Source: Microbacterium sp. LWS13-1.2 | Lineage (GTDB): Bacteria; Actinomycetota; Actinomycetes; Actinomycetales; Microbacteriaceae | Direction: 5' to 3' | Length of the DNA stretch: 64,000 nucleotides | NCBI RefSeq assembly: GCF_040144835.1 | Contig: NZ_CP151632.1 | Span: 1,798,001 to 1,862,000, forward strand | Shown: positions 1 to 64,000 of the stretch, piece after piece | How the letters are laid out: every line of letters starts with the position of its first letter | Position numbering within the stretch: position 1 is the first letter of the stretch | Made by a program: the position numbers and the translations under genes | The notes under the pieces: generated by a model | The model's database searches: none | What the model was told of the DNA's origin: nothing | The model's input: only the letters and a program-made list of their open reading frames with translations

Positions 1-388
1 GTACGGCGGCGGCGCGACCTGGCTCACCGTGCGGTTGACGGCCGAGGGCGACGCCGAGACAAGGTTCGAACTCGAGCACGTCGCCCGCACCGACGATGTG
101 CCCGCGGAGTTCTGGGACGTCTACGGCCCCGGTGCGACGGGCGTCGGCTGGGACGGCGGCCTGCTGGGCCTCGGCCTGCACCTGACCGCAGGCGACGGCC
201 CCTCGCCCGAAGAAGCCGAGGCATGGGCGTTCACCGACGAGGGCAGGGCGTTCTACCGCGGCGCCGCAGACGCCTGGGGAGCCGCTCACGCAGCCGACGG
301 CGCCGACCCCGCGGTCGCCGCACGGGCCGCCGACAACACGTACGCGTTCTACACCGGGGAGCCGACCACCGCCGCAGCCGAGGAGTGA
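1..388 (+). CDS. SRPBCC (AHSA1-like) domain protein, 3' end only
   Basis: This is the C-terminal part of a gene that begins before the window; the open frame enters at base 2 and ends at a TGA at 386-388, giving 128 visible residues. The tail resembles the C-terminal half of SRPBCC/activator-of-Hsp90-like proteins of actinobacteria: a beta-strand with TWLTVRL, then a tryptophan- and glycine-rich stretch (GVGWDGGLLGLGLHL) and a C-terminal helix with EAWAFTDEGRAF and AADAWGAAH. Such proteins bind hydrophobic ligands in a helix-grip fold. The GTG at 29 could be read as a start but would cut into a beta-strand, so a true start upstream of the window is more likely. The specific role is unknown. 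Confidence 0.6.
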   Translation, partial: YGGGATWLTVRLTAEGDAETRFELEHVARTDDVPAEFWDVYGPGATGVGWDGGLLGLGLHLTAGDGPSPEEAEAWAFTDEGRAFYRGAADAWGAAHAADGADPAVAARAADNTYAFYTGEPTTAAAEE

Positions 389-545
389 GCGCCGAGCGTC
401 ATCCGTACGCCGGGAGGCGGACGGATGCCGCCGCCGCTGCCTCCGCCGTCCGCGACGCGAGAGTCCGTTCACGGCGTCTCGGGCCGGTCTATCCTCGGAA
501 GTGCGGGGACGCAGGAGCCCCCGCACGACGTGGGAGGCTTCCGAC

Positions 546-1658
546 ATGACGCTCTTCGACGGCATCACCGCGCGCAGCGTGGAGACGCCCGGACTCACCG
601 TCAACGTGCTCGAGCGCGAGGGCGACGATCCCGCCACGCCGCCGGAGCGCACCGTGGTGCTGATCCACGGCAACCTCTCGTCGGCACTGTTCTGGCAGGA
701 GCTGATGCTCAATCTCCCCACCGACCTGCGGGTGATCGCGATCGACCTGCGGGGGTTCGGCGGCACCGAGCACGCGCCGATCGACGCGACGCGCGGGGTG
801 CGCGACTTCAGCGACGATGTGGCCGCGACGCTGAGTGCGCTCGGCATCCCCACCGCCCATCTCGTCGGCTGGTCCATGGGCGCCGGCGTCATCATGCAGT
901 ACGCGCTCGAGCACCCCGTGCTGAGCCTCACCCTGGAAGCTCCGATCTCGCCATACGGCTTCGGAGGAACCCGTCGCGATGGGACGCGTCTCACCGACGA
1001 CGACGCGGGCTGCGGTGGAGGGACGGTGAACCCCGACTTCGTGCAGCGCCTGATCGACCACGACACGACGGACGACGCAGCGACCTCGCCGCGCAGCGTC
1101 TTCCGATCCGGCTTCGTCGCGGCGGGGTACGAGAGCCCACATGAGGACGTGTGGGTCGATTCGATGCTCACGACGTCGACCGCCACAGGCAACTACCCGG
1201 GCGATTCCGTGACGAGCCCCAGCTGGCCGGGCTTCGCCGCGGGCGGTATCGGCGTGGTCAACACGATGACGCCGGGGCATTTCGATGTGTCGGCCATCGT
1301 CGACATGCCTGTGAAGCCGGCGATCCTGTGGATCCACGGCGTGCTCGACCCGATCATCTCGGACGCCTCGCTCTACGACTACAACAACCTCGGCAAGCTC
1401 GGCATCGTGCCGGACTGGCCCGGCGACGAGGTCGCTCCGCCGCAGCCGATGGTCTCGCAGACGCGCGACGTGCTCACGCGGTACGCGGATGCCGGCGGCC
1501 AGGTGACCGAGCGAAATCTCGAGGGCGTCGGCCACACGCCCCACCTCGAGCAGCTGGCGGAGTTCCGTCACGCACTGCTCGAGATCATCGGCTACGTCGG
1601 ACACCGTCACGATCCCGCGCCCCCGACCGAGGCCATCATCCTGCGCTCGTCCGACTGA
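546..1658 (+). CDS. Alpha/beta-fold hydrolase
   Basis: This 370-residue protein has the alpha/beta hydrolase fold. It carries an oxyanion-region motif LIHGNLSS near residue 40, the nucleophile elbow GWSMGAG near residue 110, an acidic residue in the GVLDPI segment near residue 265 and a C-terminal histidine in GVGHTPHLEQ near residue 335, which together form a plausible Ser-Asp-His triad. No signal peptide is seen, so it is probably cytoplasmic. I chose ATG 546 over the earlier in-frame ATG at 501 because GGGAGG at 532-537 sits 8 nt upstream. An insertion between the nucleophile and acid residues forms a lid-like region. The substrate cannot be deduced. Confidence 0.88.
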   Translation: MTLFDGITARSVETPGLTVNVLEREGDDPATPPERTVVLIHGNLSSALFWQELMLNLPTDLRVIAIDLRGFGGTEHAPIDATRGVRDFSDDVAATLSALGIPTAHLVGWSMGAGVIMQYALEHPVLSLTLEAPISPYGFGGTRRDGTRLTDDDAGCGGGTVNPDFVQRLIDHDTTDDAATSPRSVFRSGFVAAGYESPHEDVWVDSMLTTSTATGNYPGDSVTSPSWPGFAAGGIGVVNTMTPGHFDVSAIVDMPVKPAILWIHGVLDPIISDASLYDYNNLGKLGIVPDWPGDEVAPPQPMVSQTRDVLTRYADAGGQVTERNLEGVGHTPHLEQLAEFRHALLEIIGYVGHRHDPAPPTEAIILRSSD

Positions 1659-1705
1659 CCGCGCCGGATGCGCGTCCGGCGCGCGAGCCGCGGGCCCGGC
1701 ATCCG

Positions 1706-1711
1706 TAGACT
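1706..1711 (+). promoter_or_regulatory. -10 element of a leaderless promoter (CDF transporter)
   Basis: TAGACT ends 7 nt before the ATG at 1719 with no Shine-Dalgarno sequence between, so transcription should begin at the start codon. Confidence 0.6.
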
Positions 1712-1718
1712 CGTCGGC

Positions 1719-2690
1719 ATGAGTGCTTCCGGCGGCGGCAAGGCGATCCTCGCGGCGTTCCTGGCGAACATGGGCATCGCCCTGGCGAAGTTCATCGCCT
1801 GGTTCCTTTCGGGCTCCGCCTCGATGCTCGCCGAGGCGATCCACTCGGTCGCCGACTCGGGCAACCAGCTGCTGCTGATGCTCGGCGGGCGCAAGGCCAA
1901 GAAGATGGCCGACCGCGATCACCCCTTCGGCTACGGACGCGAGCGATACGTCTACGCGTTCGTCGTGTCGATCATCCTGTTCTCGGTCGGCGGTCTGTTC
2001 GCGATCTACGAGGGCGTCGAGAAGCTCACCCACCCGCACGGGCTGGACGAGCAGTGGTGGTGGCTGCCCATCGTCGTGCTGGTCGTCGCGATCGGCCTCG
2101 AGTCGTTCTCGCTGCGCACCGCCGTCCGCGAGAGCAACCACGTGCGCGGCCGCGGTCAGTCGTGGGTGTCGTTCGTCCGCCACGCGAAGGCGCCGGAGCT
2201 CCCCGTCGTCCTGCTCGAAGACGTCGGCGCGCTCATCGGCCTGGTGTTCGCGCTCTTCGGCGTCGGCCTCACCGTGATCACCGGCAACCCGGTCTTCGAC
2301 GCCCTCGGCACGCTCATGATCGGCACGCTGCTCATCGTGATCGCGATCGTCCTCGGCATCGAGACGAAGAGCCTGCTCGTCGGCGAGGGCGCCACGGAGG
2401 CGGATCACCAGCGCATCGTCGCCGCCATCACCGCCGGACCCGAGGTCGAGAAGCTCATCCACCTCAAGACGCTCTACCTCGGCCCCGACGAGCTCCTCGT
2501 CGCCGCGAAGATCGGGTTCGCCGCCGACGCGCCGCTCGCGCACGTCGCCGCCGACATCGACCGCGTCGAGGTGCGTGTGCGCGCCGCCGTGCCCGCGGCG
2601 CGGGTGATCTACGTGGAGCCCGACATCTATCGCCCCGGCGAGGACCCCGCGCCGCCGACATCCGAGTTCGTCATCAAGTCGGCCGACTGA
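1719..2690 (+). CDS. Cation diffusion facilitator family transporter
   Basis: This 323-residue integral membrane protein belongs to the CDF (cation efflux) family, which exchanges divalent metals such as zinc or manganese for protons. Predicted membrane segments run from about residue 8 to 225. The metal site motif EAIHSVADSGNQ is near residue 35 and a second acidic pair (LLEDVGALIG) near residue 170. A cytoplasmic C-terminal domain follows from about residue 225 (TEADHQRIVAAI, VEVRVRAAVPAARVIYVEPD). The HPFGYGRERYVYAF loop is typical of the SLC30A9-like branch. The ATG at 1719 is preferred over 1668 because it lies directly after a leaderless -10. Which metal it moves cannot be told. Confidence 0.9.
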   Translation: MSASGGGKAILAAFLANMGIALAKFIAWFLSGSASMLAEAIHSVADSGNQLLLMLGGRKAKKMADRDHPFGYGRERYVYAFVVSIILFSVGGLFAIYEGVEKLTHPHGLDEQWWWLPIVVLVVAIGLESFSLRTAVRESNHVRGRGQSWVSFVRHAKAPELPVVLLEDVGALIGLVFALFGVGLTVITGNPVFDALGTLMIGTLLIVIAIVLGIETKSLLVGEGATEADHQRIVAAITAGPEVEKLIHLKTLYLGPDELLVAAKIGFAADAPLAHVAADIDRVEVRVRAAVPAARVIYVEPDIYRPGEDPAPPTSEFVIKSAD

Positions 2691-2777
2691 GTCTCCGGCG
2701 CTCCTTCAGCCTCAGCCCCCAGAGGTCGTCGGACCGCGTCGACCTGACGTGCGACCGCGAGACACACACAGGGAACG

Positions 2778-3704
2778 ATCATCGAATACTGCATCTTCAC
2801 CGAGCCCCACCTCGGTGCCACCTACGACGACGAGCTCGCCTACGCCCAGACCGCCGAGCGCCTCGGCTTCACCGGATACTTCCGGTCGGACCACTACCTG
2901 AGCGGGATGGGCGACGGCCTGCCGGGACCGACCGACGCCTGGACGACGCTGGCGGGGCTGTCCCGCGAGACGTCCCGGATCCGCATCGGCACCCTGGTCT
3001 CCCCCGTCACTTTCCGTCACCCCGGCTCACTGGCGATCCAGGTCGCCCAGGTCGACGCGATGTCGGGCGGACGCGTCGAGCTCGGACTCGGAGCCGGGTG
3101 GTTCGAGCGCGAGCACCGGGCCTACGGCATCCCGTTCCCGGCCAAGCGGTTCGACCTCCTCGAGGAGCAGCTCGAGATCGTGACCGGCCTGTGGGCCACG
3201 CGCGACGGCGAGACCTACAGCTTCAGCGGAACGAACTACGAGCTGGTCGAGGCGCCCGGCCTGCCGAAACCGCTGCAGCAGTCCGTCCCCGTGATCATCG
3301 GCGGCGGCGGTCCGCGGCGCACCCCCGACCTCGTCGCCCGCTTCGCACGCGAGTACAACATCGGCTTCCCGGAAGACCACCAGATCCAGGAGCGCATCGA
3401 CAACCTGCGCGCCGCCTGCGACCGGATCGGCCGCGACCCTGCGACCGTGCGGCTCTCGATCGCGATGTCGACCTTCGGCGGGCGCGACGATGCCGAGGTC
3501 GCCCGCCGCGCCGGGCGGATCGGAAAGACGGTCGCCGACGTGCGGGACGGCACGAACATCGTGGGCGACGCCGCCGAGATCGGCGAGCGCATCGCGTTCT
3601 ACCGGTCGTTCGGCATCGAGCGTGTGTACTTCCAGCTGCTGGATCTGCAGGACGTCTCGCACGTCGAGTATCTGGGCGAGATGCTGCCCGATCTGCCCCG
3701 CTGA
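2778..3704 (+). CDS. LLM-class (F420/FMN-type) oxidoreductase with a non-canonical start
   Basis: This is a luciferase-like monooxygenase family protein of about 308 residues. The N-terminal strand (IEYCIFTEPHLGATYDD), the GRVELGLGAGWFEREH segment, GLWATRDGE and VPVIIGGGGPRRTPDL are typical of actinobacterial F420-dependent LLM oxidoreductases. The frame is closed by a TGA at 2745-2747. Between that stop and the ATG at 2907 there is no ATG, GTG or TTG, although the conserved N-terminus is fully encoded there. The expected initiator position is filled by ATC (2778 or 2781) just after an AGGGA Shine-Dalgarno-like stretch. It either uses ATC or has lost its ATG by one substitution. A product starting at 2907 would lack the first strand of the barrel. 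Confidence 0.78.
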   Translation: MIEYCIFTEPHLGATYDDELAYAQTAERLGFTGYFRSDHYLSGMGDGLPGPTDAWTTLAGLSRETSRIRIGTLVSPVTFRHPGSLAIQVAQVDAMSGGRVELGLGAGWFEREHRAYGIPFPAKRFDLLEEQLEIVTGLWATRDGETYSFSGTNYELVEAPGLPKPLQQSVPVIIGGGGPRRTPDLVARFAREYNIGFPEDHQIQERIDNLRAACDRIGRDPATVRLSIAMSTFGGRDDAEVARRAGRIGKTVADVRDGTNIVGDAAEIGERIAFYRSFGIERVYFQLLDLQDVSHVEYLGEMLPDLPR

Positions 3705-3757
3705 CCCTCTGCGCCTCACCAACGACGTCACGCGCGCTCCGCCGCCGTGCTGAATCG

Positions 3758-3818
3758 GTTCACTTGCGCTGTTCGTACACGCGAACCGCCATTTCACGTA
3801 CGTATAGCGCAAGTGAAC
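3758..3818. terminator. Inverted repeat between convergent genes
   Basis: GTTCACTTGCGCT (3758-3770) is repeated in exact reverse complement at 3806-3818. A further CGTAC/GTACG pairing inside makes an imperfect longer hairpin. It lies between two converging genes and may terminate both. No T-run is present, as is common in high-GC actinobacteria. It could instead be a small mobile palindrome. Confidence 0.55.
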
Positions 3819-3870
3819 GAGATGGGATCGGAGACGGATGCCGGCGGCCCGGGCGGGGCACTTCGCAGCC

Positions 3871-4590
3871 TCAGACGGGCAGGCGGTACGACGGCAGCCC
3901 ACGGCGGCGGATGAGCCACTCCGCGACGAGGAGATTCGGAAGCCAGGCGATGAACGGCACTGCGGCGTAGGCGTTCTCGAAGTCGGGCGTCTGCCCGAAC
4001 AGCAGCGGGGCGAACACCAGCAGCGGCAGCCAGATCCGCAGCGTCACGGCAGAGTACGTCAGGGCGTAGTTGCGGATCATCCACGCCCGGTGAGTGGGCA
4101 CATCGCCGCGCCGGATCGCGCGGTACGCCCGCCACCCGGTGACGAGCCACAGCACGGCCAGCGTGGTGAAGCCGAAGAACCCGACGAAGCCGGCGCTGCT
4201 CGTCGGGGCGATCACGAGACCGCCGAGACTGCCGACGGCGACGCCGACGAGGTAGACGCGCCCGATCCACCGGTGCACGCGTGGCGCACGGGCACGCAGA
4301 CCGCGCCAGAACTGCAGCGCCCCCAGTGCGAGCGCCGTCGCGCCGCCGGCGATGTGCACGTAGAGCGCCGCCTGGATGAGCGGCGGCTTCCCGACGTAGT
4401 CCGCGGCGAGCCCGGGGCTCTCGGCGAGCGCCTCGAGCGAGGCGGTGAAGTACGGCACAGCGCCATAGGCGACGATCGCGATCGCTGTCAGCAGGACGAA
4501 CGTCCAGCCGATCCGGGAACGGATGCCGCCCGGCCGCGCGATGGCGGTACCGGTGCGGACGGGTTCGATGAGGCGGGTCACGTGCGTCAC
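3871..4590 (-). CDS. DUF2306 family membrane protein
   Basis: This 239-residue integral membrane protein has about six hydrophobic segments. The core pattern is that of DUF2306: a HIAGGATALALGALQFWRG segment with a conserved histidine near residue 80, ..RVHRWIGRVYL.., and a HRAWMIRNYALTYSAV segment near residue 170. The histidine-arginine pairs on membrane helices recall heme-binding or redox membrane families, but no function is established. It converges on the oxidoreductase gene and shares the inverted repeat at 3758-3818 as a possible terminator. Confidence 0.82.
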   Translation of the reverse strand: MTHVTRLIEPVRTGTAIARPGGIRSRIGWTFVLLTAIAIVAYGAVPYFTASLEALAESPGLAADYVGKPPLIQAALYVHIAGGATALALGALQFWRGLRARAPRVHRWIGRVYLVGVAVGSLGGLVIAPTSSAGFVGFFGFTTLAVLWLVTGWRAYRAIRRGDVPTHRAWMIRNYALTYSAVTLRIWLPLLVFAPLLFGQTPDFENAYAAVPFIAWLPNLLVAEWLIRRRGLPSYRLPV

Positions 4591-4689
4591 GCTAGGCCCG
4601 GGCGGGAGAGCCGTAGCAGGGTGCTGTCCCCCCGAACGGCGGCGGCTGACCCCCGGTTCTCGGATGCGCGGAAGGGTCCCGAGGACGAC

Positions 4690-5151
4690 TCAGCGGCGCA
4701 CGTCGAAGAAGGCCCGCAGGAGAGCGGATGCCGCATCCTCGCGCACCCCGGCGACGACCTCGGCACGATACGGCAGACGCCGGTCGCGGACGACGTCGTA
4801 CACCGAGCCCGCGGCGCCGGCTTTCGCGTCCCACGCGCCGAAGACCAGTCGCGAGATGCGCGACTGCAGCACGGCGCCCGCGCACATCACGCAGGGCTCC
4901 AGGGTGACCACGAGCGTGCAGCCCTCGAGGTTCCACGAGCCGCGCGCCGCAGCCGCCGCGCGCAGCGCCACCACCTCGGCGTGCGCGGTCGGATCGTGGT
5001 CGAGCTCGCGGAGATTGCGGCCCTCGGCGATCACTCTGCCCTCGGCATCCGTCACCACCGCGCCGACGGGCACGTCACCCGCTTCGCCTGCCGCGGCGGC
5101 GAGCGCGAGCGCGCGATCCATCGCTGCGAGGTCGGCGGAAGCGGGCTGCAC
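4690..5151 (-). CDS. tadA: tRNA adenosine(34) deaminase TadA
   Basis: This 153-residue zinc deaminase converts adenosine 34 to inosine in the tRNA anticodon, allowing wobble decoding. The zinc site is complete: HAEVVAL carries the histidine ligand and catalytic glutamate, and PCVMCAGA carries the two cysteines. DVPVGAVV precedes them and the length is normal for bacterial TadA. I chose GTG 5151 rather than ATG 5121 because a TACGCT -10 (5158-5163 on the complement) lies 6 nt upstream, the leaderless arrangement seen across this window. It is divergent from upp. Confidence 0.93.
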   Translation of the reverse strand: MQPASADLAAMDRALALAAAAGEAGDVPVGAVVTDAEGRVIAEGRNLRELDHDPTAHAEVVALRAAAAARGSWNLEGCTLVVTLEPCVMCAGAVLQSRISRLVFGAWDAKAGAAGSVYDVVRDRRLPYRAEVVAGVREDAASALLRAFFDVRR

Positions 5152-5157
5152 AGCACG

Positions 5158-5163
5158 AGCGTA
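5158..5163 (-). promoter_or_regulatory. -10 element of a leaderless promoter (tadA)
   Basis: TACGCT on the complementary strand ends 6 nt before the tadA GTG at 5151. Confidence 0.5.
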
Positions 5164-5208
5164 GCCGTCCGCATCGAACCGGCCCCGGGTTCGAGGGCGG
5201 CGACGCAC

Positions 5209-5214
5209 TAACCT
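5209..5214 (+). promoter_or_regulatory. -10 element of a leaderless promoter (upp)
   Basis: TAACCT ends 6 nt before the upp ATG at 5221, with no ribosome binding site between. Confidence 0.55.
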
Positions 5215-5220
5215 GTCTCT

Positions 5221-5853
5221 ATGCGCCTGCACGTCGCCGACCACCCGCTCATCACCCACAAGCTCACGGTGCTGCGCGACCAGCGCACCTCGTCCCCCGT
5301 GTTCCGTCAGCTCACCGAGGAGCTCGTCACCCTCCTCGCGTACGAGGCGACGCGTAACGTCCGCGTGGCGCCCATCGAGATCCAGACGCCCGTCACCACG
5401 ACGACCGGCGTCCGCATCGACGAGCCGCGACCCCTCGTCGTGCCCATCCTGCGCGCCGGCCTCGGCATGCTCGAGGGCATGGTCAAGCTCATCCCGACCG
5501 CCGAGGTGGGCTTCCTCGGCATGGTCCGGGACCACGAGACCCTCGAGCCGTCGACCTACGCCGAGCGACTGCCCGACGACCTGAGCGACCGCCAGTGCTT
5601 CGTGCTCGATCCCATGCTGGCGACCGGCGGCTCGCTCGGCGCCGCGATCGAGTTCCTGTTCCAGCGCGGCGCGCAGGACGTGACGGCGATCTGCATCCTC
5701 GGGGCTCCCGAGGGCGTCGCCGCCATCGAGAAGCAGGTCGAAGGACGCGACGTCACCCTCGTGCTCGGCGCGCTCGACGAGCGCCTCAACGAGAAGGGCT
5801 ACATCGTGCCCGGACTCGGCGACGCCGGCGATCGGCTGTACGGCACGGTCTGA
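5221..5853 (+). CDS. upp: Uracil phosphoribosyltransferase
   Basis: This 210-residue enzyme joins uracil to PRPP to give UMP (pyrimidine salvage) and is cytoplasmic. The N-terminus ([13 protein letters not shown]) and [10 protein letters not shown] are family signatures. The PRPP-binding loop [13 protein letters not shown] is near residue 130, and the uracil-binding tail [17 protein letters not shown] is at the C-terminus. Length is standard. It is transcribed divergently from tadA and ends 17 nt from the convergent decarboxylase gene. Confidence 0.97.
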
Positions 5854-5870
5854 GCCGCGAGTCCGTCGCG

Positions 5871-7166
5871 TCAGACGATCGGCACGCGGCGGAGGTCGGC
5901 GGTCTCGCCGGCCTCGACTCTCGGCGCACCCCTGCCCATCACGGCCACCGGAGTGAAGGGGCGGCCGTTGAAGCGCGTCGCCGTCACGGTGGTGTACGCC
6001 CCCATGGTGGGGCTCACGAGCAGATCACCGAGGCGGAGCTCGGGCAGCAGGACCTCTCGTGCGATGACGTCCGAAGAGTCGCAGGTGGGTCCGGCCAGCG
6101 TCGCCCAGCGGTGGTCACCGGCGCTCGCGCCGGCGGAGAGCCGGCCGCTCCAGGGGTCGGTCGCCGTGAGATCGCGTGCGGCGAACACCAGCGGATGCAC
6201 GTCCTCCGTCAGCACGTTCGAGTACGACCCGTACACGCCGTCGTCCAGGTAGTACCACCGCCCGTCGCCGCGCTCGGCGATGCCGACGACGCTCGTCACG
6301 AGGGTCATCGCATCGGCGACCATCACGCGGCCGGGCTCCGCGATGATGTCGAGTCGGCGTGCGTACGGGGCGAGCACCGGTCGCAGCTGCGCCGCGATGT
6401 CGTCGATCGCTGCCGACTCGGAGTCGTACGAGGCCGGGAACCCACCGCCGATGTCGAGCGTGTCGAACTGCACGTTGCAGCGCCGCTCCAGGATGCCCAT
6501 GAGCTCGATCGTGTCGGCAGCGGCGGACGCGAACCGAGCGGGATCGTCGAGCTGGCTGCCGACGTGATAGGTGAAGCCGGCGACCGTGACCCCGGCGGCG
6601 AGGGCGCTCTCGACGAGATGGGCGGCCTCGAACGGTCCGACGCCGAACTTGCTGGACAGGTCGCTCTTGGCATGCGGGCTGCGGTACGCCAGCCGCACGA
6701 GCAGCCGTGTGTCCGCCGGCGCGCCCCGGAACTTGCCGATCTCGACCTCGTTGTCGACCACGAACGTGCGCACCCCCGCGGCCAGGGCGCAGGCGATCTC
6801 GGCGGGCTTCTTGATCGGATGCGTGTGGATCATCCGCGAGGCGTCGATGCCGCGGCGCGTGAGCATCGCGAGCTCCTCGCCGGTGGCGATGTCGAATCCG
6901 CAGCCCGCGTCGTCGAGCACGTCGAGCACTGCGTCATGCGCGAGCGCCTTGACCGCGTAGTGGAAGCCGACGAACGGGAGCGCGGCGCGAAGTCGGCGAT
7001 ACTGCGTGCGGACGCGCTGCGGATCCAGCAGCAGCAGCGGGGTCCCGTGCAGGGCGATGGCGGCCCGCGCCGCCACCGACGACATCACGGCGGATGCCTC
7101 CGCGCGCCGCCGGTCGGCGAAGGCGGGAGCCGTCCGCGGCTCCCGGCGCAGCGCGTCGAGGTTCAT
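5871..7166 (-). CDS. PLP-dependent ornithine/diaminopimelate decarboxylase-family enzyme (alanine racemase fold)
   Basis: This 431-residue fold-type III PLP enzyme has the PLP lysine in YAVKALAH (near residue 70), the glycine-rich phosphate site DIGGGFP, the EPGR motif and the dimer-partner catalytic cysteine in GPTCDSSDV. HPIKK, FVVDN and SSKFG favour the eukaryotic-type ornithine decarboxylase branch over diaminopimelate decarboxylase, but the substrate (ornithine, lysine or another basic amino acid) is not settled. Its ATG overlaps the stop of the upstream membrane-protein gene in an ATGA, so the two are translationally coupled. Residues 1-40 form an extra N-terminal leader relative to minimal homologs. 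Confidence 0.85.
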   Translation of the reverse strand: MNLDALRREPRTAPAFADRRRAEASAVMSSVAARAAIALHGTPLLLLDPQRVRTQYRRLRAALPFVGFHYAVKALAHDAVLDVLDDAGCGFDIATGEELAMLTRRGIDASRMIHTHPIKKPAEIACALAAGVRTFVVDNEVEIGKFRGAPADTRLLVRLAYRSPHAKSDLSSKFGVGPFEAAHLVESALAAGVTVAGFTYHVGSQLDDPARFASAAADTIELMGILERRCNVQFDTLDIGGGFPASYDSESAAIDDIAAQLRPVLAPYARRLDIIAEPGRVMVADAMTLVTSVVGIAERGDGRWYYLDDGVYGSYSNVLTEDVHPLVFAARDLTATDPWSGRLSAGASAGDHRWATLAGPTCDSSDVIAREVLLPELRLGDLLVSPTMGAYTTVTATRFNGRPFTPVAVMGRGAPRVEAGETADLRRVPIV

Positions 7167-7726
7167 GTCGCCGTCCCTTCCGTGCGCCGATTCCGGCCCC
7201 CGTCGCGCAGTCCGGTGCGGGCGGTGACGGTGAACGCGCCCGCGGCGACCGCATAGAAGACGATGTCGGCGGCGACCTTGCCGGCCAGCATGCCCCACAG
7301 CGGATCGGGGAAGAGCCAGACGCCCAGCAGGAGTGCCGCCGGTCGCACGAGCAGGGTGTCGAGCACCTCGGCCGCGCCGAACTCGGCGATCAGGAGCACG
7401 CCGGTCTTGCCGAGGGCCTTGCGGCGCGTCCCGGTGACCGGCACGAGCTCGAGGTAGATCGTGGCCGCGAGCACCGCATAGAAGCCGGCGATCTCGCCCA
7501 GAAGGGCGGCCAGGGCGATGACCGGGGCCGCATCGGTCCACTGCGTGGCGAGCAGGCCCGCGATCGCCATCACCGCCGTGCCGGTGATCTCGGCGGGCAG
7601 GTAGCGGACGATCCAGAACAGGAGCCCGTGACGGGGCTGCGGCGCGCCGGCTGCCGTTGCCGGATCGGTCGCCGTGCGCGCGGGTGCGATCGCCGCCGTC
7701 GCGGCCGGCCGGTCGATCGTGGTCAT
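7163..7726 (-). CDS. Integral membrane protein coupled to the PLP decarboxylase
   Basis: I do not recognise the family of this 187-residue protein. It has a disordered, alanine/threonine-rich N-terminus of about 35 residues, then four to five hydrophobic helices (LPAEITGTAVMAIAGLLATQW, APVIALAALLGEIAGFYAVLAATIYLE split over two, GVLLIAEFGAAEVLDTLL, KVAADIVFYAVAAGAFTV) and a short basic tail. Acidic residues (two Glu and an Asp) sit inside the helices. A GGAGGGGG Shine-Dalgarno precedes ATG 7726, which is why that start was chosen. The 4-nt overlap with the decarboxylase suggests a joint role, for example transport of its substrate or product, but that is inference. Confidence 0.75.
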   Translation of the reverse strand: MTTIDRPAATAAIAPARTATDPATAAGAPQPRHGLLFWIVRYLPAEITGTAVMAIAGLLATQWTDAAPVIALAALLGEIAGFYAVLAATIYLELVPVTGTRRKALGKTGVLLIAEFGAAEVLDTLLVRPAALLLGVWLFPDPLWGMLAGKVAADIVFYAVAAGAFTVTARTGLRDGGRNRRTEGTAT

Positions 7727-7877
7727 GGCGTCCCCCTCCGTCTGACAGAGGAGGAAGCGTCGGCGATGATACGGGCCGGGCGGTCGCGAGGGCGCCGCAC
7801 GTGGAGACGGCGCGACACCCGCCCCTCGCCGAACGGATGTCGCGCCTGCACGCCTTCTGGCGCCTGGCAAGGCTACG

Positions 7878-7898
7878 TGGGGTCGGATTCAGACCCCA
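7878..7898 (-). terminator. Hairpin downstream of the DUF3467 gene
   Basis: TGGGGTC and GACCCCA form a 7-bp stem with a 7-nt loop, about 100 nt beyond the DUF3467 stop and upstream of the membrane-protein promoter region. A terminator is possible but not certain. Confidence 0.35.
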
Positions 7899-7962
7899 AA
7901 GGGGTTGACATGCCGCGCGCGGCGGACTACTCGCGCCCGAGACCGCCGCTAACCCGGGTTCT

Positions 7963-7995
7963 GACTCGGACTCGGACTCGGACTCGGACTCGGAC
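7963..7995. repeat. Hexanucleotide tandem repeat (GACTCG)5
   Basis: Five exact copies of GACTCG followed by GAC lie immediately after the stop codon of the DUF3467 gene. They sit in non-coding sequence, and copy number could vary by slippage. Confidence 0.9.
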
Positions 7996-7996
7996 C

Positions 7997-8317
7997 TCAG
8001 TCTCCCAGCGGCGGGTCCTGCGGATTGCGGCGTCCGGTCTCGCGCTCCCAGAACTCCAGCTGCTGGGTGAGGGCCTTCGCCAGCTCGAACACCTGGTCCG
8101 GCGGGATGCGGATGCGGCTCACCACGCGTGCCGGCACGACGGTGTGGCGCTGGCCGGTCTCGGCGTCCACCTGCTCGCGCGGGGGCTGTGCGAGGGTGAG
8201 GAAGTCCATCACGAACACCGTCGGCGTATGCCAGACGTTGGCGAAGTCGGCGTACGCGCCGCCGATGAGCTCGGGCGGGAGGTCGATCTCGAACTGCTGC
8301 GATGCGTCGTCGGCCAT
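7997..8317 (-). CDS. DUF3467 family protein
   Basis: This 106-residue protein matches the small DUF3467 family: IDLPPELIGGAYADFANVWHTPTVFVMDF at the N-terminus, followed by a strand with VVSRIRIPPDQVFELAKALTQQL. The function of the family is unknown; it is a compact beta-rich domain found widely in bacteria. An AGGAG Shine-Dalgarno 6 nt before ATG 8317 fixes the start. It lies just downstream of the nuclease/helicase gene on the same strand, 92 nt away, so co-transcription is possible. Confidence 0.88.
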   Translation of the reverse strand: MADDASQQFEIDLPPELIGGAYADFANVWHTPTVFVMDFLTLAQPPREQVDAETGQRHTVVPARVVSRIRIPPDQVFELAKALTQQLEFWERETGRRNPQDPPLGD

Positions 8318-8408
8318 GCGGGCTCCTGTTCGGGCGGCGTCTCGCGCGGTCGCCCGCGTGAGAGTCTCGGGCTGTCGTGTGCGACGTGTGCGCGAGTCTA
8401 CGCGGCGC

Positions 8409-11400
8409 TCAGCCGCGACCGACCAGCCGGGCGAACCCGCTGAGCCTGGCCACCCCCTCCGGGGTGTACGGCAGGTCATCCAGGAGCCCGGGCGAGTACA
8501 CCAGGAACGCGGTGTGCATCGCCCGCGAGATCGCGACGTTCAGGCGGTTGCGCAGCAGCAGGAACTCGAGCCCGCGCGGCGCGTCGCGGCCGCTCGACGC
8601 CGCGAGGGAGACGATGGCGACAGCCGCCTCCTTGCCCTGGAACTTGTCCACCGTGCCGACAGGCACGTCGGGGAACCCCGCGGCGGCGAGGGCCGCCTCG
8701 ACGGCCACCTGTTGGGCGTTGTAGGGGGTGACGACGATGAGATCGCCCTGTTCCAGCGGTCGCGGCGCCAGCCTCGCCGATGTGCCGTCGCTGTCGTCGG
8801 TGGCGGCATCCGTCCACTCCCGCCCGATGAGATCCGTCACCAGCCGGGCGACCTCGGCGGCCTCTTCGAGGGACTGCGTCGCGTTGCCGTGATGGCGCAG
8901 TGGGATCGGCACCAGCCCGGGACGGATGCCGTCGATCCGGCGCAGCGCCGTCGACGGGTGCGCCGCCAGCTCGCCACGGTACGACAGCGTCGAGACCGGC
9001 GCGGCGACCTCCGGTCGCATGCGCCGGGTCTCTGCCAGGAAGTAGCCGTACTCGGTCGGGATGACGTCGGCGCCGTCCATGACCCACCCGAGCGCCGACG
9101 TGTCGACGGGTGCGGGGTGGGTGCCCTGACTCACCTGAGGCAGCTGCTGCGGGTCGCCCAGCAGCAGCAGTCGCGGCGCCGCGAGCGACACGGCGATCGT
9201 CGACGCGAGCGAGAACTGCCCGGCCTCGTCGACGACGAGCAGGTCGAGACTGCCGCGCGGCACACGGCCCTCGTGACTGAAGTCCCACGCGGTGCCGCCG
9301 ATGACGAACCCCGATGCCTCGTGCTCGGCCGTGAACGCGGCGACGCCGTTCTTCGGCAGCACGGTGAAGCCGTGCGCGGCAGCCGGATCCTTCGGGGCCT
9401 TGCCCACCTGTGCGGCCAGAACGCCGGCAGCGATCACGCGCTCGAGCAGGTGCTCGATCGTCGCGTGCCCCTGCGCGACGACGCCGACCTTGTAGCCGTG
9501 GTCCCGCACGAGCCGTGCGATGACGTGGGATCCGACGTAGGTCTTGCCGGTCCCGGGAGGGCCCTGCACGGCGAGGTAGCTGCGGTCGAGCGCGCGCACC
9601 GCGCGGGCGATCGCGTCGACGGCGTCCTCGCCCGCGACGGGGAGCGCGCTCCCCTCTGGTCGCGGTGCGACCCCGGCTCCGAGCAGCGGCTGCAGCATGC
9701 GCGGCGGGCGGCGGCACAGGATGTCGGTCGCAGGATCGGCCGGGAGCTCGGGCGCGGCGTCGATGACGGCATCCGCCCACGCGTCTATGGCGGCCTGCTG
9801 GTTGCCCGCCGCGGGCGGCGCCTGAGGTGTGAGCGCGAGAGGCAGCTCGTTCCAGGTCACGCCGTCGACCGCCGTCTCCTCGATCACGGCACCGTCCTCG
9901 AGGACCTCGAGGACGGTGACCGAACGGTAGGAGTGGATCCACCGCGGCGAGGCGTCGAACGGGTACGGCGCGGGCAGCTCGTACAGGGCGAACGGGTTCG
10001 TCCCCTCGCTGAGGCGGGTGCCCGGTGCAAGGTCGCCGCGCAGCTCGACGACGCGCCGCTCCCCGCCCCGGCCGCTCTCGAGGAAATGCCAGTCCTCGCG
10101 CACGCGACTGCGCGCGGGGTCGATCGCGACCACATCGCGGGTCTCGTCCCACAACGACACCGGCTCGCGCAGACGCAGGAAGTGCGTCGCCCAGAACGAC
10201 TTCGCCTCGCGCGGGTAGTAGTCGATCGCGGCCGCGGCCAGGCGCAGCGTGCGGCCCGCGACGGAGTCCTCGGCGTGCTCCCGCGCGAGTGCGTCGAGCA
10301 CGGTCGCCCGGGCCGACGGCTCGTACGCGCGCTCGTCCGGCTCGGGGTTGGGCGACGGCACGAGGGCGGCCTCGCGCGCGCGGTCGACGAGCCAGTCGCG
10401 CAGGCGCCGCGTCGACACGCAGTCGTAGCGGTTGTAGTCGGCGAGGTCGTCGAAGAGGAGGGCGGCTTCGGCCGCTGCGCCGTCGGCCTGCAGCGCACGG
10501 GCCTCGACGTAGCGGACGATGGAGTCGTCGCCCTTCTGCACGTCGCTCGTGCGCACCTCGTCGCCCATGTAGAGCGGTTCGAGCTTCTTGATCGAGTACG
10601 ACCGCGATCCGACGCGCAGCGCGCGGCGCACGATCGGGTAGAGGTCGACGAAGACGCCGTCGCGCAGCAGCCGGTCGACGTCGGCCTCGCGCACGCCGTG
10701 CCGTGCGGCCATGGCCAGCAGATGCGTCGGCTCGTACGGCGCGTAGTGGTAGATGTGCATGCCCGGGAACTGCTGCCGCCGCAGGTTCACGATGTCGAGG
10801 AACGTCTCGAGCGCGCGCTTCTCGTCGGCGAAGGAGTGCGCCCACAGCGCGGTGTATTGCTCGCGAGTATCGACCCAGCCGAACAGGTAGTCGATTCCCC
10901 ACTGGGTGGGCTCCCCCGGCATCGGCGGCTCGGTGTGCAGCGGGTCGCCCTCGAAGTCGAAGAAGAGGTCGCCGTGGTCGGGACGCGGCAGCGCGCCCAG
11001 CGCCTGCGGCGCCATCACCTCGAACACCGGGATCGGCGGCGCCTCGACCGGAAGCGGGGCCTCTCGGACGCCGGGCTCTTCGAGGAGAGTCGCGACCGTG
11101 ACCTGCGCCACCGCATCGTGGACCGCCGCGCCGCGCGCGGTCGTCGCCGCGTCGCCCACGGCGCCGTGCGCGGTGGTCGCGGCGTCGCCCACGGTCGCGG
11201 CGTCGACCACCGTCACAGCCTCGACCACCGTCACGTCGCGCCGCGCGACGTGGGCCTTCGGCGCCACGAGCGGCGGCGTTCCCGCCGGGCTCTCGAGCTG
11301 CAGGCGCGCCTGGGTGCGCAGCGAGGCGAACACGTCGGGATTCATCCCCGTCGGCCCCGCCGGCGCCCCGGCGAGCTGCTCGATCGTGTGGATGCCGGCG

Positions 11401-12200
11401 GCGCGCAGCCGTTCGCGCTGCACCGGCCGCATGCCGGCGACGAGGAGCAGGTCACGGGATGCCACGACCTCGGCGTCGCACGTCGCGCAGCGTCCGCAGG
11501 CGACGACGCCGAGCTCGCCGCGCGGGTCGCCCCATGCGATCGGCTCCCCCGCCGCTCCGAGCTCGAGGCGCCGGTCGGCGATCAACGCGGCCAGGCGCTC
11601 GCGGCGCAGTGCGAAGACGGGGAGAAGGTCATCGACCTCGTGTTCGCTGACGCTGCCGTCGCCGAGCAGCAGCTGCACACGGCCGGACCGGGGCACGCCG
11701 AGGCGGTCGAGCTGGTCGACGTAGGCCGCGAGCTGCATCAGTGCGGTGACGCGGGCGTGCCGCGCGAGCTTCGTGTCCTGCACGATCCATGGCCGGCCGG
11801 ATCCGCTGCCGGCAGCGTCGTCGCGCACCAGGAAGTCGGCGAACCCCACGAACGAATCGGTGGCGAACGCCGCCTGGTAGACGACCTCGGCATCAGAGGC
11901 CAGCGCCGCGTTCGTGCGGGCGACCGCATCGGCCAGGGCCGCGGCATCCGACGATCTCGTCTCGGGGATCACGGCCACCCGGTCGCCGTACCGCGCGACG
12001 TACTCGTCGAGCACACGGCGCTCGTGCACGGTGCCGAGACGCGCTGCGCGCTCGAGAGTGAGGTCTTCGGGCTCTTCGACCGCCGCGACGCGTCCGAGCC
12101 GCGCGTCGATCGCGCGCAGCCAGGCGAACTCGCATTCGGCGGCCGCCTTCAGATCACTCGCACTCCAGACGATCCGGCCTTCGTCCTCGATGTATCGCAT
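8409..12200 (-). CDS. TM0106-type RecB-like nuclease fused to superfamily 1 helicase
   Basis: This 1263-residue protein joins an N-terminal RecB-like nuclease domain (IVWSASDLKAAAECEFAW; VQDTKLARHARV with the D-x-K core near residue 150), a CGRCATC cysteine cluster near residue 230, a middle RNase H-like segment (DLFFDFEGDPLH), and a C-terminal SF1 helicase with Walker A GPPGTGKTY, Walker B LLVVDEAGQF and DKFQGKEA. This architecture is known from actinobacterial TM0106 proteins and suggests DNA repair or processing. A low-complexity Ala/Thr/Val stretch (residues about 320-370, bases about 11,100-11,245) separates the domains. Its promoter resembles the RecA-NDp damage type. Confidence 0.9.
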   Translation of the reverse strand: MRYIEDEGRIVWSASDLKAAAECEFAWLRAIDARLGRVAAVEEPEDLTLERAARLGTVHERRVLDEYVARYGDRVAVIPETRSSDAAALADAVARTNAALASDAEVVYQAAFATDSFVGFADFLVRDDAAGSGSGRPWIVQDTKLARHARVTALMQLAAYVDQLDRLGVPRSGRVQLLLGDGSVSEHEVDDLLPVFALRRERLAALIADRRLELGAAGEPIAWGDPRGELGVVACGRCATCDAEVVASRDLLLVAGMRPVQRERLRAAGIHTIEQLAGAPAGPTGMNPDVFASLRTQARLQLESPAGTPPLVAPKAHVARRDVTVVEAVTVVDAATVGDAATTAHGAVGDAATTARGAAVHDAVAQVTVATLLEEPGVREAPLPVEAPPIPVFEVMAPQALGALPRPDHGDLFFDFEGDPLHTEPPMPGEPTQWGIDYLFGWVDTREQYTALWAHSFADEKRALETFLDIVNLRRQQFPGMHIYHYAPYEPTHLLAMAARHGVREADVDRLLRDGVFVDLYPIVRRALRVGSRSYSIKKLEPLYMGDEVRTSDVQKGDDSIVRYVEARALQADGAAAEAALLFDDLADYNRYDCVSTRRLRDWLVDRAREAALVPSPNPEPDERAYEPSARATVLDALAREHAEDSVAGRTLRLAAAAIDYYPREAKSFWATHFLRLREPVSLWDETRDVVAIDPARSRVREDWHFLESGRGGERRVVELRGDLAPGTRLSEGTNPFALYELPAPYPFDASPRWIHSYRSVTVLEVLEDGAVIEETAVDGVTWNELPLALTPQAPPAAGNQQAAIDAWADAVIDAAPELPADPATDILCRRPPRMLQPLLGAGVAPRPEGSALPVAGEDAVDAIARAVRALDRSYLAVQGPPGTGKTYVGSHVIARLVRDHGYKVGVVAQGHATIEHLLERVIAAGVLAAQVGKAPKDPAAAHGFTVLPKNGVAAFTAEHEASGFVIGGTAWDFSHEGRVPRGSLDLLVVDEAGQFSLASTIAVSLAAPRLLLLGDPQQLPQVSQGTHPAPVDTSALGWVMDGADVIPTEYGYFLAETRRMRPEVAAPVSTLSYRGELAAHPSTALRRIDGIRPGLVPIPLRHHGNATQSLEEAAEVARLVTDLIGREWTDAATDDSDGTSARLAPRPLEQGDLIVVTPYNAQQVAVEAALAAAGFPDVPVGTVDKFQGKEAAVAIVSLAASSGRDAPRGLEFLLLRNRLNVAISRAMHTAFLVYSPGLLDDLPYTPEGVARLSGFARLVGRG

Positions 12201-12219
12201 GCCCCGCCCTTCTCACACG

Positions 12220-12241
12220 ACCCTAGCCGCGGCATCCGACA
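12220..12241 (-). promoter_or_regulatory. RecA-NDp/PafBC-like promoter of the nuclease/helicase
   Basis: On the complement, TGTCGGAT is followed after exactly 8 nt by TAGGGT. This matches the TGTCRG...N8...TAnnnT layout of the mycobacterial LexA-independent damage promoter, although the inner GTG is GAT here. Confidence 0.5.
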
Positions 12242-12343
12242 CCTCCCGCTCCGCTGTCGCGAATGGCGGCCCGACCCCACCGATCGTGACAGGCGAGCCG
12301 CATACCACCCCGCTGGTTCTCGGGCCATCGGGCGGCCACCTGC

Positions 12344-12349
12344 CAGACT
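12344..12349 (+). promoter_or_regulatory. -10 element of a leaderless promoter (nadE)
   Basis: CAGACT ends 7 nt before the nadE ATG at 12357. Confidence 0.5.
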
Positions 12350-12356
12350 GGAACGC

Positions 12357-14435
12357 ATGAGCCTGCCCTTCGAGAGCGCGTACCGACACGGGTTCGCCCG
12401 CGTCGCGGCCTGCACGATCCCGGTCTCGATCGCCGATCCCGCGGCCAATGCCGACGCGGTCCTCGAGACAGCACGCGAGTGCGACGCGGACGCCGTCGCC
12501 GTCGCGGTCTTCCCGGAGCTCTGCCTCACCGGCTATGCCATCGACGACCTGGTGATGCAGGACCCGGTGATCGACGCCGTGGTCGCCGCGATCGAGCGGC
12601 TGGTCGAGGCATCCGCGGATCTGCTCCCCGTGCTCGTCGTGGGTGCACCGCTGCGCCACCGCAACCGCCTCTACAACTGCGCCGTCGTCATCCACCGCGG
12701 CGAGCTGCTGGGCGTCGCGCCGAAGTCGTACCTGCCCACCTACCGCGAGTTCTACGAGCGGCGCTGGTACGCGCCGGGCGACGACCAGGGCGATCAGGAC
12801 ATCCGCGTCGGCGCGCTCGAGGCCCCGTTCGGCCCCGACCTGCTGTTCGAGGCACTCGACGTCCCCGGGCTCATCGTGCACGCCGAGGTGTGCGAAGACG
12901 TCTGGGTGCCGATCCCGCCGTCGTCGAGCGCCGCGCTGGCCGGCGCGACCGTGCTGCTCAACCTCAGCGGCAGCCCGATCACCATCGCCCGCGCCGAGGA
13001 CCGCAAGGACCTCGTGCAGTCGCAGTCCCTGCGCTGCCTGGCCGCCTACGCATACGCGGCCGCCGGAAGCGGCGAATCGACGAACGACGTCTCGTGGGAC
13101 GGCCAGACGATGATCTACGAGGGCGGCAACCTGCTCGTCGAGACGGAGCGCTTCCCCGACGGGCCGCGCCGCTCGGTGGCCGACGTCGACCTCGACCGGC
13201 TGCGCCAGGACCGCCTGCGCCAGGGCACGTTCGACGACAACCGCCGGGCGACGCAGGCGGATGCCGCCTTCCGCACCGTGCACTTCCAGCTCGACCCGCC
13301 GCAGACCGACGTCGGGCTGCGCCGCACCCTCGACCGGTTCCCGTTCGTGCCCGACGACCCCGCGCGCCTCGCGCAGGACTGCTACGAGGCGTTCAACATC
13401 CAGGTCTCGGGCCTCGTCCAGCGCATGCGGGCGATCGGCGGCCCGAAGCCCGTGATCGGCGTCAGCGGCGGGCTCGACTCCACCCACGCCCTGCTCGTGG
13501 TGGCGCGGGCCATGGACCTCATGGGCCGCCCGCGCGGCGACATCCTCGCCTACACGATGCCGGGGTTCGCGACGAGCGACCACACCAAGTCGAACGCCAT
13601 CGCCCTCGCGGAGTCGGTCGGCGCGTCGATCGAGACCATCGACATCCGCCCGCTCGCGATCGAGATGCTCGAGCGCCTGGACCACCCGTTCGCCGACGGC
13701 GAGCCGGTGCACGACATCACGTTCGAGAACGTGCAGGCAGGCCTGCGCACCGACTACCTCTTCCGCCTCGCGAACCATCACGGCGGCATGGTCATCGGCA
13801 CGTCCGACCTGTCGGAGCTCTCGCTCGGCTGGGCGACGTACGGCGTCGGCGACCACATGAGCCACTACGCCGTCAACACCGGCGTGCCGAAGACGCTGAT
13901 CCAGCACATCATCCGCTGGGTGATCTCGCACCGAGGCGACGAGGGCGGCTCCACCGAGCTGAGCGACCGCGCCCGGGAGGTGCTGCAGTCGGTTCTCGAC
14001 ACCGAGATCTCGCCTGAGCTCGTCCCCGCGGGCCAGGACGGCAAGATGCAGTCGACCGAGGACCGGATCGGCCCCTACGCGCTGCACGACTTCACGCTGT
14101 ACCACGTGCTGCGATTCGGCTTCCGGCCGTCGAAGATCGCGTACCTCGCCGCGCACGCGTGGAGCGACAAGGATGCCGGCGCCTGGCCTCCCGGCTTCCC
14201 CGACGAAGACCGCTACGCGTACGACCTGCCCACGGTCGCGAAGTGGCTTCAGGTGTTCCTCCAGCGCTACTTCGCGTTCGCGCAGTTCAAGCGCTCCGCG
14301 ATCCCCAACGGTCCGAAGGTGTCGCCGGCGGGCTCGCTGTCGCCCCGCGGCGACTGGCGTGCACCGTCGGACGGCAACGCCCGCGTGTGGCTCGCGGAGC
14401 TCAGGGCGGCTCTCCCCGAGCTCGTCGAGGACTGA
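12357..14435 (+). CDS. nadE: Glutamine-dependent NAD(+) synthetase
   Basis: This 692-residue enzyme catalyses the last step of NAD biosynthesis, amidation of nicotinic acid adenine dinucleotide using glutamine. The N-terminal nitrilase-type glutaminase domain has its Glu (FPELCLTGY, about residue 54), Lys (APKSYLPTYREFYE) and Cys (AEVCEDVWVP). The C-terminal synthetase has the ATP-loop GVSGGLDSTHAL near residue 365 and the GTSDLSELSLGW motif. Length is normal for the two-domain form. The start at 12357 follows a leaderless -10; longer in-frame reading upstream is antisense to the nuclease gene and not coding. Confidence 0.97.
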   Translation: MSLPFESAYRHGFARVAACTIPVSIADPAANADAVLETARECDADAVAVAVFPELCLTGYAIDDLVMQDPVIDAVVAAIERLVEASADLLPVLVVGAPLRHRNRLYNCAVVIHRGELLGVAPKSYLPTYREFYERRWYAPGDDQGDQDIRVGALEAPFGPDLLFEALDVPGLIVHAEVCEDVWVPIPPSSSAALAGATVLLNLSGSPITIARAEDRKDLVQSQSLRCLAAYAYAAAGSGESTNDVSWDGQTMIYEGGNLLVETERFPDGPRRSVADVDLDRLRQDRLRQGTFDDNRRATQADAAFRTVHFQLDPPQTDVGLRRTLDRFPFVPDDPARLAQDCYEAFNIQVSGLVQRMRAIGGPKPVIGVSGGLDSTHALLVVARAMDLMGRPRGDILAYTMPGFATSDHTKSNAIALAESVGASIETIDIRPLAIEMLERLDHPFADGEPVHDITFENVQAGLRTDYLFRLANHHGGMVIGTSDLSELSLGWATYGVGDHMSHYAVNTGVPKTLIQHIIRWVISHRGDEGGSTELSDRAREVLQSVLDTEISPELVPAGQDGKMQSTEDRIGPYALHDFTLYHVLRFGFRPSKIAYLAAHAWSDKDAGAWPPGFPDEDRYAYDLPTVAKWLQVFLQRYFAFAQFKRSAIPNGPKVSPAGSLSPRGDWRAPSDGNARVWLAELRAALPELVED

Positions 14436-14481
14436 CCGCGCGGCCTCTCCGACCGCGACAGCGCGATCCGCCGTCGTGCGC

Positions 14482-15060
14482 TCAGGCGGGTGGCTGCGCG
14501 TAGGCGAGCGTGATGATCCAGCTGTCGCGCGAGAGATCCGCCAGCCGGTAGAAGACCTTCCGGTCGGGGATCCAGCCCTTCGTCAGCGGGCTGTCGAGCC
14601 GCACGTGGTCGGCGGCGACGCGCGCGCCGCGGCCGTCGGCATCCCTCACGGCCTGCACACGTGTCCAGTGCGCGATCAGCTTGCCCATGTCGTTCTCGTC
14701 GAGCAGGTGGGAGTGGCGCTTCATCAGGTGCATCTCGGCGTCGTCCGGATGCGCGTCGCGCAGGTCCAGCCCCAGCGACACCTCGGGGTCGGTGACGGCG
14801 ACGACCGTGGCGGCGCGGAAGTTGACGTTGCGGATCTTCAGCGGCAGCTCCGCCCCGCCAATCTCGGCGAACAGCTGGGTGTGGAACCCGAACGTGCGGG
14901 GCGCTTCGCGCTCGACGCGCACGTCCTTCGGATCGACCCCGAGCCGGGCGGCGACGATCTCCTTGGCGAGAAGGCGCTTGCGGTCGTGGTCGGGCAGCTT
15001 CGGATCCCAGCCGAGCCGAGCCGTGATACCCGCCGGAGTCTCGAGAAGCACCGATTGCAT
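14482..15060 (-). CDS. 4'-phosphopantetheinyl-transferase-like protein with altered catalytic motif
   Basis: This 192-residue protein keeps the layout of Sfp-type phosphopantetheinyl transferases: a strand RAATVVAVTD, the SLGLDL metal-site segment (Asp99) and a helix HWTRVQAV followed by DADGRGARV. In active enzymes that helix reads W-x-x-K-E-A-x-x-K. Here lysine, glutamate and the second lysine are replaced by Val135, Gln136 and Asp140, so activity on carrier proteins is doubtful. ATG 15060 was chosen because GAGGTGG lies just upstream; another in-frame ATG at 15072 is possible. It converges on nadE with a 46-nt gap. Confidence 0.5.
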   Translation of the reverse strand: MQSVLLETPAGITARLGWDPKLPDHDRKRLLAKEIVAARLGVDPKDVRVEREAPRTFGFHTQLFAEIGGAELPLKIRNVNFRAATVVAVTDPEVSLGLDLRDAHPDDAEMHLMKRHSHLLDENDMGKLIAHWTRVQAVRDADGRGARVAADHVRLDSPLTKGWIPDRKVFYRLADLSRDSWIITLAYAQPPA

Positions 15061-15220
15061 GATCCACCTCATTCTCCGCGGACCGTCCGCACCTCCATCC
15101 TGTCCCCGTCGCGCGCGACGAGGAAGATCGCCACGCGCCCAGCGCTGCTCTCCGTGCGAAAAGCTCCGAACAGCCGTCAAGCCCCTGTCGATCCCGGCGG
15201 CCGGCGGAAAGGATGAGGCC

Positions 15221-15331
15221 ATGGCCCGGCGCACGGTGGTGGTCGACAACGGTCCCGACGGACCTCCCGCCGCCGTGCTCGGTCCCGGAGGTTGCGGGTG
15301 CGTCGTCGAGCGAGGTGAGCCGGCGCCGTGA
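15221..15331 (+). CDS. Possible 36-residue protein overlapping the lipase maturation factor gene
   Basis: A short frame starts at ATG 15221 behind AAAGGATGAGG and ends in a TGA that overlaps the GTG of the next gene (GTGA). This is the usual sign of translational coupling. The product is rich in Gly, Pro and Val with a CGC motif and an RR pair near the start. I recognise no family. It could be a real small protein or a leader that passes ribosomes to the downstream gene. Confidence 0.4.
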   Translation: MARRTVVVDNGPDGPPAAVLGPGGCGCVVERGEPAP

Positions 15332-16812
15332 ACGGCTTCGCCGCGGTCGACTTCGAGTTCGCGCGCCAGGTGCTGCAGCGGGGCGTCGCCGCGCTGTTCG
15401 TCGTGGCATTCGTGTCGACGCTGAACCAGTTCCGCCCGCTGCTGGGCGAGCACGGGCTGCTGCCCGCGCCCGAGCTCCTCGACTGGGCGCGTTCGTCGAC
15501 GCGCGGACGGCGACTGCTGCGTCCGACGCTGTTCCGCTGGCTGAGCTACAGTGACCGACGGCTCGTCGCGCTGTGCGTGACGGGCGTCGTCGTCGCGGCC
15601 GCTCTGGTGATCGGCATCCCACAGCTCGGTCCCCCGTGGGTGCCGATGCTCTGCTTCCTCGGTCTGTGGTTCGGCTACATGTCGATCACGAGCATCGGCC
15701 AGACCTTCTACGGCTTCGGGTGGGAGATGCTGCTCCTCGAGGCCGGGTTCCTCGCGGCCTTCCTCGGGTCGGATCGGCAGCCGCCGCCCACCGTGGTGAT
15801 CGTCCTGTTCTGGTGGCTGGTGTTCCGGCTCGAGTTCGGCGCGGGCATGATCAAGATCCGCGGCGGCCGCGAGTGGCGCGACCTCACGGCCCTGATGTAC
15901 CACCACGAGACCCAGCCGATGCCCGGCCCGCTGAGCCGCCAGGCCCACCTGCTCCCGGCCTGGTTCCATCGTGGCGAGGTGCTCGGCAACCACTTCTCGC
16001 AGCTCGTCGTGCCGTGGTTCCTGTTCGCACCGCTCCTCGGGCTGTTCGTTCCCGGCCCCGTGCCCGCGATCATCGGCGCGGTGGCCGCTGCGATCGTGAT
16101 CGCGACGCAGACGTGGCTCGTCCTGACCGGCAACTTCGCCTGGCTCAACTGGATGACGATCGTGCTCGCCTTCTCGGCGATCGGGCTGCCGGGCATCGGC
16201 GCCGAGCACGCGCCTGCGGCATCCGATCCCCCGTGGACCCTCGACGGGCTCCCGGTGTACTGGCTCGTCGTCACGTGCGGCGTCGGCGTGCTGTATCTCG
16301 TGCTCAGCTGGTCGCCGCTGCAGAACCTGTTCGCCCACCGGCAGCTCATGAACGCCTCGTTCAACCGCTGGCAGCTCGCCAACGCGTACGGCGCCTTCGG
16401 CACGGTGACGAAGCAGCGCATCGAGATCGTCGTCGAGGGGACGACCGATGAGGATCCGGATGCCGCGACCTGGCGCGAGTACGCCTTCAAGGGCAAGCCG
16501 GGCGACGTGCGCCGCATCCCCCGCCAGTTCGCGCCGTACCATCTGCGCCTGGACTGGCTGATGTGGTTCCTGCCGCTCGGTCGCTCGCTCGAGGACTGGT
16601 TCACCACGTTCCTGGTGCGGCTGCTGGAAGCGGATGCCGCGACCCTGCGCCTGCTCGCGCACGACCCGTTCGCGGGCGAGCGCCCGCGGTGGGTGCGGGC
16701 GGTGTCGTATCGTTACCGGTTCACGACGCGCGAGGAGTTCCGCCGGACGCACGCCCGGTGGGTGCGCGACCGCCGGCGGCCGGTGATGGGACCGGTGTCG
16801 CTCCGCCGTTGA
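15328..16812 (+). CDS. Lipase maturation factor family protein
   Basis: This 494-residue polytopic membrane protein resembles lipase maturation factor 1. After six to eight hydrophobic helices come conserved family blocks: SITSIGQTFYGFGWEMLLLE, WRDLTALMYHHETQPMPGPLS and NHFSQLVVPWFLF (about residues 185-235), then a C-terminal soluble part with the YAFKGKPGDVRR..PRQFAPYHLRLDWLMWF region. In vertebrates the homolog helps fold secreted lipases; the bacterial role is unknown. The GTG start overlaps the stop of a 36-codon frame. Confidence 0.9.
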   Translation: MNGFAAVDFEFARQVLQRGVAALFVVAFVSTLNQFRPLLGEHGLLPAPELLDWARSSTRGRRLLRPTLFRWLSYSDRRLVALCVTGVVVAAALVIGIPQLGPPWVPMLCFLGLWFGYMSITSIGQTFYGFGWEMLLLEAGFLAAFLGSDRQPPPTVVIVLFWWLVFRLEFGAGMIKIRGGREWRDLTALMYHHETQPMPGPLSRQAHLLPAWFHRGEVLGNHFSQLVVPWFLFAPLLGLFVPGPVPAIIGAVAAAIVIATQTWLVLTGNFAWLNWMTIVLAFSAIGLPGIGAEHAPAASDPPWTLDGLPVYWLVVTCGVGVLYLVLSWSPLQNLFAHRQLMNASFNRWQLANAYGAFGTVTKQRIEIVVEGTTDEDPDAATWREYAFKGKPGDVRRIPRQFAPYHLRLDWLMWFLPLGRSLEDWFTTFLVRLLEADAATLRLLAHDPFAGERPRWVRAVSYRYRFTTREEFRRTHARWVRDRRRPVMGPVSLRR

Positions 16813-16833
16813 GCGCGGCCCCGAGCCGCGGCG

Positions 16834-16892
16834 TTCGGGGGTCACGACACGCGGCATCGCGCGCGACGTGACCGCGTGTCGTGACCCCCGAA
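16834..16892. terminator. Perfect 21-bp inverted repeat between convergent genes
   Basis: Bases 16834-16854 are the exact reverse complement of 16872-16892 (core GGGGGTCACGACACG), with a 17-nt loop. It sits 21 nt after the lipase maturation factor stop and 8 nt before the end of the convergent exporter gene. A bidirectional terminator fits. The absence of a T-run and the unusual perfection leave room for a mobile palindrome. Confidence 0.65.
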
Positions 16893-16899
16893 GTGACGG

Positions 16900-18438
16900 T
16901 CAGGGCACCGGGGCGTCGGTGGCCGACGACCGAGAGCCGACTTTGCGGCGCGCCGTCAGGTCGACGATCGACACGATGAACGCGAGTGCGAGGAAGAGCG
17001 CGACGGACAGCATCCCGAACGCGTACGCGTCGTGGTAGACGACCAGCTCGTCGTGCGTGCCGGACTCGCGATAGATGGCCGCGTAGAACAGCGACAGTGC
17101 GACCGCGGTGCCCACGGCCGCGCCGATGCGCTGGCCGAGCTGGCCGACTGAGCCTGCGACGCCGCCTTGCTTGACCGGGATCTCGGCGAGCGTGAGGGTC
17201 TGGTTCGGGGCGATCACGAGGCCGCCGCCGGCGCCGCCGACGGTCATGATCGCGGCCATGATGTAGGGGGTCCATGCGGGCGGGGCATACAGCGCCGTGA
17301 GCATGAGGCCGCCGACGCAGGCGAGCATGGCGACGAGTCCCCACACCACCACGACGCGGCCGTGGCTGCTCACCAGGTTGCCGCCGACCCACGAGGTCAC
17401 GGCGCTCGCGAGCGCGAAGCCGATGGAGACCATTCCCGCGTAGACGGGTTCGAGCCCCAGACCGATCTGCAGGAACAGGGTCGTCACGAGGAACATCGCC
17501 GGCGCCGCGGTGAAGTACGCCGTCTGCAGCAGCGTGCCGTTGCGATACGACGCGATGCGGAACAGCTTGAGCGGGATGAGCGGATTGCGGCCGCGCGCCG
17601 CATAGTGACGCTCCCAGGCGATGAACGCCGAGACGAACAGGGCGAACACCACGAGCAGCCACCAGCGCGCCGGGTTGTCTGTCGGTGCGCCCGTCGTGAA
17701 GAGGAACGGCCACATGAGCGAGACGACGCTCGCGCCGAACAGGAGGACGCCGACGGGATCGAGCTGCACGCGGCGGTGCGATCTCGTACGCGTGTCGGGC
17801 AGCAGCCACAGCGCGAGCGCGATGGCGGCCAGGCAGAGCGGGACGTTCATCCAGAAGATGAGCCGCCAGCCGTCGGTCGGCCCGCCCAGCGCGATGAGCA
17901 GCCCGCCGAGCGTCGGGCCGAACGCCGTCGCGACGCCGATCGTCGCGCCGAACAGCCCGAAGGCCCGAGCGCGCTCCCTGCCCTGGAACAGCTCCTGCGC
18001 CATGCCCAGGACCTGGGGCATCTGGATGCCGGCGGCCACGCCCTGCAGCAGCCGCCCGACGAGCAGCACCTCCGCGGTCGGCGCGAGGGCGCACATCACG
18101 CTCGTGACCGTGTACAGCGAGAGCCCGACGATGAACAGCGTGCGGCGCGAGCGCTGGTCGCCGAGGCGGCCCATCGGGACCAGCACCAGGCCGAACGTGA
18201 GCACGAACCCCGACACGATCAGCTGCAGCTGCGTCGAGGTAGCGCCGAGGACCTCGCCGATCGACGGCAGCGCCACGTTCACCTTCGTCATGTCGAGGAT
18301 CGTGATCGCCGCCACCGAGACGCACACCCAGAACGCGCGCCAGCGGGCGGCGGGCGAGAGCGGGATGACGGCGGTGGTGGGCGGCACGGCGCGGGCCGTG
18401 CTCGTGGTCTTCGTGGTTCTCGACTCGGACTCAGGCAT
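16900..18438 (-). CDS. DHA2-type MFS drug exporter
   Basis: This 512-residue major facilitator has about 14 membrane helices. It has the DHA2 (EmrB/QacA) hallmarks: ITILDMTKVNVALPSIG at helix 1, the motif A loop PMGRLGDQRSRRTLF near residue 85, and GRLLQGVAAGIQMPQ near residue 130. It is probably a proton-driven multidrug or metabolite exporter. A leaderless TAGCCT lies 7 nt upstream of ATG 18438. It is divergent from the nucleosidase-like gene. The substrate is unknown. Confidence 0.9.
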   Translation of the reverse strand: MPESESRTTKTTSTARAVPPTTAVIPLSPAARWRAFWVCVSVAAITILDMTKVNVALPSIGEVLGATSTQLQLIVSGFVLTFGLVLVPMGRLGDQRSRRTLFIVGLSLYTVTSVMCALAPTAEVLLVGRLLQGVAAGIQMPQVLGMAQELFQGRERARAFGLFGATIGVATAFGPTLGGLLIALGGPTDGWRLIFWMNVPLCLAAIALALWLLPDTRTRSHRRVQLDPVGVLLFGASVVSLMWPFLFTTGAPTDNPARWWLLVVFALFVSAFIAWERHYAARGRNPLIPLKLFRIASYRNGTLLQTAYFTAAPAMFLVTTLFLQIGLGLEPVYAGMVSIGFALASAVTSWVGGNLVSSHGRVVVVWGLVAMLACVGGLMLTALYAPPAWTPYIMAAIMTVGGAGGGLVIAPNQTLTLAEIPVKQGGVAGSVGQLGQRIGAAVGTAVALSLFYAAIYRESGTHDELVVYHDAYAFGMLSVALFLALAFIVSIVDLTARRKVGSRSSATDAPVP

Positions 18439-18445
18439 CGTGCCC

Positions 18446-18451
18446 AGGCTA
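18446..18451 (-). promoter_or_regulatory. -10 element of a leaderless promoter (DHA2 exporter)
   Basis: TAGCCT on the complement ends 7 nt before the ATG at 18438. Confidence 0.55.
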
Positions 18452-18524
18452 GCCCCGCTCCCGTTCCCGGCGGGTGGAGCGGGGCATCCGTGTCCCGCTG
18501 GATCCGGCTCGCGCGAAAGCCGGA

Positions 18525-18530
18525 CATGAT
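18525..18530 (+). promoter_or_regulatory. -10 element of a leaderless promoter (nucleosidase-like gene)
   Basis: CATGAT ends 6 nt before the GTG at 18537. This supports the GTG start over the upstream ATG at 18474. Confidence 0.5.
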
Positions 18531-18536
18531 GGGGGT

Positions 18537-19094
18537 GTGAGACTTCTCGTCGCCGCCCTCGCCTCCGAGCTCGTCGCCTTTCCCGACGACCTTCCCGGCT
18601 TCGACCGCCTCGTCACGGGCCCCGGCAAGCTCCAGGCCACCTACGCCCTCACCCGGGCGCTCGACGCCACCGTGTACGACGAGATCGTGGTCGTCGGCAC
18701 CGCCGGGGCGATCGACGCGCGGCTCGACGCAGCCGTCTACGAGATCAGCGCGGCACTGCAGCACGACGTCACCGACATCGACGGCATCGTCGGCCAGCAC
18801 GTGTCGCTGCCGCCGCTCGTCGAACTCGAGGCGGAGGGCGTCACCATCGCCACGGGCGACCACTTCGTCGACGACGCCGAGGCGGTCGCGGTGATCCGGC
18901 CGCTCGGCGCCGGTCTGGTCGACATGGAGACCTACGCGTACATCTGGGTCGCGCAGCAGTTCGGGGTGCCGATCCGCGTGCTCAAGGCGGTGTCGGATCG
19001 CGCGCAGGACGGTGCGATCACCGACTGGCATGCCGCGGTCGCCGCGTGCAGCCACCAGCTGCGCGATCGCATCCGCGCCGAATACGAGGTCTGA
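18537..19094 (+). CDS. 5'-methylthioadenosine/S-adenosylhomocysteine nucleosidase-like protein
   Basis: This 185-residue protein has the purine phosphorylase/MTAN fold: LLVAALASELVAF at the first strand, VVGTAGAID in the glycine-rich loop, ATGDHFVDD, the DMETYA ribose/nucleophile motif (Glu near residue 127) and the VLKAVSDRA segment with the catalytic aspartate. It is shorter than typical Pfs (about 230 residues) because the central region is compact. It probably cleaves adenine from methylthioadenosine, S-adenosylhomocysteine or a related nucleoside. Confidence 0.82.
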   Translation: MRLLVAALASELVAFPDDLPGFDRLVTGPGKLQATYALTRALDATVYDEIVVVGTAGAIDARLDAAVYEISAALQHDVTDIDGIVGQHVSLPPLVELEAEGVTIATGDHFVDDAEAVAVIRPLGAGLVDMETYAYIWVAQQFGVPIRVLKAVSDRAQDGAITDWHAAVAACSHQLRDRIRAEYEV

Positions 19095-19119
19095 TCCCGC
19101 TCCCCCTGGAAGGGATCAG
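19091..19119. terminator. Palindrome containing both convergent stop codons
   Basis: CTGATCCC (19091-19098) and GGGATCAG (19112-19119) pair over a 13-nt loop. Each arm contains the TGA stop of one of the two converging genes, the nucleosidase-like gene and sbcC. It may be a compact bidirectional terminator. Confidence 0.45.
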
Positions 19120-22100
19120 ACGCGGGCGACGTCGTCCTGCCTGATGACGCTCGGGCCGTGGGGCGTCGCCTCGACGGCGAGCTGTGCGGGCAGCTGCTCC
19201 TTCATTGCCGCGACGTGGCTGATGACCCCGACCATGCGGCCGCCCTGCCGCAGCTCGTCCAGGGTGCGCATGGCCAGGTCGAGGGTCTCCTCGTCGAGCG
19301 AGCCGAACCCCTCGTCGACGAACAGCGTGTCGAGGCGCACCCCGCCGGCGCGGGCTGTGACGACCTCGGCGAGACCGAGCGCCAGGGCGAGCGACGCGAG
19401 GAACGTCTCGCCGCCCGACAGCGACTGGGCCGGCCGCGCCTGACCGGTGAAGGCGTCCATGATCTCGAGGCCGAGCCCCGACGCGGCGCCGCGCGCAGCG
19501 CGGGCGTCGGTGTGCTGCAGTCGATACCGGCCCGACGACATGTCGCTCAGCCGCATGTTCGCCGCGGCGACGATCTCTTCGAGTTCGGCGGCGAGCACGA
19601 AGGTCTCGAGGTCCATCTTCATCGTGTTGGGGGCCCGCCCCGCCACGGTGTCCGCGAGCCGGGCGATCGCGGCGGCGTCGGCGGCGCGGGCGGCCACACC
19701 GGCGTACGCGTCGTCGATCTGCAGCGCCAGGTCGCGCAGGCGTTCGACGGCGGTGTGCGCATCGCGCTCGGCGCGGAGCGCCGCGGTGCGTGCGGCGTCG
19801 GCGGCGTCGAGCGCGGCACGCGACGCCGCGGTGTCGACGGGCCCGGCGGGCGCACCGGCGAGCTCCAGCTCGAGCTCGAGCACCCGCGCACGCGTCACGG
19901 CGAGCTGGGTGTCGTGCGACGAGATCCGTTCGGCCAGCGCCTCCATGTCGGCGGGCTTCAGAAGGGCGGCGGTCGCTTCCGCCGCGTCGGCGAAGACGGA
20001 TGCCGCGATCCGTTCGTCCGCATCGGTTCGCGCCTGGACGGCCCGGGTCGCCGCCCGCTCGGCGTCGGCGCGCGCGTCGGCGGCGGCTCTTGCCGCGTCG
20101 CGGAGGGCGGTCACGTGCGCCACCCGCTCGGCGACGCTGGCATACTCGCCGCGCGCGGCACCCGCTGCCTGACGCGCGGCGTCGACCGTCGCGGTGAGCG
20201 CCGCAATGCGGGTGCGCGCCGCGACGAGAAGATCGACGAGGCCGGTGCGCGAGGCCTCGGCGTCGGCGTCGAGCGCTGCGAGCTCGGCATGACGCGCGGC
20301 GAGGGCATCACGTCGCGCCACCGCGCGCTCGGCATCGGCGAACTCCTCGGTCGCCGCGGCGAGCTGCGTGCGCAGCACCTCGACGGTCTGTCCACCGGCG
20401 CGCGCCGCGGCCTCGGCATGGCGCTCTCGCGCCGCCTTCGCGGCATCCGACGCGCGGCGCTCGTCACGTGCCGTCGCGTCGCGCTCGACCTCGGCTGCGG
20501 CGAGCATCTCGTCGGTGACCGGTTCGTCGGCCGGCTCGGCGGGCGAGGGATGCGCGGTCGAGCCGCAGACCGCGCACGGCTCGCCGTCGACCAGCGTCGT
20601 CGCGAGCTCGCCGGCGTACCCATCCAGCCGACGCTGCAGCAGCCGGGCGACGGCCGCCGCTGCCGTCGCGGCGGCAGCGGCCGCGTCTCGGTGCGAGATC
20701 TCGGCCTCCCGCTGCGCTGCGGCGAGCCGCGCCGCCTCCTCGGCCGCGGCGAGCCGGCTCGCCGTCTCCTCCTGTCGCGACCGCGCGGGGTCGCGCCGCG
20801 CTGCGGCTTCGCGCTCCGCCTCGAGCTCCGCGTCCAGCCGGGCCAGCTCGGCGGGCACCTGGGCACGCTGCGCGTCGAGGGCGACGATGTCGGTCTCGAG
20901 CCGCGTCGCCTCGGTCGAGGCATCCCTCACCTGCGCCTCGCCCTGGACGAGGGCGGCCTCGTGCGTGAGCGCCGCGGTCCACACCGCGAGGTCGCCGGTG
21001 AGGCGCTCCACCAGTTCGGCGAGGTCGGCGACGACCTCCTCCCCGCTGCCAGCGGCGACACGCTGCCACGCAGCCTCGGCCGAGGCGACGGCGGCATTGC
21101 TCGTCGCGGCCGCGTCGTCCGCGGCCAGCGCGGCTTCGAGCGGCGCCCGCAGCACCTCGGCCGCGCGGGCATGCTGCAGCCGACGACGGTCGACGGCGAT
21201 CTGCGCCCCGGCCTCCTCGAGCACCGTGAGGCGTTCGTGTGCGCGGCCGAGCTCCTGCTGGGCCTTCGCCAGGGCGACCCGCTCTGCGTGCGCGGCCTCG
21301 GCGACTGCACGGGTGTCGTCGGCGGCCGCACGCTCGTGCGCGAGCGTGTCGAGGCGGTACAGGGCGCGCTGCTCGCCGAGCTCGACCGCGGCACGGCGGG
21401 CCGTCAGGTCGACCGGCGGCGCCTCGACCCGCTCCGCTGCGACGGGCTCCTGCGCCGCGATGAGGCGCTCCGCCTGGTCGAGCAGGGTGCGCGCCCGTTC
21501 GCCGAGCGCGTCGAGCTCGTGCTGCGCAGCTTTGCTGCGCTCCCCCAGCTCGCGCGCGTACTCCTCGTAGCGCCGGGTCCCGAAGAGCGCCCGCAGCAGC
21601 GACTGGCGCTCGGCGCCGGAGGCGAGCAGGAAGCGCGAGAACCGGTTCTGGGCGAGCAGGATGACCTGCTGGAACTGCTGGGCATTGAGCCCCAGCACCT
21701 CGTCGAGCAGCAAGCCGACGTCGCGGGGTTTGCCGGCTCGGCCGACCCAGACGCCGTCGACGAGCTCTTCCAGCTCGGCGCGCGTGGGCTCGGTCGTGAG
21801 TCCCCCGCCGCGGCGCGACGGCCGCTGGTACTCCGGGGCTCGGGTCACCCGCCAGCGACGGTCGCCGACGGTGAACTCCAGACGCACCTCGGTCGGGTCC
21901 TCCGGATCGCAGTGGTCGCTGCGCAGCCGCTTGTCGCCCGACTCGTAGCGGGGAACACTGCCGTACAGCGCGAAGCAGACGCCGTCCAGGATGCTCGACT
22001 TGCCGGCCCCCGTGCGGCCGGCGATCAGGAAGATGCCGTCGCGCTCGAACGCCTCGAAGTCGACGCTCTGCCGCTCACGGAACGGCCCGAAGCCGGTGAG

Positions 22101-22121
22101 CTCGAGGTGGTGCAGCCTCAC
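19116..22121 (-). CDS. sbcC: Exonuclease subunit SbcC (SMC-type ATPase)
   Basis: This 1001-residue protein is the ATPase and coiled-coil subunit of the SbcCD (Rad50/Mre11-like) nuclease, which opens hairpins and processes DNA ends. Walker A (GRTGAGKSSILDG) is near residue 35. Long alanine- and glutamate-rich coiled coils flank a zinc hook CAVC near residue 517. The signature LSGGETFLASLALALGL and Walker B LDTLFVDEGFGSLDEE lie near the C-terminus. The GTG start overlaps the sbcD stop by 4 nt (GTGA), so the two are coupled and share the damage-type promoter upstream of sbcD. Confidence 0.95.
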   Translation of the reverse strand: MRLHHLELTGFGPFRERQSVDFEAFERDGIFLIAGRTGAGKSSILDGVCFALYGSVPRYESGDKRLRSDHCDPEDPTEVRLEFTVGDRRWRVTRAPEYQRPSRRGGGLTTEPTRAELEELVDGVWVGRAGKPRDVGLLLDEVLGLNAQQFQQVILLAQNRFSRFLLASGAERQSLLRALFGTRRYEEYARELGERSKAAQHELDALGERARTLLDQAERLIAAQEPVAAERVEAPPVDLTARRAAVELGEQRALYRLDTLAHERAAADDTRAVAEAAHAERVALAKAQQELGRAHERLTVLEEAGAQIAVDRRRLQHARAAEVLRAPLEAALAADDAAATSNAAVASAEAAWQRVAAGSGEEVVADLAELVERLTGDLAVWTAALTHEAALVQGEAQVRDASTEATRLETDIVALDAQRAQVPAELARLDAELEAEREAAARRDPARSRQEETASRLAAAEEAARLAAAQREAEISHRDAAAAAATAAAAVARLLQRRLDGYAGELATTLVDGEPCAVCGSTAHPSPAEPADEPVTDEMLAAAEVERDATARDERRASDAAKAARERHAEAAARAGGQTVEVLRTQLAAATEEFADAERAVARRDALAARHAELAALDADAEASRTGLVDLLVAARTRIAALTATVDAARQAAGAARGEYASVAERVAHVTALRDAARAAADARADAERAATRAVQARTDADERIAASVFADAAEATAALLKPADMEALAERISSHDTQLAVTRARVLELELELAGAPAGPVDTAASRAALDAADAARTAALRAERDAHTAVERLRDLALQIDDAYAGVAARAADAAAIARLADTVAGRAPNTMKMDLETFVLAAELEEIVAAANMRLSDMSSGRYRLQHTDARAARGAASGLGLEIMDAFTGQARPAQSLSGGETFLASLALALGLAEVVTARAGGVRLDTLFVDEGFGSLDEETLDLAMRTLDELRQGGRMVGVISHVAAMKEQLPAQLAVEATPHGPSVIRQDDVARV

Positions 22122-23278
22122 GCCGTGGCCTCCACGCGGGTGCGCTCGTCCAGCAGCTCGCCGACGAGCTCCGCCTCCCGCGCCGAGGCACCCTCCCCGT
22201 CGCGGACGTGGGCGAGGAAGGCGTCGACGAGCTCGGCCTCGTTGCGCGCGGTCCGCACGCGCTGGGCGTAGGTGCGCGCGTCGTCGGTGCGGGCTGCCAC
22301 CGGCGCGTGGCGGACCTCGGCGCAGTGCGGGAACCGTGCGAGCAGCCGGCGCATCGGGTCGCGCTGCGGCAGCGGGTCTGTGTACTCGGCGCGCACCCAG
22401 TCCCCGGCGTGACCGGCGAAGCGCTCGTCGGCGAGCAGCTCGTCGAGCGTCGCCGTCAGTGTCACGAGGGCGCGGGGCACCGGCAGCGGCAGCCACTCCA
22501 CAGCGGCCTCGTCGGCGGCGAGACCGTCGGCGTCGAGCTCGATGAGCCATGATCCGCGGGGCTTGTGCCCCTCGTCGAAGCTGTAGTGCAGGGGTGCGCC
22601 GGCATACCGGACGCGCGGCGAGAGCTGCTGGCGGCCGTGGATGTGACCGAGCGCCATGTAGTCGACGCCGTCGAAGGCCGACAGCGGCACGATGTCGAGC
22701 CCGCCCTGCTGGATGTCGCGCTCGAGGTGCGGCGTCGGCTCCACGCCGGCGGCGAAGCAGTGCGCGACCGCGATCGACCGCCCCCCGCGGCGTGCCACGT
22801 CCGCGCGCACGAGGTCCATCGCGTGCGTCAGTACGTCGGCCTGGGTGCGCACCCCCGGCCAGACGGTGCGCAGCAGCACCGGCTCGAGATAGGGGATGCC
22901 GTACACGTGGACGGGTCCGTGCTCGTCCGTGACGGTGACCGGCGTCCCCACGGTCGCGGGTTCGGTGATCACGTGCACACCGTCGCGCAGCAGCCCGGAC
23001 TGGAACCCCAGTCGCGCGGCGGAGTCGTGGTTGCCGCTCGTGACGACCACCGTCGCGCCCGAGTCGGCGAGGCCCCGCAGCGTTTCGGAGAGGAGCGTGT
23101 AGGCGCCCGCGGCTGGGGTCGCGGAGTCGAACACGTCGCCCGCGACGATCACGAGGTCGACCCGATGCTCGCGCACTTGCTGGACGAGGGCATCGAGCAC
23201 ACTGCGCAGCGCATCGAGCGTGGCGTGGCCGTGGAACGACCGCCCGATGTGCCAGTCCGAGGTATGCAGGATCCGCAT
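22118..23278 (-). CDS. sbcD: Exonuclease subunit SbcD (Mre11-like)
   Basis: This 386-residue calcineurin-like phosphoesterase is the nuclease subunit partnering SbcC. Metal-site motifs are complete: HTSDWHIGRSFHG, VIVAGDVFDS, VVTSGNHDSAARL and YMALGHIHGRQ. The C-terminal capping region is present. ATG 23278 was chosen because a TACCGT -10 lies 6 nt upstream, making the transcript leaderless; the in-frame GTG at 23284 would overlap that spacing. Transcribed first in an sbcDC operon, divergently from the NUDIX gene. Confidence 0.95.
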   Translation of the reverse strand: MRILHTSDWHIGRSFHGHATLDALRSVLDALVQQVREHRVDLVIVAGDVFDSATPAAGAYTLLSETLRGLADSGATVVVTSGNHDSAARLGFQSGLLRDGVHVITEPATVGTPVTVTDEHGPVHVYGIPYLEPVLLRTVWPGVRTQADVLTHAMDLVRADVARRGGRSIAVAHCFAAGVEPTPHLERDIQQGGLDIVPLSAFDGVDYMALGHIHGRQQLSPRVRYAGAPLHYSFDEGHKPRGSWLIELDADGLAADEAAVEWLPLPVPRALVTLTATLDELLADERFAGHAGDWVRAEYTDPLPQRDPMRRLLARFPHCAEVRHAPVAARTDDARTYAQRVRTARNEAELVDAFLAHVRDGEGASAREAELVGELLDERTRVEATA

Positions 23279-23284
23279 GCTCAC

Positions 23285-23306
23285 ACGGTACGTTCGGCCC
23301 CTGACA
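23285..23306 (-). promoter_or_regulatory. RecA-NDp/PafBC-like promoter of sbcDC
   Basis: On the complement, TGTCAGGG is followed after 8 nt by TACCGT, then 6 nt and the ATG. TGTCRG, the N8 spacing and TAnnnT all agree with the damage-inducible promoter model, and sbcDC is a DNA-repair operon. Confidence 0.55.
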
Positions 23307-23372
23307 TCCGCGGCGAGGCAGGCCGCGCGGCGGCGAACCGCAGCGTTCCCGATCGCCCGGCCGGCGTGCGCG

Positions 23373-23378
23373 TACCCT
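23373..23378 (+). promoter_or_regulatory. -10 element of a leaderless promoter (NUDIX gene)
   Basis: TACCCT ends 6 nt before the ATG at 23385. Confidence 0.5.
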
Positions 23379-23384
23379 CGATCC

Positions 23385-23858
23385 ATGTCCTTGCCCGAGG
23401 TCTGCGTCGTCTATCTGCTGCGACGCGGTCCGGCGGGCGCCGAGGTGCTCCTGGGCGACAAGCGCACCGGGCTCGGTCAGGGCAGGATCGTCGGCATCGG
23501 CGGCAAGCTCGACCCGGGTGAGTCCGCCGAGGAGGCCGCCGTGCGCGAGGTCATGGAAGAGGTCGGCGTGCGGGTGGCGGCATCCGATCTGCACCTCGCC
23601 GGCACGATCGACTACCACTTCCCCACCCGGCCCGCGTGGTCGCAGCGCTCGACGGTGTTCGTGTGCCGGCGGTGGGTCGGCGATCCCGTCGAGACCGACG
23701 AGATCACGCCGCGCTGGTACGCGCTGGACGCGGTGCCGTATCGGCGCATGTGGGACGATGCATCGCGGTGGCTGCCGGGCGTGCTGCGCGGCGGTGCGGT
23801 CGACGCCCGCTTCACCTTCGGCGCCGACCTGTCGACCGTGGTGCTGAGCGCGGAGTGA
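23385..23858 (+). CDS. NUDIX hydrolase (8-oxo-dGTP diphosphatase-like)
   Basis: This 157-residue protein has a full NUDIX box, GKLDPGESAEEAAVREVMEE plus VGV, near residues 42-64, binding the metal that activates water for pyrophosphate cleavage. VCVVYLLRR at the N-terminus and the RRMWDDASRWLP segment resemble MutT/MTH1-type 8-oxo-dGTP diphosphatases, which clean the nucleotide pool of oxidised dGTP. The divergent position next to sbcDC fits a genome-maintenance role, but the exact substrate is inference. Confidence 0.9.
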   Translation: MSLPEVCVVYLLRRGPAGAEVLLGDKRTGLGQGRIVGIGGKLDPGESAEEAAVREVMEEVGVRVAASDLHLAGTIDYHFPTRPAWSQRSTVFVCRRWVGDPVETDEITPRWYALDAVPYRRMWDDASRWLPGVLRGGAVDARFTFGADLSTVVLSAE

Positions 23859-23966
23859 GGACCAGCGGGCGCCCGATACGGGGCGCCGCGGCGCAGCGCG
23901 GGCCGCTGCGCTCATGTGCCGGCCGCACGTCGGCGGGGCACCCACCCACCGAGGCCGTGTTCGACG

Positions 23967-23972
23967 TATCGT
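23967..23972 (+). promoter_or_regulatory. -10 element of a near-leaderless promoter (hypothetical gene)
   Basis: TATCGT ends 5 nt before the ATG at 23978. Confidence 0.4.
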
Positions 23973-23977
23973 GAGAC

Positions 23978-24538
23978 ATGGCGCACAACGCAGACACCGC
24001 ACCCCGGTCCACCGTCGTGGCGCTCGTCGGTGCCGACAGCGACGAACTGCTGACGGGCCTGGCCGACGTTCCCGCCCTCGTCGCGCTGTCGCTGCGCGAG
24101 ACGCAGCCCGCCGTCGCGGCGCACCTGGTCGCCTCGGTGTCCACCCCCTACGTGGTGCACGACGCCGATCCGCTCGAGCACGTCGCCGCCGCATGGGTGG
24201 AGCTGTACGAGGAGCGCTGCACCCTCGGCTCGCTCGAGACCGAGGTCGACGTGCTGCTGTCGCTGTTCGAGTCGGGCGAGGCGGTCATGCCGGACTACTA
24301 CCTGGTGGCCGGGCCCGAGGCGATCGAGGGCACCTGGCGGCACTGGTGGCTCGGCGCCTTGGCTCATCACGCGCCGTCCCGGGTGCTGCCGGTCGAGGCC
24401 TCCGGCTCGGCGCTGCGGGCACGTCTGCGGTCCCTCCCGGCGTCGCGGCCGTGGCCGGAGCCGTCGGCGTGGCTCCCGCGCGTGCACTTCGACATCCCGG
24501 ACCGCGTCGGACTGCGCGATCAGCCGGGCACCGCCTGA
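23978..24538 (+). CDS. Hypothetical protein, unrecognised
   Basis: I do not recognise this 186-residue protein. It has no signal peptide or membrane segment and appears to be a soluble alpha/beta protein: a hydrophobic strand STVVALVGADS at the start, helices around residues 25-75, an acidic middle, and a tryptophan-rich region GTWRHWWLGALAHHAPSRVLP near residue 117. Coding bias matches neighbours. Its stop is 1 nt before the GTG of the following hydrolase gene, so the two are almost certainly one operon. Confidence 0.75.
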   Translation: MAHNADTAPRSTVVALVGADSDELLTGLADVPALVALSLRETQPAVAAHLVASVSTPYVVHDADPLEHVAAAWVELYEERCTLGSLETEVDVLLSLFESGEAVMPDYYLVAGPEAIEGTWRHWWLGALAHHAPSRVLPVEASGSALRARLRSLPASRPWPEPSAWLPRVHFDIPDRVGLRDQPGTA

Positions 24539-24539
24539 C

Positions 24540-25271
24540 GTGCACAGGGTCGAGGAGTTCTCGCACGCCGGCGCGACGTTGATCGCCGAGCGCCGCGGTC
24601 ACGGCGAGCGCGTGTACCTGCTCGTCCACGGCATCGGCATGGGACGCGCCGTCTTCGCGGACCTCGCCCGCCATCTGGGCGACGGCGAGGTGATCGCCCT
24701 GGACCTGCCCGGCTACGGCGAGGCGCCCGAGCCCGCACGCGTGCTCACCATCGAGCGCATGGCCGATCTCGTGGCCGCCTATCTCCGCGAGCGGGTCGAC
24801 GTCCCCGCCGTCGTGGTGGGGCATTCGATGGGCGCGCAGATCGCGCTCGAGATCGCGGTGCGCCATCCCCCGGTCGTCGACCGCATCGTTCTCGTCGGCC
24901 CCACCGTGGATCCCGCGGCCCGCACGGCGCCGAGACAGCTGTGGCGGCTGCTCCGCGACATCGCCGTCGAGAGTCCCCGCGTGATCGCTGCCGGCGCGCG
25001 CGAGTACGTCCACGCGGGCCCGCGGATCCGCGCGAAGTTCCGCGCCATGCTCGCTCACCGTCCCGAGGACGTCCTCGCCCGCGCGCACGCGCCGGCGCTC
25101 GTCCTGCGCGGCGAGGACGACCCGGTGGCCCCGCCGGACTGGTGCGCCCGCGTCGCGGCGACGCTCCCCGACGGGCGCCTGGCGGAGGTGCCCGACCACG
25201 GTCACGAGACGATGATCCGGGATGCCGCGCCCGCCGCCCGCCTCATCCGGACGTTCGCCGGAGAGGCCTGA
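24540..25271 (+). CDS. Alpha/beta hydrolase
   Basis: This 243-residue alpha/beta hydrolase has LLVHGIGMGRAVF at the oxyanion region, the DLPGYGEAP strand, the nucleophile elbow VVGHSMGAQIALE near residue 94, an acid in RGEDDPVAPPD and the histidine in PDHGHETMI. All catalytic parts are present and no export signal is seen. It lies 1 nt after an unrecognised gene, suggesting they are translated together. The substrate is unknown. Confidence 0.9.
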   Translation: MHRVEEFSHAGATLIAERRGHGERVYLLVHGIGMGRAVFADLARHLGDGEVIALDLPGYGEAPEPARVLTIERMADLVAAYLRERVDVPAVVVGHSMGAQIALEIAVRHPPVVDRIVLVGPTVDPAARTAPRQLWRLLRDIAVESPRVIAAGAREYVHAGPRIRAKFRAMLAHRPEDVLARAHAPALVLRGEDDPVAPPDWCARVAATLPDGRLAEVPDHGHETMIRDAAPAARLIRTFAGEA

Positions 25272-25331
25272 GCGCTGTCGCCGGACCGCCGCACTGCGAC
25301 GGATTCCTGCCATCCGGCCGCGACCCGGCAA

Positions 25332-25353
25332 TGTCGGAGCCCCCGCGTAGGTT
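25332..25353 (+). promoter_or_regulatory. RecA-NDp/PafBC-like promoter of the 72-residue gene
   Basis: TGTCGGAG, 8 nt, then TAGGTT. The spacing matches the damage-promoter model; a 20-odd nt leader with GGAGGA follows. Confidence 0.45.
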
Positions 25354-25381
25354 GACTCTGTCGGAACCAACGGAGGAAACC

Positions 25382-25600
25382 ATGTTCGCTGTATACGCCG
25401 CCGAACAGCAGTACCGCCACGACACCTGGACGCGGGAACGCGAGCACGCGATCCTCGCCACGATTCGCGAGCGGAAGATGACCGCCACGCACCGGACGCC
25501 GTCGGCCCCTGTCGCCGCGCGCCCCGCGCGGGTCGCCTGGCCGCGGCCGATCGGACTGCACGCGGCCGAAGAGTGCACCACCGTGTGCGCGGTCGCCTAG
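25382..25600 (+). CDS. Small hypothetical protein
   Basis: This 72-residue protein belongs to no family I recognise. The first half is probably helical and charged (YAAEQQYRHDTWTREREHAI), the second half is proline- and alanine-rich, and it ends with a Cys-containing tail ECTTVC. GGAGGA lies 4 nt upstream of the ATG and a good promoter precedes it, so expression is likely. If the promoter is damage-induced, it could be a small stress protein; this is only inference. Confidence 0.7.
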   Translation: MFAVYAAEQQYRHDTWTREREHAILATIRERKMTATHRTPSAPVAARPARVAWPRPIGLHAAEECTTVCAVA

Positions 25601-25604
25601 ATCG

Positions 25605-26057
25605 TCAGCCGGCGCGCGGGTCCGCAGTTGCGGATCCCCGCGCGGCTGACGCCTGCTGCTCCGCCGTGCGGTCACGCGCGACGGCATCGCCGATCATCTG
25701 ACCGCCGCTGCGCAGCAGCGCGCGACGCCACGGAAGGGTGCCCTCGATCTCGATCTGGATCGAGATCGACAGGATCGTACGGATCAGCACGATCAGACCC
25801 AGGATCGCTGCGTCCTCGAGGGACGGCTTCGAGGTGATGGTGCGGATCAGGTCCGCGGCCACCAGAACCTCGAGTCCCAGCAGGATCGCGGCGCCGAGCG
25901 TGGTGCGCAGCACCGTGAACGCGGCCTGCCCGCCCTCGTGGCGCGAAAGCGAACGGGCTCCGAGCACGAGGGCGATCACGAAGCCGACGATCATCGCGGC
26001 GGCGCCGACCGCCTCGAACCCGACGGCGACGGCGGTGAACAACGCCTCCATGTGCAC
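25605..26057 (-). CDS. DUF1622 family membrane protein
   Basis: This 150-residue membrane protein fits DUF1622: three hydrophobic helices (EALFTAVAVGFEAVGAAAMIVGFVIALVLG divided by a short loop, LGAAILLGLEVLVAADLIRTI, and AAILGLIVLIRTILSISIQIEIEG). The LEVLVAADLIRTI and IRTILSISIQIE segments are the family's strongest signatures. The function is unknown. GTG 26057 was preferred over ATG 26051 because a TAGGCT -10 ends exactly 6 nt before it. The tail after residue 118 is hydrophilic and variable. Confidence 0.88.
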   Translation of the reverse strand: MHMEALFTAVAVGFEAVGAAAMIVGFVIALVLGARSLSRHEGGQAAFTVLRTTLGAAILLGLEVLVAADLIRTITSKPSLEDAAILGLIVLIRTILSISIQIEIEGTLPWRRALLRSGGQMIGDAVARDRTAEQQASAARGSATADPRAG

Positions 26058-26063
26058 GCGCCC

Positions 26064-26069
26064 AGCCTA
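26064..26069 (-). promoter_or_regulatory. -10 element of a leaderless promoter (DUF1622 gene)
   Basis: TAGGCT on the complement ends 6 nt before the GTG at 26057. Confidence 0.5.
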
Positions 26070-26107
26070 GGGCCGGGCGCGTGCACGACGGGTGGTGAAT
26101 CGCGGTG

Positions 26108-26707
26108 TCACCCCACGGCGTCGCGTCCCGGTGCCGCCGGACTGTCGGCGTCGCCGGTCGACACCTGGCGTGCGAGCTCCTCGATGTCGTTGTCGGGAAG
26201 GTCGACCCCCGATTGGCTGAGGCGCTGGCGCAGCACCTCCGCGATCCGCTCCAAGGGCTCGGTGCCGACATCGGAGCGCGTCTGGGCGACGATGCCCGCG
26301 ACCTTGTCGACGTCGGAGGCGTTGTTCTGCGACATGGCCGGCAGGCGCTGCTCCTGCTCGGTGCCGAGGCCGCCGGACGTCTGCTGCGCCTGGCTCGCCG
26401 TCAGCGTGTCGCGGCCTTCGTCGTGGCCGTGGTGGTCCGAGCCGTCCACGACGCCGATGCCGACGGCCTCGTGGCTCGGCTCACCGGCCGGTGCCGCCGC
26501 GGGCTCGGGGCGCGACTCCGCCGGCGCTTCGTTCGCCGCGGGAGCGTTGCCTGCGTCGTCCGCCGGCTCGCTCATGGTCGGCGGCGCGGCGGGCGCCTCG
26601 TCGCGGACCGGCTCGCCGGCCGCCGGGGTGTCCTGCGCCCCTCCGGCGTCCCCGCGGTCGGGGTAGTTCACGCCTGTCTGCTCGTACTCGTTGCCCGTCG
26701 TGCTCAT
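26108..26707 (-). CDS. Hypothetical acidic protein with disordered N-terminus
   Basis: The first 110 or so residues of this 199-residue protein are low-complexity (Ala, Pro, Glu, Asp, Gly) and probably unstructured. The last 60 form amphipathic helices (VDKVAGIVAQTRSDV, LERIAEVLRQRLSQSGVDL, DIEELARQV). The family is not recognised. ATG 26707 was chosen over GTG 26710 because AGGAG is suitably spaced. It overlaps the preceding gene's stop by 1 nt (TGATG), so the two are coupled. Confidence 0.72.
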   Translation of the reverse strand: MSTTGNEYEQTGVNYPDRGDAGGAQDTPAAGEPVRDEAPAAPPTMSEPADDAGNAPAANEAPAESRPEPAAAPAGEPSHEAVGIGVVDGSDHHGHDEGRDTLTASQAQQTSGGLGTEQEQRLPAMSQNNASDVDKVAGIVAQTRSDVGTEPLERIAEVLRQRLSQSGVDLPDNDIEELARQVSTGDADSPAAPGRDAVG

Positions 26708-26946
26708 CACGGCTCCTCGCTTTCGGTGCTGTCGGCCACCAGATCGGGATCGGCACCCTGCCGGGCCGCCTCGCCCTCGACCGGGTCGTCGGGCTGCAGC
26801 GCGGCATCCGTCAGCAGGTCGGCTTCCGTCACCGCGGCGCTGCGCTCGCGGGACTCGCCGTCGCCCACTTCGTCCCAGCCGCCACCGGGGTCGGCGTTGA
26901 TGACACCCTCGGGCAGGTCGTTCTGCGTAGACCGATCACGTTCCAT
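26707..26946 (-). CDS. Small acidic hypothetical protein
   Basis: This 79-residue protein is very acidic and probably disordered, with MERDRSTQNDLPEGVINADP at the start and runs such as DPVEGEAARQGADPDLV. A GAGGAG Shine-Dalgarno precedes the ATG. The stop overlaps the ATG of the next gene as TGATG. The function is unknown; similar short Asp/Glu-rich proteins accompany stress genes in related bacteria, but no link is visible here. Confidence 0.68.
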   Translation of the reverse strand: MERDRSTQNDLPEGVINADPGGGWDEVGDGESRERSAAVTEADLLTDAALQPDDPVEGEAARQGADPDLVADSTESEEP

Positions 26947-27044
26947 CCGGTACTCCTCTCGTCCACCCCCAGCCTCCGTCAGCGCGGGGCTCGACGACAT
27001 GGGCTTGACAAGAGGATCCGCCGCTGTCGGCGATCCCGTGGCCG

Positions 27045-27338
27045 CTACGGGCGCTGATTCAGGATGCCGCGGCGCGACGGGTTCGCCTCGAACCAGTCCG
27101 CGACGTACCAGCACACCGGCACGACTTTGCGGTCGCCGCTCCGCTCGAGTTCTTCGACAGCCCGCTCGACCAGCTCGCCGGCGTAGCCGTGGCCGCGGAA
27201 CGTCGGCACGGTGTAGGCGCGCGTCATCGCGACAGTGCGGCCGTCGTCCCGGTAATCGAGCACGCTGACCAGGTGGTCGCCGCGGTGCAGTGTGTACCTC
27301 GAGGCATCCGTCTCTTTCTGGAAACGCAGCTCATTCAC
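27045..27338 (-). CDS. GNAT-family N-acetyltransferase (YjdJ-like)
   Basis: This 97-residue compact acetyltransferase is of the short GCN5-related group: FRGHGYAGELVERAVEEL is the acetyl-CoA pyrophosphate loop and following helix, and KVVPVCWYVADWFEANP matches the end of YjdJ-like proteins. The substrate is unknown. The second GTG (27338) was chosen because a TAGCCT -10 (27345-27350 on the complement) lies 6 nt upstream; the GTG at 27344 would sit inside the expected transcription start region. Confidence 0.87.
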   Translation of the reverse strand: MNELRFQKETDASRYTLHRGDHLVSVLDYRDDGRTVAMTRAYTVPTFRGHGYAGELVERAVEELERSGDRKVVPVCWYVADWFEANPSRRGILNQRP

Positions 27339-27344
27339 CCGCAC

Positions 27345-27350
27345 AGGCTA
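27345..27350 (-). promoter_or_regulatory. -10 element of a leaderless promoter (GNAT gene)
   Basis: TAGCCT on the complement ends 6 nt before the GTG at 27338. Confidence 0.5.
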
Positions 27351-27529
27351 CGCCCGGCAGGGGCCGCTGGGACGCATCTCGACCGACGTTCCGGCGATCG
27401 CTCAGCGTGCACGCAGGAAGCGTCTGGCGCGCCCGGAGACGGCTCCGCGACGACCCGCGCGCACCGCCGCGGTGGGGATTGAGCAATCTGTCACATTCCG
27501 AAACGATCGGGGCTCGGCATCCGTGCGAT
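27351..27529. other. Intergenic stretch without a recognisable gene
   Basis: Between the GNAT promoter and the short-ORF promoter I see no convincing gene or hairpin. Frames here lack start signals and family resemblance. Confidence 0.5.
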
Positions 27530-27559
27530 TTGACGTATTCCGACAAAGTCGGTCATAAT
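27530..27559 (+). promoter_or_regulatory. Strong promoter with internal palindrome (Cys short ORF)
   Basis: TTGACG (27530-27535) and CATAAT (27554-27559) are 18 nt apart, with the ATG 7 nt after the -10, so the transcript should be leaderless. CCGAC-AAA-GTCGG (27540-27552) lies between the two elements, a good position for a repressor or redox-sensing regulator. Confidence 0.65.
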
Positions 27560-27566
27560 CGGCCAC

Positions 27567-27668
27567 ATGACTGACAACGCGCTGTATCTGTCCGCCCGGG
27601 AGGCGAACAGGACTGCCGGCATGATGATGGCCGGTCGCGTTGCCATGTGTTGTCGAATGTGCCACTAG
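27567..27668 (+). CDS. Leaderless short ORF with clustered Cys codons (candidate attenuator peptide)
   Basis: This 33-codon frame starts at ATG 27567 and ends at TAG 27666-27668. Its C-terminus reads RVAMCCRMCH: three cysteines in the last six residues, two of them encoded by adjacent TGT codons that are rare at this G+C. Leaderless poly-cysteine short ORFs act as cysteine-responsive attenuators of sulfur genes in mycobacteria. A hairpin (27685-27725) follows 17 nt after the stop, and the next gene is a winged-helix regulator 230 nt on. The promoter and codon choice are directly visible; attenuation is inference. Confidence 0.6.
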   Translation: MTDNALYLSAREANRTAGMMMAGRVAMCCRMCH

Positions 27669-27684
27669 CACGGTGACCCCCGTC

Positions 27685-27725
27685 GGACTCCTCCTCCGCT
27701 TCTGAAAACGGATCGCACGGAGTCC
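27685..27725 (+). terminator. Hairpin after the Cys short ORF (possible attenuator)
   Basis: GGACTCC (27685-27691) pairs with GGAGTCC (27719-27725); inside, TCCG (27695-27698) can pair with CGGA (27709-27712). It could act as a conditional terminator or as a ribosome-position-dependent structure. There is no T-run. Confidence 0.35.
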
Positions 27726-27898
27726 CCCGAAGCACCGGTTTCGTGCGTCGATCACGCGCACCCGGATCCGCTTCGCACACCGCCCAACGTCGGGCACCGG
27801 CCTCCACCGGCCGACGGCCTCATCGCCTCCGACGATCCGGGCCGCAGCACATCCAACCCGGTTCCGCTCTCCGGGTTCCTCCCGCAAGGACCATCATC

Positions 27899-28645
27899 AT
27901 GTCGACCACCGCTCTCCTCGACCGTCCCACCACCGCTCCCGTCCGCCACCTCCGCGCCGTGAACACCCCGGCCGCTGTCGAGGCACCCGCCACGCCGGCT
28001 GCCGAAGCCACGCAGGCGGCCTCTCGTGCTCTGCCGGCCGGCACCGCACCGCGAGGCTTCGCCCTCTACGTCGGCCTCGACGAGGCCAAGGCCGCCGCAT
28101 CGGGCGTCAACCTGGGCGTGCTCGTCGATGCCCTGCGTCGCACGATCGCCGAGCTCGCGCCCTCCGCCGAGACCTACGCGACCGTCGCCCTCGCGCCGGT
28201 CGGCGCCGGCGGCCGCGACGTCGACGTCGTGCGCCTCGCCCTTCACGAGCCTTCGGCCGTGGCCCGCACCAAGCAGGAGGAGCCGGAAGAGGAGGACCCG
28301 TCGACCGGCGGCGTGGTCGTCGACATCTCGCGCAAGCGGGTGCTCATCGACGGCGAGTCCGCGGCCTTCACCTTCAAGGAGTTCGAGCTGCTGCAGTACC
28401 TCGTCCTCCGCGAGGGCCGCACGATCGAGCGCACCGAGCTGGTCACGTCGCTCTGGCAGGGCACGACCGACGACGACGCTCCCGGCGAGCGCACCATCGA
28501 CGTGCACGTGCGGCGCCTGCGCGCCAAGCTCGGCCGGTACGAGGACATCGTGCGCACGGTGCGCGGTGTCGGCTACCGGTTCGACCGCCACGCCGACGTC
28601 GTCATCCGCTACGGCCACGGCACCCCGTCGCCCGACCGCTTCTGA
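27899..28645 (+). CDS. Winged-helix (OmpR/PhoB-type) DNA-binding protein without receiver domain
   Basis: In this 248-residue protein residues 1-55 are low-complexity. Residues 60-125 form a small domain (FALYVGLDEAKAAASGVN, VDALRRTIAEL) not recognised. Residues about 138-235 form an OmpR-type winged helix: FTFKEFELLQYLVLREGRTI, ERTIDVHVRRLRAKLG and VRTVRGVGYRF. There is no phospho-acceptor domain, so it is not a classical response regulator. The ATG at 27899 follows AAGGA. It lies downstream of the Cys-codon short ORF and may be controlled through it. Confidence 0.85.
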   Translation: MSTTALLDRPTTAPVRHLRAVNTPAAVEAPATPAAEATQAASRALPAGTAPRGFALYVGLDEAKAAASGVNLGVLVDALRRTIAELAPSAETYATVALAPVGAGGRDVDVVRLALHEPSAVARTKQEEPEEEDPSTGGVVVDISRKRVLIDGESAAFTFKEFELLQYLVLREGRTIERTELVTSLWQGTTDDDAPGERTIDVHVRRLRAKLGRYEDIVRTVRGVGYRFDRHADVVIRYGHGTPSPDRF

Positions 28646-28666
28646 GCGTCGCGCCCCCGGCATGGA

Positions 28667-28689
28667 TGTCGGAGGCCGGGGCGTAGGGT
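28667..28689 (+). promoter_or_regulatory. RecA-NDp/PafBC-like promoter of the AlkA-type gene
   Basis: TGTCGGAG, 9 nt, then TAGGGT, 7 nt before the ATG. The spacer is one longer than the model, but the downstream gene is a base-excision repair glycosylase. Confidence 0.45.
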
Positions 28690-28696
28690 GGGCGGC

Positions 28697-29707
28697 ATGA
28701 CCACCTCGCTCTCGCGCATCCCTCGGACGAGGGGTGCCGAGCGCTTCGACGGGCGAGCCGCGACGGCTCGCGATCCCCGCCCTGATCCGGGCCGGCCGCT
28801 CGAGACGGAGTACCGGCCACGCCATCCGCTCGACCTTCGTCGCACCGTGCTGTACCAGCGGCGCGGTGCCGGCGACCCGACGATGTCGGTCTCCGGAGCA
28901 GTCATCTGGCGCGTGAGCCGCACTCCTGCGGGCATCGCCACCCTCGCGATCCGCGAGACCCACCCCGGCGTGATCCGCGGCGCCGCGTGGGGCCCCGGTC
29001 GCGAATGGGCGCTGTCGCAGCTGCCCGCGCTGTGCGGCGCAGACGACGACGGCGCAGACTTCGATGCGAGCCGGCATCCGCTCATCGCCGCCGCGCGCCA
29101 CCGCAACCCCGGACTCCGCCTGTCGCGCACGGGTCTCGTGTTCGATGCGCTCGTGGCGGCGATCTTCGAGCAGAAGGTCACGGGCATGCAGGCGTTCGCC
29201 GCCTGGCGGCGCGTGGTCACCTGGTGCGGCGAGCGCGCGCCCGGTCCGACGCCGGCGCCGATGTTCGCACCGCCGACCGTCGAGGGCTGGCAGCACGTCC
29301 CGTCGTGGGTCTGGCATCGCGCCGGGCTCGAGCCGCCCCAGTCCAAGACCGTGGTGCGAGCCGCTCGACGCGGCGATGCCATCGTGCGCACCGTGCTCGC
29401 CGCCGAGGACGGCGAGGCCGTCGACCGTGTGCTCGTCAGCCAGCACGGCATCGGCCCCTGGACCTCGGCCGAGACCCGCATCCGGGCCCTCGGCGACCCC
29501 GACGCAGTCAGCGTCGGCGACTACCACCTCGCCCACGAGGTCGGCTTCGCCCTCACCGGACACCGCGTCGACGATGACGGGATGCTGCGGCTCCTCGCCG
29601 CCTGGCCCGGTCAGCGCCAGCGCGTGATCCGGCTGATCGGCGCGAGCGGCGTGCGCGAGCCCCGCCGCGGACCGCGTCTGCACCCCGAGGATCACCGCGC
29701 CCGCTGA
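28697..29707 (+). CDS. DNA-3-methyladenine glycosylase II (AlkA-like)
   Basis: This 336-residue HhH-GPD superfamily protein has, in its N-terminal part, the TBP-like fold of AlkA. AAIFEQKVTGMQAFAAW is the conserved helix before the helix-hairpin-helix motif; QHGIGPWTSAETRIRALGDPDA is the hairpin with the DNA-binding glycine, and VSVGDYHLAHEVGFAL carries the catalytic aspartate. It removes alkylated purines. The start at 28697 is supported by a leaderless -10 that is part of a damage-type promoter. Confidence 0.88.
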   Translation: MTTSLSRIPRTRGAERFDGRAATARDPRPDPGRPLETEYRPRHPLDLRRTVLYQRRGAGDPTMSVSGAVIWRVSRTPAGIATLAIRETHPGVIRGAAWGPGREWALSQLPALCGADDDGADFDASRHPLIAAARHRNPGLRLSRTGLVFDALVAAIFEQKVTGMQAFAAWRRVVTWCGERAPGPTPAPMFAPPTVEGWQHVPSWVWHRAGLEPPQSKTVVRAARRGDAIVRTVLAAEDGEAVDRVLVSQHGIGPWTSAETRIRALGDPDAVSVGDYHLAHEVGFALTGHRVDDDGMLRLLAAWPGQRQRVIRLIGASGVREPRRGPRLHPEDHRAR

Positions 29708-29782
29708 GCCGCGCGGCCTGCTTGCCTGCCTGAACCGCGAGCTTGCTGCCGCCCCTTGAGCCGCGTAGGGGGTCCTTGTGGA

Positions 29783-29804
29783 TGTCGGAGGCCCCGGCCA
29801 CACT
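29783..29804 (+). promoter_or_regulatory. RecA-NDp/PafBC-like promoter of the VOC gene
   Basis: TGTCGGAG, 8 nt, then CACACT; the last element is a weak -10. The predicted start lies about 48 nt before the coding start. Confidence 0.35.
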
Positions 29805-29858
29805 GGGACCCGCCACGCGGCCGGGCGCGGCAGCCACCATCCACTTCAGGAGTTCGAC

Positions 29859-30275
29859 ATGCCCAGCCTCAACCCGTATCTGTCCTTCCGCAACGAAGCC
29901 CGCGAGGCCATGACCTTCTACCAGTCCGTGTTCGGCGGCGATCTGACGATCGACACGTTCGGCCAGTACGAGGGCATGGTGCAGGATCCCGCCGAGAACG
30001 ACCTCGTGATGCACGCGCAGCTCACCAGCCCCGACGGCTTCGTCCTGATGGGCGCCGACACGCCCACCGGCATGCCCTACGAGAAGCCGGCCGGCATCTC
30101 GGTCTCGGTGAGCGGCGACGACGAGGCCGCGCTGCAGGGATTCTGGGACAAGCTCGCCGACGGCGGATCGATCACCATGCCGTACGACACACCGCCGTGG
30201 GGCGGCCGGTTCGGCATGCTCACCGACCGCTACGGCATCGACTGGATGGTCGCGGTCAACGCGCAGCAGTCCTGA
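29859..30275 (+). CDS. VOC family protein (PhnB-like)
   Basis: This 138-residue vicinal-oxygen-chelate fold protein has two beta-alpha-beta modules: LNPYLSFRNEAREAMTFYQS with VFGGDLTIDTF, and the MPYDTPPWGGRFGMLTDRYGIDWMV tail typical of PhnB/3-demethylubiquinone-type proteins. Such proteins often bind metal or small thiol adducts; a specific activity is not predictable. CAGGAG lies 6 nt before the ATG. It is followed by a strong hairpin and converges on an aldo/keto reductase gene. Confidence 0.9.
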   Translation: MPSLNPYLSFRNEAREAMTFYQSVFGGDLTIDTFGQYEGMVQDPAENDLVMHAQLTSPDGFVLMGADTPTGMPYEKPAGISVSVSGDDEAALQGFWDKLADGGSITMPYDTPPWGGRFGMLTDRYGIDWMVAVNAQQS

Positions 30276-30283
30276 GCGGGAGA

Positions 30284-30312
30284 CTGGCCCCCGGCGCGTC
30301 GCCGGGGGCCAG
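30284..30312. terminator. Terminator hairpin after the VOC gene
   Basis: CTGGCCCCCGGCG pairs exactly with CGCCGGGGGCCAG over a 3-nt loop, 8 nt after the stop. A 13-bp G+C stem of this kind is a strong intrinsic-type terminator in actinobacteria. The convergent gene could also use it. Confidence 0.7.
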
Positions 30313-30378
30313 GCTCAGGTTCGGAGCACAGCCCGGAGGGTCGCCCGGCACATGAGCCCGGTCTCGGTTCGGAGCACT

Positions 30379-30387
30379 CCCCCCCCC
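30379..30387 (+). repeat. Homopolymer C9 tract
   Basis: Nine consecutive C residues lie in the non-coding gap between the VOC terminator and the end of the aldo/keto reductase gene. Confidence 0.9.
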
Positions 30388-30412
30388 GCCCGGCCCGCTC
30401 GCCGGCCCCGCG

Positions 30413-31330
30413 TCAGGCGTAGGCGCTGTCGTCGATGTTCGACGGCGCGGGGCCGAGCGACTCGAGCTCGGTCCACAGGTCGTCCGGCACGGGCGTCGCG
30501 GCGAAGGCATCGAGCTGCGTGAGGCGCTGCGCCGACGACAGGCCCACCACGGTCGAGTCGACGAGCGGCGACCGCAGGGAGTACTGCAGCGCCACGGCGG
30601 GCAGGCTCACGCCGAACGACGCGCAGACGCGCTCCAGTCGCGAGACCCACTCCTGCAGCTCGGGCGTCGCGGGGCGGTAGCCGTACATCGCACCCTCCTT
30701 CGTGCCCGTGGCGAGGATGCCGGCGCCGAACGGCGCTGCGTTGAACACCGTCATCCCGCGCTCGTGCGCGTCGGCGAACACCGGTTCGGCCGAGCTGTCG
30801 ACCACCGTGAACCGGTTGTGCACGAGCACCGCGTCGAAGACGCCGGTGCCGACATAGCGGGCCATGAGGCCGACAGGCCCGGCGGCGACACCGATGGCGT
30901 CGATCCGGCCCGACTCTCGCAGCTCGATGAGTCCCTCCACGGCGCCGCCCTGCGCCATCGCCTCGTCGAAGGTCACCGTGTAAGGGTCGTGGAGGTGCAG
31001 CAGCGGCAGGCGGTCGACGCCGAGGCGCGCCACGGTTTCGTCGAACGACCGCAGCACTCGCTCCCGATCGAACGCGCCCGTCTCGGGATCGCAGTCGACC
31101 TTCGAGATGACGCGGGTCGCGGCATCCGTCCCGATGCGGGCGATGGCGAGGCCCAGCACCGCCTCCGAGCGTCCGCCCGCATAGTTGTTCGAGGTGTCGA
31201 GGAACGCGTGCGTGCTCGCGAAGAGCTGCTCCGCGAAAGCGACCGCGGCCTCCTCCTCGGGTGAGCCCGGGACGGTGTCCCGTCCGAGGCCGGAGGTGCC
31301 GAGGGTGAGCGGGCTGACGTTGAGGGTCAT
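30413..31330 (-). CDS. Aldo/keto reductase family protein
   Basis: This 305-residue NADPH-dependent oxidoreductase has the AKR (beta/alpha)8 barrel. FLDTSNNYAGGRSEAVLG carries the conserved Asp and Tyr, TRVISKVDCD the Lys, and LLHLHDPYTV stands where the catalytic His normally is. VGLSSAQRLTQLDAFAA is the cofactor phosphate site. It resembles the L-fucose/D-threo-aldose dehydrogenase branch. The start at ATG 31330 matches the family's first strand (VSPLTLGTSGLG). It is divergent from a small membrane protein. Confidence 0.9.
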   Translation of the reverse strand: MTLNVSPLTLGTSGLGRDTVPGSPEEEAAVAFAEQLFASTHAFLDTSNNYAGGRSEAVLGLAIARIGTDAATRVISKVDCDPETGAFDRERVLRSFDETVARLGVDRLPLLHLHDPYTVTFDEAMAQGGAVEGLIELRESGRIDAIGVAAGPVGLMARYVGTGVFDAVLVHNRFTVVDSSAEPVFADAHERGMTVFNAAPFGAGILATGTKEGAMYGYRPATPELQEWVSRLERVCASFGVSLPAVALQYSLRSPLVDSTVVGLSSAQRLTQLDAFAATPVPDDLWTELESLGPAPSNIDDSAYA

Positions 31331-31416
31331 GACATCCGTTCCGTGCGCGTGGTCGTCGACCTCCAACCTACCGAGAGCCACGACGATCGCAGCGCCCGCG
31401 TCGCCTGTCGCGCCCC

Positions 31417-31422
31417 TAAGCT
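31417..31422 (+). promoter_or_regulatory. -10 element of a leaderless promoter (small membrane protein)
   Basis: TAAGCT ends 6 nt before the ATG at 31429. Confidence 0.5.
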
Positions 31423-31428
31423 TTCGAC

Positions 31429-31653
31429 ATGACCACGACACGCAAGGGCTGGACGCGCGGGCACTCGGGCTGGGCGCTCGGCACGGCGCTCCTGTTCACA
31501 CTGGGGATCGTCTTCGGACTGATCTGGGGCAGCGTGCTGCTGGGCGTCGTTCTCGCCGCCGCCGTGTCGATCGGCTGGCTCATGGCCTACGAGTCGTGGC
31601 GCGGGCGCAACGTCGGGCTCGAGAACCGCGACGACGACGGCGCACAACTGTAG
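31429..31653 (+). CDS. Small two-helix membrane protein
   Basis: This 74-residue protein has a basic N-terminus (TTTRKGWTRGHS) followed by two hydrophobic helices, GWALGTALLFTLGIVFGLIW and LLGVVLAAAVSIGWLMAY, then a charged tail (SWRGRN..DDDGA). The positive-inside pattern puts both ends in the cytoplasm. No family is recognised. The leaderless promoter supports expression. Confidence 0.7.
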   Translation: MTTTRKGWTRGHSGWALGTALLFTLGIVFGLIWGSVLLGVVLAAAVSIGWLMAYESWRGRNVGLENRDDDGAQL

Positions 31654-31732
31654 GCCGACCGCCGCGCCGTCGCGGATGCCTCTACCCCTGGCGTCCGGGG
31701 CGTCGTATCGTGAGCGCCAGGAGGTGGTCCTC

Positions 31733-31918
31733 ATGCAGGCGAGCGTCGGCGATCGCGTGGTCATCCACGGCCGCATCGTGGGAGCGGCGGAACGCGCGGG
31801 GGAGGTCATCGAGGTCCGCGGCAGCGGCGAGAATCCGCTGCTGGTGGTGCGCTTCGACGACGGCCACGAGGCGATCCTGTCGCCGGGAAGCGACTGCGAA
31901 GTCCGGCACGCGTCCTGA
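31733..31918 (+). CDS. DUF1918 family protein
   Basis: This 61-residue protein belongs to DUF1918: GDRVVIHGRIVGAAERAGEVIEV followed by LLVVRFDDGHEAILSPGSDCEV, a small SH3-like beta barrel common in actinobacteria. The function is unknown. AGGAGG at 31719-31724 lies 8 nt upstream of the ATG. Confidence 0.88.
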   Translation: MQASVGDRVVIHGRIVGAAERAGEVIEVRGSGENPLLVVRFDDGHEAILSPGSDCEVRHAS

Positions 31919-31953
31919 ATCGCGTCCCGGACTCCGTCAGTCGACGGCGAGGT

Positions 31954-34113
31954 TCAGCCGAGCAGCTCGGGCCGCTGGAACTCCTCGCCCTGCACGTGCT
32001 CGGCGAGGAAGGCGAACACGGTCTCGTACCAGATCACGGCGTGCTGCGGCTTGAGCACCCAGTGGTTCTCGTCGGGGAAGTACAGGAAGCGGTGCGGCAT
32101 CCGGCCGTCCGCGTCGGCGTGGTGCTCGGCGAGCTCCGACCACAGCCGCAGCCCTTCGCCGATCGGCACGCGGTAGTCCTTGTCGCCGTGCACGACGAGG
32201 AGCGGCGTGCGGATGTCGCGCACGAACTGGTGCGGCGAGTGCTCGATCATCGCCTCGGGCGTGAAGATCCGCTGCCAGTACTCCGAGCTGTCGGTGGTGC
32301 CGGCGAACTGTTCGAGCGCCCACAGGCTGGCGTGCGTCACGATCGCACGGAAGCGGTCGGTGTGACCGGCGACCCAGTTGGCCATGTAGCCGCCGAACGA
32401 GGCGCCCATCGCTGCCGTGCGCGTCTGGTCGATGTCGTCGCGGGCCTCGACGGCGTCGGTGATGGCGAGCAGGTCGGTGTAGGGCTTGTGACCCCAGCTG
32501 TTCCAGCCGCGGGCGATGAAGTCGAGGCCGTAGCCGGTCGACAACGCCGGGTCGGGCAGGAGCACCGCGTAGCCGCGCGCCACCGCGAGCAGCGGCGCCC
32601 AGCGCCAGCTCCAGGCGTTCCAGCTGTTGAGCGGACCGCCGTGGATCCACAGCAGCAGCGGAGCGGGGGCCTCGGCCGACGCGCCGTCGGGCAGCAGCAG
32701 CCAGCCGCGCACGCGAGCGCCGTCCTCGGCCGTGGTCTCGACCTCGGTGATCGAGCCCGGTGCGCGAGGAGTGGCCGCCGGCGTCGCGAGCGGGGTGACC
32801 GTGCCGTCGCCCCAGATGCGGACCGGATGCGGGGGCACGACCCACGAGGAGCGCAGGGCGACGAGGTCGCCCGTGCTGCGGTCGACCAGCACGTTGGCGT
32901 ACGCGAAGTCGTCGTCGGTGAGCCGCTCGGGCGCACCGCCGTCCAGCGGGAGGCGGAACACCGGTCCTCGGCCGTCGTGGTCTGCGGTGGCGATGAGCGC
33001 GGAGTCGTCGGCGGCGAAGGCGAACGATGACACCCAGTGGTCCCAGTCGGCGGCGATGCGCCGGGCGCCGGAGCCGTCGACGGCCGCGACCCACACCTCG
33101 TAGTCGGTGGGACCGGCCGGCGTGCTCTTGACGGTGCGGAGATACGCGAGGCGCGTGCCGTCGTGGCTGACGGCGGGCATCTCGTAGTCGACGTCGACCT
33201 CGTCGAACAGCGTCGTGCGCTCGCCGCTCTCGGTGTCGATGGCGACGATCATGCGGCGGCCGGCGCGCTGCTCGCGGCGCTCGATCGAGGCGACGAGGGT
33301 GGTCCCGTCCGGGGTGAGGGCCGCCTCGGCGTGGTCGGCCGAGCGCCCTGGCTTGGGCGTGAGGTCGCGCGGGCGGGGCAGTGTCGCGGGATACGGCTTC
33401 ACTTCCGCATCGGATGCCGACGGGTCGGCATCCGCGCCCGGCACGGCATGCTGTGCTGCCTCGGCCGCCCGCTCATCCTCGGCTGCGGCCTCCGCGACCT
33501 CAGCGGCGATGGTGTCTTCGAGCGCGTCGACGTCGATCGCCAGCAGGTGCGGCTCCGCGGGGCCGAGGTCGTGGTCCCAGAAGCGCACCGGACAGGTGTC
33601 GTGCAGAATGGCCGACACCTTCTTCTCCTTGCGCTTGCCGCGCAGGGACGCCTCGCTCTCGAGCGTGTCGGCCCCCGGAAGGAGGGATGCCGAGATCACG
33701 AGGCGGTCGGATGCCTCGGCGGTCGCGGCGATGCCGTCGACACCGCCCGCGAGCCGCGTCACGGGGCGTGCTTCGCCGCCGGCGGCCGGCAGCAGCCACA
33801 GCTGACCGGACTCGTCGTCGGCGTCGCCTTCGGAGTCGGGACGCGCGGACACGAACAGGATGTCGCCGCTCGCGGTGAACGCGGCGCCCGCCTCGCCCTT
33901 GGCCGAACGCGTCAGCCGTCGCGGCGCGCCCCCGCCGTCGGCCGGTACGGCCCAGAGCGCGCGCTCGTAGCCCGTGCCGTCCTTCTTGAGCGCCGCCACC
34001 GTGAGCACGGCGGTCTGCCCGTCAGGCGAGAGTGCGAGGGCCTCGACGCGAGGAAGCGCGATGTAGTCGGCCAGCGAGTCGAAGGGAGTGGAGTCGGTGG
34101 GGGTCGTCGCCAT
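31954..34113 (-). CDS. S9 family peptidase (acylaminoacyl/prolyl oligopeptidase-like)
   Basis: This 719-residue cytoplasmic serine peptidase has residues about 1-430 forming a WD40-like beta-propeller (repeated TPDGTTLVAS, SHDGTRLAYL strands). The C-terminal alpha/beta hydrolase domain has the nucleophile in GASFGGYMANW (near residue 555), the acid in VHGDKDYRVP and the histidine in DENHWVLKP. It cleaves short peptides or acylated amino acids from peptide ends. A Lys/Glu-rich stretch (ESEASLRGKRKEKKV) near residue 165 and an acidic Ala-rich insert near residue 210 are variable. A TAGCGT -10 precedes the ATG. Confidence 0.92.
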   Translation of the reverse strand: MATTPTDSTPFDSLADYIALPRVEALALSPDGQTAVLTVAALKKDGTGYERALWAVPADGGGAPRRLTRSAKGEAGAAFTASGDILFVSARPDSEGDADDESGQLWLLPAAGGEARPVTRLAGGVDGIAATAEASDRLVISASLLPGADTLESEASLRGKRKEKKVSAILHDTCPVRFWDHDLGPAEPHLLAIDVDALEDTIAAEVAEAAAEDERAAEAAQHAVPGADADPSASDAEVKPYPATLPRPRDLTPKPGRSADHAEAALTPDGTTLVASIERREQRAGRRMIVAIDTESGERTTLFDEVDVDYEMPAVSHDGTRLAYLRTVKSTPAGPTDYEVWVAAVDGSGARRIAADWDHWVSSFAFAADDSALIATADHDGRGPVFRLPLDGGAPERLTDDDFAYANVLVDRSTGDLVALRSSWVVPPHPVRIWGDGTVTPLATPAATPRAPGSITEVETTAEDGARVRGWLLLPDGASAEAPAPLLLWIHGGPLNSWNAWSWRWAPLLAVARGYAVLLPDPALSTGYGLDFIARGWNSWGHKPYTDLLAITDAVEARDDIDQTRTAAMGASFGGYMANWVAGHTDRFRAIVTHASLWALEQFAGTTDSSEYWQRIFTPEAMIEHSPHQFVRDIRTPLLVVHGDKDYRVPIGEGLRLWSELAEHHADADGRMPHRFLYFPDENHWVLKPQHAVIWYETVFAFLAEHVQGEEFQRPELLG

Positions 34114-34119
34114 GGCTCC

Positions 34120-34125
34120 ACGCTA
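34120..34125 (-). promoter_or_regulatory. -10 element of a leaderless promoter (S9 peptidase)
   Basis: TAGCGT on the complement ends 6 nt before the ATG at 34113. Confidence 0.5.
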
Positions 34126-34220
34126 ACCGAGGCCCATCAGGCGAGGGAATGCCCCGTCGCACCTGCTGTATGAGCCGGTCGTGAGTGCATGATGGAGACA
34201 TCGTCGGGAGGAGCGAGGCC

Positions 34221-34964
34221 ATGAGAGTCGCTGTCGCGGGAGGCACGGGCGTCGTCGGCAGCCGGGTCGTGGAGGCGTTGCGGGCGGACGGGCACGACGC
34301 CGTCGCGCTCAGTCGCCGCACCGGGGTCGACCTCGCCACCGGAGTAGGTCTCGATTCCGCCGTCGACGGCGTCGACGCGGTCGTCGACACCTCCAACGTG
34401 TCGACGCTGTCGGCCGACGCCGCCATCCGCTTCTTCCAGACCGCGACCGGCAACCTCGTGGCGGCCGCCGCGCGGGCCGGCGTCCCCCACCTCGTGCTGC
34501 TCTCCATCGTCGGGATCGATCGGATGCCGCACGACTACTACGCCGGCAAGCTCGCGCAGGAGCTGGTGGTCGAGGCCTCCCCGGTGCCGTGGACGATCCT
34601 GCGGGCGACCCAGTTCCACGAGTTCGCGGGGCAACTGTTCGACCGCGCCAAGCTCGGGCCGCTGCACCTCGCCCCGCGGGCGCGCGTGCGGCCGGTCGCG
34701 GCCCGCGACGTCGGGGCGCATCTCGCGACACTCGCGACCGGCGCACCGCGAGGGCGCGCCGCCGACCTCGCCGGACCGCGCGAGGAGGCCCTGGATGAGA
34801 TGGTGAAGGCATACGCGCGGCGCACCGGCCATCGTGGATGGATCCCCTCGGTGAGCCTGCCGGGATCGCAGATGAAGGCGATGCGCGCCGGCCTCGCCCT
34901 GCCGGGGAGCGATGCGGTGCTGACCACGCAGACGTTCGCGGACTGGCTGCGCGACGTGAACTGA
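34221..34964 (+). CDS. NmrA-like NAD(P)-binding protein, first of a tandem pair
   Basis: This 247-residue Rossmann-fold protein has the dinucleotide loop AGGTGVVGSRVVEAL at the N-terminus, a DAVVDTSN segment, HLVLLSIVGIDRMPHDYYAGKLAQE (the short-chain YxxxK position) and RATQFHEFA, which are typical of NmrA/atypical SDR proteins. These often act as redox sensors or reductases for NAD(P)-dependent reactions. GGGAGGAG precedes ATG 34221. The next gene is a close paralog 38 nt downstream, so this looks like a local duplication in one operon. Confidence 0.86.
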   Translation: MRVAVAGGTGVVGSRVVEALRADGHDAVALSRRTGVDLATGVGLDSAVDGVDAVVDTSNVSTLSADAAIRFFQTATGNLVAAAARAGVPHLVLLSIVGIDRMPHDYYAGKLAQELVVEASPVPWTILRATQFHEFAGQLFDRAKLGPLHLAPRARVRPVAARDVGAHLATLATGAPRGRAADLAGPREEALDEMVKAYARRTGHRGWIPSVSLPGSQMKAMRAGLALPGSDAVLTTQTFADWLRDVN

Positions 34965-35002
34965 CGCGCGCGTAGCTGCGCGACGCGAACGCAGGAGGAT
35001 CC

Positions 35003-35749
35003 GTGAGACTCGCCATCGCCGGCGGCACTGGGATGACAGGCGAGCACGTCGCCGCGATCGCGCTCGGGCGCGGCCACGACGTCGTCGTCCTGTCGCGACG
35101 CACCGGCGTGGAGCTGCTGAGCGGCGCCGGTCTGACTGGTGCGCTCGACGGCATCGACGCGGTGATCGACGTCACGAACGTGGTGACGGCGAAGCCCGAC
35201 GTGTCGGTGATGTTCTTCGCCGGGGCGACCAGGAACCTCCTCGTCGCAGAGCGGGCCGCCGGCGTGCCGCATCACCTCGTGCTGACCATCGTCGGCGCCG
35301 AAGCCGCGCCCGACGGCTACTACGCCGGCAAGCTCGCGCAGGAGCGACTGGTGGCCGGCGGAGTCGTGCCCTGGACGATTCTGCGCACCACGCAGTTCCA
35401 CGAGTACGCCGCGATGATGTTCCATCGCACCCACGCCGGCGCCCACGTCGCGTCGACGGGCCGCATCCAGCCCGTGGCCGTTCGGGAGGTGGCGGAGCAC
35501 CTCGTCGACCTCGCCGAACAGGGTCCGGCAGGACGGACGACCGACCTCGGCGGTCCGCGCGAGGAGAGCCTCGCCGACATGGTGCACCGCTACGCGCACG
35601 CGATCGGCTATCGCGCCCCGTTGCCGGTCGTGAACACGCCGGGCACGCTCGGCCGGGCATTCCGCTCGGGTGCGCTCCTGCCCGGCGCCGACGCCCTCCG
35701 CGGCACCCAGACCTTCACCGAGTGGCTCGACGCGCTTCCCGACGCCTGA
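35003..35749 (+). CDS. NmrA-like NAD(P)-binding protein, second of a tandem pair
   Basis: This 248-residue paralog of the preceding gene shares the same blocks in the same order: AGGTGMTGEHVAAI, TNVVTAKPDVSVMFF, LVLTIVGAEAAPDGYYAGKLAQE, LRTTQFHEYA, VAVREVAEHLVDLAE and GTQTFTEWLD. A GTG start follows AGGAGGATCC. Function is again a putative NAD(P)-binding reductase or sensor. Divergence between the copies is large enough to suggest an old duplication. Confidence 0.86.
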   Translation: MRLAIAGGTGMTGEHVAAIALGRGHDVVVLSRRTGVELLSGAGLTGALDGIDAVIDVTNVVTAKPDVSVMFFAGATRNLLVAERAAGVPHHLVLTIVGAEAAPDGYYAGKLAQERLVAGGVVPWTILRTTQFHEYAAMMFHRTHAGAHVASTGRIQPVAVREVAEHLVDLAEQGPAGRTTDLGGPREESLADMVHRYAHAIGYRAPLPVVNTPGTLGRAFRSGALLPGADALRGTQTFTEWLDALPDA

Positions 35750-35757
35750 ACGGGCGG

Positions 35758-36591
35758 CTACATCTCCTCGTGGGTGAGGGGATCGCCGTCCCAGAGGCGT
35801 CCGCGCTCGAGCGCGCTGATCACGGCGACCTGGTCGTCGGTGAGCGTGAAGCCGAACACATCGGCGTTCTCACGCTGGCGGTCGGGGTCGGCGGACTTCG
35901 GGATCGGCGTGCTGCCGAGCTGCGTGTGCCAGCGCAGCACGACCTGCGTCGGCGTCACGTCGTGGACCGTGGCGAGCTCTTGGATGAGCTGCTCCGTCAG
36001 CAGCTCGCTGCGGCGTGCGAGCGGACTCCAGCTCTCGGTGCGGATGCCGTGCGTCCGGTGGAACGCGCGCAGCGCTTCCTGCGGGAAATAGGGATGCAGC
36101 TCCACCTGGTTCACGGCGGGCGCGACGCCGGTCTCTTCGATCAGCTCGGTGAGCTGGTCCTCCGTGAAGTTCGAGACGCCGATCGACCGCACGAGACCCT
36201 GGTCACGGGCGTCGATCATGCCGCGCCACGTCTCGACGTACCGGCCGACGCTGGGGTTGGGCCAGTGGATCAGGTGCAGATCGATGCGATCCAGGCCCAG
36301 CAGGTCGAGGGATCCCTTGATGCTGTCGATGGCCTCCTGGTGGCCGTGATGGCGCCCCGGGATCTTCGAGGTGACGAGGAGCTTCTCGCGATCCACTCCG
36401 CTGCGGCGGACGGCCTCGCCCACCTCGCGCTCGTTCTCGTAGTTGACGGCGGTATCGAGCAGGCGGTACCCGGAGTCGATCGCGGCGACCATCGCCTCGA
36501 TCCCCTCCTCGCCGCGCAGGTTGTAGGTGCCCAGGCCCAGCTCGGGGAACCAGGCGCCGTCGTTCAGGATCACGGTCGGGATCGCGTTCAT
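35758..36591 (-). CDS. Aldo/keto reductase (2,5-diketo-D-gluconate reductase group)
   Basis: This 277-residue AKR contains LDTAVNYENEREVGEAV (Asp and Tyr of the tetrad), LLVTSKIPG (Lys), LHLIHWPNP (His), SIGVSNFTEDQL and IPKSADPDRQRENADVF (NADPH phosphate grip). It reduces aldehydes or ketones with NADPH. The ATG at 36591 has GGAGGA only 1 nt away, which is tight, so the real start could differ. Converges on the tandem NmrA pair with an 8-nt gap. Confidence 0.9.
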   Translation of the reverse strand: MNAIPTVILNDGAWFPELGLGTYNLRGEEGIEAMVAAIDSGYRLLDTAVNYENEREVGEAVRRSGVDREKLLVTSKIPGRHHGHQEAIDSIKGSLDLLGLDRIDLHLIHWPNPSVGRYVETWRGMIDARDQGLVRSIGVSNFTEDQLTELIEETGVAPAVNQVELHPYFPQEALRAFHRTHGIRTESWSPLARRSELLTEQLIQELATVHDVTPTQVVLRWHTQLGSTPIPKSADPDRQRENADVFGFTLTDDQVAVISALERGRLWDGDPLTHEEM

Positions 36592-36644
36592 TCCTCCATC
36601 CTGGCCCTGTTCCGCCGCGCGGGCACCGTTGCGTGCACCCGGCC

Positions 36645-36866
36645 TCACGGGCGATCGTCGACGTCGAGGGTGCCCGCGGTGGCCGCGCGCTCATCGGCCG
36701 CAGCGCTGTCGAGCTGGTCGTCGTCCAAGTCGGGATCGAGCGGCCGGTCGTCGTCGGCGTCGAGGATCGGGTCGAGGATGCCGTCGGCATCGCCGGCCGT
36801 GCCGTCGTCGAGCATCGGGTCGTCGTCGTCGCGGATCGGTCCGGGGTACGGGTTCTGAGTGGTCAT
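36645..36866 (-). CDS. Small Asp-rich hypothetical protein
   Basis: This 73-residue protein is extremely acidic, with runs such as RDDDDPMLDDGTAGD and DPDLDDDQL. It is probably disordered. GGGAGA lies upstream of the ATG. Composition resembles the small acidic gene at 26707-26946, although sequences differ. No function is known. Confidence 0.6.
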   Translation of the reverse strand: MTTQNPYPGPIRDDDDPMLDDGTAGDADGILDPILDADDDRPLDPDLDDDQLDSAAADERAATAGTLDVDDRP

Positions 36867-36951
36867 GGCGTTCTCCCTTCGCTGCCCCGAAAGTACGGCG
36901 CTGCGAGCTCCCGCGGAGGGGGCTTGCGGCGCGAAGCAGGAGGCGGTAACG

Positions 36952-37653
36952 CTACGCCGCCGGGCCGCCGTCCATCGCGCGGATGCGTTCGCGCGAGCCC
37001 GGGATGCCGCGCTCCACGCGGCGCCACGAGCCGTCGTCCACGCGCACGTCGTAGGCGGCGAACGCGCACGCGATGCCCTTCGCGCTCATGAGGTCGGCGG
37101 AGTCCATCAGCTGGAAGTGCAGGTGCGGCGATGTCGAATTGCCGGTGTGGCCGACGTTGCCGATGACGTCGCCGGCAGCGACGCCGTCACCGACGCGCAC
37201 CCGCACGGTGCCGGGCCGGAGGTGCGCGAAGCCCGCGTAGACGTCTCCGGCGCGGAGGATCACGTGGTTGCCGAGGATCGCCGGGATCCTGTCGGGACGG
37301 AATGTGATGCCGTTCCACACCATCCGCGCCGCCTCGCGGACGGGATTGATCCACCGGCGCTCGGCGACGCCGTCGGATGCCGCCACCACCTCCGCATCGA
37401 ACGGCGCATGGATCTGCGCGTTCCACGCGTAGCACTCGTCCGTGCGTCCGCCCACGGTGGAGGCGGTGAAGGTCGAGGCCGGGTGCACGTGAACGCCCGG
37501 CCGGTCGTCGACGCGCACGAAATCGAAGGCGAAACGCTGCCCGAGGATGTCGACACCGTGGCTCGGGACGCGGGCGGCGGGAGTCGTGACGGCCATCCAG
37601 CCCTCTCCGCGGAGCGGGAACTGCACCACCACCGGATCGTCGAGCTCGCCCAC
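36952..37653 (-). CDS. M23-type (LytM-like) metallopeptidase domain protein
   Basis: The C-terminal half of this 233-residue protein has the LytM/M23 fold: NHVILRAGDVYAGFAHLRPG, VRVGDGVAAGDVIGNVGHTG and the HxH zinc motif in SPHLHFQLMD. The upstream His-x(3)-Asp zinc ligands are not clearly seen (CYAWNAQIHAPFDAEVVAASDG), so activity is uncertain. No signal peptide is present, so it may be cytoplasmic or non-classical. The GTG start lies 5 nt beyond the stop of the broken phosphotransferase gene, with GGGAGGG upstream, indicating one operon. Confidence 0.78.
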   Translation of the reverse strand: MGELDDPVVVQFPLRGEGWMAVTTPAARVPSHGVDILGQRFAFDFVRVDDRPGVHVHPASTFTASTVGGRTDECYAWNAQIHAPFDAEVVAASDGVAERRWINPVREAARMVWNGITFRPDRIPAILGNHVILRAGDVYAGFAHLRPGTVRVRVGDGVAAGDVIGNVGHTGNSTSPHLHFQLMDSADLMSAKGIACAFAAYDVRVDDGSWRRVERGIPGSRERIRAMDGGPAA

Positions 37654-37658
37654 GGGTC

Positions 37659-38240
37659 TCAACCCTCCCAGCGTTCGCGCACCCAGTCCAGCGTCACCAC
37701 GGCCTGGTCGCGCTGGAACCGGCGCAGGGTCGGCATCCGCGGCGGCGCAGGCCGCAGCGACGAGCCGAGGAACAGTCCGGCGAACCCGGAGAGCACGCGC
37801 GTAGCGGCATCCGCCAGCATCCCCTCGAAGACAGGATGCGCCGTGACCAGTCTCTCGATGTCGGCGCCGGGGTCGTAGTGGCGGACGTTGATGAGCAGCG
37901 ACAGCGCGTCGAACCACGGCACGCCTCGCGCACCCCACGGCCAGTCGACGAGGAGGACGGTGCCGTCGTCGCGCAGCAGGATGTTGTCGGCGCGCGCGTG
38001 TCGAAGTGCACGAGCCGGTCGCCTCGCACGTCCTCGACAGCGCGGGCCGCGGCATCCGTCAGCTCCTCGTGGTGCTCGCGGACGAAGTCGTCGAGACCGC
38101 GCGGCAGCGCCGACGCGGTCGGCCGACCCGGGCGAGTAGCCGCCGGGCTGCGAGTGCGCCGCCACGACCGGCTCGCCCAGCACGTCTTCGATCGCGGCCC
38201 TGAGTGCCGGCGGGATCTCATCCCATCGGATACGGCTCAT
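37659..38240 (-). pseudogene. Aminoglycoside-phosphotransferase-family protein, broken
   Basis: Three pieces of an APH-like kinase are visible in two frames. The N-terminus (SRIRWDEIPPALRAAIEDVL to GGYSPGSADR) continues in frame A. A second piece, ALPRGLDDFVREHHEELTD to HFDTR, lies in another frame. ADNILLRDDGTVLLVDWPWG to the stop is back in frame A. Between GGYSPGSADR and ALPRGL the kinase N-lobe and hinge (about 100 residues) are missing. A CG dinucleotide is extra in GACACGCGCGCGCC near 38,000, causing the second shift. The Brenner-like HxDxxxxN loop is split at that point. The ATG overlaps the tetR stop (ATGA). Confidence 0.75.
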
Positions 38241-38866
38241 GCGCTGACCGGAACCGATCCGGGCCGCGCCCCCACGAGCGCCTCGGCGGCGCGGGCGGTG
38301 CGCAGGGCGAAGCGCGTGGTGTCGGTGCCGCGCGCCAGCGACTGGGCGTTGAGCCCGTCGATCATGCCGATGAGCTCCCACGCCACCTCGCCGGGCTCGG
38401 TCGTCGAGAACGCGCCGGTGCGGCATCCGTCCGCCACGATCGCCTCGACGAGCGTCTGCCACCGCTGCATCTGCGCGCGGACCGCGACTGCGAGCGCGTC
38501 GTTGCGGCGCGCCATCGCCCACCCTTCGACCCAGACGACGGTGAGCTCTTCGCGTGCGCCGTCCATCAGGGTGTCGATGAGCGCGCCGAGCCGCGCCGCA
38601 GGGTCGGCGATGGCGCCGACGACCTGCTCGACGTCGCGCACCTCCTCCTCGACGAGGTCGGCGTACACACGCGCCACGAGGTCGTCCATCGACGGCTGGT
38701 AGTGGGCGACGAGCCCGGAGGCGACGCCGGCCCGCTCGGCGACGGCGCGGAGGGTGAGAGCGCTGAGACCGTGCTCGCGCGCGATCGCGGTCGCCGCGGC
38801 GACGATCTCGGCGGCGCGTTCAGCGGGAGCCTTGCGGGTGCGCGGTCGCGAGGATGTGCTTGACAT
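38237..38866 (-). CDS. TetR/AcrR family repressor
   Basis: This 209-residue regulator has an N-terminal helix-turn-helix (residues 15-60) that includes AAEIVAAATAIAREHGLSAL, TLRAVAERAGVASGLVAHYQP. The C-terminal ligand domain (residues 80-200) resembles BetI-type regulators (ELTVVWVEGWAMARRNDAL, GMIDGLNAQSLARG). It is divergent from the agmatine deiminase operon, and a palindrome at 38894-38911 lies in the shared promoter region, so it probably represses itself and that operon. The inducer may be a polyamine or its derivative (inference). Confidence 0.9.
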   Translation of the reverse strand: MSSTSSRPRTRKAPAERAAEIVAAATAIAREHGLSALTLRAVAERAGVASGLVAHYQPSMDDLVARVYADLVEEEVRDVEQVVGAIADPAARLGALIDTLMDGAREELTVVWVEGWAMARRNDALAVAVRAQMQRWQTLVEAIVADGCRTGAFSTTEPGEVAWELIGMIDGLNAQSLARGTDTTRFALRTARAAEALVGARPGSVPVSA

Positions 38867-38893
38867 GTTCTCGCCAGCATAGATATCTTCTCT

Positions 38894-38911
38894 ATTGATC
38901 GATAGATCAAT
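38894..38911. promoter_or_regulatory. Candidate TetR operator
   Basis: ATTGATC-GATA-GATCAAT is a perfect 7-bp inverted repeat in the 99-nt space between tetR and the agmatine deiminase gene. It is much more A+T-rich than the surroundings. Confidence 0.65.
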
Positions 38912-38965
38912 TACGACCACCCGAAGCCGGACCTCCCCGCGAGCCGAGCAGAGATGAGGGCGACG

Positions 38966-40000
38966 ATGGCCTGGAGGATGCCGCACGAAGGCGATCCGCA
39001 CGAGCGCACGTGGATGGCGTTCCCCAACGAGGGGCCGACGCTCGGCGACGACCCGGCCGAGCAGGAGCGCTTCTACGCGGCGTGGAGCGCCGTCGCCAAC
39101 GCCGTCGCAGACTTCGAGCCGGTGACGATCCTCGTCGATCCGTCGAAGTCCGATCGCGCGCGGCGCATGCTCGACTCGGGCATCGAGATCGTCGAGACGC
39201 CCGTCGACGAGTTCTGGTTCCGCGACCACGGCCCCACATTCGTCGTCGACGACGATCGCCCCGGCATCCTCGGCGCCGTCGACTGGGTCTTCAACGGCTG
39301 GGGGGCTCCCGAGTGGGCGTCGTGGGCCGAGGCCGCCGAGCACGCCCGCTTCACCGCAGGGTTGGTGGGAGCCGAGGTGGTCAGCTCGCTGCTCGTGAAC
39401 GAGGGCGGCGGCATCCACGTCGACGGTGAGGGCACCGTCCTCGTCACCGAGACCGTGCAGCTCGACCCGCGCCGCAACCGCTTCGCCGACAAGGCGCGCG
39501 TCGAGGCGGAGCTTCACCGCACGATCGGCGCGACGAAGGCGGTGTGGCTCCCCCGTGGCCTCACCCGCGACTACGACGACTTCGGCACCAACGGTCACGT
39601 CGACATCGTCGCGACGATCCCGACTCCCGGCCGCCTGCTGCTGCACGCACAGCAGAACCCCGATCACCCCGACTTCGAGGTCTCGCGCGCGCTGCGCGCG
39701 TTCCTGTCGGAGCAGACGGATGCCGCGGGCCGCAGCTTCGACATCATCGATCTGCCCGCACCCGAGACGCTGCGCGATGGCGAGGGCTTCGTCGACTACA
39801 GCTACGTCAACCACCTCGTCGTCAACGGCGGCGTGATCGCCTGCGGCTTCGGCGAGGAGCGCGCGGACGCGCAGGCGCGGGAGATCCTCGAGGCCGCCTA
39901 CCCCGGGCGCCGCGCGGTGACCGTCGACGCCCGCCAGATCTTCGCCGGCGGCGGCGGCATCCACTGCATCACGCAGCAGCAGCCGGCGGTGACCCGGTGA
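38966..40000 (+). CDS. Agmatine deiminase family protein
   Basis: This 344-residue peptidylarginine-deiminase-like enzyme probably converts agmatine to N-carbamoylputrescine and ammonia in polyamine metabolism. The guanidine-modifying signatures are present: ERTWMAFPNEG, EFWFRDHGPTFVV (acid), LVNEGGGIHVDGEG, FGTNGHVDIV (catalytic His) and GGGIHCITQQQP with the nucleophile Cys near the C-terminus. ATG 38966 was preferred to 38954 because homologs begin MAWRMP. The stop overlaps the GTG of the amidase gene (GTGA). Control by the divergent TetR is likely. Confidence 0.88.
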   Translation: MAWRMPHEGDPHERTWMAFPNEGPTLGDDPAEQERFYAAWSAVANAVADFEPVTILVDPSKSDRARRMLDSGIEIVETPVDEFWFRDHGPTFVVDDDRPGILGAVDWVFNGWGAPEWASWAEAAEHARFTAGLVGAEVVSSLLVNEGGGIHVDGEGTVLVTETVQLDPRRNRFADKARVEAELHRTIGATKAVWLPRGLTRDYDDFGTNGHVDIVATIPTPGRLLLHAQQNPDHPDFEVSRALRAFLSEQTDAAGRSFDIIDLPAPETLRDGEGFVDYSYVNHLVVNGGVIACGFGEERADAQAREILEAAYPGRRAVTVDARQIFAGGGGIHCITQQQPAVTR

Positions 40001-41724
40001 CCCGCCACTTCCCGGTCGTCGAGGCGACGATCGCCCAGCTCCGCTCGGCGCTGCAGTCCGGCGCCGTCACCGCCGTCGAGCTCCTCGACGCGTACCTCGC
40101 CCGCATCGACGCGTTCGACGCGCCCGGCACCGGCACCGCGCTCAACGCCGTGGTCGTGCGCAATCCCGATGCGCGGGCCGAGGCTGCGGCATCCGATGTC
40201 CGGCGCGCCGAGGGCCGTACGCTCGGGCCGCTCGACGGCATCCCGTACACGGCGAAGGACTCGTTCCTGGCGAAGGGGCTCACGGTGGCGGCGGGCTCGC
40301 CCGCGTTCGCCGACCTCGTCGCACAGCGCGACGCATTCTCGATCGAGCGGCTGCGCGCGGCCGGCTGCGTGCTGATCGGCCTCACCAACATGCCCCCGAT
40401 GGCCAACGGCGGCATGCAGCGCGGCGTGTACGGCCGCGCCGAGAGTCCGTACAACGCGGACTACCTGACCTCGGCGTTCGGATCGGGATCGTCCAACGGC
40501 TCGGGCACCGCGACCGCCGCGTCGTTCGCCGCCTTCGGGCTCGGCGAGGAGACCTGGTCGAGCGGCCGGGCGCCGGCGTCGAACAACGCGCTGTGCGCGT
40601 ACACGCCCTCGCGCGGTGTGATCTCGGTGCGCGGCAACTGGCCGCTCGTGCCCACCATGGACGTGGTCGTGCCGCACACGCGCACGATGGCCGACATGCT
40701 CGAGATCCTCGACGTGCTCGTCGCCCGCGACCCCGAGACCCGCGGTGACTTCTGGCGCACTCAGCCGTGGATCCCGCTTCCGGATACCGCCGCCACACGC
40801 CCGGGTTCGTACCCGGCGCTCGGCTCGGCCGACCCCGACACGGCCCGCGCGACGCTCGCCGGCCGCCGCTTCGGCGTGCCGCGGATGTACATCAACGCCG
40901 ACGCCGAGGCCGGCACGAACCCCGACGGCGGCATCGGCGGACCGACGGGCACGCGCGTCGAGACCCGCGCGTCGGTGATCGCGCTCTGGGAGACGGCTCG
41001 CCGCGATCTGGAGTCCGCCGGCGCCGAGATCGTGGAGGTCGACTTCCCCGTCGTGACGAACTACGAGGGCGACCGCCCGGGGGCGCCCACCGTCATGACG
41101 CGCGGACTCGTGAGCCCGGAGTTCCTGCACCGCGAGATCGTCGATCTCTCGGCCTGGGCGTGGGACGACTTCCTGCGGGCGAACGGAGACCCGGCACTCG
41201 ACCGGCTCGACGACGTCGACCCGGCTGCGATCTTCCCGCATCCGCCCGGCGCACTTGCCGACCGCTACACCGGGTTCGACGACGACATCGCGACCTACCC
41301 CGCACAGGTGGGCGAGCACCCGTACGCGTCGTTCACCGACATTCCCGAGATCGAGGACGGCGTGCGCGGCCTCGAGGAGACCCGCCGCCGCGACCTGGAG
41401 GAGTGGATGTCGGACCTGGGCCTCGACGCCGTGGTCTTCCCCGCCGTCGCCGACGTCGGCCCCGCCGACATGGACGTGAACGAGGCGTCCGCCGATCTCG
41501 GCTGGCGCAACGGCGTCTGGGTCGCGAACGGCAACCTCGCGATCCGCCACCTCGGCGTGCCGACCATCACCGTTCCGATGGGCACGATGGACGACATCGG
41601 CATGCCGGTCGGGCTGACGATCGCCGGGCGTGCGTACAGCGACCCCGAGCTGCTCGCCTGGGCCGCCGCGTTCGAGGCGCTCCGCCCGCGGCGGACCGCG
41701 CCGCCGCGCACGCCCGAGCTCTGA
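39997..41724 (+). CDS. Amidase (amidase-signature family)
   Basis: This 575-residue hydrolase has the amidase-signature triad: lysine in YTAKDSF near residue 88, the cis-serine in FGSGSSNGSGT near residue 168, and the nucleophile region EETWSSGRAPASNN near residue 190. GVISVRGNWPLVPTMDVV follows. Length is at the upper end of the family because of an insertion around residues 250-420. Coupling with agmatine deiminase suggests it may hydrolyse a carbamoyl or amide derivative of a polyamine, although AS enzymes are broad. No signal peptide. Confidence 0.9.
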   Translation: MTRHFPVVEATIAQLRSALQSGAVTAVELLDAYLARIDAFDAPGTGTALNAVVVRNPDARAEAAASDVRRAEGRTLGPLDGIPYTAKDSFLAKGLTVAAGSPAFADLVAQRDAFSIERLRAAGCVLIGLTNMPPMANGGMQRGVYGRAESPYNADYLTSAFGSGSSNGSGTATAASFAAFGLGEETWSSGRAPASNNALCAYTPSRGVISVRGNWPLVPTMDVVVPHTRTMADMLEILDVLVARDPETRGDFWRTQPWIPLPDTAATRPGSYPALGSADPDTARATLAGRRFGVPRMYINADAEAGTNPDGGIGGPTGTRVETRASVIALWETARRDLESAGAEIVEVDFPVVTNYEGDRPGAPTVMTRGLVSPEFLHREIVDLSAWAWDDFLRANGDPALDRLDDVDPAAIFPHPPGALADRYTGFDDDIATYPAQVGEHPYASFTDIPEIEDGVRGLEETRRRDLEEWMSDLGLDAVVFPAVADVGPADMDVNEASADLGWRNGVWVANGNLAIRHLGVPTITVPMGTMDDIGMPVGLTIAGRAYSDPELLAWAAAFEALRPRRTAPPRTPEL

Positions 41725-41848
41725 ACATGCCGTCGGCCCGCGGTCGCTGAACGAGCAAAGCCCGACGAGACGCTCCGGGGCGCCCGCGCAACGTTTCGCC
41801 TGCCTCGTTCCTCTCTCGCTCGACGACCGGAAGAATCGCAAGGAACCC

Positions 41849-42114
41849 ATGGAACTCCGCACCTTCACCTCCACCACCGCCGACCCGGTCGCCCGCGGCC
41901 GTGAGCTGGGACGTCGTTCGCGCCGCAGTTCCAGCGGACCGCGGCGCTCTATCTGCACCACTTCGGCCAGCTCGGCATCGCGGCCGAACAGGCGCGAATC
42001 ATCGCCGAGCGCAGCCGCGCCGCCCTCGCCGCATGGGCGCCGGGCCTCGCGGCCGAGGCCGACGCGATCGCCGCGGCGGCACGGGGCCTCGTCCGGGCGT
42101 CAGCGCAGCCCTGA
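41849..42114 (+). pseudogene. C45-type acyltransferase (isopenicillin-N acyltransferase-like) remnant
   Basis: A start ATGGAACTCCGC after CAAGGA opens a frame ELRTFTSTTADPVARGRELG, the usual N-terminus of C45 proteins. The continuation FAPQFQRTAALYLHHFGQLG to AAWAPGLAAEADAIAAAARG is in a different frame, so about one base is missing near 41,914 (CTGGGACGTCG, where GGCACG would keep the frame). The gene then stops after 80-odd codons and lacks the catalytic Cys domain. The 3' end overlaps the end of the convergent MFS pseudogene by 15 nt. Confidence 0.6.
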
Positions 42115-43556
42115 GCGCAGATCGTCTGCCGCCGGGCGGACGCCCGCGGCTACGGCATCCGTGCCCTCGTCATCCGTGTGCAGTGACGGGGGCGCTGCGG
42201 CGTACGCATCCGACAGCTCGCGGTAGGGCTTCGAGACGAACGCGAGCAGCACGACAAGGAGCAGCACGAGGCTCGCCCCGACGAACGCCAGCGCCATGCC
42301 CCGAGCCTCACCGTCGCCGAGCAGCCAGCCGAAGGTGTCCTGTCCCTGCGGCGACTCCATGTAGGGGATGAGCCAGAACTGCGCGATCGGACCGATGAGG
42401 AATGCCGAGACCGGCGCGGCGGCGGACTCCACGCTCGCGGCGAAACCGAAGACGCGGCCCTGCTTCTCATACGGCACGACGCGCTGCACGATCGTCTGCT
42501 CGGACGCCTCGGCAATCGGCATGAGGGCCATGAAGATCAGGATGCCGAGGGCGTACAGCCACCACCACTCCCGGATGGCGAAGGTCATACCGAGCAGCGC
42601 GATCCCGATGTTGACCAGCAGCAAGGTGCGGACCGGGTTCTTGCCGAGTCCGAACTTGGCCACGAGCGCCCCGCCGATGATGAAGCCGAAGCTGGTCACA
42701 CCGAGGACGATGCCCCACGCCTCGACCGAGAACAGTGTCAGCCCGTACGGGTCCATGAGGGCCATGAAGACGCCGCCGACGAGGTTGTTGAACGTCGCGA
42801 ACAGGATGAGCGCGAGCAGCCCCGGCACCGCCATCACCGCGGGGATCACACCGCGGAAGCTGAAGCCCGCACGCGCCACGCCCTCCACGTGGATGACGCC
42901 CCGCTCGGGATGGGCACGAACAGCAGGTGCACCAGCGCGACGCCGGTGGCGGCGATGGCGATGGCGACCGTCCACCCCATGCCGAGGAGACCGATCGACA
43001 GCCCGGAGAAGACGCTCGTCACCATGAACGCGATGCCCTGCACCGCGCCCACCAGGCCATTCGCGCGATCGCGGCGCTCCCCGGGCACGAGCAGGGTGAC
43101 CGTCGTCGACAGCGCGATGTTGCGGAGGTTCTCGACGACCCCGCCCACGAGGATGACGCCGGCGAACGCCCAGAACCAGGGGCCGGTCCAGTCGAGCAGC
43201 GCGCTCTCGGGTGTGGTCAGGAAGATCACGCCCGCGAGCAGATAGGCGACCGTGGTCACGATGCTCGACAGCAGCATGACGGCCTTCTTCTTCATGCGGT
43301 CGACGATCACGCCGAACACCACGCCGAACACCGCGACGAGCAGCATGTACGAGCCGCCGATGATGGCCGTGGCGAGCACCGACTGCGTTTCGAGGTACAC
43401 CCAGAACGTCAGGGCGAACCACAGGAAACTGCTGGTCACATTCGCGAGCGCCGTGTTGACGAGCACCTGGTAGAACGCGCGCAGCGTCCGTGGACCGGGC
43501 TGTGCGTGAAGCTCTTCGTCGGACGCGGCGGGCCCTGCGGGGCTCGTCTGACTCAT
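42100..43556 (-). pseudogene. MFS transporter interrupted by a frameshift
   Basis: The first 210 or so residues (SQTSPAGPAASDEELHAQPG, FYQVLVNTALANVTSSFLWF, GVVFGVIVDRMKKKAVML) read in one frame to HLLFVPIP. The rest (ERGVIHVEGVARAGFSFRGV, GLLALILFATFNNLVGGVF to YRELSDAYAAAP) continues in another. One C is missing in the run giving CCCATCCCGAGCGG (plus strand GGG at 42907-42909). Restoring it gives a continuous 12-helix exporter of about 485 residues. It is divergent from a TetR gene and probably its target. Confidence 0.75.
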
Positions 43557-43614
43557 GTCGATTCCTTAGGCGTGTTCTCGGTCGGGGAGGGAAGAGCGAG
43601 GGTCTAAGCTCGAT

Positions 43615-43651
43615 GTGGACACTGTTCACATGCAATGTTCACACCGTACAC
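43615..43651. promoter_or_regulatory. Candidate operator pair for the TetR gene
   Basis: GTGGACACTGTTCAC (43615-43629) and GTTCACACCGTACAC (43637-43651) are two related 15-mers between the divergent MFS and tetR genes. A third copy, GTTCACACTGTACAC, lies upstream of the DUF899 gene at 50977-50991. Confidence 0.6.
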
Positions 43652-43670
43652 ACCCGGGCGGGAGGACGCA

Positions 43671-44321
43671 ATGACTTCACCCGTGCGCACCTATCATCAC
43701 GGTGACCTCCGACAGGCCCTGATCGGGCAAGGACTGCAGCTCGCGCGCACCGGCGGTCCCGGCGCGGTCACGCTCCGAGAGGCGACCCGCGCCGCCGGCG
43801 TCTCGCCCAACGCGGCGTACCGGCACTTCGCCGACCGCGATGCTCTCGTGCGGGCCGTCGCCGGCGAGGCGCAGCTCGCACTCGCCGCCGCGATCACCGC
43901 TCGCGTGGCCGCGACCCCCGGCGGCCTCGCGCCCGCAGCGGCCACCATCGAGCGCCTGCGCCGCGTCGGGCTGGCGTACATCGACTTCGCCCGGGCGGAA
44001 CCCGGCTGGTTCGAGACCGCTTTCTTCACGCAGGACACCCACGCCAGCGACGCCATCGTCACTCTCGACGACGAGATCGTCGCCCCGTTCAGCCTGCTCA
44101 TGGACACGCTCGACGCGATGGTGGATGCCGGGGCCCTCGCCCCCGATCGACGACCCTACGCCGAGTGGGCGTGCTGGTCGGCGGTCCACGGCTTCGCCGA
44201 GATCGCGGTACACGGCCCCGTGCGCTGGCAGCCGGCACCCGTCGTCGACGCGCTCGCGGCATCCGTCGTGGAAGCGGCGATCACGGGCGTGCGCGGCACG
44301 GCCCTGCCGCCCCCCTCGTAG
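43671..44321 (+). CDS. TetR/AcrR family regulator
   Basis: This 216-residue protein has a helix-turn-helix at residues 8-55: RTYHHGDLRQALIGQGLQLA, GPGAVTLREATRAAGVSPNA and AYRHFADRDAL. The C-terminal domain (residues 75-210) ends with AEWACWSAVHGFAEIAVHGP, a WHG-type ligand domain. GGAGGA precedes ATG 43671. It sits divergent to the frameshifted exporter, with the paired 15-mers between them, so self-regulation and exporter control are likely. Confidence 0.9.
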   Translation: MTSPVRTYHHGDLRQALIGQGLQLARTGGPGAVTLREATRAAGVSPNAAYRHFADRDALVRAVAGEAQLALAAAITARVAATPGGLAPAAATIERLRRVGLAYIDFARAEPGWFETAFFTQDTHASDAIVTLDDEIVAPFSLLMDTLDAMVDAGALAPDRRPYAEWACWSAVHGFAEIAVHGPVRWQPAPVVDALAASVVEAAITGVRGTALPPPS

Positions 44322-44324
44322 ACT
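44319..44324 (+). promoter_or_regulatory. -10 element of a leaderless promoter (lipase-like hydrolase)
   Basis: TAGACT ends 7 nt before the ATG at 44332, inside the end of the tetR gene. Confidence 0.5.
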
Positions 44325-44331
44325 GCGCACC

Positions 44332-45174
44332 ATGGTCGACCGTGCCGCGTCCGGCGCAGCCCCGCGCTCCTCGCCGGTACGGCATGCCCTGTGGTGGGCG
44401 GCCGACTACCTCTATGCGGCGCGACGCCAGTTCGCCGTGCTCTCGCTCCCCTGGTCGATCGGCCGGCCGCGTCCCATCCCGGCCTCCTGGCGCCAGGGCG
44501 ACCCCGCGCTTCCCGAGGTGTACCTCGTCCCCGGGGTGTACGAGCACTGGACCTTCCTCCGCCCCCTCGGAGATGCCCTGGCAGCCGCGGGGCACCGGGT
44601 GCGGGTGGTCCACGGACTCGGCGTGAACCGCCGCAGCATCCCCGACACCGCCGACCGCCTCGAGCGCGTGCTCGCCGACGCCGCGGCGCCATGGGCCGGT
44701 GTGGTGCTCGTGGCGCACAGCAAGGGCGGGCTCATCGGCAAGCACGTACTGGTGACCTCCGGCGCCGCGGTCGAGGCGGCGAAGGCCGCCACTTCGGGCG
44801 AGGACCCGTCGGATGCCGCCGCCGCGGCGACGCCGCGCACCGGCACACGTCCGCTCGGCCTCCTCGGACTGGTGGCCGTCGCGACCCCCTTCGCCGGCGC
44901 CCGGCGGGCACGCATCTTCGTCGATCCGAGCATTCGGGCGTTCCTCCCCGACGACGAGACGATCGTCAAGCTCGGGCGCGAGACCTCGATCAACGGGCGC
45001 ATCGTCTCGATCTTCGGCCCGTTCGACCCGCACATCCCCGAGGGCAGCGCCCTGGACGGCGCCACCAACATCACGGTGCCTGCGGCCGGGCACTTCCGGG
45101 TGCTGGCCTCACCCGCGACGCACCGTGCGGTGCTCGACGGCATCGCGCTGCTCGGGCGGTCCGACCGGGCGTGA
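44332..45174 (+). CDS. Lipase-like alpha/beta hydrolase
   Basis: This 280-residue hydrolase has the oxyanion-region block VYLVPGVYEHWTFLRPLG, the nucleophile elbow VAHSKGGLIGKHV (near residue 127), an acidic region after LVAVATPFAG and the histidine in PAAGHFRVL. The lysine-containing elbow HSKGG is typical of triacylglycerol lipase/PGAP1-like proteins. There is a basic N-terminus but no clear signal peptide. A leaderless promoter supports separate transcription from the tetR gene. Confidence 0.85.
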   Translation: MVDRAASGAAPRSSPVRHALWWAADYLYAARRQFAVLSLPWSIGRPRPIPASWRQGDPALPEVYLVPGVYEHWTFLRPLGDALAAAGHRVRVVHGLGVNRRSIPDTADRLERVLADAAAPWAGVVLVAHSKGGLIGKHVLVTSGAAVEAAKAATSGEDPSDAAAAATPRTGTRPLGLLGLVAVATPFAGARRARIFVDPSIRAFLPDDETIVKLGRETSINGRIVSIFGPFDPHIPEGSALDGATNITVPAAGHFRVLASPATHRAVLDGIALLGRSDRA

Positions 45175-45189
45175 CCGCCGGCCCGGCGG

Positions 45190-45561
45190 TCAGACCGCGG
45201 GGCGGTGCGGCCACCATTCCGGCAGCAGTGCGAGATAGACGCGCAGGAAGTCCTCGACACGGGGACGGGGATGCCGCAGCCATCCGTCGATGACGCCCAC
45301 CGTGCCGTCGGCGAGGAAGCATGCGGCGGCGTCCGCGACGGCCGAGTCCGCGACGCCGTCGGCCGTCAGCGGGAGCCGTATGCGCCCGCGTTCCAGCAGG
45401 ATCTCGGTCGTGCCGCGGAAGTGCCGGCTCAGCATCGCGTGCAGCGTCCCTCCCCCGTCCGCCAGCTCGCGGCGGTAGATGTCGATGTGGCGCAGGATGT
45501 GGCGGAGGACACCCTCGGTCACCGTGGCGACCGGGGTGGCGGCATCCGATCGGTCCTTCAT
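45190..45561 (-). pseudogene. TetR-type C-terminal ligand domain lacking its DNA-binding part
   Basis: The frame SDAATPVATVTEGVLRHILR through LPEWWPHR matches the C-terminal domain of TetR/AcrR regulators (a helix IDIYRRELADGGGTLHAML and DGTVGVIDGWLRHP). No helix-turn-helix precedes it. Upstream in the same frame lies shifted acetyltransferase sequence. An ATG at 45561 overlaps the stop of the GNAT remnant (TGATG), so a 123-residue orphan product is possible. It looks like the end product of a deletion that joined two genes. Confidence 0.6.
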
Positions 45562-45906
45562 CAGCTCATCACGCAGGACGTCGAGACGGGCCCGCCCGCC
45601 CGCGCGATGAAGTGCTCGACGAGCGCGCGGCCGATGCCGCGGCGATAGCGGGCGGGGTCGACGTAGATCCAGGTGATCTCGCCGCCCTCCTGGTCGACGC
45701 TCCGCGATGAAGCCGGCGACGCGCCCCTCGCACTCGGCGACCCACACCTGGTCGTCGAACAGGCCTTCGTTCTCGAAGGTGGCGGCGAGGTCGAGGTAAG
45801 CCTCGAGCAGGCCGGCGCCCCTCAGCTCATCGAGGCGGGCGGCATCGTGGATGCGGCAGATGGCGTGCCAGTCGCGGGACTCGTACGGACGGATATCGAC
45901 CGTCAC
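45561..45906 (-). pseudogene. GNAT acetyltransferase, frameshifted and truncated
   Basis: The frame from GTG 45906 gives VTVDIRPYESRDWHAICRIH to VWVAECEGRVAGFIA, a normal GNAT start. The family's acetyl-CoA region follows in another frame: SVDQEGGEITWIYVDPARYR and RGIGRALVEHFIARAGG. So one indel lies near 45,700-45,715. The second part then ends at TGA 45561-45563 before the last strands. The GTG overlaps the stop of the HNH gene (GTGA). Confidence 0.65.
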
Positions 45907-46292
45907 GGCGCACCCACCTCCTCCTCGGCCTCCTCTACGACCACCTCCGCCGTGTCGCGCCAGGCGCGGAGCACCTCGACGTGCCGAAGTAGGAAGGCGC
46001 GCTCGTCGAGACGCTTGCGGCGCAGCCACCCGGTGACCTCGTCATTGCTCTTGCTCGCGTTGCACGAGCGGCACGCAGGGACGACGTTCTCGAACGTGTA
46101 CCGGCCGCCGCGCGAGATGGGCAGCACGCAGTCCTTCTGGAACGGGCCTACCGCGGTGCCGCAGTACGCGCACGAGGCCCACGCCTCGAGCAGCGCCTCC
46201 CACTCGTCGAGGGTGAGGTCGTTGTCCGCGGCGGCCACGCGTCGCGCACGGCGCCGCGCCGCGCGCGCCCGCCTGGTCTGACTCACAGCCAT
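45903..46292 (-). CDS. HNH endonuclease family protein
   Basis: This 129-residue protein has a basic N-terminal helix (TRRARAARRRARRVAAAD), then CAYCGTAVGPFQKDCVLPIS with the first CxxC and ENVVPACRSCNASKSNDEV with the second CxxC and catalytic N. The LPISRGG segment replaces the usual DHxxP/HHI core (Asp-His reduced to LPIS), so nuclease activity is not assured. It is similar to small actinobacterial HNH domain proteins. The ATG at 46292 follows a TAGCGT by 7 nt. Confidence 0.85.
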   Translation of the reverse strand: MAVSQTRRARAARRRARRVAAADNDLTLDEWEALLEAWASCAYCGTAVGPFQKDCVLPISRGGRYTFENVVPACRSCNASKSNDEVTGWLRRKRLDERAFLLRHVEVLRAWRDTAEVVVEEAEEEVGAP

Positions 46293-46299
46293 GCAGGCC

Positions 46300-46305
46300 A
46301 CGCTA
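46300..46305 (-). promoter_or_regulatory. -10 element of a leaderless promoter (HNH gene)
   Basis: TAGCGT on the complement ends 7 nt before the ATG at 46292. Confidence 0.5.
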
Positions 46306-46400
46306 CCGAGCGCGGCGGTCGACGCGGGGCCGACGCGGCCGGACGCGCGCCGGATGAATGCCGCTCCCGCGCTGACGGCTCACGAACGGGACGCGCCGAC

Positions 46401-47231
46401 TCAGGCGACGGCGTCAGGCACGCCGTCGAGGAGCTTCTCGATCGTGGTGATGACACCGTGGTCGAGGTTCGAGGGAGCGCGGAAGCGCGCCCGGGCCGCG
46501 ATATCCGGGTGCGCGTTGGCCATCGCGAACGACAGTGCCGCGGCATCCATCATCTCGAGGTCGTTGAGGTAGTCGCCGAACACGGCCGACTGCTCGTGCG
46601 TGATCCCTGTCGCCGCCTGCAACCGGCGCAAGGCCACGCCCTTGTTGACGCCGAGGTTCATGACATCGATCCAGTGGTGCCCCGAGACCACCACCTGGTG
46701 CGTCGCGCGCAGGTCGTCGAGCGCGGGGGCCGTGGTCGCCGCCGCCGCGAAATCGAAGATCGCCACCTTGAGGATCTGGTCGTCGACCTCGAGCAGGTCG
46801 CCGACGACCTGCAGGCGCGCGTAGTACTTCTGCGCCTCCGCGAGGAACGGCGCATCCGCGCGCTCGATGTAGGCGGACCGCTTGCCGCACACGACGACGC
46901 CGAGGTTGCGGCCCGCCGCGGCGAGCGCGCGCAGGCGGGCGACGAGGGATGCCGTGAAAGGGGTATCCATCGCGTCCGAGCTGATCTCGCTCTCGCCCTC
47001 GACGACGTAGGCGCCGTTCTCGGCGATGAACACCATGTGGTCGAGGTGGTCGGCGAAGGCGTGCTGGAGCGTCGCGAGCTGGCGCCCGCTCGCCGGAGCG
47101 AAGCGGATGCCGCGGGCGTGCAGACGGTCGAGCAGCGGCCACAGAGCGTCGGGGATGCGACCGTCGCCGTCGAGCAGCGTGCCGTCCATATCGACGGCGA
47201 TCAGGCGCAGGTCGGGTGAGGGATAGGGCAT
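46401..47231 (-). CDS. Cof-type HAD-IIB sugar phosphatase
   Basis: This 276-residue haloacid dehalogenase-like phosphatase has motif I VDMDGTLLDGDGRIP near residue 14, motif II FAPASGRQLATL, and the C-terminal motif IV region VFGDYLNDLEMMDAA. A C2 cap with Cof-type insertion lies between residues 80 and 190. The HHWIDVMNLGVNKGVALRRL block is typical of this group. Substrates are usually sugar phosphates or cofactors. GGAGG precedes the ATG. Confidence 0.93.
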   Translation of the reverse strand: MPYPSPDLRLIAVDMDGTLLDGDGRIPDALWPLLDRLHARGIRFAPASGRQLATLQHAFADHLDHMVFIAENGAYVVEGESEISSDAMDTPFTASLVARLRALAAAGRNLGVVVCGKRSAYIERADAPFLAEAQKYYARLQVVGDLLEVDDQILKVAIFDFAAAATTAPALDDLRATHQVVVSGHHWIDVMNLGVNKGVALRRLQAATGITHEQSAVFGDYLNDLEMMDAAALSFAMANAHPDIAARARFRAPSNLDHGVITTIEKLLDGVPDAVA

Positions 47232-47318
47232 GGCACCTCCTTCTCAAGGGTAGGCGCGCTCACAACGAACACCGACCGCCGGTGAGTAACGCGTAACCAA
47301 CGCGCGCATCGGCGCGGG

Positions 47319-47324
47319 TACTTT
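47319..47324 (+). promoter_or_regulatory. -10 element of a leaderless promoter (pgi)
   Basis: TACTTT ends 7 nt before the GTG at 47332. Confidence 0.45.
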
Positions 47325-47331
47325 AGGGGGC

Positions 47332-49014
47332 GTGACCGCTCCCGTCGATGCCACCACCACGTCCGCCTGGGCCGAGCTCAGCTCCCTCCGCGATTTGTTC
47401 GCCCCCGATCTGCGCGATTGGTTCGCGATCGACCCGCGCCGCGCAGAACGGCTGAGCTTCGGGCTCGCCGACCTGCACGTCGACCTGTCGAAGAACCTCG
47501 TGACCGACGAGATCCTCGCCGCCCTCGTGCGCCTCGCCGAGGAGACCGGGGTCGCCGAGCGCTACGCCGCGATGATCGCCGGCGAGCACATCAACACCAC
47601 CGAGGACCGCGCGGTGCTGCACACGGCGCTCCGCCGCCCAGAGGGCGCCCAGCCCCGGCTGGTCGTCGACGGGCAGGACATCGATGCCGACGTGCAGTCG
47701 GTGCTGACCGCGATGACGGCGTTCGCCGACCGCGTGCGCTCCGGCGAGTGGGCTGGCGCGACCGGCAAGAAGGTCACCCATATCGTCAACATCGGGATCG
47801 GCGGGTCCGACCTCGGCCCCGTCATGATCTCGGCGGCCCTGGAGCCCTACGCGACCGCCGGCATCGAGGCGCGGTTCGTCTCGAACATCGACCCGACCGA
47901 CCTCGCGCAGAAGACGAAGGGGCTCGATCCCGAGACGACGCTGTTCATCGTCGCGTCGAAGACGTTCACGACCCTCGAGACGCTGACGAACGCGCGGCTC
48001 GCCCGCGACTGGCTCTGGGCCGGCCTCGAGGCGGCCGGCGCGATCGACGGCTCGGACGAGGCGAGGACGGATGCCGTCGCCCACCACTTCGTGGCCGTGT
48101 CGACGGCGCTCGACAAGGTCGCCGCCTTCGGCATCGACACAGCGAACGCCTTCGGGTTCTGGGACTGGGTCGGCGGCCGCTACTCGGTCGACTCGGCCAT
48201 CGGCCTGTCGCTCATGATCGAGCTCGGGCCCGACGTGTTCCGCGAGCTGCTCGCCGGGTTCCACGCGGTCGACGAGCACGTGCGCACGACCCCGCTCGAG
48301 CGCAACGTGCCCGTGCTGATGGGTCTCCTGAACGTCTGGTACACCAACTTCCTCGGCGCCCAGTCGCACGCGGTGCTCCCCTACGCCCAGCAGCTCAGCC
48401 GCTTCGCCGCGTACCTGCAGCAGCTGACGATGGAATCGAACGGCAAGTCCGTGCGCTGGGACGGCTCCCCTGCGACGACCGATACCGGCGAGGTGTTCTG
48501 GGGCGAGCCGGGCACGAACGGCCAGCACGCCTTCTACCAGCTGATCCACCAGGGCAGCCGGCTGATCCCGGCGGACTTCATCGCCTTCGCGAACCCCGCC
48601 TACCCGCTGTCGGACGACGGGCGCGACGTGCACGGGCTGTTCCTGTCGAACTTCCTCGCGCAGACCAAGGCGCTGGCGTTCGGCAAGACGGCGGAAGAGG
48701 TCGAGGCCGAGGGCACCACCGGCGCCCTCGTCGCCGCGCGCACCTTCGCGGGCAACAAGCCGACCACGTCGATCTTCGCCCCGGCGCTCACCCCGTCGGT
48801 GCTCGGCCAGCTGGTGGCGCTGTACGAGCACATCACCTTCACCCAGGGCGTGATCTGGGGAGTGAACTCGTTCGACCAGTGGGGTGTCGAACTCGGCAAG
48901 CAGCTCGCCCTGCAGATCGCCCCGGCGATCGAGGGAGACGCGGAGGCGATCGCCGCGCAGGACGCCTCGACCCGCGCCCTGCTCGGCTACTACACGGCGC
49001 ATCGCACCGCCTGA
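47332..49014 (+). CDS. pgi: Glucose-6-phosphate isomerase
   Basis: This 560-residue enzyme interconverts glucose-6-phosphate and fructose-6-phosphate in glycolysis and gluconeogenesis. Signatures include [76 protein letters not shown] (catalytic residues) and [17 protein letters not shown]. Length is normal. The start is a leaderless GTG and the gene is followed by a very strong terminator hairpin. Confidence 0.97.
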
Positions 49015-49026
49015 ATCGCTTACCTG

Positions 49027-49067
49027 AAGGGGGGAGGATGCCGGGACTCCGGCATCCTCCCCCCTTT
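49027..49067 (+). terminator. Strong intrinsic terminator of pgi
   Basis: AAGGGGGGAGGATGCCGG pairs completely with CCGGCATCCTCCCCCCTT over a GACT loop (18 bp). A short TTT run follows, and the stop codon is 13 nt upstream. Confidence 0.9.
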
Positions 49068-49263
49068 CGTTCTCGACGGTGGAAAGCACCTTCTCGTGCC
49101 CCGGATCAGGAGTTTCAGGGAAAACGCCTCCCACGATTCGTTCAGGAAAACACCGGGACTCGTCCAGACGGCATGAGGCAGACTCGGGCACTTGTGCGTC
49201 CGCCCCGAGGGCGCACGGCGCCGATACCCGCGGCGCGAAACCCCGAAGGATCGTACGTTCGTC
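49068..49263 (+). other. Leader region of the secreted protein gene, with direct repeats
   Basis: No gene is seen. GTTTCAGGGAAAACGCC (49112-49128) is repeated imperfectly as GTTCAGGAAAACACC (49140-49154). Small hairpins (GTGCGTCC..GGGCGCAC; GCGCCG..CGGCGC) occur before the ATG. I do not recognise a known riboswitch. Confidence 0.4.
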
Positions 49264-50148
49264 ATGCACTCAGACTCGTCACTCACTTCTGCCCGCCGCC
49301 GCCGCGGCCGTTTCTTCGTCCCCGCCGTCGCCGCCGGCGCCGCCCTCGGCATCGCCCTCACAACGGGCCTGACGCTGGCCTCGCCGACCCTCGCCAACGC
49401 CGCCCCGCTGGCCGCGTCGGCCATCGCCTCGGCCACCGCGCCCGAAGCGACCCTCCGCGACATCCGCGTCGACGCCCAGGGCTCGGTGCTCGCCGCGCGC
49501 GTCGCGCTCACCGAGGCTGCCGCGGTGACCACCGACATCGCCGCATCCGGCCTCGACATCGGCCTGCCCGACACATCGATCGACACCGCCTCCCTCGAGG
49601 ACGCGGCCGACCGCCTGTCGAAGCTCGACCTCGTTCCCATGCTCCTCGTGCCCGGGATCACCGCCGACGCGAACCGCGTCACCGCTCGGGTTTCGGCGCG
49701 CATCTCCGAGCTGCGCGAGCACCTCGACGCCGCCAAGGCGCAGAAGGCCGCGGAGGAAGCGGCCGCCGCGGCCGCCGCAGCCGCCGCCGAGGCGCAGCGC
49801 CAGGCCGAGGCGGCAGCTGCCGCCCTCGCCGCCGCCAACACGCCCGACGGCGCCAAGGCGACCGCACGCCAGATGGCGGCCTCGCACTACGGCTGGGGCG
49901 ACGGCGAGTTCTCGTGCCTCGAGTCGCTGTGGAACAAGGAGTCGGGCTGGAACTACCAGGCCTACAACTCCGGAAGCGGCGCCACCGGCATCCCGCAGTC
50001 GCTCCCCGGCAACAAGATGGCCAGCGCCGGCGCCGACTGGCAGAGCAACGCTAAAACGCAGATCGCCTGGGGCCTCGGCTACATCGCCGGCTCGTACGGC
50101 ACCCCCTGCGCCGCGTGGGGTCACTCGCAGGCCACCGACTGGTACTGA
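49264..50148 (+). CDS. Secreted lytic-transglycosylase-like protein
   Basis: This 294-residue exported protein has a signal peptide: a basic stretch ARRRRGRFF, a hydrophobic core VPAVAAGAALGIALTTGLTL, and cleavage probable after LANAA. Residues 155-195 form an alanine-rich coiled coil (HLDAAKAQKAAEEAAAA, AEAQRQAEAAA). The C-terminal 85 residues hold a compact lytic-transglycosylase-like domain: FSCLESLWNKESGWNYQAYN with catalytic Glu, then GATGIPQSLPGNKM and ..GLGYIAGSYGTPCAAW. It should act on peptidoglycan in the cell wall. ATG 49264 opens the signal peptide. Confidence 0.85.
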   Translation: MHSDSSLTSARRRRGRFFVPAVAAGAALGIALTTGLTLASPTLANAAPLAASAIASATAPEATLRDIRVDAQGSVLAARVALTEAAAVTTDIAASGLDIGLPDTSIDTASLEDAADRLSKLDLVPMLLVPGITADANRVTARVSARISELREHLDAAKAQKAAEEAAAAAAAAAAEAQRQAEAAAAALAAANTPDGAKATARQMAASHYGWGDGEFSCLESLWNKESGWNYQAYNSGSGATGIPQSLPGNKMASAGADWQSNAKTQIAWGLGYIAGSYGTPCAAWGHSQATDWY

Positions 50149-50243
50149 CCCGTCGCGCCACCGGCCGCTGAGCGAGCGCCGGTGCGCGATATGACGCAGG
50201 ATGCCGCGCCCCGGCCGCAGTCGCGGAGCGCGGCATCCCGCTC

Positions 50244-50948
50244 TCAGTCGCGCGCCGAACCCGGGCCGTACAGCTCGGCGATCTTCTGCGACGTGAACCA
50301 GCCGTCGTAGGTGTCGGACTTCGGCCACCCCTCCGGCGAGTCCTGCCACATCTCCTGCCTGCCGTACGGCAGCAGGTCGATGAGCGGGAACGTGTGGCTC
50401 AGCTGCTCGGTGCCGCGGCCGTTCGTGTGCCACGTGCGGTACACCGTGTCGCCGTCGCGGAGGAACACGTTCACGGCGAACCCGCCGCCGGCGGGTGCGT
50501 CCATGTCGGCGCCGAACGGGCTGTCGGCTGTCGAGTACCACTCCATGCGGTTGCCGGTCTTCTCGCGGTACGCGAGCGCCTCGTCGATCGGGCCCTGGGT
50601 CACGATCACGAAGCGGGCATCGTACGCCTCGAGGAAGTCGAGACGCGTGTACTGCGAGGTGAGACCGGTGCAGCCGGGGCAGTGCCATTCCTTGCCCTCG
50701 AACCACATGTGGTTGTAGACGATGAGCTGCGACCTGCCCTCGAAGACGTCGGCCAGGCGCACGGATCCGTCCTTGCCGACGAGGGTGTAGTCGGGCAGCT
50801 CGACCATCGGCAGCCGGCGTCGCTGCGCGGCGATCGCGTCGAGTTCGCGCGTCGCCGCCTTCTCGCGGACGCGGAGTTCGGCGAGCTCGCGGCGCCACGT
50901 CTCGGCATCGACGACGGGCGGAAGGGCTTGCTGGGTCGTGCTCTGCAT
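50244..50948 (-). CDS. DUF899 (thioredoxin-like) family protein
   Basis: This 234-residue protein is of the DUF899/AhpC-TSA-like group. An N-terminal helix (AETWRRELAELRVREKAATR) precedes the thioredoxin-like core with LADVFEGRSQLIVYNHMW, WHCPGCTGLT (CPGC redox motif near residue 90) and FVIVTQGPIDEALAYREKTG. The tail with TFPLIDLLPYGRQ and WPKSD..YDGW is characteristic. Its physiological substrate is unknown. GGAGG precedes the ATG and a TetR-type site at 50977-50991 lies 28 nt upstream. Confidence 0.9.
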   Translation of the reverse strand: MQSTTQQALPPVVDAETWRRELAELRVREKAATRELDAIAAQRRRLPMVELPDYTLVGKDGSVRLADVFEGRSQLIVYNHMWFEGKEWHCPGCTGLTSQYTRLDFLEAYDARFVIVTQGPIDEALAYREKTGNRMEWYSTADSPFGADMDAPAGGGFAVNVFLRDGDTVYRTWHTNGRGTEQLSHTFPLIDLLPYGRQEMWQDSPEGWPKSDTYDGWFTSQKIAELYGPGSARD

Positions 50949-50976
50949 CGGAACCTCCGAGTGTGCGAGTGCGTAT

Positions 50977-50991
50977 GTTCACACTGTACAC
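50977..50991. promoter_or_regulatory. Third copy of the TetR-type 15-mer
   Basis: GTTCACACTGTACAC differs in one base from 43637-43651. It occupies the DUF899 promoter region and so places that gene in the candidate regulon of the TetR at 43671. Confidence 0.6.
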
Positions 50992-51200
50992 ATCAGGATG
51001 CCGAGGTCAAGGGCCAGTGCGTCGGATGGCGCGCATTCGCGACCTGCACGACCGCGGCCCCCCGCAGCCAACCTGCGAGTCAGTGCCCAGTCCTCCAAAG
51101 TGATCACTCTCCAATCGTTGAGTGTTCCCTTTTCACCGCGCCGCCGACAGTTCCGTGTCCCGTCTCCAGCGGCTGATATTGGTCCATCTGTGGCCGGTGA
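50979..51200 (-). mobile_element. Remnant of an IS21-family element (left end and istA start)
   Basis: On the complement, a GTG at 51107 opens VITLEDWALTRRLAAGG, the near-invariant N-terminus of IS21-family IstA transposases in actinobacteria. The frame drifts and ends after 42 codons within the TetR-type box. Upstream of the GTG lies sequence of the kind found at IS21 left ends (GCGGCGCGGTGAAAAGGGAAC), preceded by a related stretch (GACCAATATCAGCCG). Neither istB nor a right end is present. The element boundary is approximate. Confidence 0.6.
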
Positions 51201-51481
51201 TCCGGCCGGCCTTCTAGGGGGATACTTCCGCCCTCGCGCATTGCCCGTGAGATCGGCCACAGTGACAACCGTGACTTGATGGGGTGCCAAGCCTTACCAG
51301 GCTCTCAGCGATAAACGTCGCAGGGCTACTCGAAGTGCGGTGACATTGACGAGGATCTCCGCCGCACGATCGTTTGCCGGAGTCCCTCGTCAAGTGATCT
51401 CATGACGCAATACTCTGCTTCGCAGATTCCGAGCGTGTACAACGGTGACGACGCTGCATCGGTCCAGCGACGGCATGCGGG
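51201..51481. other. Non-coding stretch between the IS remnant and the catabolic block
   Basis: About 280 nt with lower G+C than the neighbours and no convincing gene on either strand. I see no tRNA or clear attachment repeat. Confidence 0.5.
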
Positions 51482-52153
51482 TCATGCGACCGCGGAGCGC
51501 TCCGCCGTGGCGACCAGCGCGGCTTGAAGTATCGTCCGCACCACCGTCAGGTCGTCCCGATCGCGAGGCGGATACAGGAGTGTGTACGTGGCGGGCAGAT
51601 CCAGCATTTTCCCCGCCAGCGGGTGAAGCTCGCCCCATGACCGCTCCACGACGATGGCGGCGTCGGCGGGCGAGAGAATGACGTGCATGGAGCCGTCCGA
51701 GGGGTGGAAGTGGCCGAACTCCAAGCGAGCTCCCTCGCGCCACCGCGGTGACGCGGTGAGGAACAGCGCCTTGTTGTGCCTTTCCCAACTGCTAGTCCGG
51801 TACTCGATCGACGAGTCGGCCGTGGCGATGAAATCGTCAAAGACGCCCTCGAGGTCCAAGACGAGGTCCGCCGAGGCGTGCTGGTCTAGTACCCGGTGGG
51901 GAACCGGATGAGGAGCGATCGCGGGCCGCGGCGACGACCTCGCGGGAAGCGCGGCGATCTCAGGGTGCGCCACGCCATCTGTGCGCACGGAAAACGGGTC
52001 GCCGGCTCGGATACGCATGTGTGTGACCCTCAGCCACCCCCACATCGTGGGGGGAAGGCCGCCGACCCCGAGGGCGCGCCAACGCATGTAGTCCGAGACC
52101 GACCAGACGATCACCGCGAGGGTTGCCGCCGCACCGAGCATCCACCGTCGCAT
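51482..52153 (-). CDS. DUF5519 (luciferase-domain) family protein
   Basis: This 223-residue protein has an N-terminal hydrophobic helix (MLGAAATLAVIVWSVSDYM) that may anchor it in the membrane. The remainder matches the small domain called DUF5519: LEFGHFHPSDGSMHVILSP, ..ERSWGELHPLAG and YTLLYPPRDRDDLTVVRTIL. The function is unknown; the luciferase name reflects co-occurrence rather than activity. The ATG lies 1 nt after the FAH-family stop, so it is the last gene of the catabolic operon. Confidence 0.8.
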   Translation of the reverse strand: MRRWMLGAAATLAVIVWSVSDYMRWRALGVGGLPPTMWGWLRVTHMRIRAGDPFSVRTDGVAHPEIAALPARSSPRPAIAPHPVPHRVLDQHASADLVLDLEGVFDDFIATADSSIEYRTSSWERHNKALFLTASPRWREGARLEFGHFHPSDGSMHVILSPADAAIVVERSWGELHPLAGKMLDLPATYTLLYPPRDRDDLTVVRTILQAALVATAERSAVA

Positions 52154-52154
52154 G

Positions 52155-53015
52155 TCAGTTCTTCTCGAACGTCTGACGCAAGATGCCGACGCCGGGCACC
52201 TCACTGACCAGCTCATCGCCGGGCTTCAGGTACACCGGAGGAGTACGGCCCATCCCGACGCCGTCGGGGGTGCCCGTAAAGATCAGATCGCCCGGATAAA
52301 GCGTGCAGACGGCAGAGATCCGTTCGATGAGGGTCGGGATGCCGAAGATCAGCTGTGCCGTGGAGCCTTCCTGCACCACGCGCCCGTTCACCGTGGCACG
52401 CAGCGGGATCGCGTTCAGGTCGTCAAACTCGTCGAGCGAAACGACGACGGGGCCGGTCGGCGCGAATCCGGGATAGGACTTGGCGAGGCTGAACTGCGGG
52501 AACTTCCCCGCCATCTGCAATGTGCGTTCCGAGATGTCTTGACCAACCGTCAGTCCGGCAATGTGATCCCACGCGGCGTCGGCGGGGATGTTCGCACCCT
52601 GCCGGCCGATCACAACGACCAACTCGATCTCCCAGTCGACCGTCTCGGTTGGCAACGACACCTGAGTCTCGGGCCCGGTCAGCGCCGAGGCGAACTTGGT
52701 GAAGACCATCGGATGCTCGGGAACGGCGATGCCGGTCTCATCGGCGTGCGCGGAGTAGTTGACCCCGATCGCGAAGATCTGGCGGGGCGAGGGACTTGGC
52801 GGCCCCAGATGCGAAGCCTCAATCGGCTCCCACCCTGCAACGGCAGATCCGGACTCGGTGAACCAGGCGGCGAGTTCGTCCCAGCGTTCGAACGCGTGGG
52901 CCGGGTCTGATGAGAACCGCCCCGCGGTCGCGGTCTCTATGTCTGCAGCCTCGAGGTGTGCAGCGTCGCCGTCGCGGACGAGTATGGCACGCCCTTGCCG
53001 ATTGGCTATTCGCAT
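52155..53015 (-). CDS. Fumarylacetoacetate hydrolase family protein
   Basis: This 286-residue FAH-fold enzyme has its metal ligands in VDWEIELVVVIG (two Glu) and VGQDISERTLQ (Asp). IFAIGVNYSAHADETG and IFTGTPDGVGMGRTPPVYLK complete the active-site signatures. Family members cleave or hydrate 2-oxo acids and 2,4-dioxo acids. In this context, next to hexuronate enzymes, a 2-keto-3-deoxy-acid derivative is a sensible substrate, but this is inference. The stop is followed after 1 nt by the DUF5519 start. Confidence 0.88.
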   Translation of the reverse strand: MRIANRQGRAILVRDGDAAHLEAADIETATAGRFSSDPAHAFERWDELAAWFTESGSAVAGWEPIEASHLGPPSPSPRQIFAIGVNYSAHADETGIAVPEHPMVFTKFASALTGPETQVSLPTETVDWEIELVVVIGRQGANIPADAAWDHIAGLTVGQDISERTLQMAGKFPQFSLAKSYPGFAPTGPVVVSLDEFDDLNAIPLRATVNGRVVQEGSTAQLIFGIPTLIERISAVCTLYPGDLIFTGTPDGVGMGRTPPVYLKPGDELVSEVPGVGILRQTFEKN

Positions 53016-53054
53016 ATTGTTTTCCTTTCCTGCGGTGTTTTCGAGGAGGACGGT

Positions 53055-55085
53055 CTAGAAGCGGGTGAGCCCGTACCCGAACTCGTAGCGGGCGCCGACG
53101 GCATCCGTGTACGCGTAGTGCTCCGGTTCGGCCGCACCCGGGATGTCGGGGGCCTTGCCTTCTACGGCATCCGCGTCGGCTGGGATGGTGTACGGAAGCC
53201 GGCCCGTGGGGGTGACGGTGCCGCGGAGAACGTCGACGAGCGCGTCGGTGAGAACGCCGAAGGTGCCGACCACCGCGGCTGCCGCGGGCGCGATCGAGTC
53301 GATCAGCCACGGATTGGTGAAGTTCACCACCAGGATCGTCGGGATCCGCTCCTCGATGCTCACGATGCGTTGACGGTCGATACCGGTCTCGGCGTCCAGC
53401 TCGATCGACATCTCCTTGCCGGAGCGGTCGTTGAGCACCGACATGGCGGGACGCACCCAGAGCACGGCGTGCGTGGCCGACTCGACGGAGTCCGTCAGCG
53501 CGATGTCGGCGCCGGGTTCGAGCGCCGCCTCGACCTCGCGCCGGAAGCGCGCGGTCTCTTCTTCCGCTCCCGTGCCCGTGAACACCTCGGCGTAGAGGCG
53601 GGTCTCGGGCGTCGAGAGCGGCAACAGACTCGCATCGTTGCGCAGCAGCACGATCGACCGGCGGTGCGCCGTGTCGGCGAGTGACTGGATCTCGCGGTCC
53701 TCGGCGACGGCCTGAGCCAGGGCGGGGTCGACGTACGGGTTCTCGAAGAGACCGAGCTCGAACATCTCGGCAAGGAGGAATGACACACTGGTGTCGAGCT
53801 GAAAGTCGGTCACGAGCCCCTGCTCCACCGCATCCAGGAGGTGCCTCGGATTGCCGTCGCCCGAGAAGACGTTCACGCCGGCGTCGATCGCCTTAGCGAA
53901 CCGCTCGGGCCGGCTCAGGTCTTCCACACCCCACGGCATGCCGGTCGAGATCCCGGTGTCAGAGTTGACGTACCCGGTGAAGCCCAACTCACCGCGCAGC
54001 ACCTCTTCGATGAGGTAGCGGTCGAAGCCGAATCCCACCTCGTCGAAGGGCCGGCTGCCCTTCAGCTGCGGCGCGGAACGCGAGTTGACGGTCGTCGCGT
54101 AGTACGGCATCACTGACGTGGTACCGGCCTCGATTGCCGCCGCGAAGACGGGAAGGTGGTACCGGTACAGGCTTCCCTCGGTCGGATACGGCTGGAGGCG
54201 TCCGTGGTGAAAGTGCGGATCGTGGCCCCGATCACGAGGACCTCCGCCGGGGAAGTGCTTGGTGGTCAGCGAGACCGAGGAGTTGCTGAGCCGGGAACCT
54301 TGAAAGCCCCGCGTGACAGCCGCGATCATGTCGGCGGCGAGCCCCGGGTCATCGCCGAAGGTACCGGACGCGCGGGACCAGCGCGGCTCGGTGACGATGT
54401 CGGCCATGTACATGTAGCCCTTGGTGATTCCCGCCGCACGCCACTGCCGCGCCGCGAGCCGCCCGAACTCCTCGACCAGACCGGCGTCCCGCGTCGCCGC
54501 GAGCCCCAGCTCACCCGGCCAGCGCGACATCTGGTCGGCGGCCTCAGCGATGCCGAAGATCGTCACGTCCGACACGTGGTTGCGCGGGTTGCTCACCATG
54601 ACGACGGGGATGCCGTGGGTCGATGACTCCGCGAGCTCTTGCAGGGCGTTCACCCAGGTAGCGAGGTCGTCGGAACGCGGGTTGTCCCGCACGATCAGGT
54701 AGCGCAGGCCCAGCTCGAGGATCGCTTTCTCGCTGCCGACGTATTCGAGCACGGGCTGGTCGAAGTGCCGGAAGCTTGAGCCTTCGTCGGCCCAGAAGTT
54801 CTCGGTCGACCACTTCTCGTGGGAGTTGAGGATGCCTTGCGTCGGGTCGCCGATGATCCGGGACTTCCCCATGTAGTGGGAGGTGATGAGCATCATGCCG
54901 ATCTTCTCGGATCGGGTCATCCGCCCGAGCAGGTCTCGGACGCGGACCTCTACTGGGAGTCGCCAGTCCTCGTACGGGTCCAGCATGCCGTTGCCGTTGA
55001 GATCCTTGAACGACAAGCCGTCCACCTGCAGGATCAGTCGGGATCGAGCGCCGAGCAGTGGTTGATTCGTCGGTGAAGTGTTCAC
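53055..55085 (-). CDS. Glycoside hydrolase family 3 protein
   Basis: This 676-residue GH3 enzyme has an N-terminal barrel with SVSLTTKHFPGGGPRDRG (general GH3 KHFPG motif) and ELGFTGYVNSDTGIS, whose Asp is the nucleophile. The C-terminal sandwich domain includes IVLLRNDASLLPL and PTILVVNFTNPW. A short Asp-rich DLNGNGMLDPYEDW near residue 25 resembles a calcium or dockerin-like loop. No signal peptide is present, so it works on imported sugars. The GTG at 55085 has AAAGGA upstream. The same frame continues upstream into truncated gluconokinase, so a 755-residue fusion cannot be excluded. Confidence 0.88.
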   Translation of the reverse strand: MNTSPTNQPLLGARSRLILQVDGLSFKDLNGNGMLDPYEDWRLPVEVRVRDLLGRMTRSEKIGMMLITSHYMGKSRIIGDPTQGILNSHEKWSTENFWADEGSSFRHFDQPVLEYVGSEKAILELGLRYLIVRDNPRSDDLATWVNALQELAESSTHGIPVVMVSNPRNHVSDVTIFGIAEAADQMSRWPGELGLAATRDAGLVEEFGRLAARQWRAAGITKGYMYMADIVTEPRWSRASGTFGDDPGLAADMIAAVTRGFQGSRLSNSSVSLTTKHFPGGGPRDRGHDPHFHHGRLQPYPTEGSLYRYHLPVFAAAIEAGTTSVMPYYATTVNSRSAPQLKGSRPFDEVGFGFDRYLIEEVLRGELGFTGYVNSDTGISTGMPWGVEDLSRPERFAKAIDAGVNVFSGDGNPRHLLDAVEQGLVTDFQLDTSVSFLLAEMFELGLFENPYVDPALAQAVAEDREIQSLADTAHRRSIVLLRNDASLLPLSTPETRLYAEVFTGTGAEEETARFRREVEAALEPGADIALTDSVESATHAVLWVRPAMSVLNDRSGKEMSIELDAETGIDRQRIVSIEERIPTILVVNFTNPWLIDSIAPAAAAVVGTFGVLTDALVDVLRGTVTPTGRLPYTIPADADAVEGKAPDIPGAAEPEHYAYTDAVGARYEFGYGLTRF

Positions 55086-55111
55086 GGGATCCTTTCGCCG
55101 CTTGTTGGTCG

Positions 55112-55127
55112 TGTTGTCACTACAACA
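55112..55127. promoter_or_regulatory. Candidate GntR/LacI-type operator before GH3
   Basis: TGTTGT-CACT-ACAACA is a perfect 6-bp inverted repeat 26 nt upstream of the GH3 start. TTGT..ACAA palindromes are typical of GntR-family operators. No regulator gene is seen within this block. Confidence 0.5.
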
Positions 55128-55139
55128 ACGTGGTGGTTG

Positions 55140-55322
55140 CTTTTCATTGTCTTCGAGCGGCACGCCGGCAGACATCTTGCTGACATTCGACGGGTGATGT
55201 AGGTCGTCGGCGTCCATGAAGGCCACGTCAAGGGCCTCCGCCAGTGCCCGTCCGATCGTGGTCTTACCCGCACCCGCGACCCCCATCACGACGATGCGAC
55301 GGAACTCCGGCACGCTGATCAC
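55140..55322 (-). pseudogene. Gluconokinase (GntK-type), 5' fragment
   Basis: From GTG 55322 the frame gives FRRIVVMGVAGAGKTTIGRA (P-loop), VAFMDADDLHHPSNVSKM and SAGVPLEDNEK: the first 61 residues of a GntK-type gluconate kinase. The homology stops sharply there. A normal enzyme needs about 165 residues with the lid and C-terminal helices. The GTG overlaps the mannonate dehydratase stop (GTGA), so it was once the next gene of the operon. Confidence 0.75.
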
Positions 55323-56557
55323 CAGTCGTGCACGGTGCCGTCGAGCAGGCGGTTGTACGGCAGGTAGGCCTGCGCGTAGGGGTACTTGCCGGCTTCATCG
55401 ACGTTGAGCTCGACACCGAGACCGGGGTTGTCGCCGGGGTGCAGGTAGCCGTCGGTCCAGGTGAACGACTGCTGGAACACCTGGTCGGTCTTGGCACCGT
55501 GCCTCATGTACTCCTGGATGCCGAAGTTGTGGATCGACAGCCCGAGGTGCATCGCCGCGGCCATTCCCACCGGCGAGATGTCGGTCGGCCCGTGCATGCC
55601 CGACTTGATCTGGTACATCGCGGCGTAGTCGAGCGTCTTCTTCAGCGACGTGATGCCGCCCATGTGGGTGACGGCCCCGCGGACGTAGTCGATGAGCTGG
55701 TCGCGGATGATGTCTTTGAAGTCCCAGATCGTGTTGAAGATCTCGCCGATCGCGAGCGGCGTCGTGGTGTGCTGGCGCACCAGGCGAAGAGCCTCCTGGT
55801 TCTCGGCCGGCGTGCAATCCTCCAGCCAGAACAGGTCGTACGGCTCCAGGTCCTTGCCGAGCCGCGCCGCCTGGATCGGCGTCATCCGGTGATGACCGTC
55901 GTGCAGCAGCGGGATGTCGGGGCCGAACTCATTGCGGACGGCCTCGAACACGCCCGGCAGGTGGTTGAGGTAGGCGCGGGTGTCCCAGTCCTCTTCGACG
56001 GGCTTCGCGCCGCGGCGCGCCGGCTCGTGGTCGTAGCGGACCGTCGCGTCACCGACGTCGGCGCCCTGCGCGGCGATGCCGTAGATCGCCTTCAGCGTCG
56101 GGACACCGGTCTGCACCCGGATGGCCTTGTAGCCCTGCTCCTGGTGGGAGCGGATCGAGTCGAACAGCTCGGGCAGCTCCTTGCCGGACGCGTGCCCGTA
56201 CGCCATCAGGCCGTTGCGCGAAGCGCCGCCGAGCAGCTGGTACACCGGCATCCCGGCCGCCTTGCCCTTGATGTCCCAGAGCGCCATGTCGACCGAGGCG
56301 ATCGCCGCCATCGTGACCGGGCCCCGCCGCCAGTACGCCGAGCGGTACAGGAACTGCCAAGTGTCCTCGATCCGCGACGCATCGGCACCGATCAGCAGCG
56401 GCACCACGTGCTCGGTCAGGTAGGTGACCACGGCCAGCTCGCGACCATTCAGGGTCGCGTCGCCGAGCCCGGTGAATCCATCGTCGGTCGTGAGCTTGAG
56501 CGTGACGAAGTTGCGGTCGGGGCTGGTCACGATGACTTCTGCCTTTTCGATGATCAT
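55319..56557 (-). CDS. manD: D-mannonate dehydratase (enolase superfamily, ManD/RspA)
   Basis: This 412-residue enzyme dehydrates D-mannonate to 2-keto-3-deoxy-D-gluconate. The capping domain starts [20 protein letters not shown]. Barrel signatures are [25 protein letters not shown] (Asp-x-His), [30 protein letters not shown] and the [23 protein letters not shown] block near residue 330. These match ManD rather than other enolase-superfamily dehydratases. It overlaps uxuB upstream (ATGA, 4 nt) and the gluconokinase remnant downstream. Confidence 0.92.
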
Positions 56558-57894
56558 GATGCTCTCCGTGGGGATGAGGGAACGGCGAACCCGTCGGGGT
56601 GCGTGGCTGTCGCAGCGCGCACGCGCGCGACGAACGATTCGGAGGCCGCGAGCCGGGGAGAGAGGACCTCGATGAGGGCGAGAACCGTAGCGTCGGTTGC
56701 CGCGGCCGCGGCGAGCTCGTCCGCGCGCGGGTCCGATTCGGAGGGTCCGGTGTCGAGCCAGTCGATCCAGGCCGCAGTCGCCTGGGCCGTGGCAGCGGGA
56801 GCGCGGCCCGCATCGAGCATGCGCTCGGCCACCGCGGCGAAGCGGAACTGCACCTTGGAGGTCGCTCCCGTCGCGATCTGGCTGAGCCGGTGGACGATGC
56901 GGGGGTTAGCGAATCGGGCGACAAGCTGCTCCCGGTAGTCCTCGTGCTCCGTGCCGGGTGGGAGGCAGGCGACGGCTTCGGACCAGAAGTCCTCGACCAG
57001 CGCGAGACATTCCGGGTCGGTGATCGCGTCCGCCACCGTCTCGAGCCCCTTCGGGATGCCGGTGAAGGCGAGGATGCAGTGCGCGCCGTTGAGGAGCCAG
57101 AGCTTGCGGTTCTCCCATGGCTCGATATCGTCGACGAAGCGGGCGCCGGCACTCTCCCAGTGCGGCCGCCCGGCGGGGAACTCCCCGGCCAGCACCCATT
57201 CGGTGAACGGCTCAGTCACGATCTCACCCGAGGGCGCCTGGGGGGTGATGCGGTCTACCGACGTGCTCACGAATGAGACGTGCGAGCGGATCCAGTCCGC
57301 CAGGCTGCTGTCGACCCGCGCGGCGAACCCGGTCACTCCGCGCGCCACGAAGGCGCCGTTGTCTGGGATGTTGTCGCACGGCACGATCGCGATCGGTCCG
57401 GCGTCGGCCCGTCGGCGGGCATCGAGGCCGAGGAGCAGGCGGCCGAGCACCGTCTGAGCGGTGGTCGCGCCGGCTCGCAGTGCATCGAGATCGTTCTGCA
57501 CCTCGACGTCGGCGAGGTCGGGGTCGCCGTTGGCGTCGAGCCCGTATCCGCCTTCGGTGACGGTGAGCGTTATCACCGCCACGTCCGGGGAGGCCAGGTA
57601 GCGACGGAGCGCGTCGAGATCCGCGCCGTCGTGCGCGGCGACGACGCTGTCGATGAGCTCCTCCGTGTCACCGTCGGGTCCCCGAACGGTGAGCGGGTAG
57701 GAGAAGTCCTGGGCTGCGAGCTGTTCCGCTGCCCGGGGACTGCGGACCGTGAACGCTGCGATCCCCCAGTCGGCGGCATCCGTCGCCCTGGCTGTGTACC
57801 AGGCCTGGTGGGCACGGAAGAACCGGCCCAACCCGATGTGCACGATGCGCACCGGCCGCGGAGGGCGGCCCGGCTCGGAGGTGAGGTCTGTCAC
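56554..57894 (-). CDS. uxuB: Mannitol dehydrogenase family protein, probably fructuronate reductase
   Basis: This 446-residue NAD(P)-dependent long-chain polyol dehydrogenase has the Rossmann start [18 protein letters not shown], the active-site block [17 protein letters not shown] with Lys-Asn-His, and [33 protein letters not shown], typical of the family. Its place between glucuronate isomerase and mannonate dehydratase points to reduction of D-fructuronate to D-mannonate rather than mannitol oxidation. GTG 57894 overlaps the uxaC stop by 4 nt. Confidence 0.87.
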
Positions 57895-59327
57895 AGCTTG
57901 AATACCTCTCCGGGGATGGCTCCCACCAGGTCTCGTGAGATCTGGCGGGCGGTGAGGAGCGAGACGCGTCCTTCCACGACCAGGCGCGCGAGGAAGGAGG
58001 CATCCACACGGCGCGCTGTGTCGTGGCGTGCCGGGATGGAGAGGAACGCACGCGTGTCGTCGATGAAGCCGCTCGAGCGATAGAAGCCGGCGGTCTCCGT
58101 GACAGCCGAACGCCAGCGCAGGATCGCGTCGGGCGCATCGAGGAACCACCACGGTGCGCCGATGTACACGCTCGGATAGAACCCCGCGAGTGGAGCGATC
58201 TCACGCGAGTAGAGGGTTTCGTCGACGGCGAACAGCACCAGGTGGAACCCCGGCGCGGTGCCGAAGGCCTCGAGGAGCGGACGCAGGTTCTCCGTGTATT
58301 CGGTGCGCACCGGGATGTCGTGGCCGGTGTCGGCGCCGTACCGCTCGAAGGTCGGCGTGTGGTGGTTGCGGCGCACTCCGGGATGGACGGTCATCACGAG
58401 GCCGTCATCGACGCTCATCCGTGCCATCTGGAACAGCATGTGGCCGCGGAAGAGGCGTGCGCCGGCGAGGTCGAGTGTGCCAGACAGCGCCTGCTGGAAG
58501 AGGCCGTCGGCATCGGACGGCGTGAGGTCGGCAGTGAACGGTTCGAGAACGCCGTGATCCGCCGACACCGCCCCGCTCGCGATGAAGTGCGCGCGGCGCT
58601 CGGCGAGGGCGGCGAGGTAGCCGGCGAAGGTGGTGCGCTGCCCGGTCGCGGCGAGGAGCCTGTTCACGTTCTCGGTGAACATAGCCGCGTCCGGGTCGAC
58701 GTAGGCGTCCGGGCGGAAGGTGGGGAGCACGCGGCCCCTGAAGGACGAGTCCGCGGCGAGGAGGCGATGCGGCTCGAGGTCATCGAGCGGATCGTCGGTC
58801 GTCGCCAGCACCTCGATGCCGAACCTGTCGAAGAGCGCACGCGGGCGGAACTCCGGCTCCCCCAGCGCCGCCGCGATGCGGTCGTACGTGCGATCGGCCG
58901 ACCCCTCGCCGAGCTCTTCCTCGATCCCGAACAGCGAGGACAGCTCGTGCGTCAGCCAGTACCCGCTCGCCGTCCCGGCGAAGCGATGCCAGTTCTCTGC
59001 CAGTCGGCGCCACGCCTCGCGTGGATCCACAGGCCGATTCACATCCAGACCCAGCTCCCAGAGCGGCACCCCCGCCGAGTGGAGGATGCGCGTCACGTAA
59101 TGATCCCGCGTCACCAGCAGCTCGGCGGGATCGCGGAAGGGAGCATCGTCGACGAGCAGTCGAGGGTCGACGTGACCGTGCGGCGAGATGATCGGTGCCG
59201 ATGCCACCTCGGCGTAGAGGTCCCGGGTGATGTCGCGCGTCCGCGGATCAGCCGGCAGCAGAGCGTCGGATGACAGGAGTCCGAGCCGCTCGACGGCGGG
59301 CGCCAGGGATGAATCGCTCACGTTCAC
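57891..59327 (-). CDS. uxaC: Glucuronate isomerase
   Basis: This 478-residue amidohydrolase-like isomerase converts D-glucuronate to D-fructuronate. SAPIISPHGHVDPRLL has the HxH metal pair, RDHYVTRILHSAGVP and AWRRLAENWHRFAGTASGYW are UxaC signatures, and VLPTFRPDAYVDP, MTVHPGVRRNHH and FYPSVYIGAPWWFLDAPDAI complete the pattern. The length is normal. The GTG at 59327 overlaps the beta-glucuronidase remnant stop (GTGA); the next GTG two codons later is an alternative. Confidence 0.95.
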   Translation of the reverse strand: MNVSDSSLAPAVERLGLLSSDALLPADPRTRDITRDLYAEVASAPIISPHGHVDPRLLVDDAPFRDPAELLVTRDHYVTRILHSAGVPLWELGLDVNRPVDPREAWRRLAENWHRFAGTASGYWLTHELSSLFGIEEELGEGSADRTYDRIAAALGEPEFRPRALFDRFGIEVLATTDDPLDDLEPHRLLAADSSFRGRVLPTFRPDAYVDPDAAMFTENVNRLLAATGQRTTFAGYLAALAERRAHFIASGAVSADHGVLEPFTADLTPSDADGLFQQALSGTLDLAGARLFRGHMLFQMARMSVDDGLVMTVHPGVRRNHHTPTFERYGADTGHDIPVRTEYTENLRPLLEAFGTAPGFHLVLFAVDETLYSREIAPLAGFYPSVYIGAPWWFLDAPDAILRWRSAVTETAGFYRSSGFIDDTRAFLSIPARHDTARRVDASFLARLVVEGRVSLLTARQISRDLVGAIPGEVFKL

Positions 59328-60262
59328 ACCCCTTCTGCGGCGGCAAGCCACCGGTCGCGGAGAGCGAAGGCGGCCGCCTTCGGGCGCCACTCGCGGGCGC
59401 CCTCCTCGACGGAGTCGGGCTCGTTCGCGATCGACCACATCACCACATTCGGGTGGTTCTTGTCGCGGTCGATCAATTCTCGGATGCCCTGGGCGTGCGC
59501 CGCCTGGGTGTTGTCGTCGAACATCGTCGGAGAGAAGGCGGGCTCGCTCACGCGGAGTTCCGCATCCGGCACGGTCAGCCGGCCCGACGCACCTTCCGCG
59601 GTGGCGACCTCGGTTCCGGCGGCGTCGGAGAGCACGACGCGGACATCGGCATCTCCCGAGGTCTCCACTCGGTAATCCACGGCACCGGTGGACCCGTCGA
59701 GGTCGGTCCTGACGGTGATGTCGGTCACGCGCGTCTCGGGAACCGAACACAGGATCACCGAGCGAGCCAGCCCCGCGTAGTTGGAGAAGTCATGGCGGTA
59801 CGCCTGCTTGCGACGGCCCGCCGCGGTCGTCGACATCGTCCCGGGCGGAATCGTCTCATTCGTCAGTTCGTTGTTCACGCCGATCGTGATCCGAACCTGC
59901 TCACCCGCGCCCGCCAGGTCGGTGACGTCGGCCTCGAACGGCGTGTACCCGCCGACGTGCTCCGCGACTTTGCTGTCGTCGACGTAGACGACTCCTTCGT
60001 GGGTGGCGGCATCCACTCGCAGGACCACGCGTTCGCCGGCCCACCCGCGGGGCACCCGCACGGTGCGCTGGTACCAGACCCAGCCGACGTGCTCCCGGAT
60101 TTTCTGATCGGCGAACACGTCGTTGTAACTGGCCGGAACCGGGGCCTCGAGGGTGCTCTGGAGCTCGCCCGCCCACGGCTCGGGGGTGGCGACGCTGTCG
60201 AGCGCGAACCGCCACAGGCCGTCCAGGCGGAACAGTTCGCGGGTGGAAGTGGAGATGGGCAT
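59324..60262 (-). pseudogene. uidA: Beta-glucuronidase (GH2), internally deleted and truncated
   Basis: The frame encodes the sugar-binding domain (STRELFRLDGLWRFALDSVA, WYQRTVRVPRGWAGERVVLR) and the immunoglobulin-like domain to VPDAELRVSEP. It then jumps to HAQGIRELIDRDKNHPNVVM, WSIANEPDSVEEGAREW, the region around the acid/base Glu of the barrel. About 130 residues of the first barrel part are missing, and the last 250 or so, with the nucleophile Glu, are also absent. Total is 312 residues against about 600 in intact enzymes. The frame is kept throughout, so a short protein might still be made, but it cannot have normal activity. Confidence 0.72.
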
Positions 60263-60289
60263 GAGCACTGTTCGTCTCTCTGTCGGGGG

Positions 60290-61129
60290 TCAGGCTGCGT
60301 CGAGCGAGCTCTTGAGGGCGAGCCGCTGGTCGCGGCGGATGCGCTGCTCGGTGGGGTCGGGCACGGGAGAGGCCATGAGCAGCTGTTTCGTATAGGGGTG
60401 CTGCGGCGTGCGCGTGACCTCGCTCGCGGGACCGTTCTCGACGATCTCGCCCTTGTAGAGCACGGAGACGTCGTGACTGATGTGGTGGACGACGTCGAGA
60501 TCGTGCGAGATGAACAGGTAGGCCACCCCGGTGTCCTGCTGGATCTCCAGCAGAAGATCGAGCACACGCGCCTGAGTCGTGAGGTCCAGGGCGCTGACCG
60601 GCTCGTCGCACACAATGAGCTTGGGGTCTAGCGCCAGCGCCCGGGCGATGGCGATACGCTGCCGCTGCCCGCCCGAGAACTCGTTCGGCTGGCGATTGAT
60701 CGCGTTCGACGGAAGTCCCACACGGTCCAGCAGCGTCACCACCCGTCTGCGCGCCGCATCCCGCGCGACGCCCTGCACGCCCAGCGGCTCGGCCAGGATG
60801 TCCCCGACGTCCATCGCCGGATTCAGCGACGTGTACGGATCCTGGAAGATGACCTGCAGGTCACCGCTGAATCTCCGGCGCTCTCGGCGGCTGATGCGGG
60901 TGATGTCGTCGCCCCGGAATGCAATGGTGCCTGAGGCGATCGACGCCAGGCCGAGGATGGCCCGGCCGATCGTCGTCTTCCCCGAGCCCGACTCGCCGAC
61001 GAGGCCGAGCGTGCGACCCTCCGCGACGCTGAACGACACCCCATGGAGAGCACGATGCGGCTTGGCTCCAAGCTTCTTGGGCTTGTACTCGACGACCAGG
61101 TCGCGGACGTCCAGAATCGTGCCGCTCAT
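60290..61129 (-). CDS. Oligopeptide-type ABC transporter ATP-binding protein (OppF-like)
   Basis: This 279-residue ABC ATPase has Walker A VGESGSGKTTIGRAIL near residue 42, the Q-loop FQDPYTSLNPAMDVGD, signature EFSGGQRQRIAIARAL and Walker B LIVCDEPVSALD. The C-terminal HPYTKQLLMASPVPDP is the typical OppF tail. It powers uptake with the OppB- and OppC/OppD-like subunits. Its ATG overlaps the upstream stop by one base (TGATG). The catabolic genes that follow suggest a glucuronide or oligosaccharide cargo. Confidence 0.93.
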   Translation of the reverse strand: MSGTILDVRDLVVEYKPKKLGAKPHRALHGVSFSVAEGRTLGLVGESGSGKTTIGRAILGLASIASGTIAFRGDDITRISRRERRRFSGDLQVIFQDPYTSLNPAMDVGDILAEPLGVQGVARDAARRRVVTLLDRVGLPSNAINRQPNEFSGGQRQRIAIARALALDPKLIVCDEPVSALDLTTQARVLDLLLEIQQDTGVAYLFISHDLDVVHHISHDVSVLYKGEIVENGPASEVTRTPQHPYTKQLLMASPVPDPTEQRIRRDQRLALKSSLDAA

Positions 61130-63009
61130 CAGATCTCCTCTCGCAGGATGGTTTCCGCCGCCGGCGACAGGGGCTGCTGCATGTCGGCCTGATCGCGGGC
61201 CTGCTCGAACGCATCCTCTGCATCGCTCGTCTCTGCGCCGGTGGAAGGACCGGTGAGGCCAAGGGTCGTCAGCGGTGCCTTGCCGACGAGCATGCTCGCC
61301 ATGAGCGTGCGGGTGTAGGGGTGCGCCGGACGGCGCAGGATCTCATCCACCGACCCGGTCTCGACGATCGCGCCCTGGCGCATGACCGCGACGCGATCGG
61401 CGATATCAGCGATCACACCGATGTTGTGGGTGACCAGCAGCACCGCCACCCCGAGCTCGCGCTGCATCGTCCGGATGACATCGAGCACCTCGGCCTGCAC
61501 GGTCACATCCAGCGCCGTCGTCGGCTCGTCGGCGATGATCAGGTCCGGCTCGCACGACAGGGCCCCCGCGATCAGCACGCGCTGCGCCATCCCACCCGAG
61601 ATCTCGTGCGGGTATCCCTTCATCACGCGATCGGGATCCGCGATGCCCACGCGACGCAGCAGATCCCTCGCGCGCTCGGTGGCCTCCTTCTTCGAGATGC
61701 CGAGCAGCTTCACCATCGGGCGGGTCAGCTGGTGTCCGATCGTGAACGCCGGGTCGAGATTCGACATCGGCTCCTGCGGGATGTACCCGATCCGACGACC
61801 TCGGATGCCGAGCACGGCCCTCACGTCGACCTCGCCGTCGCGCACGAGAACAGTGTTTTCGAACCGGATCGAGCCCGAGAGGATGCGTGCGGTGCGGGGC
61901 AGCAGGCCCAGGATGGAAAACGCGGTCTGCGACTTGCCCGATCCCGACTCGCCCACCAGGCCGAGGACCTCACCGGGTCGAATGGTGAGGGACACGTCAC
62001 GGACGACGCTGGTGTAGTTGCCCTGCGCGTTCGGGTAGCCGACGCTCAGGTCGGCGACCTGCAGAACCGCCTCGCCGTCGTCGATCACGGCCGGCTGCCG
62101 CCCCGCCGCCGGGATGACCGGGAGAGCTTTTCGGGGCGCCTTGATCTCGCGGCGATCTTCCAGTGCGTCGCGGATCGCGTTCCCCAGCAGCACCAGTGAG
62201 CAGATGGTGATGCCGATCGCAAGGGCCGGCCAGAGCATCAGGGAGGGCTGGGTGTAGATGTTGTTGAACCCGTCGCCGAGCATCGCACCCCAGGATGCCT
62301 CGGTCGGGTCGCCCAGTCCGAGGAACTGCAGGCCGGACTGCACCGCGATCGCGACTCCGCAGATCAGAGCCGTCTGGATGATCAGCGGTGCACGGACGAC
62401 GGAGAGGATGTGCCGCGAGATGATACGGGCATCGCTCAGCCCCACCACGCGCGCCGCGTCGACGTACAACTCGTTGCGGACGGACTGCACGGCGGTGCGG
62501 GTCAGGCGGTAGTAGCTCGGGCTGATGAGGATGCCGAAGAAGATCATCGAGATCCACACCGATGGTCCGAACGCGGCGCGGACGACCAGCAGCACGATGA
62601 TGCCGGGCAGCGCCATCAGCATGTTCGAGAACCAGTTCGACGTGCTGTCGAACTGGCCGCTGTAGTAGCCGGCGATCAGACCCGCCGGAAGCCCGATCGC
62701 GATCGCGACGCTCGCACACAGGAGCGCCGAAAGCAACGTGAGCCGGGCCCCGTAGAGCAGCCGCGAGAAGACGTCACGACCCGCGCTGTCGGTGCCGAGC
62801 AGGTTCTGCCCGCCCGGGTCGGCGAGGGTGTTGCCGATGTCGGCGAAGTTCGGATCGAACGGTGCGATCAACGGCGCGAACACCGCCGCAAGCACGATCA
62901 CGGTGAGCAGGGAAAGCGAGACGATGCCGAGCGGATTGCGCAGCATCCGCCGCAGGGTCCCGCGCTGGGAGCGCTTCGGGACGGAGGGGGTCCTGATGAC
63001 GTCGGTCAT
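61129..63009 (-). CDS. Fused OppC-type permease and OppD-type ATPase
   Basis: In this 626-residue fusion, residues 1-285 are an OppC-like permease: FAPLIAPFDPNFADIGNTLA, GTDSAGRDVFSRLLYGARLT, and six membrane helices with the EAA-type loop VDAARVVGLSDARIISRHIL. Residues 310-600 are an OppD-like ATPase: Walker A VGESGSGKSQTAFSIL, HEISGGMAQRVLIAGAL signature and LIIADEPTTALDVTVQ Walker B. Such fusions are common in actinobacteria for peptide/nickel-type transporters. ATG 63009 overlaps the oppB-like stop (ATGA). Confidence 0.93.
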   Translation of the reverse strand: MTDVIRTPSVPKRSQRGTLRRMLRNPLGIVSLSLLTVIVLAAVFAPLIAPFDPNFADIGNTLADPGGQNLLGTDSAGRDVFSRLLYGARLTLLSALLCASVAIAIGLPAGLIAGYYSGQFDSTSNWFSNMLMALPGIIVLLVVRAAFGPSVWISMIFFGILISPSYYRLTRTAVQSVRNELYVDAARVVGLSDARIISRHILSVVRAPLIIQTALICGVAIAVQSGLQFLGLGDPTEASWGAMLGDGFNNIYTQPSLMLWPALAIGITICSLVLLGNAIRDALEDRREIKAPRKALPVIPAAGRQPAVIDDGEAVLQVADLSVGYPNAQGNYTSVVRDVSLTIRPGEVLGLVGESGSGKSQTAFSILGLLPRTARILSGSIRFENTVLVRDGEVDVRAVLGIRGRRIGYIPQEPMSNLDPAFTIGHQLTRPMVKLLGISKKEATERARDLLRRVGIADPDRVMKGYPHEISGGMAQRVLIAGALSCEPDLIIADEPTTALDVTVQAEVLDVIRTMQRELGVAVLLVTHNIGVIADIADRVAVMRQGAIVETGSVDEILRRPAHPYTRTLMASMLVGKAPLTTLGLTGPSTGAETSDAEDAFEQARDQADMQQPLSPAAETILREEI

Positions 63010-63947
63010 GACACGCGCACCTTCGGGTTGAGGGCGCCTTGGGCGACGTCCACGAGCAGATTCACGATGATGACGATCACCACGGTGACGATGGTCATCC
63101 CCATCACGACGGGGATGTCTCCGACCGTGGTCGCGGTGACGAAGAGGGGGCCGATCCCGGGGATGGCGAAGATCTGCTCCAGGATGATGACTCCGCCGAG
63201 GAGGCCGATGAACTGCAGGCTGAGCACGGTCAGACCGGCCGGCGCGGCGCTGCGTAGCACGTTCTTGAGCACGATCTCCCGCTCTCCCAGCCCTCTGCTG
63301 CGGAGCGTGCGGACGTAGTCCTTGTCGAGTTCTTTGATGACGGCGCTGCGGATCTGCTGGGCGCTTGAGGTCACGTAGTTCACCACGATCGCGATCACCG
63401 GGAGGCTGAGAGAGACGATCCACGCCTCGGCCCCCGCCCCTGGGCGGATGGTGGAGACGGCAGGGAACCAGCCGAGGTTCACCGCGAAGATCGTGACGAG
63501 AACGAGGGCCATCACGAAACCGGGAATCGCATCGCCCACCACCGCGCCGACCTGCACCGTCTGATCCACCCATCCGCGACGGACGGCGGCGAGTACCCCG
63601 AGCGCCGTCGCGATGAGCGCCACCAGCACGATGGAGACGATCATCAGGACGAGGGTGACGGGCAGGCGGTTCAGGATCGTCTGCGTGACGGGCTCGCCGT
63701 TGAACCAGGACTGGCCGAGGTCGCCGCGCAGTGCCGCTCCGGCCCAGCTGAGAAAGCGCACCGGAAGCGGCTGATCAAGACCGAGCTCCGCCTCTTTGAG
63801 GGCGATCTGCTCGGGCGTGGCCTGCTCTCCTAGGAGGTTGCGGGCGATGCTCGTGCTTGAGAAGAAGAGAAGCGTGTACGTCAGCATCGAGATGGCGACC
63901 AGCAGCCCGAGACCCGACGCAAGGCGTCGGAGCGTGAACGTGAGCAT
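63006..63947 (-). CDS. OppB-type ABC transporter permease
   Basis: This 313-residue inner membrane permease has the typical N-terminus LRRLASGLGLLVAISMLTYT, a large periplasmic loop with QATPEQIALKEAELGLDQPLP, and the EAA loop DYVRTLRSRGLGEREIVLKN near residue 215. Six helices are predicted. GGAGG precedes the ATG by 7 nt. It is the first transporter gene seen. A substrate-binding protein gene is expected just upstream, beyond the window, but cannot be seen. Confidence 0.93.
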   Translation of the reverse strand: MLTFTLRRLASGLGLLVAISMLTYTLLFFSSTSIARNLLGEQATPEQIALKEAELGLDQPLPVRFLSWAGAALRGDLGQSWFNGEPVTQTILNRLPVTLVLMIVSIVLVALIATALGVLAAVRRGWVDQTVQVGAVVGDAIPGFVMALVLVTIFAVNLGWFPAVSTIRPGAGAEAWIVSLSLPVIAIVVNYVTSSAQQIRSAVIKELDKDYVRTLRSRGLGEREIVLKNVLRSAAPAGLTVLSLQFIGLLGGVIILEQIFAIPGIGPLFVTATTVGDIPVVMGMTIVTVVIVIIVNLLVDVAQGALNPKVRVS

Positions 63948-64000
63948 GAGAATCCTCCGCTTTGGGAGGGCGGAGGCGACTGACGCGCAATGTGCGGTCG

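Follow-up and report, generated by a model that had tools for sequence, protein, structure and literature searches.

The comparative evidence collected here is best understood if a leaderless short ORF of Microbacterium sp. LWS13-1.2 forms the sensor arm of a device that attenuates translation of an orphan regulator of OmpR type, an interpretation to which we assign a probability of roughly 0.6 from sequence comparison. The ORF lies ahead of the regulator gene in a window of 64,000 nt, the whole stretch of DNA analysed (positions 1,798,001–1,862,000 of the 4.33 Mb genome), and the features of the locus are collected in Table 1. Compared across related loci, ORF and promoter are conserved, codons 28–32 are translated and constrained, and the Arg codon among them is fixed as CGA. 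Individual loci fetched for the comparison are labelled L with a number, the window's own locus being counted among them.

Table 1. Features of the short-ORF–regulator locus (window coordinates)
Feature	Position	Strand	Basis
Promoter TTGACG-18-CATAAT (−35 27530–27535; 18-nt spacer; −10 27554–27559)	27530..27559	+	predicted start at or beside the short-ORF ATG
Short ORF, leaderless-type, 33 codons, MTDN...MMM...MCCRMCH, TAG (ATG 27567–27569; stop 27666–27668)	27567..27668	+	comparative conservation
Hairpin H0, codons 8–15 of the short-ORF mRNA	27588..27610	+	fold and synonymous-codon randomisation
Hairpin H1: GCCGGC, AUGAUGAUG loop (codons 19–21, MMM), GCCGGU	27615..27635	+	stability and covariation
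Codons 28–32, TGT-TGT-CGA-ATG-TGC, slow-codon and Cys block	27648..27662	+	CGA 166/166; dN/dS about 0.02
Small hairpin GUGC-CACUA-GCAC across the stop codon	27659..27671	+	fold
Leader hairpin GUGCGU-CGAUC-ACGCGC	27743..27759	+	read from alignment
CAGCACAU, complement of the Met27-Cys28-Cys29 codons	27845..27852	+	close relatives only
Hairpin AACCCGG...CCGGGUU upstream of the SD	27855..27877	+	read from alignment
Regulator RBS: SD AAGGA (27886–27890), then CCATCATCATG over the start codon	27886..27901	+	fold, counts
OmpR/PhoB-type winged-helix regulator without a receiver match, 248 aa (start ATG 27899)	27899..28645	+	Pfam, homology

Judged by its recurrence across genera, which exceeds chance, the short ORF (peptide MTDNALYLSAREANRTAGMMMAGRVAMCCRMCH) is a real, conserved regulatory leader. 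The first-pass annotation, made from the window's letters, had proposed a 33-codon frame at 27567 ending CCRMCH; its coordinates are correct and the frame is conserved across genera. Among 110 loci of Microbacteriaceae that were selected on the downstream regulator and on nothing else, own locus included, 108 carry the ORF (79/80 regulator-chosen loci nearly all titled Microbacterium, and 29/30 loci of a family-wide regulator search that includes the own locus), and the two loci lacking it, L032 and L108, offer just 119 and 150 nt of sequence ahead of the regulator match. Loss of the Cys codons together with the frame, sought in homologous Microbacteriaceae loci, was not encountered. The larger tally, in which the ORF stands beside the regulator at 213 of 215 loci fetched from Microbacteriaceae (167 distinct DNA versions), contains some places fetched twice and, in L124–L145 and L180–L280, many loci picked by their ORF, so that 108/110 is the unbiased figure. 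A profile of 25 ORFs, applied to 299 family genomes from 85 genera, gave a match at E ≤ 0.01 in 215 genomes and 69 genera, with one copy in the own genome; 11 of the 20 no-match genomes listed are under 2 Mb. Of the 84 no-match genomes three were inspected (G004, G037 and G076, at L261, L259 and L260, respectively), and all three retain a degenerate C-terminal part beside the regulator. All strong profile matches (E < 1e-10) fell within Microbacteriaceae in searches of 297 order-level and 296 phylum-level genomes, the next-best having E values of 0.003–0.004, which is no proof of absence elsewhere given that the profile misses divergent ORFs of other families.

The leaderless start of the ORF is a prediction, the consensus promoter putting the likely start at the ATG; the promoter is where the first-pass annotation had located it, and the placement relative to the ATG fits the leaderless type. 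It is the only sigma-70-like site in 27345–28720, against a mean of 0.0 in shuffles. A −10-like hexamer was sought solely at 4–8 nt before the ATG of 162 distinct ORFs; the best one ends 6–7 nt from the ATG in 156 of them, and 151 have a TTGAC[ACGT] −35 located 16–19 nt above the −10. TTGAC is kept in all 23 aligned sequences (own included), with CATAAT or AATAAT as the −10. Over their first 27 nt the ORFs have less structure than their synonymous randomisations (z +0.65, n=162), which would suit leaderless initiation. The palindrome CCGAC-AAA-GTCGG that had been noted inside the promoter does exist (CCGACAAAGTCGG, 27540–27552); as an operator it was discarded, being retained in some close relatives only among the 23 sequences.

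Regarding the downstream gene, the prior assignment, a DNA-binding protein of OmpR type with no receiver domain, is supported: Pfam Trans_reg_C (PF00486) matches residues 153–228 (E 2.1e-20), and no Pfam match to a receiver domain was obtained at E ≤ 0.1. Trans_reg_C is present also on the 120 regulator homologs listed, and some N-terminal positions are conserved as well among 58 aligned homologs. The nearest named relative is Microbacterium psychrotolerans, with 97% identity in the regulator, and the closest solved sequences are those of the OmpR-family entries 8hml, 8hig and 8hih, which we take to be GlnR, with the match in the DNA-binding part. A regulator match below E 1e-45 is found in 289 of 299 Microbacteriaceae genomes, the other ten having weaker OmpR-type matches only. 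Records titled Planococcus sp. (L031, JASDDH010000010.1) and Coraliomargarita sp. plasmid (P0076) hold a Microbacterium-type regulator, probably through contamination or mislabelling. A DUF1622 protein adjoins the region (window 25605–26057, minus strand).

The two ends of the ORF evolve differently. Over close pairs of 119 33-codon ORFs, dN/dS is about 0.02 for codons 28–32 (CCRMC; 138 synonymous and 18 non-synonymous differences), compared to 0.52 for codons 2–8, 1.28 for 9–17, 0.76 for 18–22 and 0.61 for 23–26, and the end is therefore translated and constrained as protein, the front mostly as RNA. That front (dN/dS 0.5–1.3), under constraint of RNA and not peptide type, argues against the ORF encoding a trans-acting Met/Cys-rich mini-protein, for example a Cu(I)-binding one, a proposal that would draw on the composition of the last 15 residues (30% Met and 20% Cys in 162 ORFs) and that we consider very improbable. 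Its sequence varies between families, and a chain of 33 residues would remain largely inside the ribosome tunnel until release. The peptide has no Pfam match.

Within the constrained block, C-R(CGA)-M is the most rigid element, and the Cys run is not strictly required. Of the 167 distinct ORFs, 166 contain C-R-M and one is a CRK variant; all of them encode the Arg by CGA, although the 203 regulator genes at these loci use CGA for 134 of their 4,902 Arg codons. Cys occupies the first position in 155/166 ORFs, the second in 166/166 and the third in 160/166, being exchanged for Met, Arg, Ser or Leu in 11/166 at the first and for Ser, His or Pro in 6/166 at the third. Among the exceptions, L121 (...MSCRMSA) and L254 (...SSCRMPA) retain one Cys, and L100 reads ...LRCRMCA. 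The adjacent rare TGT codons that had been pointed out are confirmed at 27648–27653, 24 long frames of the window having 4 TGT against 44 TGC; across loci, TGT and TGC are used 133/22, 124/42 and 78/82 times at the three Cys positions, so that TGT fills 257 of 321 of the first two positions compared to 4 of 48 Cys codons in the window frames. The genome has 46 tRNA genes found, 37 of them typed and nine long ones left untyped, these being probably of Leu/Ser type. The typed genes include one tRNA-Cys (GCA) and tRNA-Arg ACG, CCG, TCT and CCT (two copies); tRNA-Arg(UCG) is absent among the 37, so that CGA relies on the ACG tRNA. Slow decoding of CGA is known from a his-leader attenuation system, reportedly that of Salmonella. 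In the accessible text on that system, CGA is decoded slower than CGU/CGC and NNU slower than NNC (PMC4046918), and TGT-TGT-CGA would accordingly represent a run of slow codons.

The same block could be viewed as an arrest peptide, in which nascent ...MCC with the slow CGA in the A site senses thiol redox or a small molecule, as opposed to the supply of Cys or Met. The near-invariance of C-R-M with its fixed CGA and the conservation of Cys residues with synonymous codons left free would fit; the peptides, however, vary between families while the sulfur residues persist, and slow TGT is preferred, which argues for decoding rate, so that we regard arrest as improbable. Base pairing was considered as another reason for the frozen CGA and is unsupported as a general one: over all loci the CCRMC block has no general partner in the leader (mean z −0.11, n=187), with hints in subsets only, CATTCG occurring 20 times in leaders and ATTCGAC 14 times in RBS windows versus once in the rest of the leaders. 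As an observation on such a subset, AAGGATTCGAC at the regulator RBS complements UGUCGAAU of the Cys-Arg-Met codons in L226, L231, L234, L239, L242, L246, L250, L258 and others. Pairing of GACAAC (codons 3–4) with GUUGUC was tried and dropped.

The front of the ORF carries RNA structure. The H0 and H1 regions are both more stable than synonymous-codon randomisations (mean z −0.82 and −0.87, respectively; n=155 each), and at least 4 bp are formed around MM(M) in 155 of 162 ORFs. The arms of H1 covary: own arms are paired 5/5 in 69% of 155 loci, and full pairing reaches a mean of 54% and a maximum of 60% when the 3′ arms are swapped among loci (500 shuffles). The distance from MM(M) to the central Cys is equally regular, with 6–8 codons between them in 154/155. 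At the start codon of the regulator, CCATCATCATG is the complement of the H1 loop, and in an alignment of 21 leaders the Met stretch 27617–27632 folds onto the regulator RBS and start (27888–27904). The CATCATC element lies over the start (−7) here and just 5′ of the SD (−29 to −20) in other genera; over 184 loci its density is 12.7 per kb in the RBS window and 0.32 per kb in the remaining leader, a difference of about 40-fold. It is found at the RBS in 75 of the 184 loci and is absent from 109, with a distribution (67/129 loci with ATGATGATG versus 8/55 without; Fisher p 1.4e-6) whose counts are inflated by relatedness, the p value being uncorrected for kinship. From these comparisons, the Met run occupies the loop of a hairpin with covarying arms and, at some of the loci, is complementary to the regulator RBS.

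Further structure surrounds these elements. The hairpin that had been claimed at the stop is present and in fact spans the stop codon. In the 27743–27759 hairpin, L025 has U-A for one C-G pair (by eye), and the alifold consensus puts the hairpin in a slightly shifted register; for 27855–27877, the L025 version is AAUCUC/GAGAUU and the consensus pairs the hairpin only partly. Pairing of the Met27-Cys28-Cys29 type is not general across loci. Rfam covariance models gave no match at E ≤ 1 in 27300–28100.

In the mechanism we favour, fast translation of the ORF would leave the H1 loop mostly free to pair with the RBS, and translation of the regulator would be held down. On scarcity of Cys-tRNA, or in relatives of Met-tRNA, ribosomes would dwell on TGT-TGT-CGA and the next ribosome, following at 27–30 nt, would queue about nine codons behind, on MMM. 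The queued ribosome would hold H1 open, with the effect that the RBS is freed and the regulator made, which would then run a sulfur-amino-acid response. The slow decoding of CGA and TGT would set the sensitivity. RBS opening energies were modelled in 181 leaders, 81 with a CATCAT-like complement and 100 without, by an energy model for which a loop–RBS contact with the stem kept, a pseudoknot, is beyond scoring. In the 81 complement loci, masking the MMM hairpin lowered the opening energy by a mean of 1.59 kcal/mol and masking the queued ribosome pair by a mean of 1.54 kcal/mol (drop >2 kcal/mol in 32%), compared to 0.01 and −0.01 kcal/mol for equally large control masks; in the 100 leaders without the element the effect was −0.10 and −0.12, that is, nothing. 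The model thus predicts release with ribosomes on the Met codons, in complement loci only.

Translational attenuation by the decoding of sulfur codons gives the best fit overall, with an attenuator of opposite sign and Rho-dependent attenuation as live rivals, and several observations weigh against it: more than half of the loci are without the RBS complement on which it leans, some loci retain one Cys and most ORFs of one related family (f12, below) are without Cys, the sulfur locus inspected in the own genome lacks a leader of this kind, and the complement leaves the frozen CGA unexplained. The variant of opposite sign, not exclusive of the attenuator's parts, would have the ribosome stalled at Cys free the hairpin behind it and so repress the regulator. 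With the hairpin at nt 49–69 and the ribosome edge at about nt 70, the 6–8 codon spacing suits this geometry, and a stall mask alone slightly raises the RBS opening energy: with a single ribosome on Cys the effect is −0.48 for loci with CATCAT and −0.31 across all loci, negative values that mean a slightly closed RBS and make the sign of the effect depend on queuing. The available excerpts on translation attenuators, however, describe stalling as unmasking the SD and cite the Cys leaders of M. smegmatis in this sense (PMC13236596, PMC9031893), so that we consider the opposite sign unlikely. Similarly unlikely, in our estimate, is Rho-dependent transcription attenuation, in which translation to the ORF end, or stalling there, would decide Rho loading on the C-rich leader. 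It would be consistent with C exceeding G in all 182 leaders (mean C 43%, G 26%), with spacers between ORF and regulator of about 90–350 nt (126–309 with refined starts) and with the absence of an intrinsic terminator or terminator-like site from 27345–28720; as far as the accessible text of the sources goes, a weak prediction of Rho control exists for the cys leaders of mycobacteria (PMC1262725), and CruR has been shown to be under it (PMC9426467). But Rho would have no need of an H1-loop complement near the RBS that is distributed together with the Met run, and an excess of C over G is seen in the regulator genes as well (0.09 versus 0.17 in leaders).

The regulator and its leader extend beyond Microbacteriaceae. 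At E ≤ 1e-25 the regulator is found in 22 of 119 order-level genomes, all within four families, and within three further families it is found in every genome searched: f6 120/120 (E ≤ 1e-30), f12 47/47, f7 60/60 (E ≤ 1e-25). We take f12, which includes Devriesea and Brachybacterium and whose loci are mostly of one genus, to be Dermabacteraceae, and f6 and f7 are, at a guess, Micrococcaceae and Brevibacteriaceae. Thirty upstream loci were read per family. The pattern ...C.RM.. occurs in 26/30 f6 loci, typically as ...MCCCRMQA, and CGAATG upstream in 30/30; all 30 f12 ORFs end QPSL with Met runs such as MRSMMSMMMMPMMHRQPSL and Cys in few; of the f7 loci 26/30 matched, mostly as MRMPAAAMCMPCVRGR and some as ...ACGCCCCL, although one match (L387) is not clearly a version of this element. 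With a loose score, a promoter-like sequence positioned as leaderless initiation would require was seen in 22/30 (f6), 18/30 (f12) and 26/30 (f7). With regulator starts picked by script, a few in f12 looking wrong, a CATCAT-like sequence is at the RBS in 22/30 f12, 2/30 f6 and 1/30 f7 loci; the peptides listed for f6 and f7 have no MMM, and the family counts suggest that the RBS complement goes with the Met run. Across peptide types as different as CCRMC, CCCRMHA, MCMPCVRGR, ACGCCCCL and MMMMPMMHRQPSL, the common factor is sulfur-amino-acid codons. Other pairings were seen in passing: GCATTCGA in four f6 leaders (L208–L210, L212) is the complement of CGAATGC in the short ORF, and at some f6 RBSs the sequence is AAGCATTCATG. 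In the f7 loci L215–L218 a hairpin directly follows the Cys codon with its stem altered on both sides (by eye), as GTTCGCGACC/GGTCGCGAAC in L216–L217 and CGTCCGCGGCC/GGCCGCGGACG in L218.

There exist analogies to leaders already described. The signal of the whiB7 leader is an antibiotic. Stalling in the whiB7 leader uORF of mycobacteria is described as inducing a transcription regulator, as it would here; that case is treated as transcription attenuation, whereas here an intrinsic terminator was not found and the codons are Cys/Met (PMC13236596). Closest in kind are the mycobacterial polycysteine short ORFs (Canestrari et al. 2020, Mol Microbiol 114:93, as cited in PMC9031893, PMC9094748 and PMC13236596), which are leaderless, have contiguous Cys codons, here too found near the stop, and control the downstream gene by attenuation. 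Compared to what these citing texts convey, the present leader differs in its DNA-binding regulator downstream, a Cys run that is not strict, Arg fixed as CGA, a Met-loop/RBS complement in part of the loci and some poly-Met relatives. Sulfur assimilation genes do not follow it: the downstream gene encodes the Trans_reg_C protein in the window and its homologs at the other loci, the latter by selection, as loci were found by that homology. The accessible part of a study of Actinobacteria reports Cys-run leaders without terminators before cys operons, and Leu codons pairing with the SD of leuA (Seliverstov et al. 2005, PMC1262725). This LEU element shares with our locus a leader codon run complementary to the downstream Shine-Dalgarno region, except that Leu codons and leuA are replaced by a Met run, a hairpin loop and a regulator gene, with the complement in part of the loci. 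The copper uORF of CruR type, in the portion of PMC9426467 available, resembles our locus in having an upstream ORF with Cys and, after it, a long spacer rich in C; of the DUF2946 protein, the CXXC and RAPP arrest motifs and the transporter operon downstream, none occurs here, RAPP being absent from the peptide. Among the matches listed from titles and abstracts of the open literature, where subscription papers are mostly outside, neither this short ORF nor any sulfur-codon leader before a regulator is described.

The first-pass annotation had suggested coupling of cysteine supply to the regulator. The conserved Cys codons and the adjacency of the regulator bear this out in part, and cysteine alone is too narrow: with a Cys run that is not strict, a Met run with its RBS complement and poly-Met relatives, decoding of Cys/Met would describe the presumed signal better. 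Directly upstream of the own-genome sulfur locus, where in our reading a sulfite reductase adjoins two PAPS-reductase-family genes, no Cys leader was found. Repeated ACATG/CATGT palindromes near that locus (L318:1300-1370) lie between two divergent genes and are perhaps the operator of a neighbouring regulator; located between other genes, they were set aside as evidence of a Cys leader.

Taken at its widest, a reading we hold only tentatively and at slightly less than even odds, the arrangement would be an ancient riboregulatory device of at least four families of one actinobacterial order, combining a leaderless ORF of sulfur codons (Cys or Met depending on the family, with Microbacteriaceae using both), a Met run antisense to the RBS and a fixed slow CGA, and governing a nearly universal regulator of sulfur-amino-acid starvation. 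If true, a whole regulon, and not one operon, would be placed under decoding speed at sulfur codons, and an orphan regulator nearly universal in its family would acquire a function. The same nucleotides would serve as codons, hairpin loop and antisense, and the frozen CGA would make a synonymous-codon change decisive. Leaders with Cys only, Cys and Met, and Met only would constitute a natural series for the evolution of leader codons with the signal.
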